Shown here piece by piece: positions 1 through 64,000 of a stretch of DNA of 64,000 nucleotides. Origin of the DNA: Rhodobacteraceae bacterium IMCC1335. Lineage in GTDB: Bacteria > Pseudomonadota > Alphaproteobacteria > Rhodobacterales > Rhodobacteraceae. The translations under genes and the position numbers were made by a program. Numbering within the stretch: the first letter of the stretch is position 1; every line of letters starts with the position of its first letter. The notes beneath the pieces were generated by a model, which saw only the letters and a list, made by a program, of their open reading frames with translations, was not told the origin of the DNA and ran no database searches. The stretch is from assembly GCA_039640495.1 (NCBI GenBank), contig CP046864.1, forward strand, positions 1,116,001-1,180,000. The letters run 5' to 3'.

Positions 1-17
1 TTTGAAAAGGTCCAACA

Positions 18-197
18 ATGTCTGTGGTCCGCGCACATGATGATCGAACTGCGGGTTTGGCAAACCGTGCGGCACGCCGGGCGCGTAATGCCCGGGCTGA
101 AATTGCGATCGCTTTTTCATGTGGCGCGGCGCTTTGTGATCCGCGCAATTGCCTGCATGCCACAAAGCAAGATCGGAGCGCGGCATATGCGCTCTGA
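18..197 (+). CDS. possible small protein, 59 aa, unrecognised
   Basis: Short open frame with ATG at 18 and TGA at 195-197. It begins just after an in-frame stop at 3-5. A Shine-Dalgarno-like AAAGG sits 7 nt before the ATG, and the frame ends 11 nt inside the following transporter gene, which would allow translational coupling. The product is rich in Ala and Arg, with three Cys, and has no signal peptide or membrane segment. I recognise no family. Codon use looks plausible, but the frame is short and lies at the window edge, so it could be chance or part of a leader. Existence is uncertain. Confidence 0.25.
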   Translation: MSVVRAHDDRTAGLANRAARRARNARAEIAIAFSCGAALCDPRNCLHATKQDRSAAYAL

Positions 198-1050
198 CAG
201 TTTCATGGGCATCTGTTTTATGGCTTTTGGCATGTTTTTGTTTTCGGCTGTGGATACGATGACAAAGTTTTTATCTGATGGCATGCACCCGATTCAGATC
301 GTTTGGTTCCGCCAATTGGGGCTTCTATGCGGCGTCGTTGTATTTTTGCTATTACGCGGCCCGGCTTTTTTGGTGTCGAAGCAGCCGTTATTGCAGGTGA
401 TGCGCGGGGCAACAGCAGCAGGATCGGCCTGTTTATTTGTGATGGCTTTGCGCTACGTTCCGCTTGCTGATGCCGCAGCGGTCAGCTTCGTCGCCCCTTT
501 TATCGTGATCGTATTGGGGGTGAGTGTTCTGAAAGAAAAAGTTGGGCTGCGGCGTTGGATTTCGGTGATTTTGGGTTTTGTGGGAACCTTGGTTGTGATC
601 CGCCCGGGGCAGGATGTGTTGCATCCTGCGGTGTTTTTGGTGGTGGGCGCTGCGTTTTTCTTCGCCTGCCGGCAGGTGCTATCGCGGTTTTTAAGCCATG
701 CGGATCCAGTATCCACGACAGTGGCCTATACGGCGATTACCAGCATGAGTTTGATCACGTTGATGTTGCCCTTCGTATGGCGGATGCCGGATTTTTCAAG
801 CGATGGGCTGCTCTTGCTGGCGATGAGCATTCTGGCCGCTTTGGGTGAATTTTCGGTGATCAAAGCGCTGAGCCTTGCGCAAGCCGTTGTGGTGGCGCCG
901 GTGCAATATAGCTTGATTATCTGGAGCACCTTCTATGGATATTTGGTATTCGCGCAGATCCCCGATTTTTGGACTGCAATCGGCACGTTGATTATTGTGG
1001 CATCGGGTATTTATGCGCTGCGCCGCCAAGCGCTTAGCGAGGCAGCCTAG
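187..1050 (+). CDS. EamA/DMT-family membrane transporter
   Basis: Drug/metabolite transporter superfamily protein of the inner membrane, about 287 aa. The sequence is almost wholly hydrophobic, with about ten helices in two EamA repeats. A conserved Val-Pro-Leu-Ala-Asp-Ala stretch ends the first half, and a Pro-Val-Gln-Tyr motif lies near the start of the last helices. The frame opens upstream at 37, but those 50 residues are basic and non-transmembrane. The ATG at 187, with GGAG 9 nt before it, gives a normal family start just ahead of helix 1. Substrate is unknown; members export amino acids, nucleotides or other metabolites. It stands alone on the plus strand, 225 nt before dusA. Confidence 0.9.
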   Translation: MRSDSFMGICFMAFGMFLFSAVDTMTKFLSDGMHPIQIVWFRQLGLLCGVVVFLLLRGPAFLVSKQPLLQVMRGATAAGSACLFVMALRYVPLADAAAVSFVAPFIVIVLGVSVLKEKVGLRRWISVILGFVGTLVVIRPGQDVLHPAVFLVVGAAFFFACRQVLSRFLSHADPVSTTVAYTAITSMSLITLMLPFVWRMPDFSSDGLLLLAMSILAALGEFSVIKALSLAQAVVVAPVQYSLIIWSTFYGYLVFAQIPDFWTAIGTLIIVASGIYALRRQALSEAA

Positions 1051-1275
1051 CACTATTCAAGGGGATGTGTTGCAAACGCGCTGTGTGGATTGCCGGCAGC
1101 GGGCACGCCGATACGTGGGGATATGGTGCCCTGATTATGCAAGAGCTTCTGACAGCGTGGCAGATCGGCGCGGCTTTTGCGTGAAATCCGCATTAAAAGC
1201 GTCTCACCGCTTTGCTTGCAAAAAGGCGTATTCCTGCGTTAGGAGGATGGCACGCAAACCCTAGGATGTGTCTTT

Positions 1276-2286
1276 ATGCTTACGCGCCCCATGGCCTCTT
1301 CGCAGAATTTGCATCACGCGGCCCGGCTGAGCGTGGCGCCGATGATGGATTGGACGGATCGGCATTGCCGCTATTTGCATCGCTTATTGTGCCAGAATGC
1401 GCTGCTCTATACCGAAATGGTCACGGCGCCTGCATTGGTGCGCGGACGGGCCTTGCATTTGCTCGATTACCATCCGGCTGAACATCCGGTGGCGTTGCAA
1501 TTGGGGGGCTCGGACCCTTCTGAATTGGCAGAGGCTGCCAAACTGGGCGCCGAGGCCGGATATGATGAAATCAACCTCAATGTTGGATGCCCCTCTGACC
1601 GGGTACAATCGGGTCGCTTTGGCGCTGTATTGATGCGCGAACCCGGGCTTGTGGCTGAATGCTGCGCGGCCATGCGCTCTGCTGTGAATATTGAGGTTAC
1701 GGTCAAATGCCGGATCGGCGTTGATGATCAAATTCCCGAGCAGATACTGCCCGAGTTTTTGGCGCGTGTTTCAGGGGCGGGTATCGGGCGCTTTATCATC
1801 CATGCGCGTAAAGCTTGGCTAGAGGGCCTTAGCCCGAAAGAAAACCGCGATATCCCTCCGCTTGATTATGGTTTAGTGTTGCAGATGAAAGGCCTGTTTC
1901 CGGCGCTGCACTTGTCGATCAATGGCGGTGTAACCGCGTTGGATCAGGCGCAAAATTTCCTAGATGCGGGATTGGATGGGGTGATGATTGGCCGTGCGGC
2001 CTATCATCAGCCAACCGATCTTCTCGCCAATGCGGATGCTGTTATTTTCGGGCAGGATCGGGTAATAGATCCGGTCAATGTGGTGCATCAGATGATGCCC
2101 TATATCCATGCCCATATCGAAAATGGCGGGCGGCTTAATCAAATAACACGGCATATGTTGGGTCTGTTTACAGGCCGCCCAGGCGCCCGCGGATGGCGGC
2201 GGGTTTTATCCGAGCGCGCGCATTGCGATGGCCCCGAGCTGGTTTTAGAGGCGCTGCAACAAGTGATCGAGCGCGAAGCGGCTTAG
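1276..2286 (+). CDS. dusA: tRNA-dihydrouridine(20/20a) synthase DusA
   Basis: FMN- and NADPH-dependent enzyme that reduces uridine 20/20a in the tRNA D-loop; cytoplasmic. The 336-aa length fits DusA. Visible signatures are the N-terminal SVAPMMDWTDRHCR motif that lines the FMN pocket, the catalytic-loop motif NLNVGCPSDRVQSG with the active-site Cys, VKCRIGVDD, the FIIHARKAWLEGLSPKENR segment typical of the DusA subgroup, and the phosphate-binding LDGVMIGRAAY. AGGA lies 9 nt before the ATG at 1276. An in-frame ATG at 1291 is an alternative start. It is monocistronic, and ends convergently 48 nt from the PanE-like gene. Confidence 0.96.
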   Translation: MLTRPMASSQNLHHAARLSVAPMMDWTDRHCRYLHRLLCQNALLYTEMVTAPALVRGRALHLLDYHPAEHPVALQLGGSDPSELAEAAKLGAEAGYDEINLNVGCPSDRVQSGRFGAVLMREPGLVAECCAAMRSAVNIEVTVKCRIGVDDQIPEQILPEFLARVSGAGIGRFIIHARKAWLEGLSPKENRDIPPLDYGLVLQMKGLFPALHLSINGGVTALDQAQNFLDAGLDGVMIGRAAYHQPTDLLANADAVIFGQDRVIDPVNVVHQMMPYIHAHIENGGRLNQITRHMLGLFTGRPGARGWRRVLSERAHCDGPELVLEALQQVIEREAA

Positions 2287-2334
2287 CGGCCATTCACCTG
2301 CCGCCCGCGTGCCTGAAAAAACTGCTAAACCGGC

Positions 2335-3378
2335 TTACCCGCCCTCGGCTGGCACATAGGGGCTGTTAATCGCAGTTTCTATCGACTCTTGCTTGTCATA
2401 AAGCCCCAGAACGCTGCCTTGCAGGCGCACCAACGCGCTGATCGCGTTCAAGGTTGGCGTTTCTATTTCTAGGCGGCGGGCCAATTCCAGCACCGTGCTG
2501 GTCAGCGCATCCAATTCCATCGGGCGCCCCAATTCAACATCATGCCGTGTTGATGGTTTATGGCCTATAATATCGGCGCCGCCTTGGATGCGCCGCTCAA
2601 TATCCACATTGAACCGTGCGCCGACGGCCAAGCCCACTTTGCGGCATTCGATCATCGCATCACGGATCACCGCGCGGCTGGCAGGATCATTGCCAATCAG
2701 ATCCAAACTGGCGCCGGTCAGCGCTGAGACCGGGTTAAAAGAGCAATTGCCCCAAAGCTTGATCCAGATTTCATCGCGCAATCTGGGCTTTACGGGCGCG
2801 CGCAACCCCCCCGCGCGCAATAGCTCTGACAGTTTCATCACCCGCTCGCTGCGCTGACCATCAGGTTCGCCTAAGGTGAACCGATCGCCCGATTTTAATG
2901 TGATTTGGCCTGGTGCCGAAATTTCACAGGCAGGATAGACCACGCATCCAATCGCCCGCTCAGGGCCAAAGGCGGCCCATTGCATGCCCCCAGGATCCGA
3001 GGTTTCCAGCCATCGGTTTTCCATCGCGCTGTCGCTGCCCGCTTTGTAAAAATACCACCAAGGTATGCCATTCACCGCCGGGACCAGCGCCGTGTGCTCC
3101 GCCAGCAAAGGTTTGAACCGGTCGATCACAGGGGCGACGGAATGCGCTTTCAGAGCGCTGATCACATAATCTTGGCGGCCAAGCTCTTCGGGTGTGTCCG
3201 TGGCCCTCACAGGGAGGGTTTCGGCCACGCCTTCTTTTATCAGGGTGAGACCATTGTCGCGCAACCCCTCAAGATGCGGGCCTCTGGCAATCAGCGAGAC
3301 ATCCGCCCCTGCTTTGATCAACGCATGGGCCATGTAGCCGCCGATGGCGCCGGCACCAAATATGCATATTTTCGTCAT
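2335..3378 (-). CDS. 2-dehydropantoate 2-reductase family protein (PanE/ApbA-like)
   Basis: Ketopantoate reductase-family NADP(H) oxidoreductase, 347 aa. The N-terminal Rossmann motif GAGAIGGYMA is at residues 8-17. The family motif NGIPWWYF lies mid-protein, and the C-terminal helical domain carries a Lys-Leu-Trp-Gly-Asn-Cys-Ser-Phe-Asn-Pro stretch that supplies substrate-binding polar residues. It is somewhat longer than classical PanE (about 300 aa). It overlaps the end of the upstream acyl-CoA ligase gene by 4 nt (ATGA), so the two are translationally coupled. That pairing suggests a dedicated catabolic or modification step rather than pantothenate synthesis, but the true substrate cannot be read from sequence. 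Confidence 0.88.
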   Translation of the reverse strand: MTKICIFGAGAIGGYMAHALIKAGADVSLIARGPHLEGLRDNGLTLIKEGVAETLPVRATDTPEELGRQDYVISALKAHSVAPVIDRFKPLLAEHTALVPAVNGIPWWYFYKAGSDSAMENRWLETSDPGGMQWAAFGPERAIGCVVYPACEISAPGQITLKSGDRFTLGEPDGQRSERVMKLSELLRAGGLRAPVKPRLRDEIWIKLWGNCSFNPVSALTGASLDLIGNDPASRAVIRDAMIECRKVGLAVGARFNVDIERRIQGGADIIGHKPSTRHDVELGRPMELDALTSTVLELARRLEIETPTLNAISALVRLQGSVLGLYDKQESIETAINSPYVPAEGG

Positions 3379-4910
3379 GCGCTCTCAGCCAATCCAAGCT
3401 TTTCATGCAGGCCGATCCGTTGCAATTTACCGGTTGCACCTTTTGGAATCTCATCCAAGATCAGAATCTTACGGGGCACTTTAAACGCGGCAAGCCGCTC
3501 TTGCGTGAATTTGCGGATCTCTGCCGCTTCAATATCAGCATTGTCGCGCAGCACCACTGCAGCGGCCACATCTTCGCCAAGTTTTGGATGTGGCAGCGCA
3601 AAAGTAACGGCCTGCGCTACAGCAGGATGGTCCATTAAAACCTCATCCACTTCGCGGGGCGAAATTTTTTCTCCACCGCGATTGATGATTTCTTTTAACC
3701 GGCCGGTCAGCCATAAATATCCCTCTGCGTCTAAATGACCTTGATCGCCGGTGCGAAACCAGCGATGGCCCTCAGCTTCAAAAAAGCTTTTGGCATTGGC
3801 GTCGGGGTTGCTTTCATATCCGGGGGTGACGTTGGGGCCGGAAATTACGATTTCTCCCAGATCTTCAATCAAATGATCTTCGCTTTCCGAGGCAATGCGC
3901 ACCATCGGGCCTGCTGCGATACCCACGCATCCCGGTTTCTGCGCGCGCGGTGGCAACGGGTTTGAACACATTTGATGGGCTGCCTCGGTCATACCATAGC
4001 CTTCGATCACCGGCGCGTTGAAGGTTTTGACCAATTCGTCAAAAACTTGCGGTGGCAAGGAAGCAGAGGACGAGCGCAGAAACCTGAGGCCAACCTCGGT
4101 AATCACATCTGCGTTGCGCGCCGCGCGTGACAGGATCGCTTGGTGCATCGTGGGAACCGCCGTGTACCATGTTGGTTGAACCTCTTTCATCAACCCAAAG
4201 AATTTCAAAGCGTCAAACCCGGCTGTACAGCTGACGCTGGCGCCCGCGCAAAGCGATGCAGTAACAGCGGCAACCAGACCATGGATGTGAAACAGCGGCA
4301 TAACGTTCAAGCAGCGATCCGCGCCGCTTAATGCAAGCGAGCTGGCAATATGGTGCCCGCTGGCGGTCAGGTTGCGGTGAAGCAAAGGCACAATTTTTGG
4401 CCGCGAGGTGGTGCCCGATGTGTGCAGGATCAAAGCAATATCATCGGCTTGGGCGGGCACAGGTTCCGGAGCAGCAGTTGCGCTGGCTAGCGCAGAGCCG
4501 CGTAAAGAGAAAACGCCGGCTGGGCTGGCATCAGAACTGTGTAGGCGAAGGATTTTAATTCCAAGCTTGTCAGCGGCTTCAACGGCCGGCCCGTCATCAT
4601 CGGCCATCACGACCAAGGCTTTTGCCTTCAAATCTTCCATATAAAAAGCGTATTCATCGCGCTTATAGGCCGGGTTCAGCGGCGCGGTCACGCACCATTG
4701 CGCGATGGTCACAAATGCCGACGCCATTTCAGGGCCGTTTGGCAGCACGATCGCAACGCGATCTCCGCGTCCAAGCCCAAAACCGGCAAGCTGGGCTCCA
4801 ATGGTTTGGGACAGCTTTCTCAATTCGTCAAAATGCATCCAAGGGCGATTTGGCGCACCTAAGGCCGGGGATGCACCTGGCGCTGATGCGAGCATTTCTT
4901 GTAGGGTCAT
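3375..4910 (-). CDS. AMP-dependent acyl-CoA synthetase/ligase
   Basis: ANL-superfamily ligase, 511 aa, that adenylates a carboxylate and transfers the acyl group to CoA. Motifs in order: the ATP P-loop LILHTSGTTSRPK, the A5 motif EGYGMTEAAH, the A7-A8 hinge WFRTGDQGHL followed by GRLKEIINRGGEKISP, and the C-terminal catalytic Lys in PKGATGKLQR. Overall it resembles the short-chain/oxalate-CoA ligase branch more than long-chain FadD, but substrate assignment is inference. It is first gene of a two-gene unit with the PanE-like reductase (4-nt overlap). The 155-nt upstream region is divergent with the TSUP gene and probably holds both promoters. Confidence 0.9.
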   Translation of the reverse strand: MTLQEMLASAPGASPALGAPNRPWMHFDELRKLSQTIGAQLAGFGLGRGDRVAIVLPNGPEMASAFVTIAQWCVTAPLNPAYKRDEYAFYMEDLKAKALVVMADDDGPAVEAADKLGIKILRLHSSDASPAGVFSLRGSALASATAAPEPVPAQADDIALILHTSGTTSRPKIVPLLHRNLTASGHHIASSLALSGADRCLNVMPLFHIHGLVAAVTASLCAGASVSCTAGFDALKFFGLMKEVQPTWYTAVPTMHQAILSRAARNADVITEVGLRFLRSSSASLPPQVFDELVKTFNAPVIEGYGMTEAAHQMCSNPLPPRAQKPGCVGIAAGPMVRIASESEDHLIEDLGEIVISGPNVTPGYESNPDANAKSFFEAEGHRWFRTGDQGHLDAEGYLWLTGRLKEIINRGGEKISPREVDEVLMDHPAVAQAVTFALPHPKLGEDVAAAVVLRDNADIEAAEIRKFTQERLAAFKVPRKILILDEIPKGATGKLQRIGLHEKLGLAESA

Positions 4911-5065
4911 GTGGGCTCCGGCTTGTTGCTTATGGTCTCAATTCTCAGGAAGATAACGCGCAAAGTAAAGACTGCAAGGTAAAGCATTTATTTTGTTTCG
5001 AAATGCATCAAATGCCCAGCGGGCTGAATTTTTCGCTGTCACGGTAGGGGTTTTGAAGGTAAGCG

Positions 5066-5908
5066 TTGCAAGCCTCGGGTATTAAACGAAAATATGTGAC
5101 TATGCTGGAAATGTTTATCTTGCTGTCGGTGGTGGGTGCCTTTGCGGGCCTGCTGGCTGGATTATTTGGCGTGGGCGGCGGCATGGTTCTGGTACCGGCG
5201 TTTTTTTACAGTTTCACCGGCCTTGGTTATGCGGGCGATGATACGATGCAGGTGTGCTTGGCCACTTCTTTGGCGACGATCGTCGTTACCTCATTACGCT
5301 CTTTGATCAGCCACCATCGCCAGGCTGGTGTTGATTGGGAGCTGCTGAAACTTTGGGCCCCGGGGATCGCGCTGGGTGCGGTGTTTGGGGTGCTGTTCGC
5401 AACGCAATTGCGATCGATCACCTTGCAGTGGATTTTTGGTGGTTTTGGTTTGTTTATTGGATTTTATATGGTTTTTGGCCGCTCGGATTGGACCCTTGGC
5501 ACGAAAATGCCATCTGGATGGGCCCGGGCTCTCTTATCGCCGATGATTGGATTCATATCAGTTTTGATGGGCATTGGTGGTGGCAGTCTGGGCGTGCCGC
5601 TGATGACGCTTCATGGAAAAACCATTCACCAAGCCGTTGCCACCTCATCCGGCTTTGGTTTGTTGATTGCGGCGCCCTCGGTGGTGTCTTTCTTCTTTGT
5701 TGATATTGAGGCGGCCTCACGCCCCCCCTATTCGCTGGGGGCAGTGAATCTTGTGGCTTTTGGATTGATCATTGCCATGACGTTGATCACCACGCCTTTG
5801 GGCGTGCGTTTGGCGCATAGGTTAGACGCTACAAAATTGCGCCGTATTTTTGCAATATTCATTTGCGCCGTGGCATTGAACATGCTGCGCAAAGCGATCG
5901 GATATTAA
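5066..5908 (+). CDS. TSUP-family (TauE/SafE) anion exporter/transporter
   Basis: Inner-membrane transporter of the sulfite exporter TauE/SafE family, about 270-280 aa with roughly eight helices in two repeats. The first repeat carries GLLAGLFGVGGGMVLVP and the second LMGIGGGSLGVPL, both family hallmarks. Members move sulfite, sulfoacetate, thiosulfate or related anions; the substrate here is unknown. The start is ambiguous: TTG at 5066 has GAAGG 6 nt upstream, while ATG at 5102 begins right before helix 1 but lacks a clear ribosome binding site. I favour the TTG on spacing. It is divergent from the acyl-CoA ligase. A second TSUP gene occurs at 46227. Confidence 0.9.
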   Translation: MQASGIKRKYVTMLEMFILLSVVGAFAGLLAGLFGVGGGMVLVPAFFYSFTGLGYAGDDTMQVCLATSLATIVVTSLRSLISHHRQAGVDWELLKLWAPGIALGAVFGVLFATQLRSITLQWIFGGFGLFIGFYMVFGRSDWTLGTKMPSGWARALLSPMIGFISVLMGIGGGSLGVPLMTLHGKTIHQAVATSSGFGLLIAAPSVVSFFFVDIEAASRPPYSLGAVNLVAFGLIIAMTLITTPLGVRLAHRLDATKLRRIFAIFICAVALNMLRKAIGY

Positions 5909-6072
5909 GATTTTCGGAACCCCAATAAGGTCTTTTCTAGCCTTTAAGAAAAATACCCCGAGGCGCCCAATAGTTTGATGATCGCGGGTCTAGGCGCAAC
6001 AGCGTGCGGAGGCATGAGGAATGAGTGAGATATTTTCTCTAGTGAAACCCCAGCCCGTTTTAGGAGGTTTGT

Positions 6073-6390
6073 ATGAAATATCTCATCGCCCTGTTCTTGT
6101 TTGTCAGCCCTGGTTTTGCCTGTGAACACCGATCGTCATTTCTACACAAAATGCCTGATTTCCAATTGCTATTCTGGGGTTTATCGAGTCAAGGGACATT
6201 GGTCGAAATTTATCAAAACGATAAATCCCGCGCGTGGTTTGCCTCCGTGACTGATGCGAGGGGTAAGATGTGCATTGTCTCGCAAGGGCAAGGGTTTTCA
6301 ACGATTTCGCCGCGCGTGTCTGCAGGTTTTAGGAAGACACGGATCGCAGGTTTCACTCTGTTTTCAAAGCAGATTGATCTCAAAGATTGA
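6073..6390 (+). CDS. small secreted protein, function unknown (105 aa)
   Basis: A strong ribosome binding site (AGGAGG, 6 nt before ATG) supports this gene. Residues 1-17 form a signal peptide: Met-Lys, a hydrophobic run, then Phe-Ala-Cys at the expected cleavage point. The Cys could be mature residue 1 or a lipobox-like Cys, but no classical Leu-Ala-Gly-Cys is present. The mature part is about 88 aa, with one further Cys and a central WFASVTDARGKMCIVSQG segment, consistent with a small disulfide-bonded periplasmic domain. I recall no named family. It is isolated between the TSUP transporter and the convergent chemosensory operon. Confidence 0.75.
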   Translation: MKYLIALFLFVSPGFACEHRSSFLHKMPDFQLLFWGLSSQGTLVEIYQNDKSRAWFASVTDARGKMCIVSQGQGFSTISPRVSAGFRKTRIAGFTLFSKQIDLKD

Positions 6391-6653
6391 CGAAAGCTGT
6401 GGCTTTGGTGGGCGAACTGTCGCTTAGCATCGCATTGTTGCGGGGGCATAGCCACAGGAGCAAACAGCATGCGTTCGCTCTGGTAGTGTGGCGTCTTTGG
6501 GCTTGCCCGTGCATTGCTCAGGGGGCGGCCTGTTCGGTTACATTGGGGTTTTATTCCCTCGAAGATGCCGCTTAGTAAAACGCGGCGGACATACATCATT
6601 TCGCCGCCATACATGGGACTGATCCAACATAACTGGGTCACTCTGAGCAGCGG
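6391..6653. other. 263-nt convergent intergenic region, no gene seen
   Basis: This lies between the small secreted protein gene (plus) and cheB (minus), both of which end here. Short open frames cross it in several frames but none has a ribosome binding site or a recognisable product. I found no strong hairpin followed by a T-run on either strand, so how the chemosensory transcript ends is not obvious from sequence. Confidence 0.5.
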
Positions 6654-7754
6654 TTATGGGTGCAAAATTTCTGCGGCAATATCTTGCAGCTTCACAACTT
6701 TATCACTGGCGCCAAGATCAATCGCGGCTTTTGGCATGCCAAATACCACGGATGTTGTTTCATCCTGCGCAACGGTTTTCCCACCTGCATCTTTGATTTG
6801 CAACAAGCCTTTTGCCCCATCGCGCCCCATTCCGGTCATTAAAATGCCCATTGCATGTTGCTTTGCGGCGGTTGCAACAGAAAAAAACAGCCGGTCCACC
6901 GACGGGCAATGCCCATTCACCAAATCGCCTTGCGTGACCTTAACCCAATAGCCTGCGCCCCTTTTTTGCACCTCAAGATGCTTGCCGCCACAGGCGATAA
7001 TGGCCTGCCCTTGGCGTACCGGTAGATGATCGGTGGCTTCTAAAACATCGATGCTGCACAATGTGTCCAACCGGTCTGCAAAGGCTTTGGTAAAGCTTGA
7101 TGGCATATGGACAACGGCAACGATGCCGGGGCAGGTTCTGGGCAAGGCGGATAACACGCTCATCAAGGCGCTGGTTCCCCCGGTTGAAGTGCCAATGGCG
7201 ACCAAATTTTTTTGATTTTTTGAGGAAACTGTGCCGCGCGGCGGTTTGGGCATCGTTTGCGGTTCGGGGATTGACGGCAGAGGGAAAGGGCGTATTGGCA
7301 CCGGATCCTGCTCCACTATCGGCGAAGCGGCGGTGGGTTTTGCCCGTAATGGCCGGGTGGGGGCATGCGATAAAAACCATATTTTTTCTTCAATTTGAGG
7401 CAATAAAAACCGAATATTTCGCATCAGGTTGCGCTCTGGTTTGATCAAATAATCAGCATGCCGTGATTTTAACGAGAGATTTCTATCGGAAAGCGTTGAT
7501 AGCAATTCGGGGGCCAGCAAGAATAGCGTTGGAATTTTTGTTTCGCCTTTTGCTTTGTCGAGGGCAGAGATAATATCAAGCGTGTGAACGTCGAGATTTA
7601 ACAAAATAACATCGGGCGTGCGTTTTGCAAAATAGCGCAGCACGCGGCTGGCATTGCAAGGCATTGCCGTCGCCTCTATCAAGCCTGTCGATAAAAAATA
7701 TTGGCTCAGGGCTTTGCGGATGATCGCGTCAGAGGCGATGATAACGAGCTTCAT
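6654..7754 (-). CDS. cheB: CheB-type protein-glutamate methylesterase with degenerate receiver
   Basis: Removes methyl groups from (and can deamidate) chemoreceptor glutamates; cytoplasmic, 366 aa. Residues 1-120 are receiver-like, 130-180 a Pro-rich linker, and 183-365 the methylesterase domain. The catalytic triad is intact: Ser190 in GTSTGG, His216 in VVHMP, Asp312 in MGRDG. The receiver lacks normal phosphorylation chemistry: the phospho-acceptor position in PDVILLNLDV is Asn53 rather than Asp, and only one residue of the acidic pair (Asp9) remains, while LIKP keeps the conserved Lys. So regulation by CheA phosphorylation looks lost or altered (inference). It is the last gene of the seven-gene operon, 6 nt after cheR. 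Confidence 0.92.
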   Translation of the reverse strand: MKLVIIASDAIIRKALSQYFLSTGLIEATAMPCNASRVLRYFAKRTPDVILLNLDVHTLDIISALDKAKGETKIPTLFLLAPELLSTLSDRNLSLKSRHADYLIKPERNLMRNIRFLLPQIEEKIWFLSHAPTRPLRAKPTAASPIVEQDPVPIRPFPLPSIPEPQTMPKPPRGTVSSKNQKNLVAIGTSTGGTSALMSVLSALPRTCPGIVAVVHMPSSFTKAFADRLDTLCSIDVLEATDHLPVRQGQAIIACGGKHLEVQKRGAGYWVKVTQGDLVNGHCPSVDRLFFSVATAAKQHAMGILMTGMGRDGAKGLLQIKDAGGKTVAQDETTSVVFGMPKAAIDLGASDKVVKLQDIAAEILHP

Positions 7755-7760
7755 AAAAAT

Positions 7761-8630
7761 TCAGGCCCTAAGGAAGATCTGGATGTTTTCGAAAGACCGC
7801 CGGCGCAACTTGTTGCAAGCCCTTTGGCATTTTATATTCACTTCAGACAGGCCGATAAAAAGAAACCCCCCCGGCTCTAACGCGTTAAAAATGTTTTCCA
7901 AAAGCGTTACGCGACGAGCTTCGCTGAAGTATAAAATCACATTTCGGCAAAAAATGATGTGGAAACGCTGCTTGAATGGAAATTTTGCACTGGCGAGATT
8001 AAACCAGCGGAATAAGATTTTTTTCCGCACCTTTTTGATAAACTGGAACCTGTCTTCGCCTTGTTTATGGGTGTAGGATTGGAAAATCTGCGGCGCTATT
8101 TTTTGCAAACGTTCATTTTGAAATTGCCCCGAATAGCCTTTGCGCAGCATTTCGCTTGAGATATCTGTGGCCAGCACCCCGGCCTGCATCTCCCAGAATG
8201 GATCTCCATAATATTGATGCGCTGCAAATAAGAGCGAAAATGCCTCTTCGCCAGACGCGGCTGCCGCGCTCCACATGCGCAGCTGACGGTCTGGGCGGGG
8301 CAGCTGAACGGGCGCGATGGCGGGCAAAGCAGTTTGGGATAAATAGTTAAAATGGGCGTTTTCGCGAAAAAATGACGTATGGTTCACGGTGAAAATATCG
8401 GTCAGAGGTTGGAAAGCGCTGGTGGCTTTTGTTTCTTGCCAAAGCGATATTGTGCGCGCCAGATCGGTAACCCCGTGCTCATTGAAAAACTGCAAACTGC
8501 GCGTTTTTGCAACAGGGGGAATGGTTTTGGGCAGCACCAAGCCAAACAGGTTCAAGAACAGCGCTTTGATCAGCGCATAGTCCTGCGTGCTTAGGTCTTG
8601 CATGGGGGTTATTGGGCGTTCCAGTCCCAT
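7761..8630 (-). CDS. cheR: CheR-type chemoreceptor methyltransferase
   Basis: S-adenosylmethionine-dependent methyltransferase that methylates receptor glutamates. An N-terminal helical domain is followed by the Rossmann domain with TVNHTSFFRE, the SAM-binding MWSAAAASGEEAFSLL, the ATDIS strand end, HIIFCRNVILYF and the C-terminal EPGGFLFIGLSE. A beta-subdomain-like insertion precedes the FCRN motif; in other CheR proteins this element docks a receptor C-terminal pentapeptide. The start is uncertain: TTG 8642, ATG 8630 and ATG 8603 are in frame. ATG 8630 has an AGG close upstream and overlaps the cyclase gene by 22 nt; 8603 would leave a 5-nt gap. Sixth gene of the operon. Confidence 0.93.
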   Translation of the reverse strand: MGLERPITPMQDLSTQDYALIKALFLNLFGLVLPKTIPPVAKTRSLQFFNEHGVTDLARTISLWQETKATSAFQPLTDIFTVNHTSFFRENAHFNYLSQTALPAIAPVQLPRPDRQLRMWSAAAASGEEAFSLLFAAHQYYGDPFWEMQAGVLATDISSEMLRKGYSGQFQNERLQKIAPQIFQSYTHKQGEDRFQFIKKVRKKILFRWFNLASAKFPFKQRFHIIFCRNVILYFSEARRVTLLENIFNALEPGGFLFIGLSEVNIKCQRACNKLRRRSFENIQIFLRA

Positions 8631-10663
8631 ATGCCTGTCCAAGTTTTGGGGGGCTTGGCCATCAGGTTCTGACAGCGTTTTAAGAACAAACTGGACGGGG
8701 TGAGCGAGGCGTTCAAACCTTTTGGTTCATGCTCTTGGGCGGCTTCAAAGCAGCTATGCGCAGCTTTAAAATCCGCCTTGGTGTATTTTGAAAATCCCTC
8801 GTTGAAAGTTTCAGCCAATCTTTTTTGCGTGTCAGACGCTGCGTCCCAGCGATCCATAAGTTCAAAACAGGCCAGAGATTGTGATTTGCCTTTCACGGTC
8901 ACGCGGTCGATCATGCGCGTGCAATATCGGTCTTGATGAGCGCTGATAATGCTTTCTCCTAGCAAGTTTTGCAGGCCATAGAGTTTGGCAGCAGCTTCAA
9001 GGCGGGCTGCCGTATTGACCGTATCACCGATGACGGTCAGGTCGATCCGGGCTTCAGCTGCGCCAAGATCGCAGAGGATTGCCGGGCCTGAATGCGCGCC
9101 AATTCTAAGGGCGAAAGGGTCAGTTTTTAACCGTGGATCACTTTCGTTCAACGTCCTGAGGCTGGCTTTAATTTCAAGCATAGTGTCAAGCAGTGCTTTT
9201 TGAGCGTTGTTGCTTTGATCATGAATCCAAAAGGCCATGCAGGCATCGCCGATGAATTTATCAATATCACCGCCATGCTTAATGATCGTCCGGGTTACCA
9301 AGCTGAACAGCTTATTCACCTGTTCCACAACATCACCCGGGGCATAGGCTTCGCATCGAGGGGTAAAATTCATGATGTCGATAAACGTCACGGTTACGGT
9401 TTTTCGATCGGCGCGCGGGGCGGTTTGTCCAGCGCCCCAAACCGCCTTTTCCAGCGCCACCTTCAACGAGGCTTTGGAGACATAACGTTGCAATTGAGCT
9501 TGTTCGTCTTTGGTGCGCCGGTCCGCGAGTGTTTTTTCAACTTTTGCAACCAAATCATGTACGCCAAAGCCTGTGGTAACCGCGGCCTTGGCGCCGGCAT
9601 TCAAGGCCATCCGGATATTTGCCTCATTGGTATCGGGCAAAAGAACGATCACCTCCGGGGTGCTGGGCAGATCGCTTGTGTTTAATCCATTAAACAGGTC
9701 AACGATCGTACCATCGCTTGGCTCAAATTCACAAATCACCAAATCGCAGGTGCTGCGCTGAACGGCTCTGAGAAAGGCGGCGATGGTGGGCACGCGTTTT
9801 GTGCGAAATCCCTGCAGGTTCAAAACCGCTGCAATATCTTGGTCACTGGTTTCAGGGCCTTGCAAAATGACAATGCTTTCGCGGGCACCTCGAAACCTTT
9901 CCAGCATCGCACTGACCTTTTCTATCAACCCTTCAACATGCACCGGTTTTCCAATGAAAGCATCGACGCCCACGTCAAAGCCCTTGCGTTGGTCGGTAGC
10001 GGAGGAAAGCGTGCTTGACATGATTAAGGTGGCCTCGGCAGTAAGAGGGTCATTTTTCAGCGCGGCGCAGGTTTCATAGCCGTTCATTTTCGGCATTTCG
10101 ATATCACAAATGATCAAGTTTGGTTGCTGAGTTCGCGCCATCTGATAGCCTTCCTCGCCATCAAAAGCTTGCGCCACCTCAAAGCCTGCCTGCTGCAACG
10201 GCCCAACAATTGTTTTATGCACCAAAGCCGAATCGTCGATCAAGAGAATCTTATTGCGCCGCGTATTTGCCTTTTCAATCGCCGCAACAAAATCCTCGCC
10301 AGCGACTGGAAATTGCAGAAAACCATCGCAAATCCCCACCACATCGGGGGCAAGCGCATAATCTAAGGATAAAAATAAAATTCGCAAATCGGCTTGAAAC
10401 AGGCGCTTTAAGCGAAAAGCCACATTGATCAATTCCTGTTCATTCGTGTCCGATTGCAGCACCAAAGTGGTTTTGGGGTTTTCTGAAACCTTCGTCACAA
10501 TATGGTTTTTTGCGATCAGCTCGAAATCAAAGTCTTGATCCTGCAAACAGGTTTTCAAGTATGTGGCATAAAGTTCATTTTCGAGGCAAAGCAAAACGGT
10601 GTCCCGTGCCTGTGTTTGGGCCATCAGCTCGGAGGGGGTGGGCATGTGCAAATTCTGGGGCAT
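8609..10663 (-). CDS. triple-receiver class III adenylate cyclase
   Basis: Predicted soluble response-regulator cyclase making cAMP, 684 aa. Residues 20-130 are a degenerate receiver, 138-255 an intact receiver (Asp143/Asp144, phospho-acceptor Asp187 in CDIEMPKMNG, Lys239 in GKP), and 265-385 a third receiver with Glu312 in place of the phospho-Asp. Residues 420-610 are the cyclase homology domain: metal ligands Asp429 (FIDIMNF) and Asp473 (DKFIGDACMAFW), with VIGDTVNTAARLEAA carrying the transition-state Asn/Arg. Lys469 and the Asp before TVIGD fit ATP rather than GTP specificity. A helical TPR-like tail ends the protein. It sits 26 nt after cheA and overlaps cheR, so CheA is its likely phospho-donor (inference). 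Confidence 0.92.
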   Translation of the reverse strand: MPQNLHMPTPSELMAQTQARDTVLLCLENELYATYLKTCLQDQDFDFELIAKNHIVTKVSENPKTTLVLQSDTNEQELINVAFRLKRLFQADLRILFLSLDYALAPDVVGICDGFLQFPVAGEDFVAAIEKANTRRNKILLIDDSALVHKTIVGPLQQAGFEVAQAFDGEEGYQMARTQQPNLIICDIEMPKMNGYETCAALKNDPLTAEATLIMSSTLSSATDQRKGFDVGVDAFIGKPVHVEGLIEKVSAMLERFRGARESIVILQGPETSDQDIAAVLNLQGFRTKRVPTIAAFLRAVQRSTCDLVICEFEPSDGTIVDLFNGLNTSDLPSTPEVIVLLPDTNEANIRMALNAGAKAAVTTGFGVHDLVAKVEKTLADRRTKDEQAQLQRYVSKASLKVALEKAVWGAGQTAPRADRKTVTVTFIDIMNFTPRCEAYAPGDVVEQVNKLFSLVTRTIIKHGGDIDKFIGDACMAFWIHDQSNNAQKALLDTMLEIKASLRTLNESDPRLKTDPFALRIGAHSGPAILCDLGAAEARIDLTVIGDTVNTAARLEAAAKLYGLQNLLGESIISAHQDRYCTRMIDRVTVKGKSQSLACFELMDRWDAASDTQKRLAETFNEGFSKYTKADFKAAHSCFEAAQEHEPKGLNASLTPSSLFLKRCQNLMAKPPKTWTGIWDWNAQ

Positions 10664-10689
10664 GGTTAATCCAAATCCTTAGGCAGAGC

Positions 10690-13683
10690 TCAGGGCGCGG
10701 TTGGGGCAAGGCAGGCCTTGTCCAACGCGGCGATGATGTCATCTTCATTGATGGGCTTTTCGAAAAACTCGGTTGCGTTTAACGCAGCCAAACGGCGTTT
10801 TTCCGGGCCGTCGCTTATTTTTTTGCCGGTGATCATGAAAACGGGTGCTGCGCTTAACCCGGGCTGCTCGCGCAGGCGCTCAACAAATTCATAGCCATCC
10901 ATTAAGGGCATAACGATATCCACGCAAAAGGCAGAGATATGGCGCGCAGCAGCTTTTGAAAGCGCATCATGGCCATCTGTGGCGCTTTCAACTTGATACC
11001 CTGCCCGCGTTAACAAGGCGCTTAAGCGGTTGCGTTGGAGCGCTGAATCATCCACCACAAGGATTGTATGATCGGCCCGTTGCAACGTGGCGGCATCGGT
11101 TGTGATATCGTTTAACGGCGCTTGAGTGTGCAGGTCCTCGGTTAAGATTTCCCCCACATTGAGGATAAGCACCAAATTACTATCTGACAGGATTGTGCAT
11201 CCCATCATGAAGTTAATTTTTGAAACCAAGGATCCAAATTGTTTGATTAACACGTCTTGCCGGCCCTTCACCTCATCCACCAGGATGCCGATATAACGGT
11301 CGCCATCCGCCAAAACGATGATCGTTTTTTCCACTTGGTTGAAGGCGCTGGGTGGAAAGTTTAACAAACGCGAGAGGGTGCTCACCGTGACCGTCATCCC
11401 GCGATAATTAAACACCAAGCCGCCGCCCACCCGGCGCAATCCGCTTTTTGACACGGTAAGAATTTCTACAACATTCGATACTGGAAACGCGAATTGATGG
11501 CCGTTTTCGCTGGCCAATAAAATGCCCACAATTGCCAGTGTTAACGGCAAACGCAGAGTGATTTTTGTGCCTTTGCCCTTTTCGGTTTCGATATCAACCG
11601 TGCCTTGCACTTGCGTGATGGCGGTTTTTACGACGTCCATTCCAACACCGCGCCCTGAAAGCTCGGTGACGTTTTCTGCGGAAGACAGGCCGGGATGAAA
11701 CGTCAGATCTAAGATGTCTTTTTGGGTTAAATTTTCGGCCGCGGCGGGCAGCACCAATTCGCGCTCCAAGGCCTTCGCCAAAATGGTATCGAGGTTGATC
11801 CCGCGACCATCATCTTTGATTTCGATCACCGCATTTGAGCCCTGATAATAGGCTGAGAGTTCAATTTTGCCGATTTCTGATTTGCCTTGGCTTAGGCGCT
11901 CTTCGGGGGATTCAAAGCCGTGATCCAAAGAGTTGCGGATAATATGAAGCAGAGGATCGGCCAATTGATTGATCAAAAGTTTATCAAGCTCTGTGCTGGC
12001 ACCCGAGAGGATCAAATTCGTCTTTTTGCCCGTCTTTCGCGCCATATCTCGAACCTGCGCGGGAAAGCGATTGAACAATTGCGCCACCGGCACCATGCGA
12101 AAGCTCATTGCGCCGGTTTGCAAACGCCCGCTTAGCCCCTCAAGATCTTCGATATTCTTTTGTAATTGTTTGCGGGTATCGTCTATGCGCATCATCGTTA
12201 GGCGGAACTCTTCCGGAAAAAACTCCAAATTCTGCAAAATTTCGCTGTCTAAAATATCTTTGATTTTTTTCAAACTGGCCCGCTCAGAGGAAAGGCCAGA
12301 GATACGCGATTGACCTTGGCGGCCCGTAGGTTCGATCAGATCATTATCCAGATCAAGCACCTTTTGCTTTAAGCTTTCCACGGCTTCAAACACCAAATGG
12401 AATTTTGCGGTTCCAGTCAGTTTTTCCAAATTGTAAAAGGATTGCGTTAAAACATGCAGATCGTTTTGCAGCCGGATACGCGTGATAAATACCTCTGAGG
12501 CGGTGTTCAGCACATCATCCAGCTTTTGCGCGGGGATGCGAATGGTTTCATCTTGCGCAATTCCCGGTGTGACAGTGCCAGCGGATTGTATAGCTGCTGG
12601 CGCCGCCTCGGAATTTGGCTCTGCATTTTTATGTGGCTCTGCAGAAGGTTGGATCGCCGGTTTGGCTGGATCCGTTGAGGCATATAGAGTCTGTATAAGC
12701 GGTCTGATCGGCGTATCCAGCGGCCGTTCTTCAATCACCTGTCGGATCAAATGCCCCAAACCTGCGACTGCTGACATCAACCCATCGATCAGATTGGATG
12801 AGATGTTCAATCGCTTTGAGCGCATTTCATCCAAAATTGTTTCGACCTCATGCGCAAGGGTTTCAATCTTTTTGATCTCGAGCAAGCGCGCGCCGCCCTT
12901 TATCGTATGCACAGCGCGAAAAATTTGGTTGATAACCTCAAGCGGGCTTTGCGTTGTTTCCAACTCGATCAGTGAGAGTTCGATCGCATCCACATTATCC
13001 TGCGCCTCTTGTGTAAACGCTGGGATTAAGTCGCGTTTATCCGCGCCGATCAACAGTGCCTCGGGTTCGCTATCCAGCGCGTCGAGCCGCTTGAAAAGCG
13101 CTTCAGAGGTTTGCGCCAAGGCGGCTGGCTCTGCATTGGGGCTCTGAGCATCCTCATGACGCTCGGGCTCTTCGGTATTTCTTCGTTTTATATCTGCCGC
13201 TTGATCCTGCGTGAGGGTTTCGTTGAACTCAGTTAAGGCAAGGCGCAAATATCCCTCTGCTTCGCCGATAATATCGCTGATATCCGCTTTGCCGTCTTCA
13301 GACTCTTCCCAGTCTTTTAAAAGCGTCAGCGTGTTTTCAAATAGAAGCTGCAGCAGGTAATCCATCGAATGCTGGCTAAAGCTGTGGTGAAATCGACCAT
13401 AATCCAACATAAACACAATGATTTGCATCAACTGCCTTGGTTGCATTATCCGCAACACATCCAGCATGCCAAAGATCAGATAGCCCCTGCGATAGGCCAT
13501 ATCATAGGCCTCTTGAGGGGTGTCAGGTTTGACTTTTATCAACGTCAAAAGATCGGAATAAGCCTGTTCGGTGGTTTCAATTAACTTTTCCAACAGCGCC
13601 ATATCCGACGCGTCAAGATCGGGGCTTTCGACGTTTTTATCGGGGATATCAACCGTTAAGATCGCTGGATCATACATTTGCAT
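10690..13683 (-). CDS. cheA: hybrid CheA-type sensor histidine kinase with C-terminal receiver
   Basis: Chemotaxis-family histidine kinase, 997 aa. Residues 25-160 are an N-terminal helical region I do not recognise. An Hpt (P1) domain follows at about 218-320, with phospho-His259 in AVHTIKGGA. A short Ala/Pro/Glu linker stands where P2 usually lies. Then come the dimerisation domain, an ATPase domain (LLHIIRNSLDHGFE N-box, IKDDGRGINL, SGRGVGMDVVKT), a CheW-like domain, and a C-terminal receiver with VVDDSALQRNR, phospho-Asp922 and FFEKP. An apparent lack of P2 plus its own receiver suggests output other than docking a free CheY. Fourth gene of the operon, between the MCP and cyclase genes. 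Confidence 0.95.
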   Translation of the reverse strand: MQMYDPAILTVDIPDKNVESPDLDASDMALLEKLIETTEQAYSDLLTLIKVKPDTPQEAYDMAYRRGYLIFGMLDVLRIMQPRQLMQIIVFMLDYGRFHHSFSQHSMDYLLQLLFENTLTLLKDWEESEDGKADISDIIGEAEGYLRLALTEFNETLTQDQAADIKRRNTEEPERHEDAQSPNAEPAALAQTSEALFKRLDALDSEPEALLIGADKRDLIPAFTQEAQDNVDAIELSLIELETTQSPLEVINQIFRAVHTIKGGARLLEIKKIETLAHEVETILDEMRSKRLNISSNLIDGLMSAVAGLGHLIRQVIEERPLDTPIRPLIQTLYASTDPAKPAIQPSAEPHKNAEPNSEAAPAAIQSAGTVTPGIAQDETIRIPAQKLDDVLNTASEVFITRIRLQNDLHVLTQSFYNLEKLTGTAKFHLVFEAVESLKQKVLDLDNDLIEPTGRQGQSRISGLSSERASLKKIKDILDSEILQNLEFFPEEFRLTMMRIDDTRKQLQKNIEDLEGLSGRLQTGAMSFRMVPVAQLFNRFPAQVRDMARKTGKKTNLILSGASTELDKLLINQLADPLLHIIRNSLDHGFESPEERLSQGKSEIGKIELSAYYQGSNAVIEIKDDGRGINLDTILAKALERELVLPAAAENLTQKDILDLTFHPGLSSAENVTELSGRGVGMDVVKTAITQVQGTVDIETEKGKGTKITLRLPLTLAIVGILLASENGHQFAFPVSNVVEILTVSKSGLRRVGGGLVFNYRGMTVTVSTLSRLLNFPPSAFNQVEKTIIVLADGDRYIGILVDEVKGRQDVLIKQFGSLVSKINFMMGCTILSDSNLVLILNVGEILTEDLHTQAPLNDITTDAATLQRADHTILVVDDSALQRNRLSALLTRAGYQVESATDGHDALSKAAARHISAFCVDIVMPLMDGYEFVERLREQPGLSAAPVFMITGKKISDGPEKRRLAALNATEFFEKPINEDDIIAALDKACLAPTAP

Positions 13684-13731
13684 ATTTTATCCAAAAAGGC
13701 CGTTGGCCAGCGCCTTCGGCGCCGCCAGCGA

Positions 13732-15462
13732 TTAATAGTTTTCAAAATTATTTGATTGAATTGGGTCTGAGGATGGTGCCGGTGGTCGCGATGGGGGCGC
13801 GGGCATCGATTGCTGAAAGCTCACCTCGTCAGAGGGGTGGTCGGTTTTGAAGCGGGCGACCAATGCCTTCAAACGAGGGGCCAGAGCCGAAACCGTTTGC
13901 GCGGTTTGAAACAATTGTTGCGCGGCTGAGGCATTGCTTTGAATAACCCCGTCCAACACTTGCACCGAAGTGTTTATTTGCGCGGCTCCGGTAGATTGTT
14001 CTTCCGAAGAGGCGCTGATATTTTGGACCAGATCTTTGGTTTTTTCGATCTCGGGCAACAAAGCATTGAGCATCTGGTTGGTTTTTTCAGCCAGCTCTTT
14101 GCCTTCGCCAGACGAGACTTGAATATCAGAGGCGGCTTGCTTGCTTAATTCGGCCAGTTTTGACACTTCTGAGGCTACCACGGCAAAGCCTTTGCCATGC
14201 TCGCCAGCGCGGGCCGCCTCGACCGAAGCATTCAGGGCCAAGAGTTCAATTTTGCGTGTGATTTCTTCAACAATCGTAATTTTGTCCGCGATATCTTTCA
14301 TGGATCCTGCGGTTTTTTCCATTGCTTGCGCGCAGACCTGCGCGTCTTCTGCCAAAATTGTGGCTTTGCGATCGGCTTCCACCGCGCCATCCGCATTTTC
14401 GCGGATGGATGTGGTCATCTGCTCCATCGCTGTTGCGGTTTCTTGAACCGAATTGGCTTGCTCGGTGGTGCCATCCGAGACTTGCTGAGCACCGGATTGC
14501 ATTTGCTCTGATTGCTCGGTGACCTGGCGCGAAACCTCAAGCAGCGAGGCCACAATATTCGTGAGATTTTCCTGCATTTTTGAGATTGCGCGCATCACCG
14601 AACCGATTTCGTCATTGGAAGACAAATCATTTTTCACGGTGAGGTTGCCGTCAGAAATTTGATCGACAGAGATGATTGTTTCGCGCAAACGGCGCCGGAT
14701 ATTCACCGCGATCCAAATGCCGATGCTAAGCGAGATAAAAAGCGAAGAGCTGATGATCAGAACGGTGACTCTAAGAGCGGATTTTTCTGTTTCTTCAGCT
14801 TCGATCATTGCTTGAAGTGAGATCTTTTGGACGGTATCGCGCAATTTGCTCAAATGCGTATCCAAGTGTTTTTGCGTCTCTTCTAACTGAACCAAAACTT
14901 TTTGCCGCTGAATTCTGGCAAATCTTGTAATCTGACTTTGTGCACTTGTGTGTTCCAGTAGCTCTATGAATTTTGAGCTTTGAATGGCGTATTCGTCATG
15001 TTTCTGCCCTACAAGTTCCAAGCTTTTTAGAATATTGTTGTAAGTCAAAACACTCTGCCCCAGGTCGTCTTGGACTTGGGCCATAGTGCTGGTGTCGATA
15101 TTGTTTTCTTCAGGATTAAGTGTGTCAACAGTACTGCGTATTAAGGTTTCAGCCAGTTCTAGTTCCTTCGCGACAACCTTATTCAGTTGGTGGAAATTAC
15201 TCAGATGCATTTTGTATTTTTCAATCTCATCTAACTCTAAATTTAGCGCTGCTCCGGTGAGCGCCAGCTCTTGGTTTAATTGATGTTCAGAAATTTTTGC
15301 GACCTGATTTTGCAAAGGAATTTCAACTGTTGATAGATTGTGGATTTTTTTACCAATCGAAGCCATTGAGGATATTGAATAGAGGCCGGAAGCGAGGCTG
15401 GTGAGGCAAAATAAAAGAATAAGCGATATGATTTTGGCAGACAGGCTCATCGAGGTTTTCAT
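13732..15462 (-). CDS. methyl-accepting chemotaxis protein, membrane type
   Basis: Transmembrane chemoreceptor, 576 aa. TM1 is at about residues 8-28, the periplasmic helical sensor region at 30-225, TM2 at about 230-252, a HAMP domain at 253-305, and the signalling hairpin at 310-545 with tip [20 protein letters not shown]. The sensor region is rich in Leu/Glu/Gln helices, four-helix-bundle like, and ligand cannot be told. After a Pro/Ser-rich tail the protein ends in NFENY, which matches the aromatic-x-x-aromatic pattern of CheR/CheB-tethering pentapeptides such as NWETF. AGGAG lies 6 nt before the ATG. It is the only receptor in the operon, third in order. Confidence 0.95.
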
Positions 15463-15550
15463 GTCAGCTCCTAGTTTTAAAAAAAATTGGCTTTAATAAG
15501 CAGTCTTGGTCATTGGCGCCCAAAAACAGACGCTTGATCTTAGTCTGGGG

Positions 15551-16816
15551 TTAAATAAAGTTTCTTTTTCCGCGGTATTCGTTCAAATTTTCAGACCCTA
15601 TCAGGTCGGGCAATGACAGGCGCATGATGGTGAGTTCGCCGATTTCGCTAATACCTTGGAACAGATCTGACACAGGCTCTGACAGAATTTCTGTGCTGTT
15701 GCGAAAGCTGCGTCTATCAATGGTCATCATCCCCAACACGTCATCCACGCAGAGCACCAAATCTTTGCCATTTTCTTGCAAGACCATGTATTTGTTGCGT
15801 TCATCCAAAGCCCGCGGCATCAAGCTTAGATCTTTTGAGATATCAAGGCACGATAATACCTGCCCCCGTAGATTGATTAAGCCCCGCAAAAAATTTCCAT
15901 CTCCATAAATAGGCGTGACTTCATAGCCCTCTATAATTTCGATTACATTCTCGACCGGAACCACAAAATGCACATTGGAAATGCGCGCATGAATAAATTC
16001 ACTGGTTGTGCCAAACGTTTTAACCTGCCGGCCTTGCGTGATGTCCTCTTGGCCCTCAATCACGGTTTGACTGCCAATCTTGACAGCTACCTCTTGTGCC
16101 AAACGCTGTGGTGAAATCAGGGTTAAATTGGAACTTTGATAGCCGATCACGTCTAAGATGAAAAAGGCGCGTGCTGCATCGGTTAATATTCGGTTGCGTG
16201 GATCCAAAATGTCATCAGCGCATGACAAAACGGCTACATGACGGTCCATTGACAGGCAGAGCAACGTGCCATTCACGTCTAATTTAACAATCGATTGCGG
16301 GGCTTTGGCCGCCTGATTTTGTGAAGTTGCGGGGGTCAAATCGCCACATTCGAAAACGGGAAGCAAACAGTTGCGATAGACCACAGTGCCAATACAGCTG
16401 CGCAGATTCAAGGTTAGCGGTTCGATTGGCGCAAAATCGCGTACAACTTCCACTACATATTTCACGGGCACGCCGAATTGCGTATTATGGCGTTCGAAAA
16501 TAAATAATTTTGAATATTCAGAAAAGGCTTCATCGGTTTCTGCAAGCGGTGAAAACGCGACGCGCGGCGCCTCTGTTGCGTTTGCTTGTGGCTCTTCGCC
16601 CGCTTTAGCGCGCCGGCGGGTGTCAGGCTGTGCATCGCGCTGTTGGGATTGCTCGACCTCTGCCTCTGTTACCGGCGCGGCTTTATCAGCCATATCGATC
16701 GCTTGGGTCTGCAAGGACAGATCTTGCAAGCGGTTTTCGGGCAGGGCTTGCATTAAATCTTCAAGCTGGGTTTCTGCTGTTTTCGTCGCTGAGACGGGCT
16801 TTAAAGCTTTGCTCAT
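15551..16816 (-). CDS. double CheW-domain coupling protein
   Basis: Cytoplasmic scaffold predicted to link the MCP to CheA, 421 aa. Residues 1-95 are a polar, Ala/Glu/Gln-rich tail. A first CheW domain lies at about 105-245 and a second at about 265-412, the latter with the clear RGLINLRGQVLSCLDI motif. The first is more diverged (CIGTVVYRNCLLPVFE at the equivalent place). There is no receiver, so this is not CheV. Tandem CheW proteins are known in some chemosensory systems. It overlaps the ParA-like gene by 4 nt (ATGA), giving coupled translation. No ordinary single-domain CheW gene is present in the window. Confidence 0.9.
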   Translation of the reverse strand: MSKALKPVSATKTAETQLEDLMQALPENRLQDLSLQTQAIDMADKAAPVTEAEVEQSQQRDAQPDTRRRAKAGEEPQANATEAPRVAFSPLAETDEAFSEYSKLFIFERHNTQFGVPVKYVVEVVRDFAPIEPLTLNLRSCIGTVVYRNCLLPVFECGDLTPATSQNQAAKAPQSIVKLDVNGTLLCLSMDRHVAVLSCADDILDPRNRILTDAARAFFILDVIGYQSSNLTLISPQRLAQEVAVKIGSQTVIEGQEDITQGRQVKTFGTTSEFIHARISNVHFVVPVENVIEIIEGYEVTPIYGDGNFLRGLINLRGQVLSCLDISKDLSLMPRALDERNKYMVLQENGKDLVLCVDDVLGMMTIDRRSFRNSTEILSEPVSDLFQGISEIGELTIMRLSLPDLIGSENLNEYRGKRNFI

Positions 16817-17475
16817 GCAGCGGCCTCCGATTTATGCTGCGTGATGCGCTCCATCACCTCCCAACCCAGCGCGCGAAACTCTTGCGCGGCGCGGCTGTTT
16901 TGGTGGAAAATCGAGCAGCGGTTGAAATTCGCTTCAGCCTGCGAAACGCGTTGAGAAATCGCGGTATCCGCGGCTTTATACCCATCTGCCATAAGCTGTT
17001 GTCGGGCATGTTGGAAGGCGACGGAATGTTTGTTAACCGCGTTCAAAACGGGCAATAAGCGATCTGAGGATGTTGCAAATTTTGGATTGACGCGTCGCGC
17101 AAACGCGGCCACCCAACCCAAGCCTACCAAATCATCGCGCGAGGGGCGGCAGGGGGTAATGATCAAATCTGAGGCTTCCAAACAGGCGGCCAATTCCCGC
17201 GAGACGGCGCCCTGACTGTCAACGCATAAAATATCACATCTGCTTTGTTTGATATATTGTCTTATACTGTTTTCTTCATTGGCCACATAGGTTTTAACGT
17301 TCTCTAAACATTCATCTGAGCTTTCGCGCACCCAGTCATGGCTTGATTTTTGAAAGTCGGTATCAAGAATTGTGACGTTGCGGCCGCGCATCCCGAAATA
17401 GGCTGCGAAGTTGACGCAAAATGTGGATTTTCCTGATCCACCTTTTGAACTGGCGAAGGTGATAATATATGTCAC
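16813..17475 (-). CDS. ParA/MinD-like ATPase of the chemosensory operon
   Basis: Deviant-Walker ATPase, 220 aa. The signature KGGSGKST at residues 11-18 contains both Lys residues of the ParA type, DTDFQKSS follows the second strand, and ILCVDSQG is the Walker B strand. Relatives encoded in chemotaxis operons (ParC of Vibrio, PpfA of Rhodobacter) position chemoreceptor clusters in the cell; that role here is inference from context. There is no parB beside it, unlike plasmid or chromosome segregation loci. It is first gene of the operon. The start is GTG at 17475, which puts the Walker motif at the usual distance; the ribosome binding site is weak. Confidence 0.9.
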   Translation of the reverse strand: MTYIITFASSKGGSGKSTFCVNFAAYFGMRGRNVTILDTDFQKSSHDWVRESSDECLENVKTYVANEENSIRQYIKQSRCDILCVDSQGAVSRELAACLEASDLIITPCRPSRDDLVGLGWVAAFARRVNPKFATSSDRLLPVLNAVNKHSVAFQHARQQLMADGYKAADTAISQRVSQAEANFNRCSIFHQNSRAAQEFRALGWEVMERITQHKSEAAA

Positions 17476-17594
17476 GCGTAAATTTTTCTTAATCTTTAAA
17501 TAAAATGCCCGTAGGCAGGTTGATGAATTTTTGTAATAGGTGAGCAGACGTTCAAAACAATGTCTGCGAGGGGTGTTCGCGCCGAATTAGAATG

Positions 17595-17621
17595 TTGAAA
17601 ATATCAATCTTGAATATTCAA
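17595..17621. promoter_or_regulatory. two adjacent TTGA/TCAA dyads upstream of the chemosensory operon
   Basis: TTGA-N5-TCAA occurs at 17595-17607 and a perfect palindrome TTGAATATTCAA at 17610-17621, centres about 15 nt apart. They lie 120-150 nt upstream of the ParA-like start codon in the divergent region. The half-sites recall CRP/FNR-type boxes, but the N5 and N4 spacings do not match the N6 spacing those regulators need, so I name no regulator. Confidence 0.35.
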
Positions 17622-17665
17622 AACGTGCGTTAGCTTGGTGTCTCTGTCAAGTTTCGTCTCAAATT

Positions 17666-17703
17666 ATATCCCAAAATCCCATATCCAACCATTTTGGGTA
17701 TAT
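17666..17703. promoter_or_regulatory. 12-bp inverted repeat with 13-nt centre
   Basis: ATATCCCAAAAT (17666-17677) is mirrored by ATTTTGGG followed by TATAT (17691-17703), pairing over 12 bp with one bulge. There is no T-run, so a terminator is unlikely. Its place in the divergent region suggests an operator for the chemosensory operon or the PhyH-like gene (inference). Confidence 0.35.
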
Positions 17704-18023
17704 GTCTGGTAGGTGCATTGATTTTTACATTTAGGGCCGTTTCAGCCGGTTTGATCTTTCTGAACTTATGCTTGGCAGGATGAAGGCCCCTGCGCGAAGG
17801 GCAGATCTGGTCTGTTCAATCGGGTTTTACGCTCGCTTATTGAGCGGTTATCGCGTTTTTTGCGTTTGCGGGCGCAGATGCCGTTTTGAAAAAAAAGGAT
17901 CTTATCCTTGGCGGGCAAGCGATCAGGCCTAACTTCCACGTCAAGGCGCATGGCGCGAGGCCTTGTTGTCTTTTTATTCTTTGATGCGTCAAGATGCGAA
18001 TACAACAAACCACTGGGATAGGC

Positions 18024-18791
18024 ATGTTTGGAGCAAAAGGTTGGCGTCGGTTTAAGGCCAATGATGAAATCAAAAAATGGGCGAACGCGGCGCGAAAATT
18101 CGCCAGTGGCGCAGCGCAAACCCCCGCCTTGAAAGAAAAATGGTTGCAATGCGAAGGCACTTGGTTTGTTGGCGTAGACGTCTTGCCTTCGGGTGATGAC
18201 GGGCGATTTGAGGGTATTGAGCTGGCCGGACCTGCTTCAGAGTTAATTCAAAGCGTGGCTACAAAGGCTCTGCACCCCGCGCAGGTCTCAATTCTTTATC
18301 CGGGATATCCAAAACCAAGGCAGGGCGAAACCAAGGCTGGGTTTGCCTATCGGCTGACACGGGATGCGGCGCATGTGGACGGGCTTTTGCCCGTCGGCGC
18401 AGCGCGCCGCCGTATGTTGCGCGAGCCCCATGCCTATGTGCTTGGTTTGCCCTTGAACGCCTGCGATATCAAAGCCAGCCCGATGGTTGTCTGGGAGGGC
18501 TCGCATCTGATTATGCACAAAGCGTTTCAGGCCGCACTTAGCCCCTATCCTGCATCGCAATGGTCCGATATTGATCTGAGTGAGGTGTATCATGCCGCAC
18601 GCCGAGACGCTTTTGCAAACTGCCGCCGCGTGGCTGTTCATGCCGAGCCTGGCGAAGCCTATGCGATCCATAGGCTAGCGTTGCATGGGATTGCCCCATG
18701 GCAAGCGGATGCCCGTGCCCCCAGCGAAGGCCGTATGATTGCCTATTTTCGGCCAGAATTGAATGATATCGTGGAGTGGCCAAATCTATAA
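18024..18791 (+). CDS. putative phytanoyl-CoA dioxygenase-like (2OG-Fe(II)) protein
   Basis: About 255 aa, no signal peptide. The candidate metal triad is His-x-Asp in RDAAHVDG plus a distal His in IHRLALHG, with a following conserved-looking Arg near the C-terminus. WEGSHLIMHKAF resembles the Gly-Ser-His segment after the first strand pair in PhyH-family dioxygenases. The fold assignment is inferred from these motifs and their spacing; substrate is unknown. The frame opens at ATG 17994, but GGGATAGGC just ahead of ATG 18024 makes the latter the likelier start. It is followed by the DUF1272 gene 47 nt downstream on the same strand and divergent from the chemosensory operon. Confidence 0.65.
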   Translation: MFGAKGWRRFKANDEIKKWANAARKFASGAAQTPALKEKWLQCEGTWFVGVDVLPSGDDGRFEGIELAGPASELIQSVATKALHPAQVSILYPGYPKPRQGETKAGFAYRLTRDAAHVDGLLPVGAARRRMLREPHAYVLGLPLNACDIKASPMVVWEGSHLIMHKAFQAALSPYPASQWSDIDLSEVYHAARRDAFANCRRVAVHAEPGEAYAIHRLALHGIAPWQADARAPSEGRMIAYFRPELNDIVEWPNL

Positions 18792-18838
18792 GCGTTCGGG
18801 GCTGCTGGCTGGTTTATCCCGAGATAAGGAGAGGTGAG

Positions 18839-19153
18839 ATGTTAGAATTGCGCCCGAATTGCGAGCTTTGCGATAAAGATTTACCACCCGATAGTTTAGA
18901 GGCCCGCATTTGTTCATATGAATGTACCTATTGCGCTGATTGCGTTGAAACCGTGCTTTTTAATGTCTGCGCAACCTGCGGAGGAGGCTTGAGCGCCCGC
19001 CCGATCCGCCCCAAAAATTCTTGGCGGGCAAATCCCGAGCTTGGCCTATTGGTGCACCCTGCCTCGCAAACGCGGCGCGTTTCAAAATTTGCGCGGTCTG
19101 AAATTGAAGAAATGGTCGAGAAGCTGCGCGCTTTTAACCCCGAGGAACGCTAG
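18839..19153 (+). CDS. DUF1272 domain protein, Cys-rich
   Basis: Small cytoplasmic protein of 104 aa. The first 55 residues match the DUF1272 pattern: NCELCDKDLPPDS, then CSYECTYCADC and CATCGGGL, with paired cysteines that probably bind zinc. A basic and charged C-terminal tail follows. The start at ATG 18839 is fixed by AAGGAGAGG a few nt upstream. The biological role of the family is unknown. It may be co-transcribed with the PhyH-like gene upstream. It ends 20 nt from the convergent DUF1289 gene. Confidence 0.88.
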   Translation: MLELRPNCELCDKDLPPDSLEARICSYECTYCADCVETVLFNVCATCGGGLSARPIRPKNSWRANPELGLLVHPASQTRRVSKFARSEIEEMVEKLRAFNPEER

Positions 19154-19173
19154 CGCATTGTGCCGAGGTCGGA

Positions 19174-19410
19174 TTACGTTTTTTTGAGCCGGGCCGCGCG
19201 CCCGCCTTGGCGCTTTTTAAAAGCGGCCTGCCGGGCGGGCAGCTCTTGCATGAGTGTTCTGCGGGCTTCGGGGCTTAGTTGCGACCAAATGGAAATCTCT
19301 TCGATGCTGCGTAGGCACCCCGTGCAGAGCCGTTCTTTAGGGTGGATCAAACAGATATTCACGCAGGGCGAATCTGGCTCATTACGCCTCCAGAGATCTT
19401 TTTCTGTCAT
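19174..19410 (-). CDS. DUF1289 domain protein
   Basis: 78-aa protein with the DUF1289 signature SPCVNICLIHPKERLCTGC, where three to four cysteines suggest a small metal-binding knuckle, followed by a WSQLSPEARR helix and a strongly basic C-terminus. It overlaps ruvX by 4 nt (ATGA) and is third in a ccmI-ruvX-DUF1289 unit. Family function is not established; members are often found near RNA or DNA metabolism genes. Confidence 0.88.
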   Translation of the reverse strand: MTEKDLWRRNEPDSPCVNICLIHPKERLCTGCLRSIEEISIWSQLSPEARRTLMQELPARQAAFKKRQGGRAARLKKT

Positions 19411-19898
19411 CTTGTTACCGCTGCATTTTGCGCGTGAAAATGGCGCAGCCTGTCTAAAACGCCTTGTAAAATATAGGATGCAGCCACATGGTCGATCACT
19501 TCCGCGCGTCGGCGACGGGACGTATCGGCCTCTAACAAAGCTTTTTCAGCCGCGACGGTTGATAAACGTTCATCCCAAAAGCCGATTGGAATAGTAATAT
19601 GGCTGCTCAAATTGCGCGCAAAAGCGCGTGTAGACTGGCAGCGCGGGCCTTCGCTGCCGTCCATATTGCGCGGCAGACCCAAAATTAACCCTTTGACATC
19701 GCGCGTGTGAATATGCGCTTCAAGCTGTTGGCGGTCGAGGTTGAATTTCGCGCGTTTGATAGTTTCAATTGGGGTTGCCACCGAGCGTAGCCTATCCGAA
19801 ATCGCCACGCCGATGGTCTTGGTGCCCAGATCCAAGCCAATAAGCGCGCCGGTTTCCGGTAGCGCCAGCGCATATTCTTCAATCCTATCCATAATCAT
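19407..19898 (-). CDS. ruvX: RuvX/YqgF-family nuclease, putative Holliday junction resolvase / pre-16S rRNA nuclease
   Basis: 163-aa RNase H-fold nuclease. The first acidic residue is in IGLDLGTKTIGVAISD, GLILGLPRNMDGSEGP is the second family motif, and WDERLSTVAAEKALL carries the later catalytic Glu. The last Asp is in RRAEVIDHVAASYIL. Family members process the 5' end of 16S rRNA or act on branched DNA. It overlaps ccmI upstream by 4 nt and the DUF1289 gene downstream by 4 nt, so all three are probably translated in a coupled manner. Confidence 0.93.
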   Translation of the reverse strand: MIMDRIEEYALALPETGALIGLDLGTKTIGVAISDRLRSVATPIETIKRAKFNLDRQQLEAHIHTRDVKGLILGLPRNMDGSEGPRCQSTRAFARNLSSHITIPIGFWDERLSTVAAEKALLEADTSRRRRAEVIDHVAASYILQGVLDRLRHFHAQNAAVTR

Positions 19899-21133
19899 TG
19901 GATCAGCCCAACCTGTTCTGCTGTTCGTTGCAAGGTTTCAAGATCTGTGGCTGACCCTGCAAAGACCAGTTGCGCCTCACGCCAAATCTCTTGCGCTTCA
20001 TCGACGCGGCCCAAAACGCTCAGGGCACCAATCAGACGGGCCCATTCCGCGGATGAGCCACCTTCTGCGCCGAGGCGCTCGGCCAATTGCGCGACCATGC
20101 CTTCGATCATTATCATCCGCTCATCGGCGCTTAAATCACTTGCGGCATCAATATCGCTTTGCGTCGGGCCAGCCAGTTGCGCGCTGGCGGCGGCTTGGTC
20201 TGCATCGGGCAGAACATAATCATTGATCCCCGCATAAACCGCCACTTCTTCGATTTGGTCCCGAATCGGTGTGATCCAAGGCGCGTCAGCTGGGCCTTTT
20301 TCTAAAAGCGCGCGCCAAAGCCGGAAAGCTTGGTCTGGGCGGTCATTCTGCGCCATCATCAGGCCGATATAATAGGTGGCGCCTTCATGTGTGGGTTCTT
20401 GCTTTATAATATCGCGCAAAATAGCCTCGGCCTCGGGCGCGACATAGCCTTGCACCGAGAGAATCAGCAATTCGGCATGGTCAAAGAAATCTGAAACCTC
20501 AGCGGCTTCACCCTTAAGTTTTAAAACTGCCTCTTGCGCCTGAGCGGCGGCTGCAAAATTTTGCAAACCGGCTTCAACATTGGCCAACAGCACATGGCCT
20601 TCAAGATCATCCGGGCGTTCGGCAACCGTTTTGCGAAGTTTTTCAACCAAATCTGTGTAATCGGCGCTGGGCGCAACAACTTCGGGTTGGACGGGAATTG
20701 CAGCGGCAAATTCTTCCAAGCTGGGGCGTGTTTGCAATGACCGTTGAGCATTGGCAATGCGTTGTTTTTGCGAAAGGTTTTCATAACCCGGCGCGCCATA
20801 TTCGCGGTACATTAGAAACGTTCCGCCCAAAAGAGTCACCGTGATTAGCCCAGCTGTCAGGGCAAGTGAGGCAGGTGTGTCACTTCGGGTTTGCCCGGGT
20901 CTGGTGGCATCAAGTGCTAGAATGCGCCGCGAGATTTCGATTTTCAGCCGCTCTGCCTCCTCTGCGGCCAAGAGCCCTTTGGCGACGTCTTTTTCAACCT
21001 CTTGCAATTGCTGTTTATAGATCAGCAATGCCGGCGTGGTGGTTTCGGGTTGCGCAGATTGCGCCCGCATCACGGCTAGGAAAAACGCAGCGACCACTGC
21101 TGATAACCCTGTGCTGATAATCCAAAACATCAT
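19895..21133 (-). CDS. ccmI: cytochrome c maturation protein CcmI
   Basis: Membrane-anchored apocytochrome c chaperone, about 412 aa. N-terminal TM1 is at residues 3-21, then a loop containing a leucine-zipper-like YKQQLQEVEKDVAKGLL segment, TM2 at about 90-110, and a periplasmic TPR-rich domain. It recruits apocytochrome c to the CcmFH haem ligation complex. ATG 21133 has GGGAG 8 nt upstream and is preferred over the GTG at 21148. It lies far from the ccmABCDG genes at 47-51 kb, and ccmF/ccmH are not in the window. Divergent from soxB; first gene of the ruvX unit. Confidence 0.88.
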   Translation of the reverse strand: MMFWIISTGLSAVVAAFFLAVMRAQSAQPETTTPALLIYKQQLQEVEKDVAKGLLAAEEAERLKIEISRRILALDATRPGQTRSDTPASLALTAGLITVTLLGGTFLMYREYGAPGYENLSQKQRIANAQRSLQTRPSLEEFAAAIPVQPEVVAPSADYTDLVEKLRKTVAERPDDLEGHVLLANVEAGLQNFAAAAQAQEAVLKLKGEAAEVSDFFDHAELLILSVQGYVAPEAEAILRDIIKQEPTHEGATYYIGLMMAQNDRPDQAFRLWRALLEKGPADAPWITPIRDQIEEVAVYAGINDYVLPDADQAAASAQLAGPTQSDIDAASDLSADERMIMIEGMVAQLAERLGAEGGSSAEWARLIGALSVLGRVDEAQEIWREAQLVFAGSATDLETLQRTAEQVGLIQ

Positions 21134-21309
21134 AGCGCCGTCTCCCACCTTTCCCTTATCTAGCCTTCCTTAAGCCCCGACAAAAGGGGCAATGCGTCGA
21201 TTTGCACCAGATGTCGCAAGCGATAAATGTTGTGACGCTCTGAGGGTGTGGTAATTTTTAGCATCTTGTCATAAGGCGGCATTGTCTAAGCTATTCTGAA
21301 AGTCCACTC

Positions 21310-22554
21310 ATGAAGCGTTATTCTGCATTTTCAATTGCGCGCGAAGCGATGCGTTACCATAGTGGTTGGGAGCGGGCTTGGCGCAGGCCAACGCCCAAGG
21401 CCAAATATGATGTTTTGATCGTTGGCGCGGGCGGTCATGGATTGGCAACGGCATATTACTTGGGCAAGAATTTTGGGATTAAAAACGTTGCGATTATCGA
21501 AAAAGGCTGGTTGGGGGGCGGTAATACGGGCCGCAATACCACCATCATCCGGTCAAATTACCTTCAGGATCCCTCTGCTGCGATATATGAAAAGGCGCGC
21601 AGCCTCTATGAGACGCTGAGCCAAGATTTGAATTACAACATTATGTTCAGCCCGCGTGGCGTGATGATGTTGGCGCAAACCCATCATGAAGTGCGTGGCT
21701 ATCAAAGAACCGCCCATGCAAATGCGCTGCAAGGGGTGAAAACCGAATTTGTCGGACCTGAGCGCGTGAAAGAATTATGCCCGATCATCAATATCGACGG
21801 GCCGCGCTATCCTGTGCTGGGCGCTTTGTGGCAATCGCGGGCGGGCACCGCACGTCATGATGCGGTAGCCTGGGGCTATGCGCGCGCCTGCTCGGATATG
21901 GGTATGGATATCATTCAACAATGCGAAGTCACCGGGGTAACCCAAGCGGCAGGGCAGGTGACCGGGGTGGAAACGACCAAGGGCGCGATTGCCTGCGATA
22001 AGCTGGGCATCGTAGTGGCCGGGCATTCGGGCGTTTTGGCACAGATGGCCGGGTTTCGCCTGCCGGTAGAATCAGTGGCTTTACAGGCGTTGGTGTCCGA
22101 GCCGATCAAGCCCTGTATGGATGTGGTGGTCATGGCCAATACCGTGCATGGATATATGAGCCAATCGGATAAGGGTGAGATGGTGATTGGAGGCGGTGCG
22201 GATGGATTTAACAATTACACCCAACGCGGGAGCTTTCATCACGCCGAAGAAACTGTTCGGGCCTTGGTCGAAACCTTCCCCATGATTTCACGGCTTAAAA
22301 TGCTGCGCTGGTGGGGCGGTATCGTGGATATGACGGGGGATCGCTCACCGATCCTGTCAAAAACGCCTTTGGACAATTGCTTTATCAATTGTGGTTGGGG
22401 AACCGGCGGCTTCAAAGCCATTCCCGGCTCGGGCTTTGGCATGGCTGAGTTGATCGCAAAAGGCGCCTCTTCGCTGACCGATGAGTTCTCGATGTGGCGC
22501 TTCAAAGAGGGCAAATTTATCGATGAAAGTGTGGCGGCCGGGGTGGCCCATTGA
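21310..22554 (+). CDS. soxB: sarcosine oxidase beta subunit
   Basis: Beta subunit of heterotetrameric sarcosine oxidase, which demethylates sarcosine to glycine and passes the methyl carbon to tetrahydrofolate. 414 aa. The dinucleotide motif IVGAGGHGLATAYYL is at about residues 38-52, then GRNTTIIRSNY. AGTARHDAVAWGYAR contains the His that binds FMN covalently in characterised enzymes. The C-terminal WGTGGFKAIPGSG loop contacts FAD. It heads the sox unit: its stop overlaps the ATG of a possible 56-codon frame, followed by soxD, soxA and soxG. Confidence 0.96.
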   Translation: MKRYSAFSIAREAMRYHSGWERAWRRPTPKAKYDVLIVGAGGHGLATAYYLGKNFGIKNVAIIEKGWLGGGNTGRNTTIIRSNYLQDPSAAIYEKARSLYETLSQDLNYNIMFSPRGVMMLAQTHHEVRGYQRTAHANALQGVKTEFVGPERVKELCPIINIDGPRYPVLGALWQSRAGTARHDAVAWGYARACSDMGMDIIQQCEVTGVTQAAGQVTGVETTKGAIACDKLGIVVAGHSGVLAQMAGFRLPVESVALQALVSEPIKPCMDVVVMANTVHGYMSQSDKGEMVIGGGADGFNNYTQRGSFHHAEETVRALVETFPMISRLKMLRWWGGIVDMTGDRSPILSKTPLDNCFINCGWGTGGFKAIPGSGFGMAELIAKGASSLTDEFSMWRFKEGKFIDESVAAGVAH

Positions 22555-22724
22555 TGGCGCAGGCTGAATATTCCGATGCTGCCTATGGTCAAAGCATTGT
22601 GCAGATTGCCAGCTTGGACCAAGCGGATGGCGGCGCAGTGATCGCGCGTGAAATCTGCAATTTTACGGCGCAATGGAGCTGTTTGCGCAAAATTGTTTTC
22701 CGAAAGGATGGCGAAATATGTTAG
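22554..22724 (+). CDS. possible 56-aa protein coupled between soxB and soxD
   Basis: ATG at 22554 overlaps the soxB stop (TGATG), and the TAG at 22722-22724 overlaps the ATG of soxD at 22718. The frame therefore exactly bridges the two genes with translational-coupling junctions at both ends. The product is soluble, with Cys35, Cys43 and a C-terminal Cys, and no recognised domain. Without it there would be a 163-nt gap in an otherwise compact operon. I do not recognise a family; it may be a real small protein, a coupling leader peptide, or a chance frame. Confidence 0.4.
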   Translation: MAQAEYSDAAYGQSIVQIASLDQADGGAVIAREICNFTAQWSCLRKIVFRKDGEIC

Positions 22725-23047
22725 TGATGAAATGCCCCTATTGCGGCGTTGAGGCCGAAGAAACCGAGCTAAGCCCAAGCGGCGAGGCGCATCTGAAGCG
22801 CTTTGGCGTCGGGTCAAGCGACGATGAATTTGAAGCCTATTTGTTCCAGCGCGAAAACCCCAAAGGCCTACATTTTGAACGTTGGCGGCACAGCTTTGGT
22901 TGTGGAAAATGGTTTCATGCCGCGCGCTGCACTACGAGTTTGGAAGTGTTTGGTACTTATTCGGCGCAAAGTTTGACCCCCCCTGAGGATATCAAAAAGG
23001 CCATCTCTGCAAAGCGCCCTGGCTGGTCGTGGCGGGAGTTTTCGTGA
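22718..23047 (+). CDS. soxD: sarcosine oxidase delta subunit
   Basis: Small zinc-binding subunit of sarcosine oxidase, 109 aa. The zinc ligands are visible: MKCPYCGVEAEETEL supplies a Cys-x2-Cys pair, and FGCGKWFHAARCTTSLEV supplies later Cys and His residues. The frame opens at 22673 but conserved sequence begins at MLVMKCPYC; ATG 22718 has AAAGGA upstream. ATG 22727 is an alternative. Third position in the sox unit, 70 nt before soxA. Confidence 0.94.
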   Translation: MLVMKCPYCGVEAEETELSPSGEAHLKRFGVGSSDDEFEAYLFQRENPKGLHFERWRHSFGCGKWFHAARCTTSLEVFGTYSAQSLTPPEDIKKAISAKRPGWSWREFS

Positions 23048-23117
23048 TGCTCTTTTACCGCAATTTTAAACGCTGCAAGCCAGCACTCCAATCCTTCGTT
23101 TTAAAAGGCAGCATGCA

Positions 23118-26100
23118 ATGAGTACGCGTTTGCAAACAGGCGGTCGTCTTTTGAATAAAGACGTCCCTTTGAATTTTACGTTTAACGGTCGCAAAATGAA
23201 GGGATATCAAGGCGATACCTTGGCCTCGGCCTTGCTTGCGAATAATCAAATGCTGGTGGGGCGCTCTTTTAAATATCACCGCCCACGCGGCGTTGTCAGC
23301 AGCGGCGCCGAAGAACCCAATGCTTTGATCAATATGGGCGAGGGCACCCGGTTTGAGCCCAACCAGCGCGCAACGACGACCGAATTATTCGACGGTCTTG
23401 TGGCTGAATCGCAAAACCATTGGCCCAGTTTGGAATTTGACATCGGCGCGATCAATAGCAAATTGGCGCGCTTCCTGCCTGCCGGGTTCTATTATAAAAT
23501 GTTCATCCATCCGCGCCCGCTTTGGAAACATGTCTATGAGCCTTTTATTCGCCGCTCGGCCGGTTTGGGCAAAGCGCCCAAAATGCGTGATAGCGATACT
23601 TACGAGCATTTTTACGCCTTTTATGATTTGGTTATTGTTGGGGGGGGTATTGCCGGATTGATGGCCGCGAAAGCCGCGGCAAGCTCGGGCGCACAGATCT
23701 TGGTCATGGAGCAAAGCGCGCATTGGGGGGGGCGCTGCGTGGTCGAGCCCGATCAGATTAACGGCAAAGATCCCGAGTATTTCATCGAGGATCTGGTTAC
23801 AGAGCTGACGGCCCAGGCAAATGTAACAATGCGCACCCGATTAATGGGCGCAGGTGTCTATGATCACGGCTACCTTCTGGGATATGAGCGCCTGCGGGAT
23901 CATGCACCCTCGCAGCCGGGTCCGCGGCATCGTTTATGGCGGATCAGAGCCGGAAAGATCCTGACCGCGACGGGCGCGATCGAGCGGCCGCTTTCTTTTG
24001 CGGGCAATGATCTTCCCGGGGTGATTTTGGCCTCGGCTTTGCGCGATTACGTTGAGAATTTTGGTGTGTCGATGGGGGATCGCACGGTCGTTCTTACCAA
24101 TAATGATGATGCGTATCGCACGGCCATCGCCTTGAAAGCTGCAGGGCTGGATGTGCCGGTTATTTTGGATGCGCGCAGCGCAGGCGGTGGCTCCTTGGCC
24201 GAGGCGGCGCAAAAGTTGGGCATTCGCGTAGAAACGGGCAAAGCCGTGGCCTTTGTAAAGGGGCGCGGCGTGGTAACGGGCGTGGCGATTTGCGATCAAG
24301 CGGGGCAGGGCACGGTTTTGGAAGAAATCGCTTGTGATTGTTTGGCGATGTCGGGGGGCTGGTCTCCGGTGGTGCATTTATGGTCGCATTGCGGGGGTAA
24401 ACTGGTCTGGGATGAGGCTCTGGCGATGTTCCGGCCAGATCCTGAAAAGGCGCCGCTCAACCAAGAGGGTGAGGGGTTTGTTTTGGCGGCTGGCGCGGCC
24501 AATGGGCATTTTTCTCTTGGCGCAGTGATGCAGGATGCGCTGCAGCAAGGCGCAGAGGCCGCGGGTATAACAGCGGCTTCACAGCCCCTGCCTGAGGTCG
24601 ATCAAACGGCGGAAGCCGCGATGGAAGCGGTCTGGATGATGCCGCAGGGTGCGGGTGTAAAGCTACGTTCAAAAGCGTGGCTGGATTTTCAAAATGACGT
24701 CAAGGTCAGCGATGTGCAATTGGCAGCGCAAGAGGGGTTTGAAAGCGTCGAACATGCCAAACGTTACACCACCTTGGGCATGGCAACGGATCAGGGGAAA
24801 TTGTCGAATATCAATGGTTTGGCGGTGCTCGCTGGGGCTTTAAACGCCGATATTCCGGCGGTGGGCACAACCACCTTTCGCCCACCTTACACGCCGATTT
24901 CCATGGGCGCGATTGCGGGTGCGGCGCGCGATGAGATTTTTCAACCGGTGCGGCAAACCCCGATGCATGACTGGCATATCGAGCAGGGGGCTTACATGGA
25001 GCCGGTGGGGCAATGGCGCCGCCCCTATTGCTATCCTCGGGCCGATGAAACCCATCAAGACGCGGTTGCGCGTGAAATTCGCCAAACAAGAAATTCGGTG
25101 GGGCTGTTGGATGCCTCTACTTTGGGCAAGCTTTTGGTACAGGGGCCAGATGCCGCAAAGTTTTTGGATATGCTCTACACCAATATGATGAGCACGTTGA
25201 AAATCGGAAAATGCCGCTATGGGTTGATGTGTTCGGAAAACGGCTTTTTGATGGATGATGGAGTCGTGGTGCGCCTTGGTGAACATTCGTTTCTTTGCCA
25301 CACGACTTCTGGCGGCGCTGAGCATATTCATGCGCATATGGAAGAATGGCTGCAAACCGAATGGTGGGATTGGAAGGTCTATGTCGCCAATCTTACCGAA
25401 CAATATGCGCAAGTGGGCGTGGTTGGACCGAAAGCGGGCGACGTCTTGGAAAAGCTGGGCGGTTTAGATGTCAGCAAAGAGGCGCTGGGCTTTATGGAAT
25501 ATGCCGAGGGGCGGCTGGGCGCTTTTGACGTGCGTGTCTTTCGAATTTCCTTTTCCGGCGAGCTTTCTTACGAAATAGCGGTGCCTGCGGGGCAGGGACT
25601 GGCGTTTTGGCAGGCGCTCTGCGCGGCCGGAGAAGAATTTGGGATCATGCCCTATGGCACCGAGGCGCTGCACGTGATGCGGGCCGAAAAAGGGTTTATT
25701 ATGATCGGTGACGAAACGGATGGTACGGTTATTCCGCAGGATTTGGGATTGGATTGGGCGATTTCAAAAAAGAAAAGCGATTTTCTAGGCAAGCGCGCGC
25801 AAGAGCGCAGCCATATGGTAGATCCAGACCGGTGGAAACTTGTCGGATTGGAAACGCTTGATGGCAGTGTTCTGCCAGATGGGGCCTATGCTGTGGGTGA
25901 GGGCGAAAACGCAAATGGCCAGCGCAATACAATTGGCCGCGTTACCTCTACTTATTTCTCGCCAACGCTGAATCGGGGCATTGCCATGGGGTTGGTTGCG
26001 CAGGGGCCTGAACGAATGGGAGAGATTTTGAATTTTCCCAATCTTTCGGGCAATGAGGTGAAGGTAAAACTGGTTGATCCGGTGTTTTACGACAAGAATG

Positions 26101-26120
26101 GAGATAGACAAAATGTCTAA
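23118..26120 (+). CDS. soxA: sarcosine oxidase alpha subunit
   Basis: Large subunit, 1000 aa. The N-terminal domain has GRSFKYHRPRGVVSSGAEEP, then an NAD-binding Rossmann domain with VIVGGGIAGLMAAKAA at about residue 170. A middle oxidoreductase region follows. The C-terminal third (about residue 610 onward) is a GcvT-like tetrahydrofolate domain with VGLLDASTLGKLLVQGPDA and YGTEALHVMRAEKGFI. This half converts the methylene group to 5,10-methylene-THF. AAAAGG lies upstream of ATG 23118. The stop overlaps soxG by 8 nt. Length is normal for the family. Confidence 0.97.
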   Translation: MSTRLQTGGRLLNKDVPLNFTFNGRKMKGYQGDTLASALLANNQMLVGRSFKYHRPRGVVSSGAEEPNALINMGEGTRFEPNQRATTTELFDGLVAESQNHWPSLEFDIGAINSKLARFLPAGFYYKMFIHPRPLWKHVYEPFIRRSAGLGKAPKMRDSDTYEHFYAFYDLVIVGGGIAGLMAAKAAASSGAQILVMEQSAHWGGRCVVEPDQINGKDPEYFIEDLVTELTAQANVTMRTRLMGAGVYDHGYLLGYERLRDHAPSQPGPRHRLWRIRAGKILTATGAIERPLSFAGNDLPGVILASALRDYVENFGVSMGDRTVVLTNNDDAYRTAIALKAAGLDVPVILDARSAGGGSLAEAAQKLGIRVETGKAVAFVKGRGVVTGVAICDQAGQGTVLEEIACDCLAMSGGWSPVVHLWSHCGGKLVWDEALAMFRPDPEKAPLNQEGEGFVLAAGAANGHFSLGAVMQDALQQGAEAAGITAASQPLPEVDQTAEAAMEAVWMMPQGAGVKLRSKAWLDFQNDVKVSDVQLAAQEGFESVEHAKRYTTLGMATDQGKLSNINGLAVLAGALNADIPAVGTTTFRPPYTPISMGAIAGAARDEIFQPVRQTPMHDWHIEQGAYMEPVGQWRRPYCYPRADETHQDAVAREIRQTRNSVGLLDASTLGKLLVQGPDAAKFLDMLYTNMMSTLKIGKCRYGLMCSENGFLMDDGVVVRLGEHSFLCHTTSGGAEHIHAHMEEWLQTEWWDWKVYVANLTEQYAQVGVVGPKAGDVLEKLGGLDVSKEALGFMEYAEGRLGAFDVRVFRISFSGELSYEIAVPAGQGLAFWQALCAAGEEFGIMPYGTEALHVMRAEKGFIMIGDETDGTVIPQDLGLDWAISKKKSDFLGKRAQERSHMVDPDRWKLVGLETLDGSVLPDGAYAVGEGENANGQRNTIGRVTSTYFSPTLNRGIAMGLVAQGPERMGEILNFPNLSGNEVKVKLVDPVFYDKNGDRQNV

Positions 26121-26679
26121 GCTGCAGACACAGGACAAACCCGCCGATTTTGAAGGCATTGCCCGAATTTCGCAGGTGTCCGGCTTGGGTATGCTGACTT
26201 TGCGCGGTGATTTTTCGGATAAAAAATTTCAAACTGGGCTCAAAAAAGCCACGCGCCTATCGCCGCCGGGGACGCGGCAGATTGAGCAGGCCGGTGCGCT
26301 GTCTCTTGCATGGATGTCACCCGATGAGGCGCTTTTGATCGGCCCCGAAGAAGAGGTTTCTGAGATTTTGCCCCTGCTTGAAACGGCGTTGAACAGTTGC
26401 CACGCCATGGTGGTTGACGTGTCAGATGCGCGGGCGGTCTTTGCGATTTCGGGCGGTGCTGCGCGCAGCGTGGCGGCGAAACTGGCGCCGGTAGATATGC
26501 GCGTCACCGGCTTTCCAGTTGCCGAAATAAGGCGCACTCGGTTTGGCCAAATTGCAGCTGCGATGTGGCTGCCAGCTGAAGCTGAAATCCGCGTGATTTG
26601 CTTTCGTTCGGTGGCGCGTTTTATGTTTAAACAACTATGCGTCGCGGCTGCTATTGGCGCAGAGGTTGGCGATTGGTAA
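26113..26679 (+). CDS. soxG: sarcosine oxidase gamma subunit
   Basis: Small non-flavin subunit, 188 aa. The family pattern LAWMSPDEALLIGP is at about residue 70, VVDVSDARAVFAISGGAAR in the middle, and a C-terminal FRSVARFMFKQL helix. It shows weak kinship to GcvT-type folds. The true start is ATG 26113, overlapping the last 8 nt of soxA; the open frame further upstream lies within soxA. Last gene of the sox unit. Confidence 0.93.
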   Translation: MSKLQTQDKPADFEGIARISQVSGLGMLTLRGDFSDKKFQTGLKKATRLSPPGTRQIEQAGALSLAWMSPDEALLIGPEEEVSEILPLLETALNSCHAMVVDVSDARAVFAISGGAARSVAAKLAPVDMRVTGFPVAEIRRTRFGQIAAAMWLPAEAEIRVICFRSVARFMFKQLCVAAAIGAEVGDW

Positions 26680-26755
26680 TCCCCCCTGCTGCGGACGCAT
26701 TTTTCTTTAAAGGCTTGAACGGATCGCAAATTATTGCTTTTTATCGGGTTAGGGC

Positions 26756-26782
26756 TTGACCTCGAGGGGTGAACCCTACCAT
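26756..26782 (+). promoter_or_regulatory. candidate sigma70-type promoter of sodB
   Basis: TTGACC (26756-26761) and TACCAT (26777-26782) are separated by 15 nt, about 40 nt before the sodB ATG, in the 143-nt gap after soxG. The spacing is short for sigma70 and the -10 is imperfect, so this is a weak call. It implies sodB is transcribed on its own rather than from the sox promoter. Confidence 0.3.
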
Positions 26783-26822
26783 TTGTGCCTAGTGAATTTG
26801 TAAATTTGAAAGGGGGCCTTCT

Positions 26823-27422
26823 ATGGCTTTTGAACTTCCTGATCTTCCCTATGCCCATGATGCGCTTGCCGATAAAGGTATGTCCAAGGAAACGTTGGAA
26901 TATCATCACGATCTGCATCACAAAGCCTATGTCGATAATGGCAATAAACTGATTGCCGGCACCGAGTGGGAAAACCAATCGCTCGAAGATATTATTCGGG
27001 GCACCTATCAAGCCGGTGCGGTGGCTCAAAATGGTATTTTCAACAATGCCAGCCAGCATTGGAACCACAATCAGTTTTGGGAAATGATGGGGCCAGGCGG
27101 CGCTGCCATGCCCACAGAGCTGGTCGCGGCAATCAACGATAGCTTTGGAAGCGTTGATGCGTTTAAATCGGAATTTGCAGCCGCGGGCGCTGGGCAATTT
27201 GGCGCCGGTTGGTGCTGGCTTGTCAAAGACGTCGATGGCGGATTGAAAGTGACCAAGACCGAAAATGGCGTGAACCCGCTTTGCTTTGGCCAAACGGCTT
27301 TATTGGGCTGCGATGTGTGGGAACATTCCTACTACATCGATTTCCGCAATAAACGCCCGGCCTATCTGTCAAACTTCCTAGATAATCTGGTGAATTGGGA
27401 AAATGTTGCCAGCCGCATGTAA
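26823..27422 (+). CDS. sodB: superoxide dismutase, Fe-type
   Basis: 199-aa cytoplasmic enzyme that dismutates superoxide. The four metal ligands are the His in EYHHDLHH, the His of QHWNHNQFW, and Asp and His in CDVWEHSYYIDFRNKRP. The Gln in NNASQHWNH occupies the position typical of Fe-SODs rather than Mn-SODs. A strong AAAGGGGG site precedes the ATG. It is a single-gene unit closed by a clear terminator at 27447. Sarcosine oxidase just upstream makes H2O2, so the neighbourhood may be linked to oxidative stress, though that is only suggestive. Confidence 0.96.
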   Translation: MAFELPDLPYAHDALADKGMSKETLEYHHDLHHKAYVDNGNKLIAGTEWENQSLEDIIRGTYQAGAVAQNGIFNNASQHWNHNQFWEMMGPGGAAMPTELVAAINDSFGSVDAFKSEFAAAGAGQFGAGWCWLVKDVDGGLKVTKTENGVNPLCFGQTALLGCDVWEHSYYIDFRNKRPAYLSNFLDNLVNWENVASRM

Positions 27423-27446
27423 GGCTGCGCGCATAAATAAGAGATA

Positions 27447-27478
27447 AACCTGCCAAATCTTTGTTTGGCAGGTTTTTT
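27447..27478 (+). terminator. rho-independent terminator of sodB
   Basis: An 11-bp perfect stem (AACCTGCCAAA with TTTGGCAGGTT), 6-nt loop, and a T-run at 27473-27478, starting 24 nt after the sodB stop. Confidence 0.93.
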
Positions 27479-27567
27479 CATGAGGGCTGACCCAGACAGG
27501 GCTGTGCAAAGGCGCAGGCCTGAACTGGCCCGAGCATGATCATAAGAAAACGGCGAGGCTGCGTGAT

Positions 27568-28443
27568 ATGAACAGAACGGCCCAGGGAATTCTTGCCATT
27601 CTGGCGGCCTGCGTGATTTGGGGGCTCTCGCCTTTGTATTACAACTTGCTGACGATGGTGCCGCCGCTTGAATTGCTGGCGCAGCGCACCCTGTGGTCTT
27701 TTTTGTTTTTTGCTTTGGTTTTGGGGCTGCAGGGCCGGTTTTCTACATTAATTCATGCGCTCGGCAATCGAGGACATGTGATCACTTTATTCGCCGCAGC
27801 CTGCGCCATTGCCGTGAATTGGTATTTTTTCATTTATTCGGTACAGATCAATCGCGTCAGCGAGGCAAGCTTGGGCTATTTTATTTTTCCCTTAGTTGCC
27901 GTGGTTTTTGGCTTGATTGTTTTCAAGGAAAAGCTCTCTGCCTTGCAATGGGTTGCAGTGGCGCTTGCGGTATTTGCCGTGTTGGTTTTGACCTATGGCT
28001 TGGGGGTCGCGCCTTGGTTGGCCTTGGTTCTGTCGCTGAGCTTTGGAACTTATTCGGTTTTGAAAAAGCGCCTGGATTTATCGCCTGTGATCAGCGTCAC
28101 GCTTGAGGTGATGCTGCTTTTGCCGCTGACGGTGCCCTATCTGGTGATCCAAAATTGGCCCATTCAAGACAGCACTGATAGCTGGCAAATATGGCTTTTA
28201 TTGATGGGTTCCGGCCCGCTGACTGCAACGCCCTTGATCTTGTTTTCCTATGCAACGCGTCGGATTTCCATGTCGACGGTTGGAATCATGCAGTATATCA
28301 ATCCCAGCATTCAGTTTTTGGTGGCTTTATTGATCTTTGCCGAGCCTATGACGGATTGGCATTTTTGGGCGTTTTTGATCATTTGGGTTGCCGTGGTGAT
28401 TTATAGCTGGTCGGGGTTTTCGGCCCGCAACGTTGCCAAATAA
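27568..28443 (+). CDS. rarD: EamA-family transporter RarD
   Basis: Inner-membrane protein, 291 aa, ten predicted helices. It matches the RarD subgroup by CVIWGLSPLYYNLL near the N-terminus, LLAQRTLWS, INRVSEASLGYFI and the late VGIMQYINPSIQFL. The substrate is unknown (the name came from chloramphenicol sensitivity work). GAGG lies 9 nt before ATG 27568. Its last 43 nt overlap the 3' end of the convergent LOG-family gene. Confidence 0.93.
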   Translation: MNRTAQGILAILAACVIWGLSPLYYNLLTMVPPLELLAQRTLWSFLFFALVLGLQGRFSTLIHALGNRGHVITLFAAACAIAVNWYFFIYSVQINRVSEASLGYFIFPLVAVVFGLIVFKEKLSALQWVAVALAVFAVLVLTYGLGVAPWLALVLSLSFGTYSVLKKRLDLSPVISVTLEVMLLLPLTVPYLVIQNWPIQDSTDSWQIWLLLMGSGPLTATPLILFSYATRRISMSTVGIMQYINPSIQFLVALLIFAEPMTDWHFWAFLIIWVAVVIYSWSGFSARNVAK

Positions 28444-28970
28444 GCCAAAACGTTGGTTGCGGTAGTCTGCACCGTGTAAAAATCCCGAAGGCTGGGATCT
28501 GCAAATTCTTCTGCAATAAAATGCTCGGCCAATTTTAAAAGCGGATCCCAATAGGCAGCCACGTTCAGGATGATAAGGGGTTTGCTGTGCAGCCCCAATT
28601 GACGCCATGTCAGAACTTCAAAAAATTCATCAAGCGAGCCTGCGCCGCCTGGCATCAGCACCACAGCATCGCAATTCATGAACATCACTTTTTTACGTTC
28701 ATGCATGTTTTCGGTGACAATAAAGCTGCTGAGATCTTGTTTGCCGACTTCAAGCTGCAAAAGATGCGTTGGAATTACCCCAAAGGTTTCGCCACCTGCG
28801 GCTTGTGCGGCGCGGGCAACATTGCCCATCAAGCCCACATCGCCTGCACCATAGACCAGTCTCCAGCCCCGCTCTGCAAGCCCGGTGCCCAAAGCGCTGG
28901 CCTCTTGGGCATAAATCGGCTTCGCACCGCGGCGCGAGCCGCAGTATACACAGACTGAAAAGCATTGCAT
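28401..28970 (-). CDS. LOG-family (TIGR00730) putative cytokinin riboside phosphoribohydrolase
   Basis: About 189 aa, Rossmann-like lysine-decarboxylase-like fold that hydrolyses nucleotide 5'-monophosphates such as AMP or cytokinin ribotides. CVYCGSRRG is at the N-terminus, GAGDVGLMG follows, and the family catalytic motif appears as MPGGAGSLDEFFEVLTW, with Ala in place of the usual residue before Gly-Ser/Thr. ATG 28970 has AAGGA 8 nt upstream and is preferred over ATG 28991. Convergent and overlapping by 43 nt with rarD. Confidence 0.9.
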   Translation of the reverse strand: MQCFSVCVYCGSRRGAKPIYAQEASALGTGLAERGWRLVYGAGDVGLMGNVARAAQAAGGETFGVIPTHLLQLEVGKQDLSSFIVTENMHERKKVMFMNCDAVVLMPGGAGSLDEFFEVLTWRQLGLHSKPLIILNVAAYWDPLLKLAEHFIAEEFADPSLRDFYTVQTTATNVLAYLATLRAENPDQL

Positions 28971-29071
28971 TTTGGAGTCCTTTTGCGGCATGTCACACTT
29001 TGACCATGTTTACCTGCAGTGTTATGGTCTCTCAATGTTTTATTGGGGTCTGGGGGCTCCGAAGGGTAAAT

Positions 29072-31039
29072 ATGCAAGAAAACACGTCGCGCGCCAGGCT
29101 GCCTGCTTGGATTTTTTTCGTTTTGGCCATGATTGCGGTTATCGGATTTGTGGTTTTTCAACAAAATCGTCCCTCTGATCTGCCTCCTGAGGCCTCGGTG
29201 CAGCCGCCTGAGCAGCCTGTGAATATGGCGATTGAGGCGGTGAAGGATCTCGCAGCACAATCCGAAGAAATAGCGGATGCACCTGAGAAACCGGCTATAG
29301 ATACGGATGAAACGCCACCAGAAACAGAAGCGGCGCTCGAAAATGGCGCCTCTGCCAAGGCAGAAACGGTTGCCGAAGCACCGCAAGCCGTTGCGGATCG
29401 CGACGGCTCGGTTGATCAAAAGCAAGCTGAGGCAGCCATCGATTCGCCGGAAGGTCTAGCGCCCGAACAATCCAAAGCTGAAATCGCCGCGGAAGAGACG
29501 CGGGTTACAGAATCAATCAAAGCGCCAGCAGCCGCCGAAGAAGAGGCGGAGATTGTGGTCGAAGACGCTGCCGCTGGTGGTGAAGCTGAGGCGCTCCAAA
29601 AAACCGGCGCGGCTGAAGCAGAAACCAACATGTCGAAAACCGCCACTGCTGATGCTGACGCTGAAGCCGAACCTGAGAACCTGCAAAAGCAACCTGCGGC
29701 AGACGTGGCGAATCAAGCAGAGGCGCCCGCCACACAGCCTGCCGCTGAGGATGTGGATGCGACAAGATCCGATCAAACGCGCGAAGAGACCACGCAAGCC
29801 GCCACCAAAGAGGCGACAGACCTGCCGGCGAAAGAGGAAAAACCCTTGGCAAGGGTGCCACAAATTGAAACAATTCGGATTGAGGCAGATGGTGCTGTTT
29901 TGATCGCCGGTTTGGTCGGCCCCAATCAAGCGGTTGATGTGCTGGTTAATGACGTCGCGCTTCTCACGCTTTACGCAGATGGGTCAGGAAATTTTGCAGG
30001 GTTTTTTGATTTGCCCTATAGCAGCGAGCTGCGCGTCATTCGGCTACGCGTTGGGACCGCTGAGGCCTATGTTTTTTCCGATCAAGATGTTTTGGTCTTG
30101 CCCACGCAGATTGCCGCGCCGCTGCCAGAGGCGAGCGAAACATCTGATGAAGCGGAGATCGAGCTTGTCGAAAACGCAGAGGCAACCTCTGAGGCCACCG
30201 CATCCGAGCAGAGCCGGGCAAATGAGACATCGCAAGACGGTTTAGATGCCAGCGGCCTATCAGCCAAAAGCAGCTCGGTGTCCGTCTCAGGGGATGAGGA
30301 CAGCGATAACCAAAGCGCCTCTGAAGGCGAAACGACCGAAAGCGCGCGCGCCGATCTCGAAAGCCCTAAGGTGCCAAAACCTGCTGATGCGGCCGCGGCA
30401 AAGGATGCGGAAACACCAAAAATTACAGATGCTAAGCCCGAAGAAACTGCGTCTGCGCAACCCCCCTCTGAGGCTCCGGTGAAAAGCTTGGCGGATGCTG
30501 CTGCGCCGCCAAAAGTTTTAATCGCGGATAAAGACGGGGTTCGGGTTGTACAATCCGATGATAGCCTTGACCAAGACGCCATCGCTTTGGATGCGATCAG
30601 CTATGATGAGGATGGCCAAGTTATGCTGTCTGGTCGCAGCAACCCAATGGCTTATCTACGGATTTATCTTGATAACGCACCGGTTCTTTTGGTACGCCCG
30701 GATGATGATGGCAACTGGAAAACTTTGCTCAGCAATGTTGATCCGGGGGTTTATACGCTGCGCATTGATCAGGTGAATGCGGCTGGTAAGGTGGTTTCGC
30801 GGCTTGAAACACCGTTCAAAAAGGAAAGCCCACAAAAGCTTCTTACCCATCTCCAAGACACCAAAACCGAGGCGCGGATAAATGTGGTTACGGTGCAGCC
30901 TGGATATACGCTTTGGGCGATAGCGCGCAAACGGTATGGGCGGGGGATTTTATACGTGCGGGTGTTTGAAGCCAATCGTGATAAGATCCGTGATCCCGAT
31001 TTGATCTATCCGGGGCAGGTCTTTGATCTACCCGATTAA
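29072..31039 (+). CDS. membrane-anchored LysM protein with two Ig-like modules
   Basis: 655 aa. An N-terminal signal anchor is at residues 11-30, then a very Ala/Glu/Asp-rich low-complexity stretch to about residue 265. A beta-sandwich-like module follows (IRIEADGAVLIAGLVGP onward), then a second acidic linker, a second similar module (ISYDEDGQVMLSGRSNP onward), and a C-terminal LysM domain with VQPGYTLWAIARKRYG and LIYPGQVFDLP. LysM binds peptidoglycan, so the protein probably spans from inner membrane to cell wall. AAGGG lies 6 nt before ATG 29072; frame upstream of that is not protein-like. Function is otherwise unknown. Confidence 0.9.
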   Translation: MQENTSRARLPAWIFFVLAMIAVIGFVVFQQNRPSDLPPEASVQPPEQPVNMAIEAVKDLAAQSEEIADAPEKPAIDTDETPPETEAALENGASAKAETVAEAPQAVADRDGSVDQKQAEAAIDSPEGLAPEQSKAEIAAEETRVTESIKAPAAAEEEAEIVVEDAAAGGEAEALQKTGAAEAETNMSKTATADADAEAEPENLQKQPAADVANQAEAPATQPAAEDVDATRSDQTREETTQAATKEATDLPAKEEKPLARVPQIETIRIEADGAVLIAGLVGPNQAVDVLVNDVALLTLYADGSGNFAGFFDLPYSSELRVIRLRVGTAEAYVFSDQDVLVLPTQIAAPLPEASETSDEAEIELVENAEATSEATASEQSRANETSQDGLDASGLSAKSSSVSVSGDEDSDNQSASEGETTESARADLESPKVPKPADAAAAKDAETPKITDAKPEETASAQPPSEAPVKSLADAAAPPKVLIADKDGVRVVQSDDSLDQDAIALDAISYDEDGQVMLSGRSNPMAYLRIYLDNAPVLLVRPDDDGNWKTLLSNVDPGVYTLRIDQVNAAGKVVSRLETPFKKESPQKLLTHLQDTKTEARINVVTVQPGYTLWAIARKRYGRGILYVRVFEANRDKIRDPDLIYPGQVFDLPD

Positions 31040-31133
31040 GGCGTTTCGAATAGGTCTTGCAGGCCTCTTCTGGTGAGAGCTGTACCACGTGTTGAGAAAC
31101 GGTTCACCAAAACCGTGTTAAAGGATATGTTCC

Positions 31134-32966
31134 ATGTCACCCAGCATAAAATCTGACCGAGAGCTTAATCAGGAAGAAAAGCGCTCGGCTCTGCGCACCA
31201 TCCGGCGCGTCGGCCCCTATCTGTGGCCGCGGGATAATTCAGCGGTTAAAACCCGCTTAATCGTATCGATGCTGTTGCTGGTGCTGGCAAAGCTCATTTC
31301 GGCTGGTACGCCTTTTTTATATGGATATACGGTTGATAGTCTGGTGTCGCCCGATGCGTCTTTATTTGTGATTGGCGCGATTGGATTGATTGTTGCTTAT
31401 GGACTGGCGCGGGTGCTTAGCAATGGCTTTCAGCAATTGCGCGATGTGGTATTTGCCCCGGTTGCGCAGCGCGCGCTGCGCTCATTGGCGCTGGAAACCT
31501 TTCAGCATATTCACAATCTGTCGATGCGCTATCATATCACGCGGCGCACGGGCGGGCTCAGCCGGATTATCGAACGGGGTGTTAAAGGCGTTGAGTTTCT
31601 GCTGCGCTATTTGGTGTTTTCAATCGGTCCCTTGGCGTTAGAGCTGGTTTTACTTTCGGTTTTTTTGCTATGGAAACTGGATTTATGGTATGTTCTGGTG
31701 TTGTTCGGCACGATTGCGGTCTATGTGTGGTTTACCTTCAAAGTCACCGAATACCGCGTGAAATTGCGCCGAGAAATGAACGAACAGGATACAGATGCGG
31801 CGCAAAAAGCCATCGATAGTCTGTTGAATTTTGAAACTGTAAAATATTTTGGCGCCGAAGCGCGCGAGGCCAAACGCTATGATGCGGCGATGGCCGGCTA
31901 TGAAGCCGCTGCGTTGAAAACCAGTTATTCGCTGGCGGCGTTGAATTTTGGCCAAGCGCTTTTGATCACGGCTGGATTGACGATTGTGATGGTGATGGCG
32001 GGCTTACAAGTGCGCGCGGGCGCGCTCACCGTGGGTGATTTTGTGATGGTCAACGCGGTGATGATCCAAATCACCATGCCGTTGAATTTCTTGGGCACGG
32101 TGTATCGGGAAATACGTCAGGCCTTGGTCGATATGGGGCAGATGTTTGATCTTTTAGAGCAGCCAAAAGAAATCACCACGAAGCCGGGAGCACCTGATCT
32201 GCAGGTCACCGGGGGCAGCATTTCGCTGCGCAATATCGCATTTTCATATGAAGCGGACCGGCAAATTTTGCGCGATGTGTCGCTCGATATTCCAGCCGGT
32301 CAGACCGTTGCAATCGTGGGCTCATCCGGATCGGGAAAATCAACCATCGGGCGACTTTTATTTCGGTTTTACGATGTTACGGGTGGGGCGCTCAGCATCG
32401 ACAATCAAGACGTGCGCGATGTGACGCAAAGCAGTTTGCAAAACGCAATCGGTGTGGTGCCGCAAGACACGGTGCTGTTCAATGATACAATTTTTTACAA
32501 CATCGCCTATGGGCGCGATGGGGCCAGCCGCGCAGATGTAGAGCAGGCGGCTCGCGATGCCCAGATTCACGCGTTTATCCAATCTTTGCCCGAGGGGTAT
32601 GATACCGTTGTAGGAGAGCGTGGGTTGAAGCTTTCGGGCGGTGAAAAGCAACGGGTAGGGATCGCGCGTACGCTTTTGAAAAACCCTCCTATTTTGTTGC
32701 TGGATGAAGCCACAAGCGCGTTAGACAGCGAGACTGAGCATGAAATTCAAGGCGCTTTGGCGCAAGCGGGCCTTGGACGCACGGTGATTGTGATTGCGCA
32801 TCGTCTGTCAACCGTGGCCGAGGCCGATATGATTGTTGTGCTCGAAAATGGGGTGGTTGTTGAAACCGGCCGGCATGAGGCATTGCTTGCCAAAGCCGGC
32901 CGCTATTATGATTTATGGATGTTGCAAAGCGCTGAGCAAGACAGCGATCAACGCGCCCAAGCCTGA
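31134..32966 (+). CDS. Atm1-type ABC exporter (fused permease/ATPase)
   Basis: Half-transporter of 610 aa that should work as a homodimer in the inner membrane. Six helices lie at about residues 40-330, then the nucleotide-binding domain: Walker A VGSSGSGKST, signature LSGGEKQR, Walker B ILLLDEATSALD, and switch His in IAHRL. The TM part resembles the Atm1/HMT subgroup (SRIIERGVKGVEFLLRYLVF), whose bacterial members export glutathione-linked sulfur or metal compounds; exact cargo is inference. AAGGA lies 8 nt before ATG. Ninety-four nt separate it from the LysM gene. Confidence 0.93.
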   Translation: MSPSIKSDRELNQEEKRSALRTIRRVGPYLWPRDNSAVKTRLIVSMLLLVLAKLISAGTPFLYGYTVDSLVSPDASLFVIGAIGLIVAYGLARVLSNGFQQLRDVVFAPVAQRALRSLALETFQHIHNLSMRYHITRRTGGLSRIIERGVKGVEFLLRYLVFSIGPLALELVLLSVFLLWKLDLWYVLVLFGTIAVYVWFTFKVTEYRVKLRREMNEQDTDAAQKAIDSLLNFETVKYFGAEAREAKRYDAAMAGYEAAALKTSYSLAALNFGQALLITAGLTIVMVMAGLQVRAGALTVGDFVMVNAVMIQITMPLNFLGTVYREIRQALVDMGQMFDLLEQPKEITTKPGAPDLQVTGGSISLRNIAFSYEADRQILRDVSLDIPAGQTVAIVGSSGSGKSTIGRLLFRFYDVTGGALSIDNQDVRDVTQSSLQNAIGVVPQDTVLFNDTIFYNIAYGRDGASRADVEQAARDAQIHAFIQSLPEGYDTVVGERGLKLSGGEKQRVGIARTLLKNPPILLLDEATSALDSETEHEIQGALAQAGLGRTVIVIAHRLSTVAEADMIVVLENGVVVETGRHEALLAKAGRYYDLWMLQSAEQDSDQRAQA

Positions 32967-33160
32967 GGCTGCTTGAGTGCGCGCATGCATTCTTCGGGTT
33001 TGCGGGGCAAGCTGGCGGATTGGCATTCAGGCGCGCAGGCTTGGCGCGAACCATATCTCGCCGCACTGCATATAGCGTTCCCGATTGATCACGCGCCGCA
33101 TGGTTCTCCAAGCAGCGGCGTCTGCGAAGCTAGAGGCGCCTTGCCACGCTGCCGGCGGGC

Positions 33161-36100
33161 TTACTCGGCGGCTTGCAATCCATCAGATGATTTGCCGGTC
33201 GCGGTTTTTTTAAGCTTTTGGGCGGCGGGCGTTTCGATGAGGTCATCCCAGATAATTTCTGGTTGTTTGAGGCGTTTTGCCATGCGCTGCAGCGCCCAGT
33301 CGCGTGCGATATCGGCTTGCCGTGACGCGCCGAGCACGGCCAGCGCCCGCGCGATCCAAACAATATAGGTAACAATCCAATAGCGCGCGGCCAGCAAAGA
33401 GGGGGTAAGCAGCAAGGTTAGAACCGTCGCGATACCCAGCCCGAATACCACCGCCGTGGCCAGTTGTTTCCACCAAAGTGCGGTCGGGCTGTCGATAGAA
33501 TAGCCGCCATTGATAAAATCAAGGCTCAGCCCAAACATCATTGGCGCCAATCCGGCCATAGTCGTGATGGTTGTGAGCAAAACGGGTCTGATGCGCTGTT
33601 CGGCGGTTCTGATAATGGCTTCGATGCGCGGCATATACCGAGAGAGTTCTTGATAGGTATCGATCAAAACAATGTTGTTATTCACCACGATGCCCGCCAG
33701 GGCAACGATTCCCGTACCGGTCATAATGATCGAAAAGGCCTGCTGCATCACCAGCATCCCAATCAGAACGCCAACCGTTGATAACACTACGGCTAGCAAA
33801 ACGATGAACGAATTGAAAAAGCTGTTGAACTGCGCCAGCAGAATAATGAACATCAAGGCCAAAGCCGCGATGAAAGCTTTCGATAGGAACGCTTGGCTTT
33901 CGGCTTCATCCTCTTGATCTCCGGTCCATTCCCAACTGACACCTGGCGGAAGCGGATTGGCCTCCAAATAGCGGGTGAGAAAGGCAATCCGTTCATTGGC
34001 ATTGATCAAAATGTCTTTTTCAACCCCAGCTGCGTCCGTTTCACTGCGCGACAATCCGGGCAGCACGCCGGCTTTGATGTCAAAATACCGTTTTTGATCA
34101 ATGCGATTAATTTCTGCCAGTTTTTGGACCGGCTTGCGGGTAATGAAATTCGACAAGGGCACCAACCCATCTCGGGTGCGCAATTTTAAACCGTCTAGCG
34201 TGCTGAGCACACGGTCTTTTTCGGGAAGGCGCACGCGGATCTCAATTTCTTCATCGCTGGTTTCCACGCGCATCGTATCCAGCAAAATTCCGCGCGTGAC
34301 CAATTGCACCATGGCCCCAACCGTGGCCACATCGGCGCCATAGCGCCCTGCCTTTTCAACATCGACGTCAATTTGCCAATCAATCCCGGGCAGGGGCCGC
34401 GTGTCTTCCACCAAGGTCAACCCTTCGGTTTGGTCAAAAACGCTTCGCATTTCTTGGGTGACGCTTAGTAATTCGGGCCAATTATCCCCCGTCAGTCGCA
34501 AATGCACTGGTTTATTACTGGCCGGTCCGCGCTCGATCCCGAGCACTTCTATTTGGATGCCCGGCAGCTGTTCAAGCGCTTCTATAAGCTCTTTCATGAT
34601 CACATTGCCGTCAAGCTCGGGGCGATCCCGCCGGTTTTCCCATGGGATGGTTTCAAGCTGAATTTGTGCAATCGTGTCTTTGGGCTTTTCAGCGCCTGAA
34701 GTATTTTGATTTAACCCACCCGCCCCGGCGAAGGCAAAGACCGATTCAACCCCCGGATGGGCCAGAACGAGTGCTTCGGCCTCTTTGAGGATCCGGTCTT
34801 TTTCGGGCAAAGACAGGTTGCCGCGGGCCTTCACATAAACAATCGCTTGCTCGGGTTCGGATTCGACGAAAAATTCCACGCCTCGATTGTTTTCGCCAAA
34901 ATACTCAAAGACTGAAAAGGCAAAGAAAAACACGCCGAAGATCATCACCAGCGGCATGATCGGATTTGCAACCATCAGCTTCACTAAAAACCCAAAATTG
35001 GTACGTCGATAGCCTGAGCGCACCTTTTTTTCCGCGCTGTGAATTTTGGCGGCGCCCATGGTGACGGAAGCGGCAAATGCCGCCAAAAGGAACATAAGCA
35101 CGCCGGGCAAGGCTGCCATGGCGCCCATACTGGCCGCGTCTAGCCCGAAAAGATAATCTGGATTGACGGTTTGCATCGCGCCAAGGAACATCGCGTAAAT
35201 GCACATAGGCACCAAAGCCGCGCGCAGGATCCAAGGCAGACGCGCACGCAGCACTGCCGCCGCGCCATCAAAGCCGCGCCCCATCCGCCCCGTCACCCCC
35301 CCGACCACCGGTAAATAGACCAAGGCAACGATCAATGATGCTGAAAGAACAAAGATCAAAGTGACGGGTAACATGCCCATGAATTGTCCAGGAACGCCCG
35401 GCCAGAATAGCATAGGCAAAAAGGCGCATAAGGTTGTAGCGGTCGAGCTGACCACGGGCCAGAACATGCGTTTGGCGGCCTCTACATAGGCCCGCATTGG
35501 ACCTTCGCCTTGGGTGATGCGCTTATCGGCATATTCCACCACGACGATTGCCCCATCCACCAGCATGCCCACCGCCAGAATCAGGCCGAACATCACAATG
35601 TTTGAGATCGTAATGCCCATAACCGCGAGCAAAACGAAGCAGAGTAGAAACGATGTGGGTATTGCAAAGCCCACCAAAAGCGCGGCCCGCGTTCCCAATG
35701 ATGCCAGCACAACGATCATCACCAAGGCAATGGCCGTGAGCACCGAGCCTTCGAGCTGCGACACCATGCTGGCCACCACGCGCGATTGATCGTTTGAGCT
35801 GCCAATATCCACTGCCGCGCGCAGTTCTGGGGGCCAGGTAGCTTCGGCTTCTTCAATCAGGGCGCGGATCGCCGCGGCAGTTTTGATTAAATTAAAGCCT
35901 TTGCGTTTCACCACTTGCAACGCCACGGTTGTTTCGCCGTTATAGCGTGCGGTTCCAACACGGTCTTCAAAAGTTAGACGAATATCCGCCAAATCGCCCA
36001 GCGTGATGACGCGATCACCATTGGTTTTGACAGGCAAATCGTAAATATCGCGCGGCTCGTCAAAGCTTGAGGGGATCTTGACTGAAAACGAGCCCTGCGC

Positions 36101-36760
36101 GGTATCAACTTCACCCGCTGCGATCAATTGGTTGTTGTTGCGGACGACCGAAATAAGCTCTCCCGCGGTGACATTATAGGCCTCTAACCGCAACGGATCG
36201 ATCACAACTTCCATCATTTCCTTGCGGTTTCCGGCGATCACAGCCTCTAGAACCGCATCCATACCTTCGATTTCTTCTTGTAGATCTTCAGCGATGCGGG
36301 TCATCGTGCGCTCGGGCACATTGCCGGTAAGATTCACGATAATGATCGGAAATTCAGAAAAGTTTATTTCATTGATTGAATATTTTTCGGCGCCTTCGGG
36401 AAATAAAGCTTCCGCCGCATTCATCGCATCGCGGGCATCGGCCATGGTTTTGGCTTTATCCCAGCCAAATTCGAATTCGATTGCCACACCGGCATAGTTT
36501 TCCGCGGCGGTTGCGGTCATTCTTTTTAACCCGTCAAGGTCCGCCAATTCGGTTTCTATTGGCCGCACCAAAAGCGCTTCACTATCGGCGGCGGAAATGC
36601 CCGGAAAAACCACCGAAACGAACAGCACGGGGATTTCGATGTCGGGCTCGCCCTCTTTTGGCAATGTGGTATAGGCAAAAATGCCCGCCGTCAGCGATAA
36701 CGCAATCATCGCAAGGATCATGCGGGCGCGTTCAGCGGCCCAGTCGACGAGGCTGGTCAT
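33161..36760 (-). CDS. RND-family efflux pump permease (AcrB/HAE type), oversized
   Basis: Inner-membrane proton-driven exporter, 1199 aa. TM1 is at about residues 12-30, a large porter domain to about 330, TM2-6 with the proton-relay region FGLILAVGMLVDGAIVVVEYA, and a second porter domain and TM repeat ending near 1150. It is about 150 residues longer than usual AcrB homologues. The extra length sits mainly around residues 490-610, where additional hydrophobic segments precede the second half. It overlaps the adaptor gene by 4 nt (ATGA). No outer-membrane TolC gene is adjacent. Substrate is unknown. Confidence 0.93.
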   Translation of the reverse strand: MTSLVDWAAERARMILAMIALSLTAGIFAYTTLPKEGEPDIEIPVLFVSVVFPGISAADSEALLVRPIETELADLDGLKRMTATAAENYAGVAIEFEFGWDKAKTMADARDAMNAAEALFPEGAEKYSINEINFSEFPIIIVNLTGNVPERTMTRIAEDLQEEIEGMDAVLEAVIAGNRKEMMEVVIDPLRLEAYNVTAGELISVVRNNNQLIAAGEVDTAQGSFSVKIPSSFDEPRDIYDLPVKTNGDRVITLGDLADIRLTFEDRVGTARYNGETTVALQVVKRKGFNLIKTAAAIRALIEEAEATWPPELRAAVDIGSSNDQSRVVASMVSQLEGSVLTAIALVMIVVLASLGTRAALLVGFAIPTSFLLCFVLLAVMGITISNIVMFGLILAVGMLVDGAIVVVEYADKRITQGEGPMRAYVEAAKRMFWPVVSSTATTLCAFLPMLFWPGVPGQFMGMLPVTLIFVLSASLIVALVYLPVVGGVTGRMGRGFDGAAAVLRARLPWILRAALVPMCIYAMFLGAMQTVNPDYLFGLDAASMGAMAALPGVLMFLLAAFAASVTMGAAKIHSAEKKVRSGYRRTNFGFLVKLMVANPIMPLVMIFGVFFFAFSVFEYFGENNRGVEFFVESEPEQAIVYVKARGNLSLPEKDRILKEAEALVLAHPGVESVFAFAGAGGLNQNTSGAEKPKDTIAQIQLETIPWENRRDRPELDGNVIMKELIEALEQLPGIQIEVLGIERGPASNKPVHLRLTGDNWPELLSVTQEMRSVFDQTEGLTLVEDTRPLPGIDWQIDVDVEKAGRYGADVATVGAMVQLVTRGILLDTMRVETSDEEIEIRVRLPEKDRVLSTLDGLKLRTRDGLVPLSNFITRKPVQKLAEINRIDQKRYFDIKAGVLPGLSRSETDAAGVEKDILINANERIAFLTRYLEANPLPPGVSWEWTGDQEDEAESQAFLSKAFIAALALMFIILLAQFNSFFNSFIVLLAVVLSTVGVLIGMLVMQQAFSIIMTGTGIVALAGIVVNNNIVLIDTYQELSRYMPRIEAIIRTAEQRIRPVLLTTITTMAGLAPMMFGLSLDFINGGYSIDSPTALWWKQLATAVVFGLGIATVLTLLLTPSLLAARYWIVTYIVWIARALAVLGASRQADIARDWALQRMAKRLKQPEIIWDDLIETPAAQKLKKTATGKSSDGLQAAE

Positions 36761-38103
36761 TGAACAGCCTCACGATAGCTTGGCGCGACAAGAACGCCGC
36801 TATTCACGTATTCTTGGCCCACCAAAATAACCGTTGCTTGATTTGGCAAGCCTTTCAACCAAGCCCCCTCAGCGGTATCGCGCAACAACGTGACGGGGAC
36901 GAAATCAGCCCGTTTTTTTTCGTCAATGAGGCGCACGCCTAGGCGCCCGTCATCGTTCAGAGTCAAGGCGGATTGGGGCAGTAAATGCGCCATTGTCCCC
37001 TCTGAGGCCACCATAATTTCCGCTGTTTGGCCATCGCTTATGGACAAGTTTGGGTTGGGAACATCAATATCAATTCGAAACGTTCGGGTGAGCGTATCGG
37101 CCGAGCGCGATACGAAGCTCACTTCGCCTACCACTTCTTGACCCGAAATCAGCTTGCTGCGCGCTTTGGCCCCCAGCGTAACGCGGGCGATATCGGTTTC
37201 GGGGACATATCCGACCAGTTTGATAGGATCTAATTGGATGATCGTGGCGCATAAGGCACCGGGCTGCATCAGACTGCCCAGCTCGGCACTATCGGTTTCA
37301 AGAAGGCCGTCAAAGGGGGCCTTTAAGGTTAATTTATCAATCTCTTGCTCGGCAACCGCCACGCCAGCTTCGGCGCTTTCAATCAAAGAACGGGTGGTGC
37401 TGAACGCCGCCTTGGCTGCCGCGATGCGCGCTTCGGCTGTGCGCATACCGGCTTCTGCTGCCGCAACACGGGTCTCCGAGGCAAAGCCGCCTTTTGATAG
37501 CTTTTCGGCCGCATTAAGGTTGATTTCGGCTTCTTGCTGCTTGGCTTGTGCTTCGGTGAGGTTTGCCTGATTGCCCGCAACCTTGCCGCGCGCCTCGGCC
37601 AGCCGTGCCTTTGCATCTGTGAGCTGCGCGTTGCGGGTGCCGGGGGCCAGTTGACATAGAATATCGCCTTTGGTTATCTGGCTGCCCTTGCGTAGGGGCT
37701 CTGAAATTATTTGACCCGTGGTTTCCGCGCGCAGTTCGACTTGCCGCGCCGCCTCGGTTTGCCCGCGTAAAATCACCGCGCTGTCGAATTCAACGGCTTG
37801 GGATTTGATTGCAATCACTTTGATTGCTAGATCTTGCTCGGCTTCTTCACCCTCTTGCGCCTTTTGCTGCGCTTGTGCGGTGGCTGGCTGTTGGGTTTCA
37901 GCGATGTTTGTCAGATCATCGCCGGGCGTTACCTTGGCAGAGTCGCCCCCTGCCTGATCGGTGGGAAGGGCTGCATCGAGCAAGGTTTTAATTGGAGCCC
38001 CTTTTGAGACTTTAATCACCGCGTCGCGCTCAAAAACCAGCAGATATAGCGCCCCTGCCACAATAATAGCGGATAATAATGATATCACGCGCATGCTCAA
38101 CAA
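36757..38103 (-). CDS. RND efflux periplasmic adaptor (membrane fusion protein)
   Basis: 448 aa with an N-terminal signal anchor (residues 5-24). A Gln/Glu-rich spacer is followed by the lipoyl half-motifs (ELRAETTGQIISEPLRKGSQITKGDILCQL is split here only by position; key residues are Gly at the turn), a long alpha-helical hairpin of Ala/Glu/Lys repeats at about 165-255, the second lipoyl half with LKAPFDGLLETDSAELG, and a beta-barrel domain. It bridges the RND permease to an outer-membrane channel. First gene of the two-gene efflux unit; start at ATG 38103 or the in-frame ATG 38094. Divergent from the yfgM-like gene. Confidence 0.92.
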   Translation of the reverse strand: MLSMRVISLLSAIIVAGALYLLVFERDAVIKVSKGAPIKTLLDAALPTDQAGGDSAKVTPGDDLTNIAETQQPATAQAQQKAQEGEEAEQDLAIKVIAIKSQAVEFDSAVILRGQTEAARQVELRAETTGQIISEPLRKGSQITKGDILCQLAPGTRNAQLTDAKARLAEARGKVAGNQANLTEAQAKQQEAEINLNAAEKLSKGGFASETRVAAAEAGMRTAEARIAAAKAAFSTTRSLIESAEAGVAVAEQEIDKLTLKAPFDGLLETDSAELGSLMQPGALCATIIQLDPIKLVGYVPETDIARVTLGAKARSKLISGQEVVGEVSFVSRSADTLTRTFRIDIDVPNPNLSISDGQTAEIMVASEGTMAHLLPQSALTLNDDGRLGVRLIDEKKRADFVPVTLLRDTAEGAWLKGLPNQATVILVGQEYVNSGVLVAPSYREAVQ

Positions 38104-38291
38104 CTCCTACTTGTACAGAACACTTAAAAGGGCCAATGCATGGTTTATATCCTGTGCAACACGGTATTTAGACCTTCTGATTTCAAATAGGCCTTTGTTA
38201 TACATGTTGCAAGGTTTGCGCCCGTCTTTCGCTCTTGGCAGTTGCCAGAAGACAAGGTAAGACGAGGCGGTGAAGAAAAAAGAGGCATATT

Positions 38292-38954
38292 GTGAGTGAA
38301 ACCGACAGTTTTATCGATGAAGTGAACGAAGAGGTCCGCCGTGACCGGCTCTATGGTGCGCTGCGCCGGTATGGCTGGATTGCCATTTTGGCGGTTCTGG
38401 CGATCGTCGGCGGGGCCGCTTTCAACGAATATCGACGCGCGTCGGATCTGGCGCTTGCGCAGCAGCGGGGCGATGCGATTTTGCAGGCTCTGGAAACGGA
38501 TACGGGCGAAAGCCGGAGCGCCGCGTTGGGCGAGATTGCAACCGAAGGCAGCGAGGTTTCAGCGCTTGTCGGGCTGTTTCGGGCGAGCGAGCTTGTGATG
38601 ATGCAAGATGCCGCCGCGGCCTCGGATGTTTTGGCTGCACTTATATCGCAAGAAAGTATCTCGGACTTCTATAGCGATTTGGCTCTGTTCAAACAGCTGC
38701 TGCTGGAAGAAAGTGGGCTGGATGCATCAGCGCGCCGCTCTGGGTTTAAGCAATTGTCAGCTGCGGGCAATCCTCTGCGGTTGCTTGCCCAAGAGCAATT
38801 GGCGTTGTTGGATCTTCAAGAGAATGACGAGATCGCAGCCGTAAAGCGGTTAAAAGAGTTGTTGCAGGATGCGGAGATGACGCAGAATTTAAGGCAACGG
38901 TTAAGCCAACTGATGGTTGCGTTGGGGCAAGACCCTAACGCAGTGGATGGTTAA
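38292..38954 (+). CDS. YfgM-like TPR protein
   Basis: 220-aa single-pass membrane protein. A cytoplasmic N-tail (FIDEVNEEVRRDR) is followed by a TM at about 28-45 and a periplasmic tetratricopeptide-like helical region. The pattern and its place directly before bamB and der match E. coli yfgM, an accessory of the Sec translocon and periplasmic chaperone network. The start is GTG 38292 with AGAGG 7 nt upstream. Fifteen nt before the next gene, so co-transcribed with bamB. Confidence 0.88.
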   Translation: MSETDSFIDEVNEEVRRDRLYGALRRYGWIAILAVLAIVGGAAFNEYRRASDLALAQQRGDAILQALETDTGESRSAALGEIATEGSEVSALVGLFRASELVMMQDAAAASDVLAALISQESISDFYSDLALFKQLLLEESGLDASARRSGFKQLSAAGNPLRLLAQEQLALLDLQENDEIAAVKRLKELLQDAEMTQNLRQRLSQLMVALGQDPNAVDG

Positions 38955-38972
38955 ACTGGTGGCCGAGCAGTG

Positions 38973-40301
38973 ATGCAGGTAATCAGCCATCGCTTCGGTA
39001 TAGCTTTAGCGCTTGTGTCCAGCATTGTTTTGGCAGGCTGCAGTGACCGTGAGGTCATCTTGCCGGGCAAGCGCGAGCCGATATTAAAATCAGAGCCATC
39101 GGCAACTGAGGGTGCCGGCACCCTATCGACCCCTAAAGCCTTCGCGATGCCAAGGCAAAAAAACAATCTGGCTTGGCCGCAAGGCCATGCAAGCCCGTCT
39201 ACTCAAGTTGTTCATGCGGCTCTGTCCGCGGCGCCAAAGCTGCTTTGGACGCTTAGCGTTGGGACCGGCGATCGGGCTCGAAATCGGATTACCGCGGATC
39301 CGATTGTGGCCGAAGGCATCGTTTTCACCTTAGACAGCCTTTCTGTGTTGACGGCAACATCCACCGCTGGCAGCCGGCTTTGGTCGCGTGATTTGACGCC
39401 GAGCTTTGAGCGCGCGGGCGATGCGGATGGTGGCGGAATTGCTTATGGGGATGGTGTTGTTTTTGTATCTACCGGATATGGGGTGCTGCATGCGCTTGAT
39501 CCCAAGAGCGGCAGTGCGCTTTGGAAACAAGAGCTCAAAGGCTCGGGCAATGGGCGGCCCAGCTATTTTGACGGTGTTGTTTATTTGGTCAGCCAAGATT
39601 CGGTGGCTTGGGCGATCGAAGCTGCAACAGGGCGAATTCGCTGGCAATTGGACCATCTGAGCGATGTCAATAATATGAGCGGGTCAACGGGGCCTGCCAT
39701 ATCGGAAAAATTAGCGGTATTTGGCTTTGGCGCGGGAGATTTACAAGCTGCCTTTCGGGGCGGAGGCCTGACCCTTTGGAACGCGACATTGGCCGGCGGG
39801 CGCAGCGGCCGTGCGGTGGCCACTATTGATGATATCGCGACAAGCCCGGTGATCAGTGGCTCGACAGTTTTTGCAGCGAACAGTTCGGGGCGGATTGCCG
39901 CGATGCACCTTGATAGCGGAGCGCGCCTATGGACAGCGCCTTATGGTGCAAGATCGCTACTTTGGCCGGCCGGCGGCTCGCTGTTTTTTGTGAATGACCT
40001 GGGTCAATTGATGCGGTTGGATGCAACCGATGGCTCAAAAGTTTGGTCGGTTGATTTGCCGGGCTTTGTGTCACTGAGGCAAACAAAAAGTAAAGATGTT
40101 GTGCCCCATCACGGGCCGGTTTTGGCCGGTGGGCGGTTGCTGCTTGCCTCGGGCGATGGTTTGTTACGCCAATTTGATCCCGAAACCGGCGCAGAGCGCA
40201 GCGCCATACGCCTCGGATCAGGCGCGACGGCCAATCCGATTGTTGCTGATGGTATCCTATATGTCTTGTGTAGGGATGGTAAGTTAAGGGCCTATCGCTG
40301 A
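38973..40301 (+). CDS. bamB: outer membrane assembly lipoprotein BamB
   Basis: About 442-aa lipoprotein of the BAM complex, which folds beta-barrel proteins into the outer membrane. The lipobox VLAGCSD at about residues 20-26 gives the lipidated Cys. The rest is an eight-bladed PQQ-like beta-propeller with repeated Ala-x-Asp-x-x-x-Gly-x-x-x-Trp patterns (LDPKSGSALWKQEL, IEAATGRIRWQL, LDSGARLWTAPYG). GTG 38970 immediately precedes ATG 38973; either could initiate. Followed after 47 nt by der, the same order as in E. coli. Confidence 0.92.
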   Translation: MQVISHRFGIALALVSSIVLAGCSDREVILPGKREPILKSEPSATEGAGTLSTPKAFAMPRQKNNLAWPQGHASPSTQVVHAALSAAPKLLWTLSVGTGDRARNRITADPIVAEGIVFTLDSLSVLTATSTAGSRLWSRDLTPSFERAGDADGGGIAYGDGVVFVSTGYGVLHALDPKSGSALWKQELKGSGNGRPSYFDGVVYLVSQDSVAWAIEAATGRIRWQLDHLSDVNNMSGSTGPAISEKLAVFGFGAGDLQAAFRGGGLTLWNATLAGGRSGRAVATIDDIATSPVISGSTVFAANSSGRIAAMHLDSGARLWTAPYGARSLLWPAGGSLFFVNDLGQLMRLDATDGSKVWSVDLPGFVSLRQTKSKDVVPHHGPVLAGGRLLLASGDGLLRQFDPETGAERSAIRLGSGATANPIVADGILYVLCRDGKLRAYR

Positions 40302-40348
40302 ACCATTAGGTGGTGTAACAGCGTTCAGGCCGCTTTTTGGAGCAAAAA

Positions 40349-41788
40349 ATGAGTTTTTCACTTGCCATTGTTGGCCGGCCCAATGTAGGAAAATCAACGC
40401 TGTTCAATCGCCTTGTGGGCAAACGGTTGGCGTTGGTTGATGATCAACCCGGGGTCACGCGCGATTTGCGCGAAGGTCAAGCGCGTCTTGCCGATCTGCG
40501 CTTCACGGTGATTGACACGGCGGGTCTGGAAGAAGTGACCGATGATAGTTTACAGGGCCGTATGCGGCGCTTGACTGAACGCGCTGTGGATATGGCGGAT
40601 GTTTGTTTGTTTATGATTGATGCGCGCGTTGGCGTGACCCAAACCGATGAAATGTTTGCCGATATCCTGCGGAAACGCGCAAAACACGTGATTTTGGGCG
40701 CCAATAAAGGTGAGGGTGCTGCCGCAGATGCCGGTGTTCTTGAGGCTTGGGCTTTGGGTCTTGGTGAGCCGTTGCGCTTATCGGCTGAACATGGCGAAGG
40801 GATGACCGATCTGCTAAGATGTTTGATGCCATTGGCCGATGACTTCAAAGAGCGTGCGCGGGATGAGGCGGCTGATACGGATATTGATATCGAAGAGTCT
40901 GACGCTGAGGATGCTTATCGCGCGCCCACAGCGAGCAAACCATTGCAAGTTGCGGTTGTCGGTCGTCCAAATGCTGGAAAATCCACCCTTATCAATCAGA
41001 TCTTGGGAGAAGATCGTTTGTTGACCGGCCCAGAGGCCGGTATCACCCGCGACGCGATTTCGCTACAGATTACCTGGGGCGGCGTGCCGATGCGGGTCTT
41101 TGATACCGCTGGTATGCGCAAAAAGGCGAAGGTTCAGGATAAGGTCGAAAAACTCTCTGTGAGCGATGGATTACGCGCGGTGAAATTTGCCGAGGTTGTG
41201 GTGGTGCTGTTAGATGCGGCGATTCCCTTTGAGCAGCAGGATCTGCGGATTGCTGATCTGGCAGAGCGCGAGGGCCGTGCGGTGATCGTGGCGATCAATA
41301 AATGGGATATCGAAGATCAAAAGCAGCAAAAATTGAAAGATTTAAAAGAATCCTTTGAGCGCCTTTTGCCTCAATTGCGCGGCGCCCCCTTGATCACAGT
41401 ATCTGCCAAAACCGGCAAAGGCTTAGACCGTTTGCAAGCTGCGATCATGAGCGCGCATCGGGTTTGGAACCGCCGCGTCAGTACCGCGAACCTAAACCGT
41501 TGGTTAAGCGGCATGATAGAGGCGCATCCCCCCCCGGCACCTAATGGGCGCCGGATCAAATTGCGCTATATGACGCAGGCCAAAACGCGCCCCCCGGGGT
41601 TTATCGTGATGTGCTCGAATCCGGATAAAATGCCGGAAAGTTATTCGCGCTATTTGGTGAATGCGCTGCGCGTGGATTTTGACATGCCCGGAACGCCGAT
41701 CCGACTCACTTTGCGCTCACAGGCGGATAAAAACCCCTATAAAGATCGCAAGAAATCTGCGCCCTCGCGGTTGAAGAAACATTTGTAG
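40349..41788 (+). CDS. der: ribosome biogenesis GTPase Der (EngA)
   Basis: 479-aa protein with two tandem GTPase domains and a C-terminal KH-like domain, needed for 50S subunit assembly. G1 motifs are GRPNVGKST (residues 9-17) and GRPNAGKST at about 206-214. DTAG occurs in both domains and INKWD is the G4 of the second; the first G4 reads GANKGEG, slightly degenerate. The KH domain ends RLKKHL. ATG 40349 with GGAG 7 nt upstream is preferred over an in-frame TTG at 40337. Convergent with serS. Confidence 0.97.
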
Positions 41789-41807
41789 CGATTGGCTGAG
41801 GCGGCAC

Positions 41808-43100
41808 TTATGCCAGCTGACCCTCAGTGTTTAGGCTTGTTTTCCCGCCCAGATAGGGATGCAGCACCGCCGGCAATGCCACCGATCCATCGCTTTGCTG
41901 GCCATTTTCAAGCACGGCAATCAAGCAGCGCCCTACCGCCAACCCAGAGCCATTTAAAGTATGCAAAAAGGCCGGTTTGCCGCCCCCGGAGGGTTTGAAC
42001 CTTGCGTTCATACGTCGGGCTTGAAACGCGCCGGTCGTCGAAACCGAACTGATTTCGCGATATGTGTTCTGCCCGGGCAACCACGCTTCGATATCATAGG
42101 TGCGCTTGGCGCCAAACCCCATATCTCCAGTGCATAGCAGCATGGTGCGATAGGGAATATTCAGCTGTTCCAAAAGATCTTCGGCGCAGCGCAGCATCCG
42201 TTTTTGCTCGTCATCAGACGTCTCTGGATGGGTGATTGACACCATTTCTACTTTTTCAAACTGGTGTTGGCGCAGCATGCCAGAGGTGTCTTTGCCCGCG
42301 CTGCCCGCTTCAGAACGGAAACAAGCCGTATGCGCTGTCATCCGGATCGGCAACGCGCTTTCGTCTAATACATCGCCTGCAACCGAATAGGTTAAGGTGA
42401 CCTCCGAGGTGGGAATTAGCCACCAGCCATTGGTGGTTTGATAGCTATCTTCCCCGAATTTGGGCAGTTTATCCGTGCCATACATGGCGTCATCGCGCAC
42501 CAGAACCGGGGTTTGCATTTCCGTTAACCCATTTTGGTCAACATGCGTATCGAGCATGAATTGCGCCAAAGCACGATGAAGTCGCGCCACGCCTTTTGAC
42601 AGGTTCACAAACCGGCTACCGCTGGTTTTTGCCGCTGTTTCAAAATCCATAGCTGCGGCTACCGCGGTGATATCGAAATGCTCTTTTGGCGCAAAAGAAA
42701 ACGCAGTTGGCGTACCCCATCGGGCGATTTCAACATTCTCGTTTTCATCGCGGCCTTCGGGCACATCCTCGGCGGGCAGATTTGCAATCCGGGCCAAACG
42801 ATCGCTCAATTGCGCATCTAGATCTTTGGCCGCGGTTTGCATCGTGGCAACCTCGGCCTTTTTGGCGGCAACCAAGGCCCGTAAACGCTCAAATTCGGCA
42901 TCATCGCCGCGGCCCTTTGCAGCGCCCACCTCTTTTGAGGCTTTGTTTTGCTCGGCCTGTGCACTCTCTGCTGCCTGAATTTTTGCGCGCCGCGCCTCGT
43001 CAAGCGCCAAAAGCTCTGAGGAAACCGGTGCATCGCCTCGGCGCGCAAGCGCGGCGTCAAACGCGCTGGGGTTTTCACGGATGATGCGAATATCGTGCAT
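41808..43100 (-). CDS. serS: seryl-tRNA synthetase
   Basis: 430-aa class II aminoacyl-tRNA synthetase charging tRNA-Ser. The N-terminal coiled-coil arm (about residues 30-105) binds the tRNA long variable arm. Class II motifs are visible: motif 2 as [15 protein letters not shown] and the motif 3 region [18 protein letters not shown]. The frame opens further upstream, but [11 protein letters not shown] is the conserved start and has AAGGA 8 nt before ATG at 43100. Divergent from yajC. Confidence 0.97.
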
Positions 43101-43282
43101 GTCAGGCTTCCTTTGGTTCGTGACTCGCGTGCTCGCTCTTATGCACCAGTTGCGCGGCCAAGTGTAGAGGGGTTTGAGGATGTATTTGTTCAAGTTCTTG
43201 CGCTTATGCGGAGCCGATCCCTTGCAAAGCGTTGGACCAGCGCATAGGTTCCGCCAAACACGCAGCCAGACAGGAAATCATT

Positions 43283-43567
43283 ATGGACGCCATTGCTCAA
43301 TTTGTACCCTTAATTCTTATTTTTGCGATAATGTATTTTCTGCTGATCCGCCCGCAGCAAAAGAAGGTAAAAGAACATCAGGCTATGGTCGGTGCGGTGC
43401 GCCGCGGGGATCAAATTGTGACCCAAGGCGGCTTGATTGGAAAAGTGACAAAAGTAAAAGAAGATAATGAGCTTGAAGTTGAAATTGCTGATGGAGTGAA
43501 GGTCAGAGTTGTGCAAAGCACACTTGCCGATGTGCGCAGCAAAACAGAGCCCGCGAATGACGCTTAA
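43283..43567 (+). CDS. yajC: preprotein translocase subunit YajC
   Basis: 94-aa single-pass membrane protein of the SecDF-YajC holotranslocon. The TM is at about residues 5-24 and ends in FLLIRPQQKK, the family signature. A cytoplasmic domain with MVGAVRRGDQIVTQGGLIGK follows. AGGA lies 8 nt before ATG 43283. It is followed by secD 48 nt downstream, the usual yajC-secD-secF order. Confidence 0.95.
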   Translation: MDAIAQFVPLILIFAIMYFLLIRPQQKKVKEHQAMVGAVRRGDQIVTQGGLIGKVTKVKEDNELEVEIADGVKVRVVQSTLADVRSKTEPANDA

Positions 43568-43615
43568 GCGCCGATAAAGCGTTTGACGATCGCAAAAGTT
43601 TAGAGGGAACCGACT

Positions 43616-45265
43616 ATGTTACAAATTGATCTGTGGAAACGGATCGTTATTTGGGGGCTTTGCATTATCGGTTTGTTCCTTGCCCTTCCGAATGCGTTTT
43701 ACACCCGTGTTGAGGGCTATAATGATACCAAGGCTGGGTTAATATCCGCCGATGCCGCGCAAGACGGCTTCTCCTGGCCAAGTTTTTTACCCGCATCTTT
43801 GGTGAATTTGGGTCTTGATTTACGCGGCGGTGCGCATCTTTTGGCTGAAGTTCAGGTTGAGGATGTCTATGCGGCCCGCATGAAGGCGCTGTGGCCGGAT
43901 CTGCGCGATGCGTTGCGCGCCGAAAGGGCAAAGATCGGTACGATCCGCCTGCAAAAAGGTCCCATCGATCAATTGCGGGTGAAAATCTCACAAGCTGACC
44001 AGATTGCCCATGCGGTTTCTGCCGCAGAAACATTGAGCAAACCCGTTGTTTCTCTAAGCAATGCTGGCGCGCGCGACCTTGAGGTCATCAGCGATGGTGA
44101 TACTGTGATTGTTACTTTGTCCGAGGCTGAGCGTGCGCTCACCGATCAGCGCACTTTGCAGCAAGCGTTGGAAATTATCCGGCGCCGCGTTGATGAAGTG
44201 GGCACGCGCGAACCAACTATTCAACGCCAAGGCGCGCGGCGGGTGTTAATTCAAGTGCCAGGCATCGGCTCGGCGTCAGAATTAAAAGAGTTGATTGGAA
44301 CAACCGCTCAACTGACCTTCCAACCGGTTATTTCGCGCAGCGGCAATCCTGATGTTGATCCTGGATATGGCAATGAGGTGCTGCCCGATCTGACCGATGC
44401 CGATCAGTTTTATGTGCTTGAGGCGGCGCCGGTTGTGACAGGTGAAGATCTGGTTGATGCGCAGCCTAGCTTTGATCAAAATGGACGACCTGCGGTAAAT
44501 TTTCGGTTCAATCCATCGGGTGGGCGCCGTTTTGGGGATTACACAGCGGATAATATTGGCAGCCCTTTTGCCATCGTTTTGGACGGCGAAGTGATCAGTG
44601 CGCCAACGATCCAAAGTCACATATCCGGCGGCTCTGGGATTATCACGGGAAACTTTTCGGTTGAGGAAAGCACCAATTTGGCGGTGCTGTTACGAGCAGG
44701 CGCGCTGCCCGCGGGGTTGGAATTTTTAGAAGAACGCACGATCGGGCCCGAGCTCGGCGCGGATAGTATTCGCGCCGGTAAAATCGCCTGTATCGTCGCC
44801 TTTGCCGCTGTGCTGGTCTTCATGGTTCTCAGCTATGGGCTGTTCGGCTTATTTGCCAATGTGGCTTTGATCGTGAATGTGGGGTTGATTTTCGGACTTC
44901 TTAGCTTGGTCGGCGCAACGCTGACTTTACCCGGGATTGCGGGAATTGTTCTGACCATCGGGATGGCGGTAGATGCGAATGTTTTGATCTTTGAGCGCAT
45001 CCGCGAAGAACTTGTATCAGCCAAAGGCCCCGCGCGTGCGATTGAATTGGGCTATGAAAAAGCCCTGAGCGCCATCATCGATGCCAATATTACCACCTTT
45101 ATCACAGCGGTCATTTTGTTCGTGATGGGATCGGGTCCGGTACGTGGCTTTTCGATCACGCTTGGCTTGGGCATTTTGACCTCTGTCTTCACCGCGATCT
45201 TCGTGACCCGCCTGTTGGTGGTGATGTGGTTTGAGCGGCGTCGACCCAGAACATTGGAGGTGTAA
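43616..45265 (+). CDS. secD: protein translocase subunit SecD
   Basis: 549-aa RND-superfamily membrane protein that uses the proton gradient to aid late stages of Sec export. TM1 is at about residues 8-26, then a large periplasmic P1 domain (GLDLRGGAHLLAEV start; RRRVDEVGTREPTIQRQG), and five C-terminal helices with GMAVDANVLIFERIREEL, the conserved SecD Asp/Glu-Arg signature. Two nt before secF. Confidence 0.97.
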   Translation: MLQIDLWKRIVIWGLCIIGLFLALPNAFYTRVEGYNDTKAGLISADAAQDGFSWPSFLPASLVNLGLDLRGGAHLLAEVQVEDVYAARMKALWPDLRDALRAERAKIGTIRLQKGPIDQLRVKISQADQIAHAVSAAETLSKPVVSLSNAGARDLEVISDGDTVIVTLSEAERALTDQRTLQQALEIIRRRVDEVGTREPTIQRQGARRVLIQVPGIGSASELKELIGTTAQLTFQPVISRSGNPDVDPGYGNEVLPDLTDADQFYVLEAAPVVTGEDLVDAQPSFDQNGRPAVNFRFNPSGGRRFGDYTADNIGSPFAIVLDGEVISAPTIQSHISGGSGIITGNFSVEESTNLAVLLRAGALPAGLEFLEERTIGPELGADSIRAGKIACIVAFAAVLVFMVLSYGLFGLFANVALIVNVGLIFGLLSLVGATLTLPGIAGIVLTIGMAVDANVLIFERIREELVSAKGPARAIELGYEKALSAIIDANITTFITAVILFVMGSGPVRGFSITLGLGILTSVFTAIFVTRLLVVMWFERRRPRTLEV

Positions 45266-45267
45266 AG

Positions 45268-46227
45268 ATGCGCCTAAGACTCGTTGCTAAAAATACAAAT
45301 TGGGATTTTTTTGGGAAAACCAAAATGTCGCTGGCAGTGTCCGCGATCTTACTAATCGTTTCTTTGACCTCTTTCTTGATGCAAGGATTGAATTTCGGGA
45401 TCGATTTTCGTGGCGGCACAACGATTCGGACCCAAAGCGTGCAAATGGTGGATGTTGCGGCCTACCGGTCTACCCTTGGGCAATTGAACTTGGGCGATGT
45501 CACCATCTCTGAAGTGTATGACCCCAGTTTCCAAGATGATCAAAATGTGGCGATGATCCGAATACAAGCCCAAGACGGCGAAGAATCCGTATCCGCCGAT
45601 ATCATCCAAAATGCCTTGGCGGCATTGCAGAGCGAAGCGCCTGATATTGCGTTTGTTTCGGTTGAAAGCGTGGGGCCAAAAGTGTCGGGTGAGCTGGTTC
45701 AAACGGCCGTTTTGGCAGTGATTTTGGCGATTGTGGCTGTTTTGATTTATATTTGGTTGCGCTTTGAGTGGCAGTTTGCGCTGGGCGCCGTTGCGGCTTT
45801 GGTACATGATGTGTTGCTTACGATCGGTGTGTTTTCGGTGGTTCAAATCAAGTTTGATTTGGCGATTATTGCGGCATTGCTCACCATTGTTGGCTATTCC
45901 CTGAACGATACGGTGGTGGTGTTTGACCGCGTGCGTGAGAACCTGCGCAAATATAAGAAAAAAGCTCTGCAAGACGTTTTAAACCTGTCTATAAATGAAA
46001 CCCTGAGCCGCACATTGATGACCTCTGTGACCACCTTTCTGGCGCTGATCGCGCTCTTTGTGTTGGGCGGGGATGTCATCCGCGGGTTTGTTTTTGCGAT
46101 GATCTGGGGCGTTTTGGTTGGCACCTATAGCTCAGTATTCGTGGCGTCTGTAATGCTGTTGCGCCTTGGGGTAAAGCGCGATTGGTCTAAACCCAATGCC
46201 GAAGCAGGGACACAGGTGCCCCAATAA
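45268..46227 (+). CDS. secF: protein translocase subunit SecF
   Basis: 319 aa, six helices, partner of SecD. The periplasmic domain follows TM1 with NFGIDFRGGTTI. The TM region has IVGYSLNDTVVVFDRVREN, the SecF signature with the conserved Asp, and ETLSRTLMTSVTTFLAL. Its stop (TAATG) overlaps the start of the following TSUP gene by 1 nt. Confidence 0.97.
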   Translation: MRLRLVAKNTNWDFFGKTKMSLAVSAILLIVSLTSFLMQGLNFGIDFRGGTTIRTQSVQMVDVAAYRSTLGQLNLGDVTISEVYDPSFQDDQNVAMIRIQAQDGEESVSADIIQNALAALQSEAPDIAFVSVESVGPKVSGELVQTAVLAVILAIVAVLIYIWLRFEWQFALGAVAALVHDVLLTIGVFSVVQIKFDLAIIAALLTIVGYSLNDTVVVFDRVRENLRKYKKKALQDVLNLSINETLSRTLMTSVTTFLALIALFVLGGDVIRGFVFAMIWGVLVGTYSSVFVASVMLLRLGVKRDWSKPNAEAGTQVPQ

Positions 46228-46982
46228 TGCTATCCGCCGGGCTCGCCGAGGCGGTCGCGTTAGATGGCTTGGTATGGCTGGTCTTGGCGGCGTTTCTAGC
46301 AGGCTTGATCCGTGGCTTTTCAGGGTTTGGCTCTGCGATGGTTTTTCTTCCCGTTGCGGGGCAGTTTGTATCACCGATCTGGGCGCTTTCGATTTTGGCG
46401 GTGATGGATTTATTCGGGCCTTTGCCCTTATTGCGCGCCGCGAGCAAGAAGGTGGTGGCCACCGATTTAATTCGCTTGATCGCAGCCATGCTGCTTGTGC
46501 TGCCGCTGGCGCTTTGGGTGCTCAGCCGCAGCGAGCCAATTTTATTTCGTTATCTGGTCTCAGGTTTGACGCTTGCCTTATTGGCTTTGCTTTTAAGTGG
46601 GCTGCGTTTGCCTGCTAACCTGCCCAAGCCGCTATTATATATGGTGGGAGCTATTTCCGGCGCGACGGGGGGATTGGCAGGGCTGCCTGGCCCGCCGGTG
46701 ATTTTTTATTTTATGGCCAGCCCTTATGCGGCGGATCGCGTGCGGGCCAATACGTTGATTTATCTATTCTCGTTTGATGTTTTAATCTTGATGGTGATGA
46801 TTTTGGGCGCATATCTGCAGTTTGTTCCAATTCTCATCGGGCTGATGCTGGCCGCGCCCATCGCTTTGGGCAATTTGGCAGGGGCCAAGATTTTCAATCC
46901 TGAATACGAAAAGATCTACCGCATCATAGCCTTTTGTCTGATCGCATTTTCTGCCATACATAGCCTGCCAATTTGGGAATAG
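46227..46982 (+). CDS. TSUP-family (TauE/SafE) membrane protein, second copy
   Basis: 251-aa predicted transporter with about eight helices. The first repeat motif is LIRGFSGFGSAMVFLPV and the second appears as ISGATGGLAGLPGPPVIFY, the family arrangement. The substrate is unknown. It is clearly different from the TSUP protein at 5066. Translationally coupled to secF by a 1-nt overlap and 9 nt ahead of the Mth938-like gene, so part of the sec-ccm transcript. Confidence 0.9.
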   Translation: MLSAGLAEAVALDGLVWLVLAAFLAGLIRGFSGFGSAMVFLPVAGQFVSPIWALSILAVMDLFGPLPLLRAASKKVVATDLIRLIAAMLLVLPLALWVLSRSEPILFRYLVSGLTLALLALLLSGLRLPANLPKPLLYMVGAISGATGGLAGLPGPPVIFYFMASPYAADRVRANTLIYLFSFDVLILMVMILGAYLQFVPILIGLMLAAPIALGNLAGAKIFNPEYEKIYRIIAFCLIAFSAIHSLPIWE

Positions 46983-46991
46983 AGACGCACC

Positions 46992-47375
46992 ATGAGGTTA
47001 AATGAAATCAGTTATAATGATGCCAGCCCGATTGATGGTTATGGGCCGGGCTTTTTTCGCGTTGGCGGCAAGGTGCACCATGATGCGCTTTTGCTCAGTG
47101 GCGCGGGCACCAGCGCTTGGGCTGGTTTCGAAGATGTGGTTCAAATTCTATCACTGGCGGGCCAAATAGACGTGCTACTTGTTGGGACGGGGGCAGAAAT
47201 CTCATATATTCCGGCCGAGTTTCGCAGGCCATTGGAAGAGGTTGGCATTGGGGTTGAAGTGATGAGCAGCCCGTCCGCCTGCCGGACATATAATATTTTA
47301 TTGTCTGAGGGGCGCCGCATCGCGGCCGCGCTGCTGCCCGTGGGTGGCGCCGATCAAGCTGCCGATCAGAGTTAA
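46992..47375 (+). CDS. Mth938-like domain protein (DUF498)
   Basis: 127-aa cytoplasmic protein of the Mth938/NDUFAF3 family. The pattern IDGYGPGFFRVGGKVHHDALLL is recognisable by its Gly-Tyr-Gly and Phe-x-Val core, followed by LLVGTGAEISYIP and the conserved MSSPSACRTYNILLSEGRR. The mitochondrial relative helps assemble respiratory complex I; a bacterial role is not settled. It lies between secF/TSUP and ccmA, an arrangement I recall from related Rhodobacterales. Confidence 0.9.
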   Translation: MRLNEISYNDASPIDGYGPGFFRVGGKVHHDALLLSGAGTSAWAGFEDVVQILSLAGQIDVLLVGTGAEISYIPAEFRRPLEEVGIGVEVMSSPSACRTYNILLSEGRRIAAALLPVGGADQAADQS

Positions 47376-47380
47376 GTGCC

Positions 47381-48019
47381 ATGGCGGTGTCGGGTCATCC
47401 TATTTTGCAAGTCGAAGATGTCAGCGTGGCGCGCGGTGGTCAGGTCTTGTTGAAACACGTAACCTTTGCCCTAGAGCCGGGCGCCGCCTTGATTTTAAAA
47501 GCGCCAAACGGCTTTGGAAAAACAACTTTGCTGCGCACCCTGGCTGGTCTGCAGCCTGTGCTGTCAGGGCGGGTGCATTTGGATCCCGACACGGCTGTTT
47601 ATGCGGGCCATACGGATGGCTTGAAGCCCACATTATCAGTTGTAGAAAACCTGCGCTTTTGGGCGGATATTTTTGGAACAGAGACAATCACAGACAGTTT
47701 GAGGCTTTTCGAATTAGAGGCGCTGCAGACGCGCCTTGCAGGCAGTTTATCCGCGGGTCAGAAACGCCGCCTGGGGCTGTCACGCCTGTGGCTTGCGAAA
47801 AGGCGCGTGTGGTTATTGGACGAGCCCACGGTTTCGTTGGATCAGCAGGCGGTGGGGCAATTTGCAGCTATGGTTGGCGCGCATCTTCAGGCCGGGGGCG
47901 CGGCGGTGATTGCCACGCATATTGACTTAGGCTTGGATGCACGGGCGCAAATCTTGGATTTGGCACAGTTCAAGGCTAAGGGCGCAGCGCTGGAACGCGC
48001 AGATGAGGCTTTTTTATGA
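47381..48019 (+). CDS. ccmA: haem exporter ATP-binding protein CcmA
   Basis: 212-aa ABC ATPase of the CcmABCD haem-handling complex in cytochrome c maturation. Walker A is LKAPNGFGKTTLLRTLAGL (the usual Ser/Cys is Phe), signature SLSAGQKRRLGLSRL, Walker B VWLLDEPTVSLD, and H-loop IATHIDL. It overlaps ccmB by 4 nt and starts 5 nt after the Mth938-like gene. Confidence 0.95.
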   Translation: MAVSGHPILQVEDVSVARGGQVLLKHVTFALEPGAALILKAPNGFGKTTLLRTLAGLQPVLSGRVHLDPDTAVYAGHTDGLKPTLSVVENLRFWADIFGTETITDSLRLFELEALQTRLAGSLSAGQKRRLGLSRLWLAKRRVWLLDEPTVSLDQQAVGQFAAMVGAHLQAGGAAVIATHIDLGLDARAQILDLAQFKAKGAALERADEAFL

Positions 48020-48672
48020 ACGCGCTTTTGCTGCGGGATCTTCGGCTATCAATCCGAGCCGGGGGCGGTTTCGGGCTTGGTTTGGCGTTTTTCTTAATTT
48101 TGACTCTATTGGTTGCCTTTGGGCTTGGGCCAAATCCGGCCTTGCTGTCTCAAGCGGCGGCCGGGTTGCTGTGGATCGGGGCTTTATTGGCCTGTTTGCT
48201 GTCGCTCGATCGCATCTATGCTTTGGATTTTGAAGATGGGTCTTTGGATTTACTGGCAACCGCACCCATTCCCTTAGAGACCGTTGCAGCTGTTAAAGCC
48301 CTGGCGCATTGGCTGACCACTGGCTTGCCATTGGCGTTTATTGCCCCCCTGCTTGGTTTGATGTTGGATCTGCCGGTTGCAGGATTTCCCTGGCTGGTGG
48401 GCTCTTTGCTGCTGGGCACGCCCGCGCTTAGTATGATTGGCACTTTTGGCGCAGCATTGACCGTAGGGTTGAAACGCGGGGGGCTGCTCTTGTCCCTTTT
48501 GGTTTTACCGCTTTACGTCCCGACGTTGATTTTTGGCGCAGAGGTGGCGCGGCGCGGGGTAGAGGGTCTTCCGCTTGCCACGCCCGCGCTGCTGCTCGCG
48601 GCAATATCTTTGGCCTCGGTGGCATTATTACCGATCGCTGCGGCAGCGTGTTTGCGTATCAATCTGCGCTAA
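48016..48672 (+). CDS. ccmB: haem exporter permease CcmB
   Basis: 218-aa membrane protein with six predicted helices, partner of CcmA. RDLRLSIRAGGG at the N-terminus and DRIYALDFEDGSLDLLATAPIP in the loop after the second helix are typical. It ends the first part of the ccm cluster; the next ccm gene, ccmC, lies beyond the reversed cysK. Confidence 0.95.
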   Translation: MNALLLRDLRLSIRAGGGFGLGLAFFLILTLLVAFGLGPNPALLSQAAAGLLWIGALLACLLSLDRIYALDFEDGSLDLLATAPIPLETVAAVKALAHWLTTGLPLAFIAPLLGLMLDLPVAGFPWLVGSLLLGTPALSMIGTFGAALTVGLKRGGLLLSLLVLPLYVPTLIFGAEVARRGVEGLPLATPALLLAAISLASVALLPIAAAACLRINLR

Positions 48673-48693
48673 TGATCAGCTGTTTATCGGTTG

Positions 48694-48715
48694 GCGGCCA
48701 CGTTTACGTGGCCGC
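48694..48715. terminator. GC-rich hairpin between ccmB and cysK
   Basis: A perfect 9-bp stem (GCGGCCACG with CGTGGCCGC) and a TTTA loop, 21 nt after the ccmB stop and 60 nt before the end of convergent cysK. It lacks a T-run on either side, so if it ends or protects transcripts it is not a standard intrinsic terminator. Confidence 0.45.
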
Positions 48716-48775
48716 TGCGGGCAGGCTTAGAAGCGCTGGCAGGCTTTGCAAGCGCGTTAGGCCTGTTTGGCTTAG

Positions 48776-49846
48776 CTACTCCATTTGCGCTGTTGGGGTA
48801 GAGCGGGAAATTGCTTCTTCTTCTGCGTTCATTTCTGCTTCAATCGACTCAAAAAGAGGCGTGCTCATATAGCGCTCGCCGGTATCTGGGAGCATGCATA
48901 AAATCACCGATCCCGCTTTGGCGCTTTGGGCAATCTGCATCGTGATGGCAAAGGTCGAGCCGCCAGAAATGCCCGTAAGGATGCCTTCCTCTTTGGCAAG
49001 TTTTTGTGCCCAGCCAATCCCGTCAGCGCCATTCACCGGCAACAATTGATCATATGATTTTTTATCAATGGTTTCTTGCAGAACCAGTGGAATGAAATCG
49101 GGGGTCCAGCCTTGAATAGGATGGGGTTCCCAAGCGGGATGGCCGCTTTGTGGCGCGCCATTTGCCTGCCGCTCTTGCGCGATATCGCTGGCCAGCAAGG
49201 CGGCATTTGCCGGTTCGGTTAAAATGATTTTGGTTTCGGGGCGGGCGGTGCGCAAGCCACGCGCCACGCCCGAAACTGTGCCGCCCGTGCCATAGCCCGT
49301 TACGAAATAATCCAGCCGCTCATTTTCAAAATCAGCGATGATTTCGCGGGCTGTAGTGTGCTCGTGAATATCGGCGTTGGCCTTGGTCTCAAATTGCTGC
49401 GCTAGGAACCAGCCATTGGTTTCAGCGAGTTCTGCAGCTTTGTTATACATGCCCATGGCTTTTTGTGCCCGCGGGGTCAGCACCACTTTTGCACCCAGCA
49501 TGCGCATCAGTTTGCGCCGCTCAATTGAAAAGCTATCGGCCATTATCACCACCAAAGGATATCCTTTTTGGGCGCAGGCCATCGCCAGGCCGATGCCCGT
49601 ATTGCCGCTGCTGGCCTCTACCACTGTTTGCCCGGGTTGCAACCGGCCTTCGCGCTCTGCAGCTTCTAATATATTCACCGCCAAGCGGTCTTTTACCGAT
49701 CCTGCTGGATTGAAAAATTCGGCTTTTACGTAAATTGTAACGCCCTCGGGCGCCAAATTATTGATGCGAATGCAAGGTGTGTTGCCGATCGTGTCCAGAA
49801 CCGAACCATATAGTTGGCCGCGGCCATTTGTACTACGGATTGTCAT
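48776..49846 (-). CDS. cysK: cysteine synthase A (O-acetylserine sulfhydrylase)
   Basis: PLP enzyme, 356 aa, that makes cysteine from O-acetylserine and sulfide. The Schiff-base Lys is in NPAGSVKDRLA, EASSGNTGIGLA binds the substrate carboxylate, and GTGGTVSG holds the PLP phosphate. A roughly 25-residue insertion around GHPAWEPHPIQGW and a Ser/Thr/Glu-rich tail make it longer than E. coli CysK (323 aa). AAGGGG lies 8 nt before ATG. It is inserted in reverse orientation between ccmB and ccmC. Cystathionine beta-synthase-like variants share this fold, so substrate is very likely but not proven. Confidence 0.92.
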   Translation of the reverse strand: MTIRSTNGRGQLYGSVLDTIGNTPCIRINNLAPEGVTIYVKAEFFNPAGSVKDRLAVNILEAAEREGRLQPGQTVVEASSGNTGIGLAMACAQKGYPLVVIMADSFSIERRKLMRMLGAKVVLTPRAQKAMGMYNKAAELAETNGWFLAQQFETKANADIHEHTTAREIIADFENERLDYFVTGYGTGGTVSGVARGLRTARPETKIILTEPANAALLASDIAQERQANGAPQSGHPAWEPHPIQGWTPDFIPLVLQETIDKKSYDQLLPVNGADGIGWAQKLAKEEGILTGISGGSTFAITMQIAQSAKAGSVILCMLPDTGERYMSTPLFESIEAEMNAEEEAISRSTPTAQME

Positions 49847-50098
49847 GTTATTTCCCCTTTTGCCCCACGCTATTCTGCGCCGCCGAGGTTGACAACATGA
49901 ATAGTTTCGCGGACTTGCAAAAGAAACAGCGCTGCTGAAATAATCCGCTTTGATGCGCCATTAGATATTCATATTGGGGTCTGGCAGTAGGTTTGAAATT
50001 ATCTTAAGGTTCACGGGCGGCAAACGCCATGAAACAGAAACCGTCGGCTGATGCAGACGTCACAGGGATTAAGCCCGCCGTGATGGGATGGAAATAAA
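49847..50098. other. 252-nt divergent region between cysK and ccmC
   Basis: Must contain the cysK promoter (minus) and, because ccmC is cut off from ccmAB, probably a separate ccmC promoter (plus). I see no convincing -35/-10 pair or long dyad. Short frames here do not look coding. Confidence 0.45.
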
Positions 50099-50827
50099 AT
50101 GTCACTTTGGGAATATGCGAATCCCGTAAAATTTTTGGGTGTCTCAACGCGAATATTGCCATTTATTGCGATTGGGGCCGCGGCCTGTTTGGGCGTTGGG
50201 CTGGTATGGGGGTTTTTCTTCACGCCGGATGATTATCGCCAAGGCTCGACGGTTAAGATAATTTATTTGCACGTGCCCTCTGCATTGATGGCGATTAACG
50301 CGTGGTTCATGATGCTTGTCGCCTCGTTGATTTGGTTGATCCGGCGCCATCATGTCAGCGCTTTGGCCGCCAAAGCCGCAGCCCCGGTGGGCGTGGCGAT
50401 GACGTTGATTGCCTTATTCACGGGGGCGATCTGGGGCCAGCCTATGTGGGGCACCTATTGGGCTTGGGATCCGCGGCTCACCTCGTTTTTAACTTTATTC
50501 CTGTTTTATCTTGGTTATATGGCGCTGTGGCGGGCGATTGAACGCCCGGATACCGCGGCTGATCTGACCTCTGTCTTATGTATTGTGGGATCCGTTTTTG
50601 CGGTTTTAAGCCGCTATGCGGTTAATTTTTGGAGCCAAGGATTGCACCAAGGGGCCTCTTTGTCATTGGATAAAGAAGAGCATGTCGCGGATGTATTTTA
50701 CCAACCTTTGCTGTTTTCAATCGCCGGGTTTGTTCTGCTGTTTTTGGCATTGGTGTTGGTGGGCACGCGCACGGAAATTAGATTGCGTCGCGCGCATGCC
50801 CTGCGCGCGCGACGGGAGGCAGCATGA
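50099..50827 (+). CDS. ccmC: haem exporter protein CcmC
   Basis: 242-aa membrane protein with six helices that loads haem onto CcmE. The tryptophan-rich WGQPMWGTYWAWDPRLTS motif is the periplasmic haem-binding loop; the two axial His candidates are in IYLHVPSALMA and SQGLHQGASL. First gene of the second ccm block. It overlaps ccmD by 4 nt. Confidence 0.96.
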   Translation: MSLWEYANPVKFLGVSTRILPFIAIGAAACLGVGLVWGFFFTPDDYRQGSTVKIIYLHVPSALMAINAWFMMLVASLIWLIRRHHVSALAAKAAAPVGVAMTLIALFTGAIWGQPMWGTYWAWDPRLTSFLTLFLFYLGYMALWRAIERPDTAADLTSVLCIVGSVFAVLSRYAVNFWSQGLHQGASLSLDKEEHVADVFYQPLLFSIAGFVLLFLALVLVGTRTEIRLRRAHALRARREAA

Positions 50828-50976
50828 TGCCAGAGCTTGGAAAATATGCAGCGGCAGTGTTATCTGCCTATGGGGTGTCTTTGGGCATATTGGCGCTTTT
50901 GATCTTTGGAATATTGCGCAGAAATACGCGCGCTTTGGACGAGTTAGAGGCCGCTGAAAGTCAGCGCGATGGGTAA
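50824..50976 (+). CDS. ccmD: haem exporter protein CcmD (50 aa)
   Basis: 50-aa single-helix membrane peptide. MMPELGKYAAAVLSAYG leads into a hydrophobic helix (about residues 10-31), then a basic-acidic cytoplasmic tail. Size, topology and position between ccmC and ccmG define it as CcmD, which helps release haem-loaded CcmE from CcmABC. Its start overlaps the ccmC stop (ATGA) and its end overlaps the ccmG start by 8 nt. Confidence 0.92.
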   Translation: MMPELGKYAAAVLSAYGVSLGILALLIFGILRRNTRALDELEAAESQRDG

Positions 50977-51508
50977 AATCCCTTGGTTGCTGTTTCTGCC
51001 GCCGCTGATTTTCTTAGGGTTGGCGCTGCTGTTTTACACCGGAATGCAGCGAGAAGACCCGAACCGCTTGCTTTCGACTTTGATTGGCCAAGCTGCGCCG
51101 CCAATCACGACCGCGCGATTATCGAATTTTCCAGAATTTGAACAAAGCCAGCTGGTTTCAGGCGGCGTAACCTTGGTGAATTTTTGGGCCAGTTGGTGCC
51201 CGCCTTGCCGCGCTGAACACCCCAAACTGCTGGAAATGGCGGAAGCTGGTATGCCGATTATAGGAGTGAATTTCAAGGATGACGCCGAAAATGCAGCCGC
51301 GTATCTGGCCAAAGATGGCAATCCGTTCCGCGCGGTTGCCTATGATCCGGCGGGGCGCACTGCGATAGATTGGGGGGTCACCGCGCCCCCAGAAACCTTT
51401 ATTTTGGATGCAAAAGGCACCGTGCTGTTCCGCTTTGCAGGGCCTTTGGTCGGTAGCGATTATGCGCAGCGGTTTGTGCCCGCCTTGCAGCAGGCGCAGG
51501 GCCAATAA
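50969..51508 (+). CDS. ccmG: thiol:disulfide interchange protein CcmG/DsbE
   Basis: 179-aa membrane-anchored periplasmic thioredoxin-like protein that reduces apocytochrome c haem-binding cysteines. The N-terminal anchor is at residues 6-24; active-site WCPPC lies in NFWASWCPPCRAEHP. DWGVTAPPETFILDAKG carries the cis-Pro of the fold, typical of the CcmG group. ATG 50969 overlaps the ccmD end. Last gene of the ccm block, convergent with acnA. Confidence 0.95.
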   Translation: MGKIPWLLFLPPLIFLGLALLFYTGMQREDPNRLLSTLIGQAAPPITTARLSNFPEFEQSQLVSGGVTLVNFWASWCPPCRAEHPKLLEMAEAGMPIIGVNFKDDAENAAAYLAKDGNPFRAVAYDPAGRTAIDWGVTAPPETFILDAKGTVLFRFAGPLVGSDYAQRFVPALQQAQGQ

Positions 51509-51635
51509 GCCAGTTCGCGCCAAAGCGGCCGATCTTCATAGGCGGAATAAGAGAGGCTGGATTTGCGCGCTCTCATCCGCGATTTTTTGCAAGGGAAGCT
51601 CGCGGCGGCGCCAAAGGCTCTGCCACGGACAAAAT

Positions 51636-54322
51636 TCAAGCGGCTTTGGCCAAGTTTCTCAGAACGTAATGCAGCACGCCGCCATGCTCGATATATTCCA
51701 CTTCAATCGCGGTATCGATCCGGCATTTCAGAGAAATTTCTTTCACGCTGCCATCCGCGAAAGTGATATGGCAGGGTAAAGCCTGCAAAGGTTCAACGCT
51801 GTCCAATCCTGTGATTGTAACGGTTTCTTCGCCGGTTAAGCCCAACGATTTGCGGGTGTCTCCATTGGTGAATTCTAAGGGAATAACCCCCATACCAACC
51901 AGGTTTGAACGGTGGATACGCTCAAAGCTTTTCGCAATCACGGCTTTAACGCCGAGCAGGGCGGTGCCTTTTGCCGCCCAGTCGCGGCTTGACCCTGCGC
52001 CATATTGCTCACCGCCAAATACCACCAGCGGGGTGCCGTTATTTTGGTATTCCATTGCAGCATCAAAAATAGCGCTTTGCTTACCATCGGGGCCTTTGGT
52101 ATATCCGCCCTCAACCCCATCAAGCATTTCATTCTTGATCCGGATATTGGCAAATGTGCCGCGCATCATGATTTCATGATTGCCCCGGCGCGAACCATAG
52201 CTGTTGAATTCGCGCATGGGCACCTGTCGTTCGATCAGGTATTGACCGGCGGGGGTGGTGTCTTTGAACGAGCCTGCCGGACTGATGTGATCTGTGGTGA
52301 TCATATCGCCCAAAATTGCAAGTACTTTGGCGTTTTCAATATTCGTAATAACGCCTGGTTCCGGGCTCATGCCCTGAAAATAAGGCGGGTTCTGAACATA
52401 GGTTGAACTGGTGGGCCAATCATAGGTTTGGCTTTGCGTCGTCTTTACGCCCTGCCATTTTTCATCGCCCTTGAACACATTTGCATATTTGGATTGGAAG
52501 GCCTCGCGCGTGACCGTGCGCTCGACCAGCTCTGCAACCTCTTGCGAGCTTGGCCAGATATCTTTCAAAAAGACGTCTTGGCCATTTTTATCTTGCCCCA
52601 AAGGTTGGCTTGTTAGATCGATATCCATAGTGCCGGCCAGCGCATAGGCGACCACAAGCGGCGGTGAGGCCAAGTAATTGGCGCGCACATCTGGCGAAAT
52701 ACGCCCCTCAAAATTGCGGTTGCCTGAGAGAACTGCGGTTGCAACCAGATCCCCTTCGGATATGGCGCGGCTGATTTCAGGCTGCAAGGGGCCAGAATTG
52801 CCGATGCAGGTGGCGCAGCCATAGCCCACCAAGTTGAACCCAACAGCATCAAGATCTTTTTGCAGATCTGCCGCTTCCAAATAGGCGCTCACGACTTGCG
52901 AGCCAGGCGCGAGCGATGTTTTCACCCAGGGCTTGCGGTTCAGCCCCAAAGCTGCCGCTTTGCGGGCCACCAATCCGGCTCCGATCATCACATAAGGGTT
53001 GGAGGTATTGGTGCAGGAGGTGATTGAAGCTATAACCACTTTGCCAGAGCGCATGGTATAATCTTCGCCCTCAACGGCAACCTCTTTATCCATCGGGCGC
53101 TGGAACGTGTCTTTCATTTCAGAGCTGAAAGCGGCTTTTGCCGCGCTCAGCGCTACAAAATCTTGCGGGCGTTTGGGTCCTGAAATGGCGGGCACAATCG
53201 TGCCCATATCCAAATGCAACGTATCGGTATAAATCGGGGCATATTCCGCATCGCGCCAAAACCCGTTTTCCTTTGCATAGGCTTCAACCAAAGCAATGCG
53301 ATCTTCATCGCGCCCGGTATTGCGTAGGTAGCGCAAAGTTTCGTCATCGATGGGGAAGAAGCCGCAGGTGGCGCCATATTCTGGCGCCATATTTGCGATC
53401 GTTGCACGATCGGCCAACGGCAGGCGATCTAGGCCCTCGCCGTAAAACTCAACAAATTTGCCAACCACGCCTTTCGCACGCAGCAATTCCACCACTTTCA
53501 GAACCAAATCAGTGCCTGTTGTGCCTTCCATCATGGCCCCGGTTAATTCAAACCCAACCACTTCGGGGATCAGCATCGAGACGGGCTGTCCCAGCATCGC
53601 CGCTTCGGCTTCGATACCACCAACACCCCAGCCCAACACGGCCATGCCATTGACCATCGTGGTATGGCTATCCGTGCCCACCAATGTATCAGGATAGGCG
53701 ACTTCATCGCCGTTTTGATCCGTATCACTCCAAACGGTTTGGGCCAGATATTCAAGGTTTACCTGATGACAAATCCCTGTTCCGGGGGAACGACGCGGAA
53801 ATTGTTAAACGCATTTTGACCCCATTTCAAAAAGGTATAACGTTCCATATTGCGTTCATATTCGCGATCTACGTTCATTTGGAAGGCGCGGGGATTGCCA
53901 AATTCGTCAATCATCACCGAATGGTCGATGACCAGATCAACTGGGTTCAGCGGGTTAATTTTTTCTGCATCGCCGCCCAAAGCTACCAATCCATCGCGCA
54001 TCGCAGCCAAATCTACAACGGCCGGAACGCCGGTGAAATCCTGCATCAGAACGCGGGCCGGACGATAGGCGATTTCGCGCGGGTTCTTGCCACCATTCGC
54101 GCCCCATATCGAAAAGGCTTTGATATCCTCGAGCGATACGGTTTTGCCATCCTCGAAGCGCAGCATGTTTTCCAACACAACTTTTAAAGCTACGGGCAGT
54201 TTGGAAAATTCACCCAAACCGGCATTTTCGGCTGCCGGGATTGAATAAAAGGAGATTGATTTCCCATTGATACTGAGCGTTTTGCGCGTTTTTGCGGTGT
54301 CATGTCCTACGATGATGGTCAT
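51636..54322 (-). pseudogene. acnA: aconitate hydratase AcnA, interrupted by a 1-nt deletion
   Basis: TCA-cycle 4Fe-4S enzyme converting citrate to isocitrate. As read, the first part (from ATG 54322, GAAGGG 7 nt upstream) runs into a stop at about 53759, and the remaining 3' part is in another frame. Restoring one C to the plus strand near 53783 (reading CCCGGGGG instead of CCGGGGG) recovers the continuous sequence PGTGICHQVNLEYL and a full 895-aa protein, the normal AcnA length. Cluster-ligand Cys motifs TSCTNTSNP and CATCIGNSGP are intact downstream. Everything else looks functional, so a sequencing or assembly error in the C/G run is as likely as a real lesion. Confidence 0.9.
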
Positions 54323-54529
54323 TTTTTTACCCTTCTGCGACGGTATGGTCACTTTGCTGCCGTGCTTTTGACCCAAGTTTTACTTCTGTTCAAGGGGGTA
54401 AAAGGTGCTTTGTATGCAATTGTGTACAAAATTAAACGGAAAGGTGATCCACCGTTACCAAGTTTCAATGGTCAATTGATTTTATCTGCCGTATTTTGAT
54501 TAGGTGGATTTGAAAAAGAGGGTCCTGCT

Positions 54530-55240
54530 TTGCGCGCAAACTTGTTGAAATTCTGGATTGGGATATGGATGACCTGTGCAGGTTTTGCGGTTGCACAGGA
54601 TCGGCCAGCGGTTTTACTCGAGTTGTTTACCTCGCAGGGATGTTCCTCTTGTCCTGCCGCGGATGCTTTGTTTCGCGAAGTTCTGAGCAAACGTTCAGAT
54701 CTATTAACGCTTTCTTTACATGTCGATTATTGGGATTATATCGGCTGGAAAGACAGTTTTGCCAAACGTCAATTCACCACCAGACAAAAAACCTACGCGC
54801 AGCGCGCTGGGCGTAAATCGGTTTACACACCGCAGGTGATCGTGAATGGTCAAGAGCATGTTGTGGGCTCAAACGCAAAGGCGATCAATGATGCGGTCGC
54901 GCGGGCGGCGCAAAACCCCCGCCGCGCGGTGCTTACATTGCTTAAAGCATCGCACTTAATCACAGCCACGCTTAAAGGCAATGCGGTTGGAACTGGAGCT
55001 GCGGTAGATGTGTTTGCATTTTATTATAAGCCACAGGGAAAAGTTGCGATCCAAGCGGGCGAGAATGCTGGGCAGACATTGACCTATTCAAATGTGGTGG
55101 TTGAGATCGCACCATTGGGGGTTTGGAACGGCAAAGGGGTATGGTCAAAAACCTTTCAACCGCGCTCAGATATGCAGCTTGTCGTGGTGGCGCAGCAGGC
55201 AAATCACGGCGCTGTCTTAGCCGCGGCGCGGGCGCGCTGA
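54530..55240 (+). CDS. DUF1223 family secreted thioredoxin-like protein
   Basis: 236 aa. The signal peptide spans residues 1-22 with cleavage after Val-Ala. The mature start is VLLELFTSQGCSSCPAAD, a thioredoxin-like Cys-x2-Cys motif characteristic of DUF1223. VDYWDYIGWKDSFA and YTPQVIVNGQEHVVGS follow, also family motifs. Probably a periplasmic redox protein; partner unknown. The start is TTG 54530 with GAGGG 6 nt upstream. Its last 37 nt overlap the 3' end of the convergent acyltransferase gene. Confidence 0.9.
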   Translation: MRANLLKFWIGIWMTCAGFAVAQDRPAVLLELFTSQGCSSCPAADALFREVLSKRSDLLTLSLHVDYWDYIGWKDSFAKRQFTTRQKTYAQRAGRKSVYTPQVIVNGQEHVVGSNAKAINDAVARAAQNPRRAVLTLLKASHLITATLKGNAVGTGAAVDVFAFYYKPQGKVAIQAGENAGQTLTYSNVVVEIAPLGVWNGKGVWSKTFQPRSDMQLVVVAQQANHGAVLAAARAR

Positions 55241-56121
55241 CGGTCTGGTTTCCAGCGCCTATGGATCCAAAACCATTGCTTGGGATCTTCTTCAATGCGC
55301 TTTTCCAAACGCTGCGTAATCTGTTGCATCATTTGCATGGGCGCATCGGGCGCGATGGGCTCTTCAAACACGATATCAAAATCAACGCCATTGGCGCGCC
55401 GTATGCCAAAAAATGGGATCACCACCGCTTGGGTTTTTAACGCGATATCTGCCACGGACGTAACGGTTGGCGCGGGCTTTCCCAAGAACGGCAGGGGCGC
55501 ACCGGCGCCGTCGTAAATATCAAATAATAACACCGCCATGCCGCCTTGGCGGATGTGGCGCAGCAAGCCCAATGTGCCTTTGCGGCCTTGCTCGAATACC
55601 GGCCCTGATAATTCATGCATATTTTGGGCATAATGCTGGTTGAAATAAGGGTTGGCCATCGGTCGGTATAAGCCCCCAATTTGAAACCCTTGGGCGACCA
55701 AAGCGGCCCGTGGCGCTTCAAAATTTCCGTAATGGCCTGTGACAAAAACAACCGGCGTGCCGCTGTCTTTTGCCTCAAGAGCCGCGGCAAATCCTGGACC
55801 GGTGATCTTGGCCTTTTCCAAGCGCTTGCGAAGCGCAAGAATATCATAATTTTCGATAAATGTTCGCCCTGCATTATCGGCAGCGCCCCGTGCAATCTTC
55901 AGTTTTTCATTCGAAGGCTTTTCCGGATATATGTAGTCCAAATTGGCCAAAGCCCGTTTTTGATAGCCCGTGAGGGGGGCCAGAACGCGGCGCATAAACC
56001 ACCCCATAAACTGCAATCGCATTGCAAGAGGCAGAGTGCGTGCGCTGCGGATCAAGACCCGAATAGCCCAATCTGTCAGCCACTCGGCCAAGCTGCCCGT
56101 CTGCTTTGGGTTTTTTGGCAT
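55204..56121 (-). CDS. lysophospholipid / lipid A-type acyltransferase (LPLAT family)
   Basis: 305-aa membrane-associated acyltransferase of the LpxL/HtrB-like group. The catalytic His-x4-Glu is in VTGHYGNFEAPR; YRPMANPYFNQ and a Gly-Arg-Lys-Gly segment correspond to the substrate-binding blocks. The N-terminal region contains a hydrophobic helix. It may add a secondary acyl chain to lipid A or act on another lipid; the exact acceptor is not evident. AGGGA precedes ATG 56121. Eighty-two nt downstream of fliG on the same strand. Confidence 0.88.
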   Translation of the reverse strand: MPKNPKQTGSLAEWLTDWAIRVLIRSARTLPLAMRLQFMGWFMRRVLAPLTGYQKRALANLDYIYPEKPSNEKLKIARGAADNAGRTFIENYDILALRKRLEKAKITGPGFAAALEAKDSGTPVVFVTGHYGNFEAPRAALVAQGFQIGGLYRPMANPYFNQHYAQNMHELSGPVFEQGRKGTLGLLRHIRQGGMAVLLFDIYDGAGAPLPFLGKPAPTVTSVADIALKTQAVVIPFFGIRRANGVDFDIVFEEPIAPDAPMQMMQQITQRLEKRIEEDPKQWFWIHRRWKPDRQRARAAAKTAP

Positions 56122-56203
56122 GCGATCCCTATTATCTGTGCATGTGAGGGGTAAATCATAAAGCGCTCGGCAGGGGCAAGCTTAACTTGCGCGATTATCG
56201 CGT

Positions 56204-57271
56204 TTACGCGCTCGAGATTGCGGTTTCATCTTCGCGCCGAAAGGCGATGACGCCGCTTGTTACCAAATCTTGGATGGCTTGGACAACCGCGTTCAAAGCT
56301 GCCTCGCCTTGTTCATATTGGATTGCCTTCATATGGGCGATATCGTCCGATAGGTTCTCGGCCATCCGGCGAGGCAGGTTTTCAAGGATAAAAGTTGCCG
56401 TGGCGTTTGGACCGGCTTTTTGTGCATAGGCCAGCGCGGTTGCAAGCTCGATGGTGTTTATGCTGCGGGTAATCTGGGAAATATCGCTGGGATGAAGCCG
56501 CTTGTGAATGTCTTTAAAGGCAAACATCACTTGCCGAACCCGATGCGCAAAGGCGGGGTCGCTTTCATCAAGGCCATCTAGAACATCATCGCGCAGCGCT
56601 TGCGTGGTTGCGGTTAAAATAGATCCCACCCGCTCTTCCGGCGATAGCGCAAATGCACGATCAGGTAGGTTATCGAGCTGCGCTAAAAGGCTTTGACCGA
56701 TCCGTGAAATGGCTTGCGGGGTGACATGATGGGTCATTGAAATTGCATGGCTGATTTGGCGTGCGTGTTTTCCGGGCAATTTCCCCAGCAGCGCCGCTGC
56801 TTTTGACACATCCAACTTTGAAATAATAATTGCGCTGACCTCTATGCTCTCTGCCTCGATTATGGCGATCAATTCATCGATATCGCTGATATTCAATCGA
56901 TCCCAAGGGTCTGAGAATTTGCGCACGCCGGCTTCTTTGCGCAACCGCTCTGCCGTTTCAGTGCTGATTTTACCTTCCAGCAGGTTCAGTGTTTGCGCCG
57001 CACCGCCGCGCAAATTTAACCCGATCGAGGTGACTTCGGATGAGAATTCTTCAATCACTTCTGTTAACAGATTGCGCTCAACAAATTGTAAATTGGCCAA
57101 TTCTTTTGCCAATTGTGCTTGGGCGTCGACACTGAGGTCATCGAGCGGTATTTCCAAGCCACTGCGCAGCATCGCGCTGACCACGATCGCGGCTTTTTCA
57201 GCCTGACTTATAACGCGCGATGATGCTGCCGCCGGGTTAGAATTAGAATTGTCTGCTGTTGGTTCTGACAC
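56204..57271 (-). CDS. fliG: FliG-family flagellar motor switch protein, divergent
   Basis: 355-aa rotor protein. An N-terminal domain follows a 20-residue Asn/Ser/Ala tail (SQAEKAAIVVSAML), with a middle domain at about 115-200 and a C-terminal torque domain. Compared with E. coli from memory, the middle-domain EHPQ motif reads ESIE, the C-terminal Lys264 position is Ala and Arg297 is Gln, while Arg281 and the Asp288/Asp289 pair are kept (SDDIAHM). No other flagellar gene is in the window. It may serve a motor whose stator contacts differ, or this may be usual for Rhodobacterales FliG. Confidence 0.85.
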   Translation of the reverse strand: MSEPTADNSNSNPAAASSRVISQAEKAAIVVSAMLRSGLEIPLDDLSVDAQAQLAKELANLQFVERNLLTEVIEEFSSEVTSIGLNLRGGAAQTLNLLEGKISTETAERLRKEAGVRKFSDPWDRLNISDIDELIAIIEAESIEVSAIIISKLDVSKAAALLGKLPGKHARQISHAISMTHHVTPQAISRIGQSLLAQLDNLPDRAFALSPEERVGSILTATTQALRDDVLDGLDESDPAFAHRVRQVMFAFKDIHKRLHPSDISQITRSINTIELATALAYAQKAGPNATATFILENLPRRMAENLSDDIAHMKAIQYEQGEAALNAVVQAIQDLVTSGVIAFRREDETAISSA

Positions 57272-57485
57272 GCGGCGTCCATCGATCGTTAGGCGCCAAT
57301 TTTACCTGGAAAACGTGAAAAGAACGCTAATTTTTGCGGCCGTAAACCACAAATCATCCATCCCGGATCTGGCGCAGCCTGCGGTGTTCAAATACTCTGC
57401 TCACCACCGGTTTCGGGTTTGGCCTGCGCCAATCCTGCCATCAATGCGGGCACCAAAAGCGTTTGAAACCTGACTGATTGCGGCG

Positions 57486-58793
57486 TTAACCGGCGCCAAA
57501 TACGCGGTTGAAAATTGTGTCAACGTGCTTTGTGTGATAGCTCAGATCAAATTTTTCTTCTATCTCAGCCTCACTCAGCGCGGCGCGCACTTCATCATCC
57601 GCCAAGAGCTCGGTTTTGAAATCTTTATTATCTTCCCAAACCTTCATCGCGTTGCGTTGCACCAACCGATATGAATCTTCACGGCTTACGCCGGCTTGCG
57701 TTAATGCCAGAAGCACCCGTTGGCTCATCACCAGTCCGCGGAACTTATTCATATTGGCCAGCATGTTATCTGGATAGATGACCAATTTATCAATCACTTG
57801 TGTCAAGCGGTTCAGGGCGAAATCTAGGGTGATCGTTGTGTCTGGCCCGATATTTCGTTCGACCGAACTATGCGAAATATCGCGTTCATGCCAAAGCGTT
57901 ACATTCTCCAGCGCCGGCACCACGGCCATGCGGACCAGACGGGCCAACCCGGTAAGATTTTCCGTTAAAACGGGATTGCGTTTATGTGGCATTGCAGAGC
58001 TGCCTTTTTGCCCCTTTGAGAAAAACTCTTCCGCTTCAAGCACCTCTGTGCGCTGCATATGGCGAATTTCAGTGGCGATGTTCTCGATGCTGCTGCCGAC
58101 AACGCCCAAAGCGGCAAAAAATGCCGCGTGGCGATCGCGCGGGATCACCTGCGTGCTGATCGGTTCTGGTGTCAGACCCAGCTTCGTGCAGACATGCTCT
58201 TCCACCTGCGGATCAATATTGGCAAATGTACCCACGGCGCCAGAGATTGCGCCCGTTGCAATTTCGGCGCGCGCGATACGCAACCGCTCAAGGTTACGCT
58301 CCATTTCAGCGTAGAAGCGCGCAAAGGTCAGGCCCATCGTGGTAGGCTCGGCATGGATGCCATGGCTACGCCCGATGCGGATGGTCATTTTATGCTCGTG
58401 AGCGCGCCGCTTCAGGGCCGCGAGAAGCGCTTGAACATCCGCAATCAGAAGGTCTGCCGCGCGTACCAATTGAACGTTGAGGCAAGTGTCCAACACATCT
58501 GAGCTGGTCATTCCTTGATGTACGAAACGGGCTTCTTCAGATCCGATATGCTCTGCCAGATGGGTGAGAAATGCGATCACATCATGTTTCGTAACGGCTT
58601 CGATCTCATCAATACGCGCGATATCAAATTCAACGTCTTTTGCCCGCCAAACCGCATCTGCATTGGCTTGCGGGATCACTCCAATATCTGCCATCGCCTG
58701 ACAGGCATGGGCTTCGATTTCATACCAGATGCGAAATTTGCTTTCGGGTGACCAGATGGCAACCATGTCTGGGCGGGAGTAACGAGGGATCAT
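57486..58793 (-). CDS. purB: adenylosuccinate lyase
   Basis: 435-aa fumarase-superfamily enzyme, purine biosynthesis, acting on SAICAR and adenylosuccinate. TSSDVLDTCLNVQL contains substrate-binding residues, RSHGIHAEPTTMG holds the general-acid His, and the flexible signature loop KGSSAMPHKRNPV holds the catalytic Ser. AAGG lies 9 nt before ATG 58793. It is monocistronic with 214 nt to fliG downstream and 121 nt to dddP upstream. Confidence 0.97.
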   Translation of the reverse strand: MIPRYSRPDMVAIWSPESKFRIWYEIEAHACQAMADIGVIPQANADAVWRAKDVEFDIARIDEIEAVTKHDVIAFLTHLAEHIGSEEARFVHQGMTSSDVLDTCLNVQLVRAADLLIADVQALLAALKRRAHEHKMTIRIGRSHGIHAEPTTMGLTFARFYAEMERNLERLRIARAEIATGAISGAVGTFANIDPQVEEHVCTKLGLTPEPISTQVIPRDRHAAFFAALGVVGSSIENIATEIRHMQRTEVLEAEEFFSKGQKGSSAMPHKRNPVLTENLTGLARLVRMAVVPALENVTLWHERDISHSSVERNIGPDTTITLDFALNRLTQVIDKLVIYPDNMLANMNKFRGLVMSQRVLLALTQAGVSREDSYRLVQRNAMKVWEDNKDFKTELLADDEVRAALSEAEIEEKFDLSYHTKHVDTIFNRVFGAG

Positions 58794-58914
58794 AAAATTT
58801 AGCCTTGCTTGAAGAAAAGATGGCTTCTTTTAGAGCTGCTTTCTTGTCGGGGCAAGGGGGGCGGCTTTGCGCGCGAAGCGGGCCTTTAATGCTGCGCTCG
58901 GCCCGGTCTATTGT

Positions 58915-60258
58915 CTAGGCTATGCCCATTAGTTTTAGGTCAAACGGGTAGGCCGATAGGTTCTCAAAGCCTTCAGGTGTGATCAAAACCTGATCTTCCA
59001 GCTTAATCGAAAAATCGCCTCCTTCGGGGCTGACTAACGCTTCAACGCAGAGCACCATACCCGCTTCAAGAGGATAATCATAAGCCCCCTCGACGAAAGT
59101 GTCCGCATAGGCAATCAAAGGCCATTCATCGCAAAGCCCCACACCATGCATCAGGCAGCTATATTTGCCCTTTTGATATTCTGGCGCCAGCTTATGGGCG
59201 TTTCTCGTTAGCTCCGGCATCATTACACCGGGTTTGAGCATTTGCATATTCTGCATGATATGCTCATGGGCGTGCTGCATAGCAGAAATCATATCTGGGC
59301 GCGGGCTTTGATCTCCGATCCACCATGTTCGGCTGATATCAACGCAGATCCCGTAGGATCCAACGAGATCTGTATCAAAGGCGAGGATTTCGTTATTTTG
59401 CACAATCCGTCCGCTGCATTCTTGAAACCAAGGGTTGGTGCGCGGGCCCGATGTGAGCAAGCGCGTTTCAATCCACTCACCACCCCGCCGGATATTCTCA
59501 GCATGCAGCACCGCCCAGATATCATCCTCGCTCATTTGGCGCCGTGCCACCCCTGCGCGCGCCGTGTCTTCCATCACCGCGACGGCGGTTTCGCAGGCAT
59601 GCGAGGCGCAGCGCATTGCCAAAATTTCATCCGGACCTTTGATCGAGCGGGCTTTTTCGGTGAGCTCTTCACCTTCCATTATTTCAAAGCCCTGCGCCTC
59701 TAATGCGCGCAGACCATGCAGCATAATTTTATCCACCGCCAACCGACGATTGCCACCCCCGTGTTGTTTGATCAATTGCCGTATTTCATTTGAAAAGGCA
59801 TCGGCTGCGATATCGATCTTATCGCCGCGGTCAAAATAAAATAAATCAGCGCCAGCGCGCTGCTCGCGCACCAGCGGGTTAAACTTAGATAAAAACGGGG
59901 CGTTTTTGTAGTCCCAGATTACCATATAGCCATCTGCGCAAATCAACACAGCACGAAACGGGTTATGGCTGTTCCAAAGCTGCATATTGGTGCTGTCGGT
60001 TGCATAGCGAATGTTTAAGGGGTCAAAGATCAGCAACCCGCCGTAATCACGATCTACAATATGCTGGGTGAGGCGGTTCCAGCGATAGCGCCGCATGGCT
60101 TGCAGATCGGGCAGGATCAATCCGGCCCGCTGCCATTCCTGATAGGCCAGTTGCGTTGGGCCGATTTCAACGCGATTTTGATCATTAGGTGTATTATCGC
60201 CCAAAACCGCCCCCCGCGCCGGATCAATTTTGCGCTTGTCTCGATAAACCTCTCCCAT
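58915..60258 (-). CDS. dddP: dimethylsulfoniopropionate lyase DddP
   Basis: M24-peptidase-fold metalloenzyme that cleaves DMSP to dimethyl sulfide and acrylate. 447 aa from ATG 60258, which has GGGG 7 nt upstream; the open frame extends 16 codons further. RKIDPARGA(V/T)LGDNTPND, the DddP start, is visible in its key residues. Metal ligands reported for the family are all present: both Asp of FDTDLVG, Asp in ICVDISR, His in LMHGVGLCDEWP, Glu in VLCVEALV, Glu in KLEDQVLI. This distinguishes it from ordinary prolidases. It is divergent from the DUF3445 gene. Confidence 0.95.
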   Translation of the reverse strand: MGEVYRDKRKIDPARGAVLGDNTPNDQNRVEIGPTQLAYQEWQRAGLILPDLQAMRRYRWNRLTQHIVDRDYGGLLIFDPLNIRYATDSTNMQLWNSHNPFRAVLICADGYMVIWDYKNAPFLSKFNPLVREQRAGADLFYFDRGDKIDIAADAFSNEIRQLIKQHGGGNRRLAVDKIMLHGLRALEAQGFEIMEGEELTEKARSIKGPDEILAMRCASHACETAVAVMEDTARAGVARRQMSEDDIWAVLHAENIRRGGEWIETRLLTSGPRTNPWFQECSGRIVQNNEILAFDTDLVGSYGICVDISRTWWIGDQSPRPDMISAMQHAHEHIMQNMQMLKPGVMMPELTRNAHKLAPEYQKGKYSCLMHGVGLCDEWPLIAYADTFVEGAYDYPLEAGMVLCVEALVSPEGGDFSIKLEDQVLITPEGFENLSAYPFDLKLMGIA

Positions 60259-60394
60259 TTGTAGCCCCGCTTTAATGAAACGAATGTCTGCACTACGTTG
60301 AGTCATGGTTTGAAATGGGTCAAAAACAATTGCGACATCGTATTTGTGCGTTTGCGACTTGCAGGGCGCGTGGTTTTGGCGAAAACTGATCCTT

Positions 60395-61147
60395 ATGACT
60401 GAGATTTTACAAAATGATTTGCCGTATGATGTGTCACATCATCGCGCCCTGCCGGGGGTTTCCCCTTTGGCGCCGGAGGCGTGGTTGATCGTGGATGAGG
60501 CTTATTCGGCCCAAATCCAGCTGCGGGAAACCCTATTAACGCACCAGCGCGACAAAGTGCTGCGCTTGGCCCCAGAAGCTTTCCTGGCAGCGCAAGAATT
60601 GCTGGAGATGGCGCTTGGGTTTGCCACTGCCCATTTGGGATTTGAGAGACACAAAGATAGGATTATTTGCCCCGATGGCCGCATGGTGTTGGTCGATGAT
60701 CAGGATCCGCTGGCCACTTTGGGGCGCGCGTTGCAAAATGATTTTTGCCTTTTGCAACCGCGCGGTGCAGAACATATATTGACGGGGGCCATATTATGTT
60801 TTCCCGCCAGCTGGACGCTTGCGGAAAAATTCATGCGCCCTTTATCAAGGATCCATGTTCCCGTGCCGAGTTATGATGCCAATATAACAAAACGCGTGCA
60901 GCGTTTATTCAATGGAATTCAAGTTGGCCGGCCGCTTTGGCGGTGCAATTATCTGCATTATGATGCGCCTGACCTGTTTCATCCGCGCATTGAAGCTGAT
61001 CCGCGCAGCGGCGTGTCAGAAGGTGCAGGCCCTTATATTCGCAGCGAACGCCAAACCTTATGCCGTCTGCCCGAAACTGGCGCCGTGGTGTTTGGCATTC
61101 ATACGTTTGTTTTGCGAAATCAAGCCTATAAGGCAGATAAAGGGTAA
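60395..61147 (+). CDS. DUF3445 haem-dependent oxidative N-demethylase-like protein
   Basis: About 250 aa, soluble. The family pattern includes GVSPLAPEAWLIVDEAYS near the start, the FMRPLSRIHVPVPSYD block, and the C-terminal YIRSERQTLCRLPETGAVVFGIHTF block. Members include haem-dependent oxidative N-demethylases and the catalytic type of subunit in dimethylamine monooxygenase, so a methylated amine substrate is plausible (inference). ATG 60395 matches the conserved start, though its ribosome binding site is weak. No reductase or ferredoxin subunit gene lies next to it. Divergent from dddP, closed by a terminator shared with glnA. Confidence 0.85.
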   Translation: MTEILQNDLPYDVSHHRALPGVSPLAPEAWLIVDEAYSAQIQLRETLLTHQRDKVLRLAPEAFLAAQELLEMALGFATAHLGFERHKDRIICPDGRMVLVDDQDPLATLGRALQNDFCLLQPRGAEHILTGAILCFPASWTLAEKFMRPLSRIHVPVPSYDANITKRVQRLFNGIQVGRPLWRCNYLHYDAPDLFHPRIEADPRSGVSEGAGPYIRSERQTLCRLPETGAVVFGIHTFVLRNQAYKADKG

Positions 61148-61172
61148 GCGCGCTTTGCTTGCGCCAAAAATA

Positions 61173-61202
61173 AAAAAGGGCGCCGAGAACGGCGCCCTTT
61201 TT
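61173..61202. terminator. bidirectional rho-independent terminator
   Basis: A 13-bp perfect stem (AAAAAGGGCGCCG with CGGCGCCCTTTTT) and an AGAA loop. T-runs exist on both strands, so it can end both the DUF3445 transcript (plus) and the glnBA transcript (minus). Confidence 0.95.
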
Positions 61203-61222
61203 ACCCCTGTTCAACCGCCATT

Positions 61223-62629
61223 TTAGCAGCTGTAATACATTCCGAATTCAACCGGATGCGGGGTGTGCTCATAGGTTTCGATCTCTTCCATCTTCAGCTC
61301 AATATAGCCGTCGATTTGATCTTTTGTGAACACGTCACCCGCCAGTAAATAATCGTGATCTGCTTGCAGCTCTTCCATCGCTTCGCGCAAAGATCCGCAC
61401 ACTGTTGGAATATCTGCCAGCTCTTCTGCCGGAAGATCATACAGGTTCTTATCCATCGCTTCGCCCGGATGTGTTTTGTTTTTAATTCCATCAAGGCCAG
61501 CCATCAGCAGGGCCGCAAAGCACAGATATGGGTTGGCTGAAGGGTCGGGAAAGCGCGCTTCGACGCGTTTCGCTTTCGGCGATTCTGTCCATGGGATTCG
61601 AACGCAGCCCGAGCGGTTTCTGGCCGAATAGGCGCGCAGAACCGGTGCTTCAAAGCCTGGAATCAAACGCTTATAGCTGTTTGTTGAGGGGTTCGTGAAC
61701 GCATTCAAAGATTTGGCATGCTTCAAAATACCGCCGATGAAATACAAGGCCTCATCGCTGAGATCTGCGTATTTATCACCTGCGAAGAGCGGTTTGCCGT
61801 CTTTCCAGATCGACATATTGCAATGCATGCCGGTTCCATTATCGCCCGCGATGGGTTTGGGCATGAATGTGGCTGATTTGCCATAGGCCTGCGCCACATT
61901 ATGGATCACATATTTGTATTTCTGCAGCTCGTCTGCCTGTTCTGTGAGGCTGCCAAAAATCAAGCCCAGCTCGTGCTGACAGCTGGCCACTTCGTGGTGA
62001 TGTTTGTCAACTTTCATGCCTAGGCGTTTCATTGTCGATAGCATTTCAGAGCGGATATCTTGTCCGTCATCGATGGGATTTACGGGAAAATATCCGCCTT
62101 TTACGCCAGGTCGATGGCCCGAATTGCCCGCTTCATATTCAGTGTCGGTGTTCCATGAGGCGTCTAAAGCGTCGACTTCATAAGATACTTTGTTGATTGA
62201 GTTTGAAAACCGCACATCGTCAAAAAGGAAAAATTCGGCTTCTGGTCCAAAATAAGCCACATCACCAATTCCAGATGATTTCAGATAGGCTTCTGCTTTC
62301 TGGGCCGTGCCACGCGGGTCTCGCTCATACGCTTCTCCGGTATCGGGCTCAACCACAGAGCAGTGAACACAAAGCGTTTTTTCTGCATAGAATGGATCGA
62401 CATAGGCGCTGTTGGTATCCATCATCAATTTCATATCTGAGGCTTCGATTGATTTCCATCCGGCAATAGAGGAGCCGTCAAACATGAACCCTTCCTCAAT
62501 GAAGTCCGCATCGACTTGATCCGACATTACGGTTACGTGCTGCAGCTTGCCCCGCGGATCCGTAAATCGAATATCTACATATTCGATATCTTCATCTGCG
62601 ATGGTTTTGAGAACGCTTTCAGTACTCAT
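61223..62629 (-). CDS. glnA: glutamine synthetase, type I
   Basis: 468-aa dodecameric enzyme making glutamine from glutamate and ammonia. [17 protein letters not shown], the [10 protein letters not shown] metal-binding Glu, [18 protein letters not shown], the [11 protein letters not shown]rg residues and the adenylylation-site Tyr in [11 protein letters not shown] are all present, so it is probably controlled by GlnE/GlnB. AAGGA lies 9 nt before ATG. Twenty-nine nt downstream of glnB, forming the classic glnB-glnA operon. Confidence 0.97.
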
Positions 62630-62658
62630 TCCACTAATTCCTTTTGTCTTGAGTGGGT

Positions 62659-63369
<711 letters not shown>

Positions 63370-63454
63370 GCGGGTGTGGCGAAATTGGTAGACGCACTAG
63401 ATTTAGGTTCTAGCGCCGCGAGGCGTGGGGGTTCAAGTCCCTCCACCCGCACCA
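63370..63454 (+). tRNA. tRNA-Leu (anticodon UAG)
   Basis: 85 nt including encoded CCA. The acceptor stem GCGGGTG pairs with CACCCGC; D-arm region GGCGAAATTGGTAGACGC; anticodon stem CTAGA/TCTAG with loop TTTAGGT, anticodon TAG at 63404-63406; a long variable arm (class II); T-arm GGGGGTTCAAGTCCCTC. Reads CUN codons. Located 25 nt upstream of tig. Confidence 0.97.
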
Positions 63455-63479
63455 AATATTATAAAAGGACAAGACAGAT

Positions 63480-64000
63480 ATGCAGGTCACTGAGACCCTC
63501 AAAGAAGGCCTTAAACGCGAATATTCGATCGTGGTAAGCGCCGGTGAGCTTGACGCGAAGGTCAATGAGAAATTGACAGAAGCGCAGCCCGAAGTTGAAT
63601 TGAAGGGCTTTCGGAAGGGCAAAGTGCCGCTCGCACTGCTCAAAAAGCAGTTTGGAAAGCGGTTGCTGGGCGAAGCGATGCAGGAAAGCATCGATGGTGC
63701 GATGAACCAGCATTTTGATGAAAGTGGCGAACGGCCAGCGCTGCAGCCTGACGTTAAAATGTCAAACGAAGACTGGAAAGAGGGCGACGATGTTCATGTC
63801 GACCTAAAATATGAAGCGCTTCCGACGATTCCCGAGCTTGACTTTAAAACTGTCGAGCTCGAGCGTATGGTGGCCAAAGCTGATGCAGACAGCGTTGATG
63901 AGGCGTTGAACAATCTGGCCGCGTCATCGCAGAATTTCAAAGACCGCCGGAAAGGCTCGAAAGCCAAAAATGGCGATCAAGTTGTGTTCGATTTTGTTGG
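63480..64000 (+). CDS. tig: trigger factor, N-terminal part (runs off window)
   Basis: Ribosome-associated chaperone and peptidyl-prolyl isomerase. The visible 173 codons cover the ribosome-binding tail domain with the signature GFRKGKVP near residue 45, and the start of the next domain ending with [13 protein letters not shown] 63480 has AAAAGGA upstream. The 3' end lies beyond the window, so PPIase and C-terminal domains are not seen. Confidence 0.95.

Follow-up and report, generated by a model that had tools for sequence, protein, structure and literature searches.

The operon at positions 6654–17475 of the window (the whole 64,000-nucleotide stretch of Rhodobacteraceae bacterium IMCC1335 DNA analysed here) is, by CheW-domain search, the genome's only CheA/CheW chemosensory system. 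With a probability that we put at about 70%, its CheA would phosphorylate REC2, the middle receiver of a class III cyclase encoded alongside, and would likely set cAMP rather than act via CheY. Its core, a signal from CheA to cAMP, comes from the initial annotation and is supported by the adjacency of cheA and the cyclase gene in all 12 testable loci, by conservation of REC2 and of the cyclase active site, and by the lack of a linked CheY.

We infer phosphotransfer, activation on phosphorylation, a cAMP product, array positioning and adaptation along the following lines. The membrane chemoreceptor (MCP), CheA and a double CheW protein, CheW2, would form an array, likely positioned by a ParA-like ATPase via the basic N-terminal peptide of CheW2. 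CheA would phosphorylate REC2, the single intact receiver of the cyclase, which would likely switch the enzyme on to produce cAMP, and CheA's own receiver would serve as a phosphate sink or brake. Receptor adaptation would likely proceed through methylation by CheR and CheB, but, as the CheB receiver is degenerate, lack the feedback that phospho-CheB normally provides. If true, this would be a minimal natural system leading from receptor through CheA to cAMP in one line without CheY.

Operon layout and recurrence

The seven genes run on the minus strand in the order parA-cheW2-MCP-cheA-REC3 cyclase-cheR-cheB:

16813–17475, minus: parA-like ATPase gene (220 aa), the operon's first gene, with deviant Walker A KGGSGKST
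15551–16816, minus: cheW2 (421 aa), two CheW domains, the sole CheW protein found in the genome
13732–15462, minus: MCP chemoreceptor (576 aa), with two hydrophobic (membrane) segments, HAMP and signalling domain
10690–13683, minus: hybrid cheA (997 aa), the sole CheA found in the genome
8609–10663, minus: REC1-REC2-REC3-class III cyclase (684 aa), the proposed output (Pfam, AlphaFold, 121-row alignment)
7761–8642, minus: cheR methyltransferase (293 aa; Pfam)
6654–7754, minus: cheB methylesterase (366 aa; NCBIfam 266 bits, under the cut-off of 293)

As the initial annotation had it, seven co-directional genes are present: 7/7 open reading frames lie in place on this strand, and Pfam backs each. 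CheB_methylest scores 204 bits and CheR 153, the cyclase protein carries Response_reg (95 bits) and Guanylate_cyc (63.5 bits), CheA has Hpt, HATPase_c, CheW and Response_reg, and the receptor has MCPsignal and HAMP; the cheW2 product contains the CheW domain twice, and the first gene encodes a ParA-type ATPase. The genes were also correctly described as overlapping or nearly so, with overlaps of 4 bp (parA/cheW2) and 34 bp (cyclase/cheR, provided that cheR starts at the listed TTG) and gaps of 6–88 bp (cheW2-MCP 88 bp, MCP-cheA 48 bp, cheA-cyclase 26 bp and cheR-cheB 6 bp). Promoter and terminator counts were no higher than shuffle level, and the sole match of an Rfam search was a tRNA at 63370. 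A plasmid-borne operon was rejected: 21 plasmid records match at E 1e-20, with none covering 80% of the query.

How often this gene order recurs had been raised as a question, and we found it in other genomes, which makes it more than chance. Among 14 loci in all, two begin at a contig end, and cheA lies directly upstream of the cyclase gene in 12/12 of those with upstream DNA, a pairing that spans Rhodobacteraceae, SAR116, Methylocystaceae and Spirochaetes. The relatives share 38–51% identity with the window's CheA and 40–46% with its cyclase, and the operon proteins have diverged together (15/15 pairs, Mantel r 0.91–0.99, n=7–10).

The three-receiver cyclase

The proposed output protein is built as follows:

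10262–10600, minus: REC1, pseudo-receiver whose acceptor site holds Gln70 (Gln 119/121, Asp 0/121)
9893–10255, minus: REC2, phosphorylatable receiver with Asp143/144/187 and Lys239 (Asp187 120/121, Lys239 121/121)
9509–9883, minus: REC3, pseudo-receiver whose acceptor site holds Glu312 (of 121 rows, 64 have Glu, 37 Ser, 2 Asp and 18 another residue)
8849–9427, minus: class III cyclase catalytic domain with Asp429, Asp473, Lys469, Asp541, Asn550 and Arg554
8612–8833, minus: C-terminal tail, helical and conserved, with W-x-G-x-W at its end

A three-receiver adenylate cyclase had been named as the effector, and the fold stands: the AlphaFold model places three receiver folds ahead of the cyclase domain (mean pLDDT 80, pTM 0.50), the middle one being detected by Pfam and the third falling below cut-off. 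The phosphorylation residues, however, are kept in REC2 only, which has the acidic pair, acceptor Asp and Lys of a response regulator; judged by the alignment, it is the only one of the three conserved as phosphorylatable. REC1 and REC3 were rejected as general phospho-sites on their acceptor Asp counts. The sole row without the REC2 acceptor, P0002, lacks that region altogether. This near-identical homolog joins CheW2 residues 1–136 to cyclase residues 205–683 in one frame, without CheA and without an intact REC2, which may be a genuine deletion or an artefact of the assembly.

Such features could suit a cyclase controlled mainly by an input other than CheA, whether another kinase acting on REC2 or a partner of the pseudo-receivers, with the operon only co-expressing it. 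In almost every row two of the three receivers are devoid of acceptor residues, so partner binding is plausible, and P0002 retains the catalytic part without CheA. We nonetheless consider control of this kind quite improbable, since cheA adjoins the cyclase gene at every testable locus, the proteins diverge in a correlated manner, and seven drafts yielded no CheW-domain system besides the operon.

The claim of intact catalytic residues was borne out across the 121 rows, with Asp429, Asp473, Lys469, Asn550 and Arg554 each in 121 and Asp541 in 120. We take Asp429 and Asp473 to be the metal-binding residues, Lys469 and Asp541 to serve adenine selection, and Asn550 and Arg554 to act on the transition state; this is the residue set of a class III adenylate cyclase. 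The solved structures closest to the catalytic domain are, among the matches listed, adenylate cyclases, and the enzyme is predicted to make cAMP. Product specificity is predicted from residues only, which leaves room for cGMP or another nucleotide, or for a silent enzyme; given that all three residue pairs are retained in 120–121 of 121 rows and that the nearest listed structures are adenylate cyclases, we regard this as scarcely credible.

The genome encodes 16 class III cyclase matches, whereas in the complete carrier G1140 the operon cyclase is the only one. An effect on bulk cAMP is therefore less certain here than in G1140, as one more cyclase may leave the bulk level unchanged; with its single match, G1140 offers a genome in which the chemosensory-cAMP link is directly testable. 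There, an MBL hydrolase and a stand-alone cyclic-nucleotide-binding protein come after the operon. The homologous pair in our genome adjoins another class III cyclase, and the pair lies next to the operon only at locus L169; the better NCBIfam matches of the MBL protein are RNase Z and PhnP.

CheA and the proposed adaptation and array positioning

Features within CheA and its partners are:

13171–13611, minus: CheA residues 25–171, five-helix bundle of Hpt size without an invariant His (AlphaFold)
12760–13029, minus: CheA Hpt (P1), residues 219–308, phospho-His 259 (His259, Lys262 and Gly263 invariant 10/10)
10714–11070, minus: CheA C-terminal receiver, residues 872–990, Asp878/879/922 and Lys976 (invariant 10/10)
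13735–13749, minus: MCP C-terminal pentapeptide NFENY
7395–7754, minus: CheB degenerate receiver, with Ala-Ser in place of the acidic pair and Asn in place of the acceptor
6666–7202, minus: CheB esterase domain, Ser/His/Asp motifs kept (8/8 loci)
16712–16816, minus: CheW2 residues 1–35, N-terminal peptide, basic and conserved, candidate partner of ParA

The N-terminal bundle of CheA has a local pLDDT mostly of 77–91 within a model that is weak as a whole (mean pLDDT 64, pTM 0.31). The cyclase had been called the sole separate receiver-bearing effector, and no separate receiver frame occurs within the window operon; CheA itself, however, bears an intact receiver, so that the operon has two live receivers. 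The claim that cheY is missing also holds for the 11 fetched flanks of related loci, where no further receiver frame was found, and the linked single-domain CheY of the Flagellar (Fla) class is absent from the window operon and these flanks alike. A CheW-domain search of the genome gave 3 matches, all inside the operon, and seven draft alphaproteobacterial carriers gave 1 or 3 apiece, none of them outside the CheA/CheW2 frames of the operon.

CheA might instead mainly phosphorylate a CheY-like receiver encoded elsewhere and steer the flagellum, leaving the cyclase as a side branch or phosphate sink. Flagellar genes, including FliG and FliM, are indeed present, and FliG occurs in 7 of the 11 non-Leptospiraceae carriers tested (of 14 carriers). 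Stand-alone receiver frames are likewise encoded elsewhere in the genome and could still draw phosphate from CheA. Against this, the best NCBIfam matches of the four that we scanned are, within the best 25 models, PhoB, PleD, CpdR and hybrid sensor kinases rather than CheY, no linked CheY appears in the 11 flanks, and the gene that follows cheA in 12/12 testable loci is the cyclase gene. We thus judge a mainly flagellar output unlikely and favour CheA signalling to the cyclase.

Adaptation by CheR and CheB had been proposed, and this calls for an amendment. CheR is present, and the CheB esterase motifs are those of a methylesterase. The receptor ends in NFENY, which we take to be a tether-type motif for CheR/CheB; 10/16 collected MCPs end in strict x[FWY]xx[FY]. 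The CheB acidic pair, however, is broken in 8/8 loci (Glu-Pro in 3, Ser/Ala/Asn in 5), and the acceptor Asp, retained in 7/8, is Asn in the window, so that the residue set of a phosphorylatable receiver is missing. With the receiver degenerate and the esterase motifs kept, phospho-feedback has probably been lost. CheB was thereby ruled out as a second phospho-output, so that, apart from the receiver within CheA, REC2 alone is still intact. If true, the operon would offer a clean case for how an array adapts without phospho-CheB feedback.

The first gene product scores 103 bits against NCBIfam ParA_partition, under the cut-off of 180, and over cut-off against Pfam CbiA, AAA_31 and MipZ; KGGSGKST is a deviant Walker A with the signature Lys of ParA/MinD proteins. 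A parA gene is found in 8 loci, the window counted, and in 8/8 of these the CheW2 N-terminal peptide carries the motif [ML]-x-K-[KA]-[LF]-x-x-[IVF]-S-[PA], which is absent from loci L022 and L026. CheW2 combines CheW domains with a conserved basic N-terminal peptide and may be a ParP-like adaptor, its ParA binding being putative. By analogy with a system described in PMC7993993, this basic N-terminus is a candidate ParA partner. PMC5706961, PMC7993993 and PMC10241942 describe Vibrio ParC/ParP and Rhodobacter sphaeroides PpfA/TlpT, in which a ParA-like ATPase positions arrays via the N-terminus of an array protein; here the candidate partner differs in having two CheW domains and, at its N-terminus, a short peptide rich in basic character.

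Comparison with known systems and distribution

The operon resembles systems of alternative cellular function (ACF), such as Wsp/WspR (REC-GGDEF), in having a response regulator with a second-messenger enzyme output and a hybrid CheA with a C-terminal receiver. A multidomain response regulator with enzymatic output lies in the cluster, in keeping with the ACF definition given in PMC3447774, which also lists a REC-mononucleotidyl cyclase among the regulators of CheR-TPR clusters; REC-nucleotidyl-cyclase regulators in chemosensory clusters are thus already on record. A CheA with a C-terminal receiver and without a P2 domain, as found here, is typical of ACF, not exclusive to it, and PMC10782961 gives the same form for the F3, F5 and Tfp classes. 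Unlike ACF systems, the operon has a cAMP-type output with three receivers, a CheR without a TPR match, a degenerate CheB receiver, and parA with a double CheW, and no other chemosensory system was found alongside it in the genome. New here are the degenerate CheB receiver in 8/8 loci and the conserved basic CheW2 peptide in 8/8 parA-bearing loci.

Over the receiver stack of the cyclase, the best Foldseek match is PleD (REC-REC-GGDEF). PleD has one live and one pseudo-receiver ahead of its cyclase, whereas the present protein has one receiver more and a class III adenylate cyclase in place of a diguanylate cyclase. A close structural match to the cyclase is the CyaB domain of Pseudomonas aeruginosa, whose Chp/Pil chemosensory system reportedly regulates cAMP (Fulcher 2010). 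CyaB is a separate protein there, reached via single-domain regulators, whereas here the cyclase is itself the receiver protein and its gene adjoins cheA.

The full-length cyclase family is rare (3/394 family genomes). An order-wide trait was rejected: in draws of 390 genomes from the order, 385 from the class and 398 from the phylum, which overlap one another and the family draw, the full-length cyclase occurs only in our own genome, other listed matches covering about 39–69% of the model. A scan of genome contigs gave at least 11 full or partial orthologs. G1330, an assembly of the same species with a completeness of 97%, has no cyclase-profile match; its 90 contigs add up to 2.7 Mb, whereas the present genome has 3.7 Mb. 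If the proposed pathway is true, it would provide receptor-fed cAMP signalling in Rhodobacteraceae and SAR116 lineages. At even odds, we extend it to a broader scheme in which chemotaxis machinery is taken off the motor and put onto cAMP in one line of flagellated, little-cultured alphaproteobacteria, with the cell's single array feeding a receiver-cyclase (the sole class III cyclase found in one complete genome), methylation adaptation freed from CheA phosphate by the degenerate CheB receiver, and ParA carriage via a CheW tail.

The trees have long branches and split the Rhodobacteraceae-type carriers into two groups, with SAR116 beside one of them in the cyclase tree, a pattern that fits either transfer or an old duplication. 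The Rhodobacteraceae and SAR116 carriers appear mostly as draft assemblies.

Gene order and distribution of the operon

All seven co-directional genes described in the initial annotation were located, and each was confirmed by Pfam.

Window 6654-17475, minus strand: operon, transcribed in the order parA, cheW2 (two CheW domains), MCP, hybrid cheA, REC3-cyclase, cheR, cheB

The window occupies positions 1116001-1180000 of a single-contig genome of 3,735,584 bases, and the G+C content of the operon, 49.3%, is below that of its flanks (54.4% and 53.0%). A 265-aa open reading frame without a Pfam match (window 17994-18788, plus strand) is divergent from it.

By searching with profile A1, built from 29 cyclases (that of the window and 28 of 120 listed homologs, 280 having been found), we recovered at least 11 orthologous loci (L017-L027) and two further ones in the complete genomes G1324 and G1140, giving 14 loci with the window. 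L021 and L023 start at a contig end. Each of the 12 remaining loci has cheA as the gene immediately preceding the cyclase gene; in L025 this cheA is in broken pieces, and the cyclase of L026 is truncated by a contig end. The full window order recurs in L019, L020, L024, L168 and L169, with two MCPs in L019 and L020. L018 and L017 carry cut versions of it, and in L027, from SAR116, parA is located at the opposite end. The set of MCP, cheW, cheA and cyclase is partly kept in L026 (Methylocystaceae) and, among Spirochaetes/Leptospiraceae, in L022 and L025; none of these three loci gave a match to cheR or cheB.

For six operon proteins, pairwise distances were correlated in each of the 15 pairings (Mantel r 0.91-0.99, n 7-10, p 0.0005-0.0055). 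Rhodobacteraceae-type carriers form two groups in the cyclase tree, with SAR116 inside the window's group, and the CheA tree does not settle the placement of the window; given their long branches, both trees are tentative. Few sequenced species carry the operon: full-length cyclase matches occur in 3 of 394 family genomes, and only in the IMCC1335 genome itself among 390 genomes of the order, 385 of the class and 398 of the phylum. G1330, a genome of the same species (97% complete, 2.7 Mb in 90 contigs), had no match to the cyclase profile.

Receivers and catalytic domain of the cyclase

The 684-aa cyclase protein (window 8609-10663) has three receiver folds, REC1 to REC3, ahead of its class III catalytic domain. 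We counted their residues in 121 rows, the window plus 120 listed homologs of the 280 found. Among these, REC2 keeps the acceptor Asp in 120/121, the acidic pair in 121/121 and 120/121, and the Lys in 121/121. The acceptor place of REC1 is Gln in 119/121 and never Asp; that of REC3 is taken by Glu in 64 rows, by Ser in 37, by Asp in two (P0049 and P0120) and by another letter in 18. The sole REC2 exception, P0002, has no REC2 region: in this 609-aa protein, encoded by a single frame of a 39 kb contig, CheW2 residues 1-136 are fused to cyclase residues 205-683, the two parts being 94% and 97% identical to those of the window (15551-16816 and 8609-10663). The intervening MCP, CheA and phospho-receiver look to have been lost, whether by a real deletion or through an assembly fault.

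In 10/10, CheA retains phospho-His259 as well as Asp878/879/922 and Lys976 of its receiver. In CheB the acidic pair is intact in 0/8 (Glu-Pro in three, Ser/Ala/Asn in five); the acceptor is Asn in the window and Asp in the other seven, and the esterase motifs are kept in 8/8. This leaves the operon with two live receivers, since only that of CheA and REC2 are intact. The reported lack of a cheY held up: a scan of the flanking DNA fetched for 11 carriers with a receiver HMM revealed no receiver besides the operon's.

The intact catalytic residues noted for the cyclase are likewise conserved: both metal-binding Asp, the Lys/Asp of adenine type and the Asn/Arg pair are kept in 120-121 of the 121 rows. 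Among the best 60 of 154 PDB sequence hits, those to the catalytic domain are adenylate cyclases. An AlphaFold model of the protein (mean pLDDT 80, pTM 0.50) matches PleD across the receiver stack; across the catalytic domain, it matches the adenylate cyclases OaPAC, CyaB and CyaC.

In the most likely course, the receptor would govern formation of CheA-P, CheA-P would transfer its phosphate to REC2, and REC2-P would change cyclase activity and hence cAMP, each step being one that we infer. In the same scheme, CheA's own receiver would act as a phosphate sink or brake, adaptation would proceed by methylation without phospho-CheB, and the array would be positioned by ParA via CheW2. The general idea is already known: one study names fusions of REC with mononucleotidyl cyclase among CheR-TPR cluster regulators and ties such multidomain regulators to alternative cellular function (ACF) pathways (PMC3447774), and another describes CheAs with a C-terminal receiver as mostly lacking P2 and belonging chiefly to the F3, F5, ACF and Tfp classes (PMC10782961). 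No description of this operon was found in the titles and abstract openings of the mostly non-subscription literature searched.

Candidate ParA partner and tether-like receptor ends

The double CheW protein starts with a conserved basic peptide in 8/8 parA-bearing loci, and that of L027 has a second near-copy. The peptide is absent from the CheW of L022 and L026, whose available pieces show no parA. ParP is a CheW-like array protein whose N-terminal part binds ParC (PMC5706961), whereas CheW2 is a double CheW with a basic N-terminal peptide; a role through the N-terminus is also the reading given for ParA partner proteins in general (PMC10241942). By this analogy, CheW2 would connect the array to ParA. 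A tether-like pentapeptide ends most operon MCPs, the strict pattern occurring in 10/16 of those collected.

Genomic setting and cyclic-nucleotide genes

The IMCC1335 genome has three CheW-domain matches, every one inside the operon, and two frames matching the MCP signalling domain, the second of which (at 1673505) has a C-terminal end without the pentapeptide. Similarly, CheW-domain matches in seven draft alphaproteobacterial carriers are only the operon's own (one in G1363, three in each of the others; the drafts are incomplete); the four Spirochaete drafts have 14-28. Receiver matches in the IMCC1335 genome number 32 above the cut-off and one below. Four receiver frames, drawn from those of about 130-205 aa, were scanned, and among the best 25 NCBIfam models none had CheY as its top match; PhoB, PleD, CpdR and hybrid sensor kinases appeared instead. 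A flagellar cluster including FliG and FliM is present, so the missing linked CheY does not mean a missing motor. Of the 14 carriers, 11 were tested for FliG and seven gave a match; the other four are drafts of 1.4-2.2 Mb. Besides the main FliG (L106:9524-10549), IMCC1335 encodes a second full-length FliG of 355 aa (FliG_N, FliG_M, FliG_C) away from the flagellar cluster, at window 56207-57271, minus strand, and a second FliG_C match also occurs in G1330, G1324 and G1370.

In G1140, cheB is followed by genes for an MBL-fold hydrolase and for a stand-alone cyclic-nucleotide-binding protein of 113 aa (PF00027, 62.5 bits). In NCBIfam the hydrolase is matched best by RNase Z and PhnP, and weakly (33 bits, cut-off 400), over nearly the full length, by a cyclic-nucleotide phosphodiesterase model. 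Among 169 loci and the window, strong MBL matches occur in L004 (IMCC1335) and L064 (a cyanobacterium), and five loci have weak cyclic-nucleotide-binding matches (E 1e-7 to 4e-3). The pair was found adjoining the operon only in G1140 (L169:16362-17496); in IMCC1335 the entire pair adjoins a different class III cyclase (L170:5815-6969). That the pair neighbours a class III cyclase in each of the two genomes favours a cyclic nucleotide as the operon's output in G1140.

Class III cyclase matches range from one (G1140, complete, 3,288,122 bases) to 29 among 10 carriers tested; the 3.7 Mb IMCC1335 genome has sixteen, against the one in G1140, a complete genome of the same family. A second candidate locus for a phospho-regulated cyclase is L097:4165-8367 (IMCC1335 164664-168866), where genes for a hybrid histidine kinase and a stand-alone receiver are lined up with one for a REC-class III cyclase.
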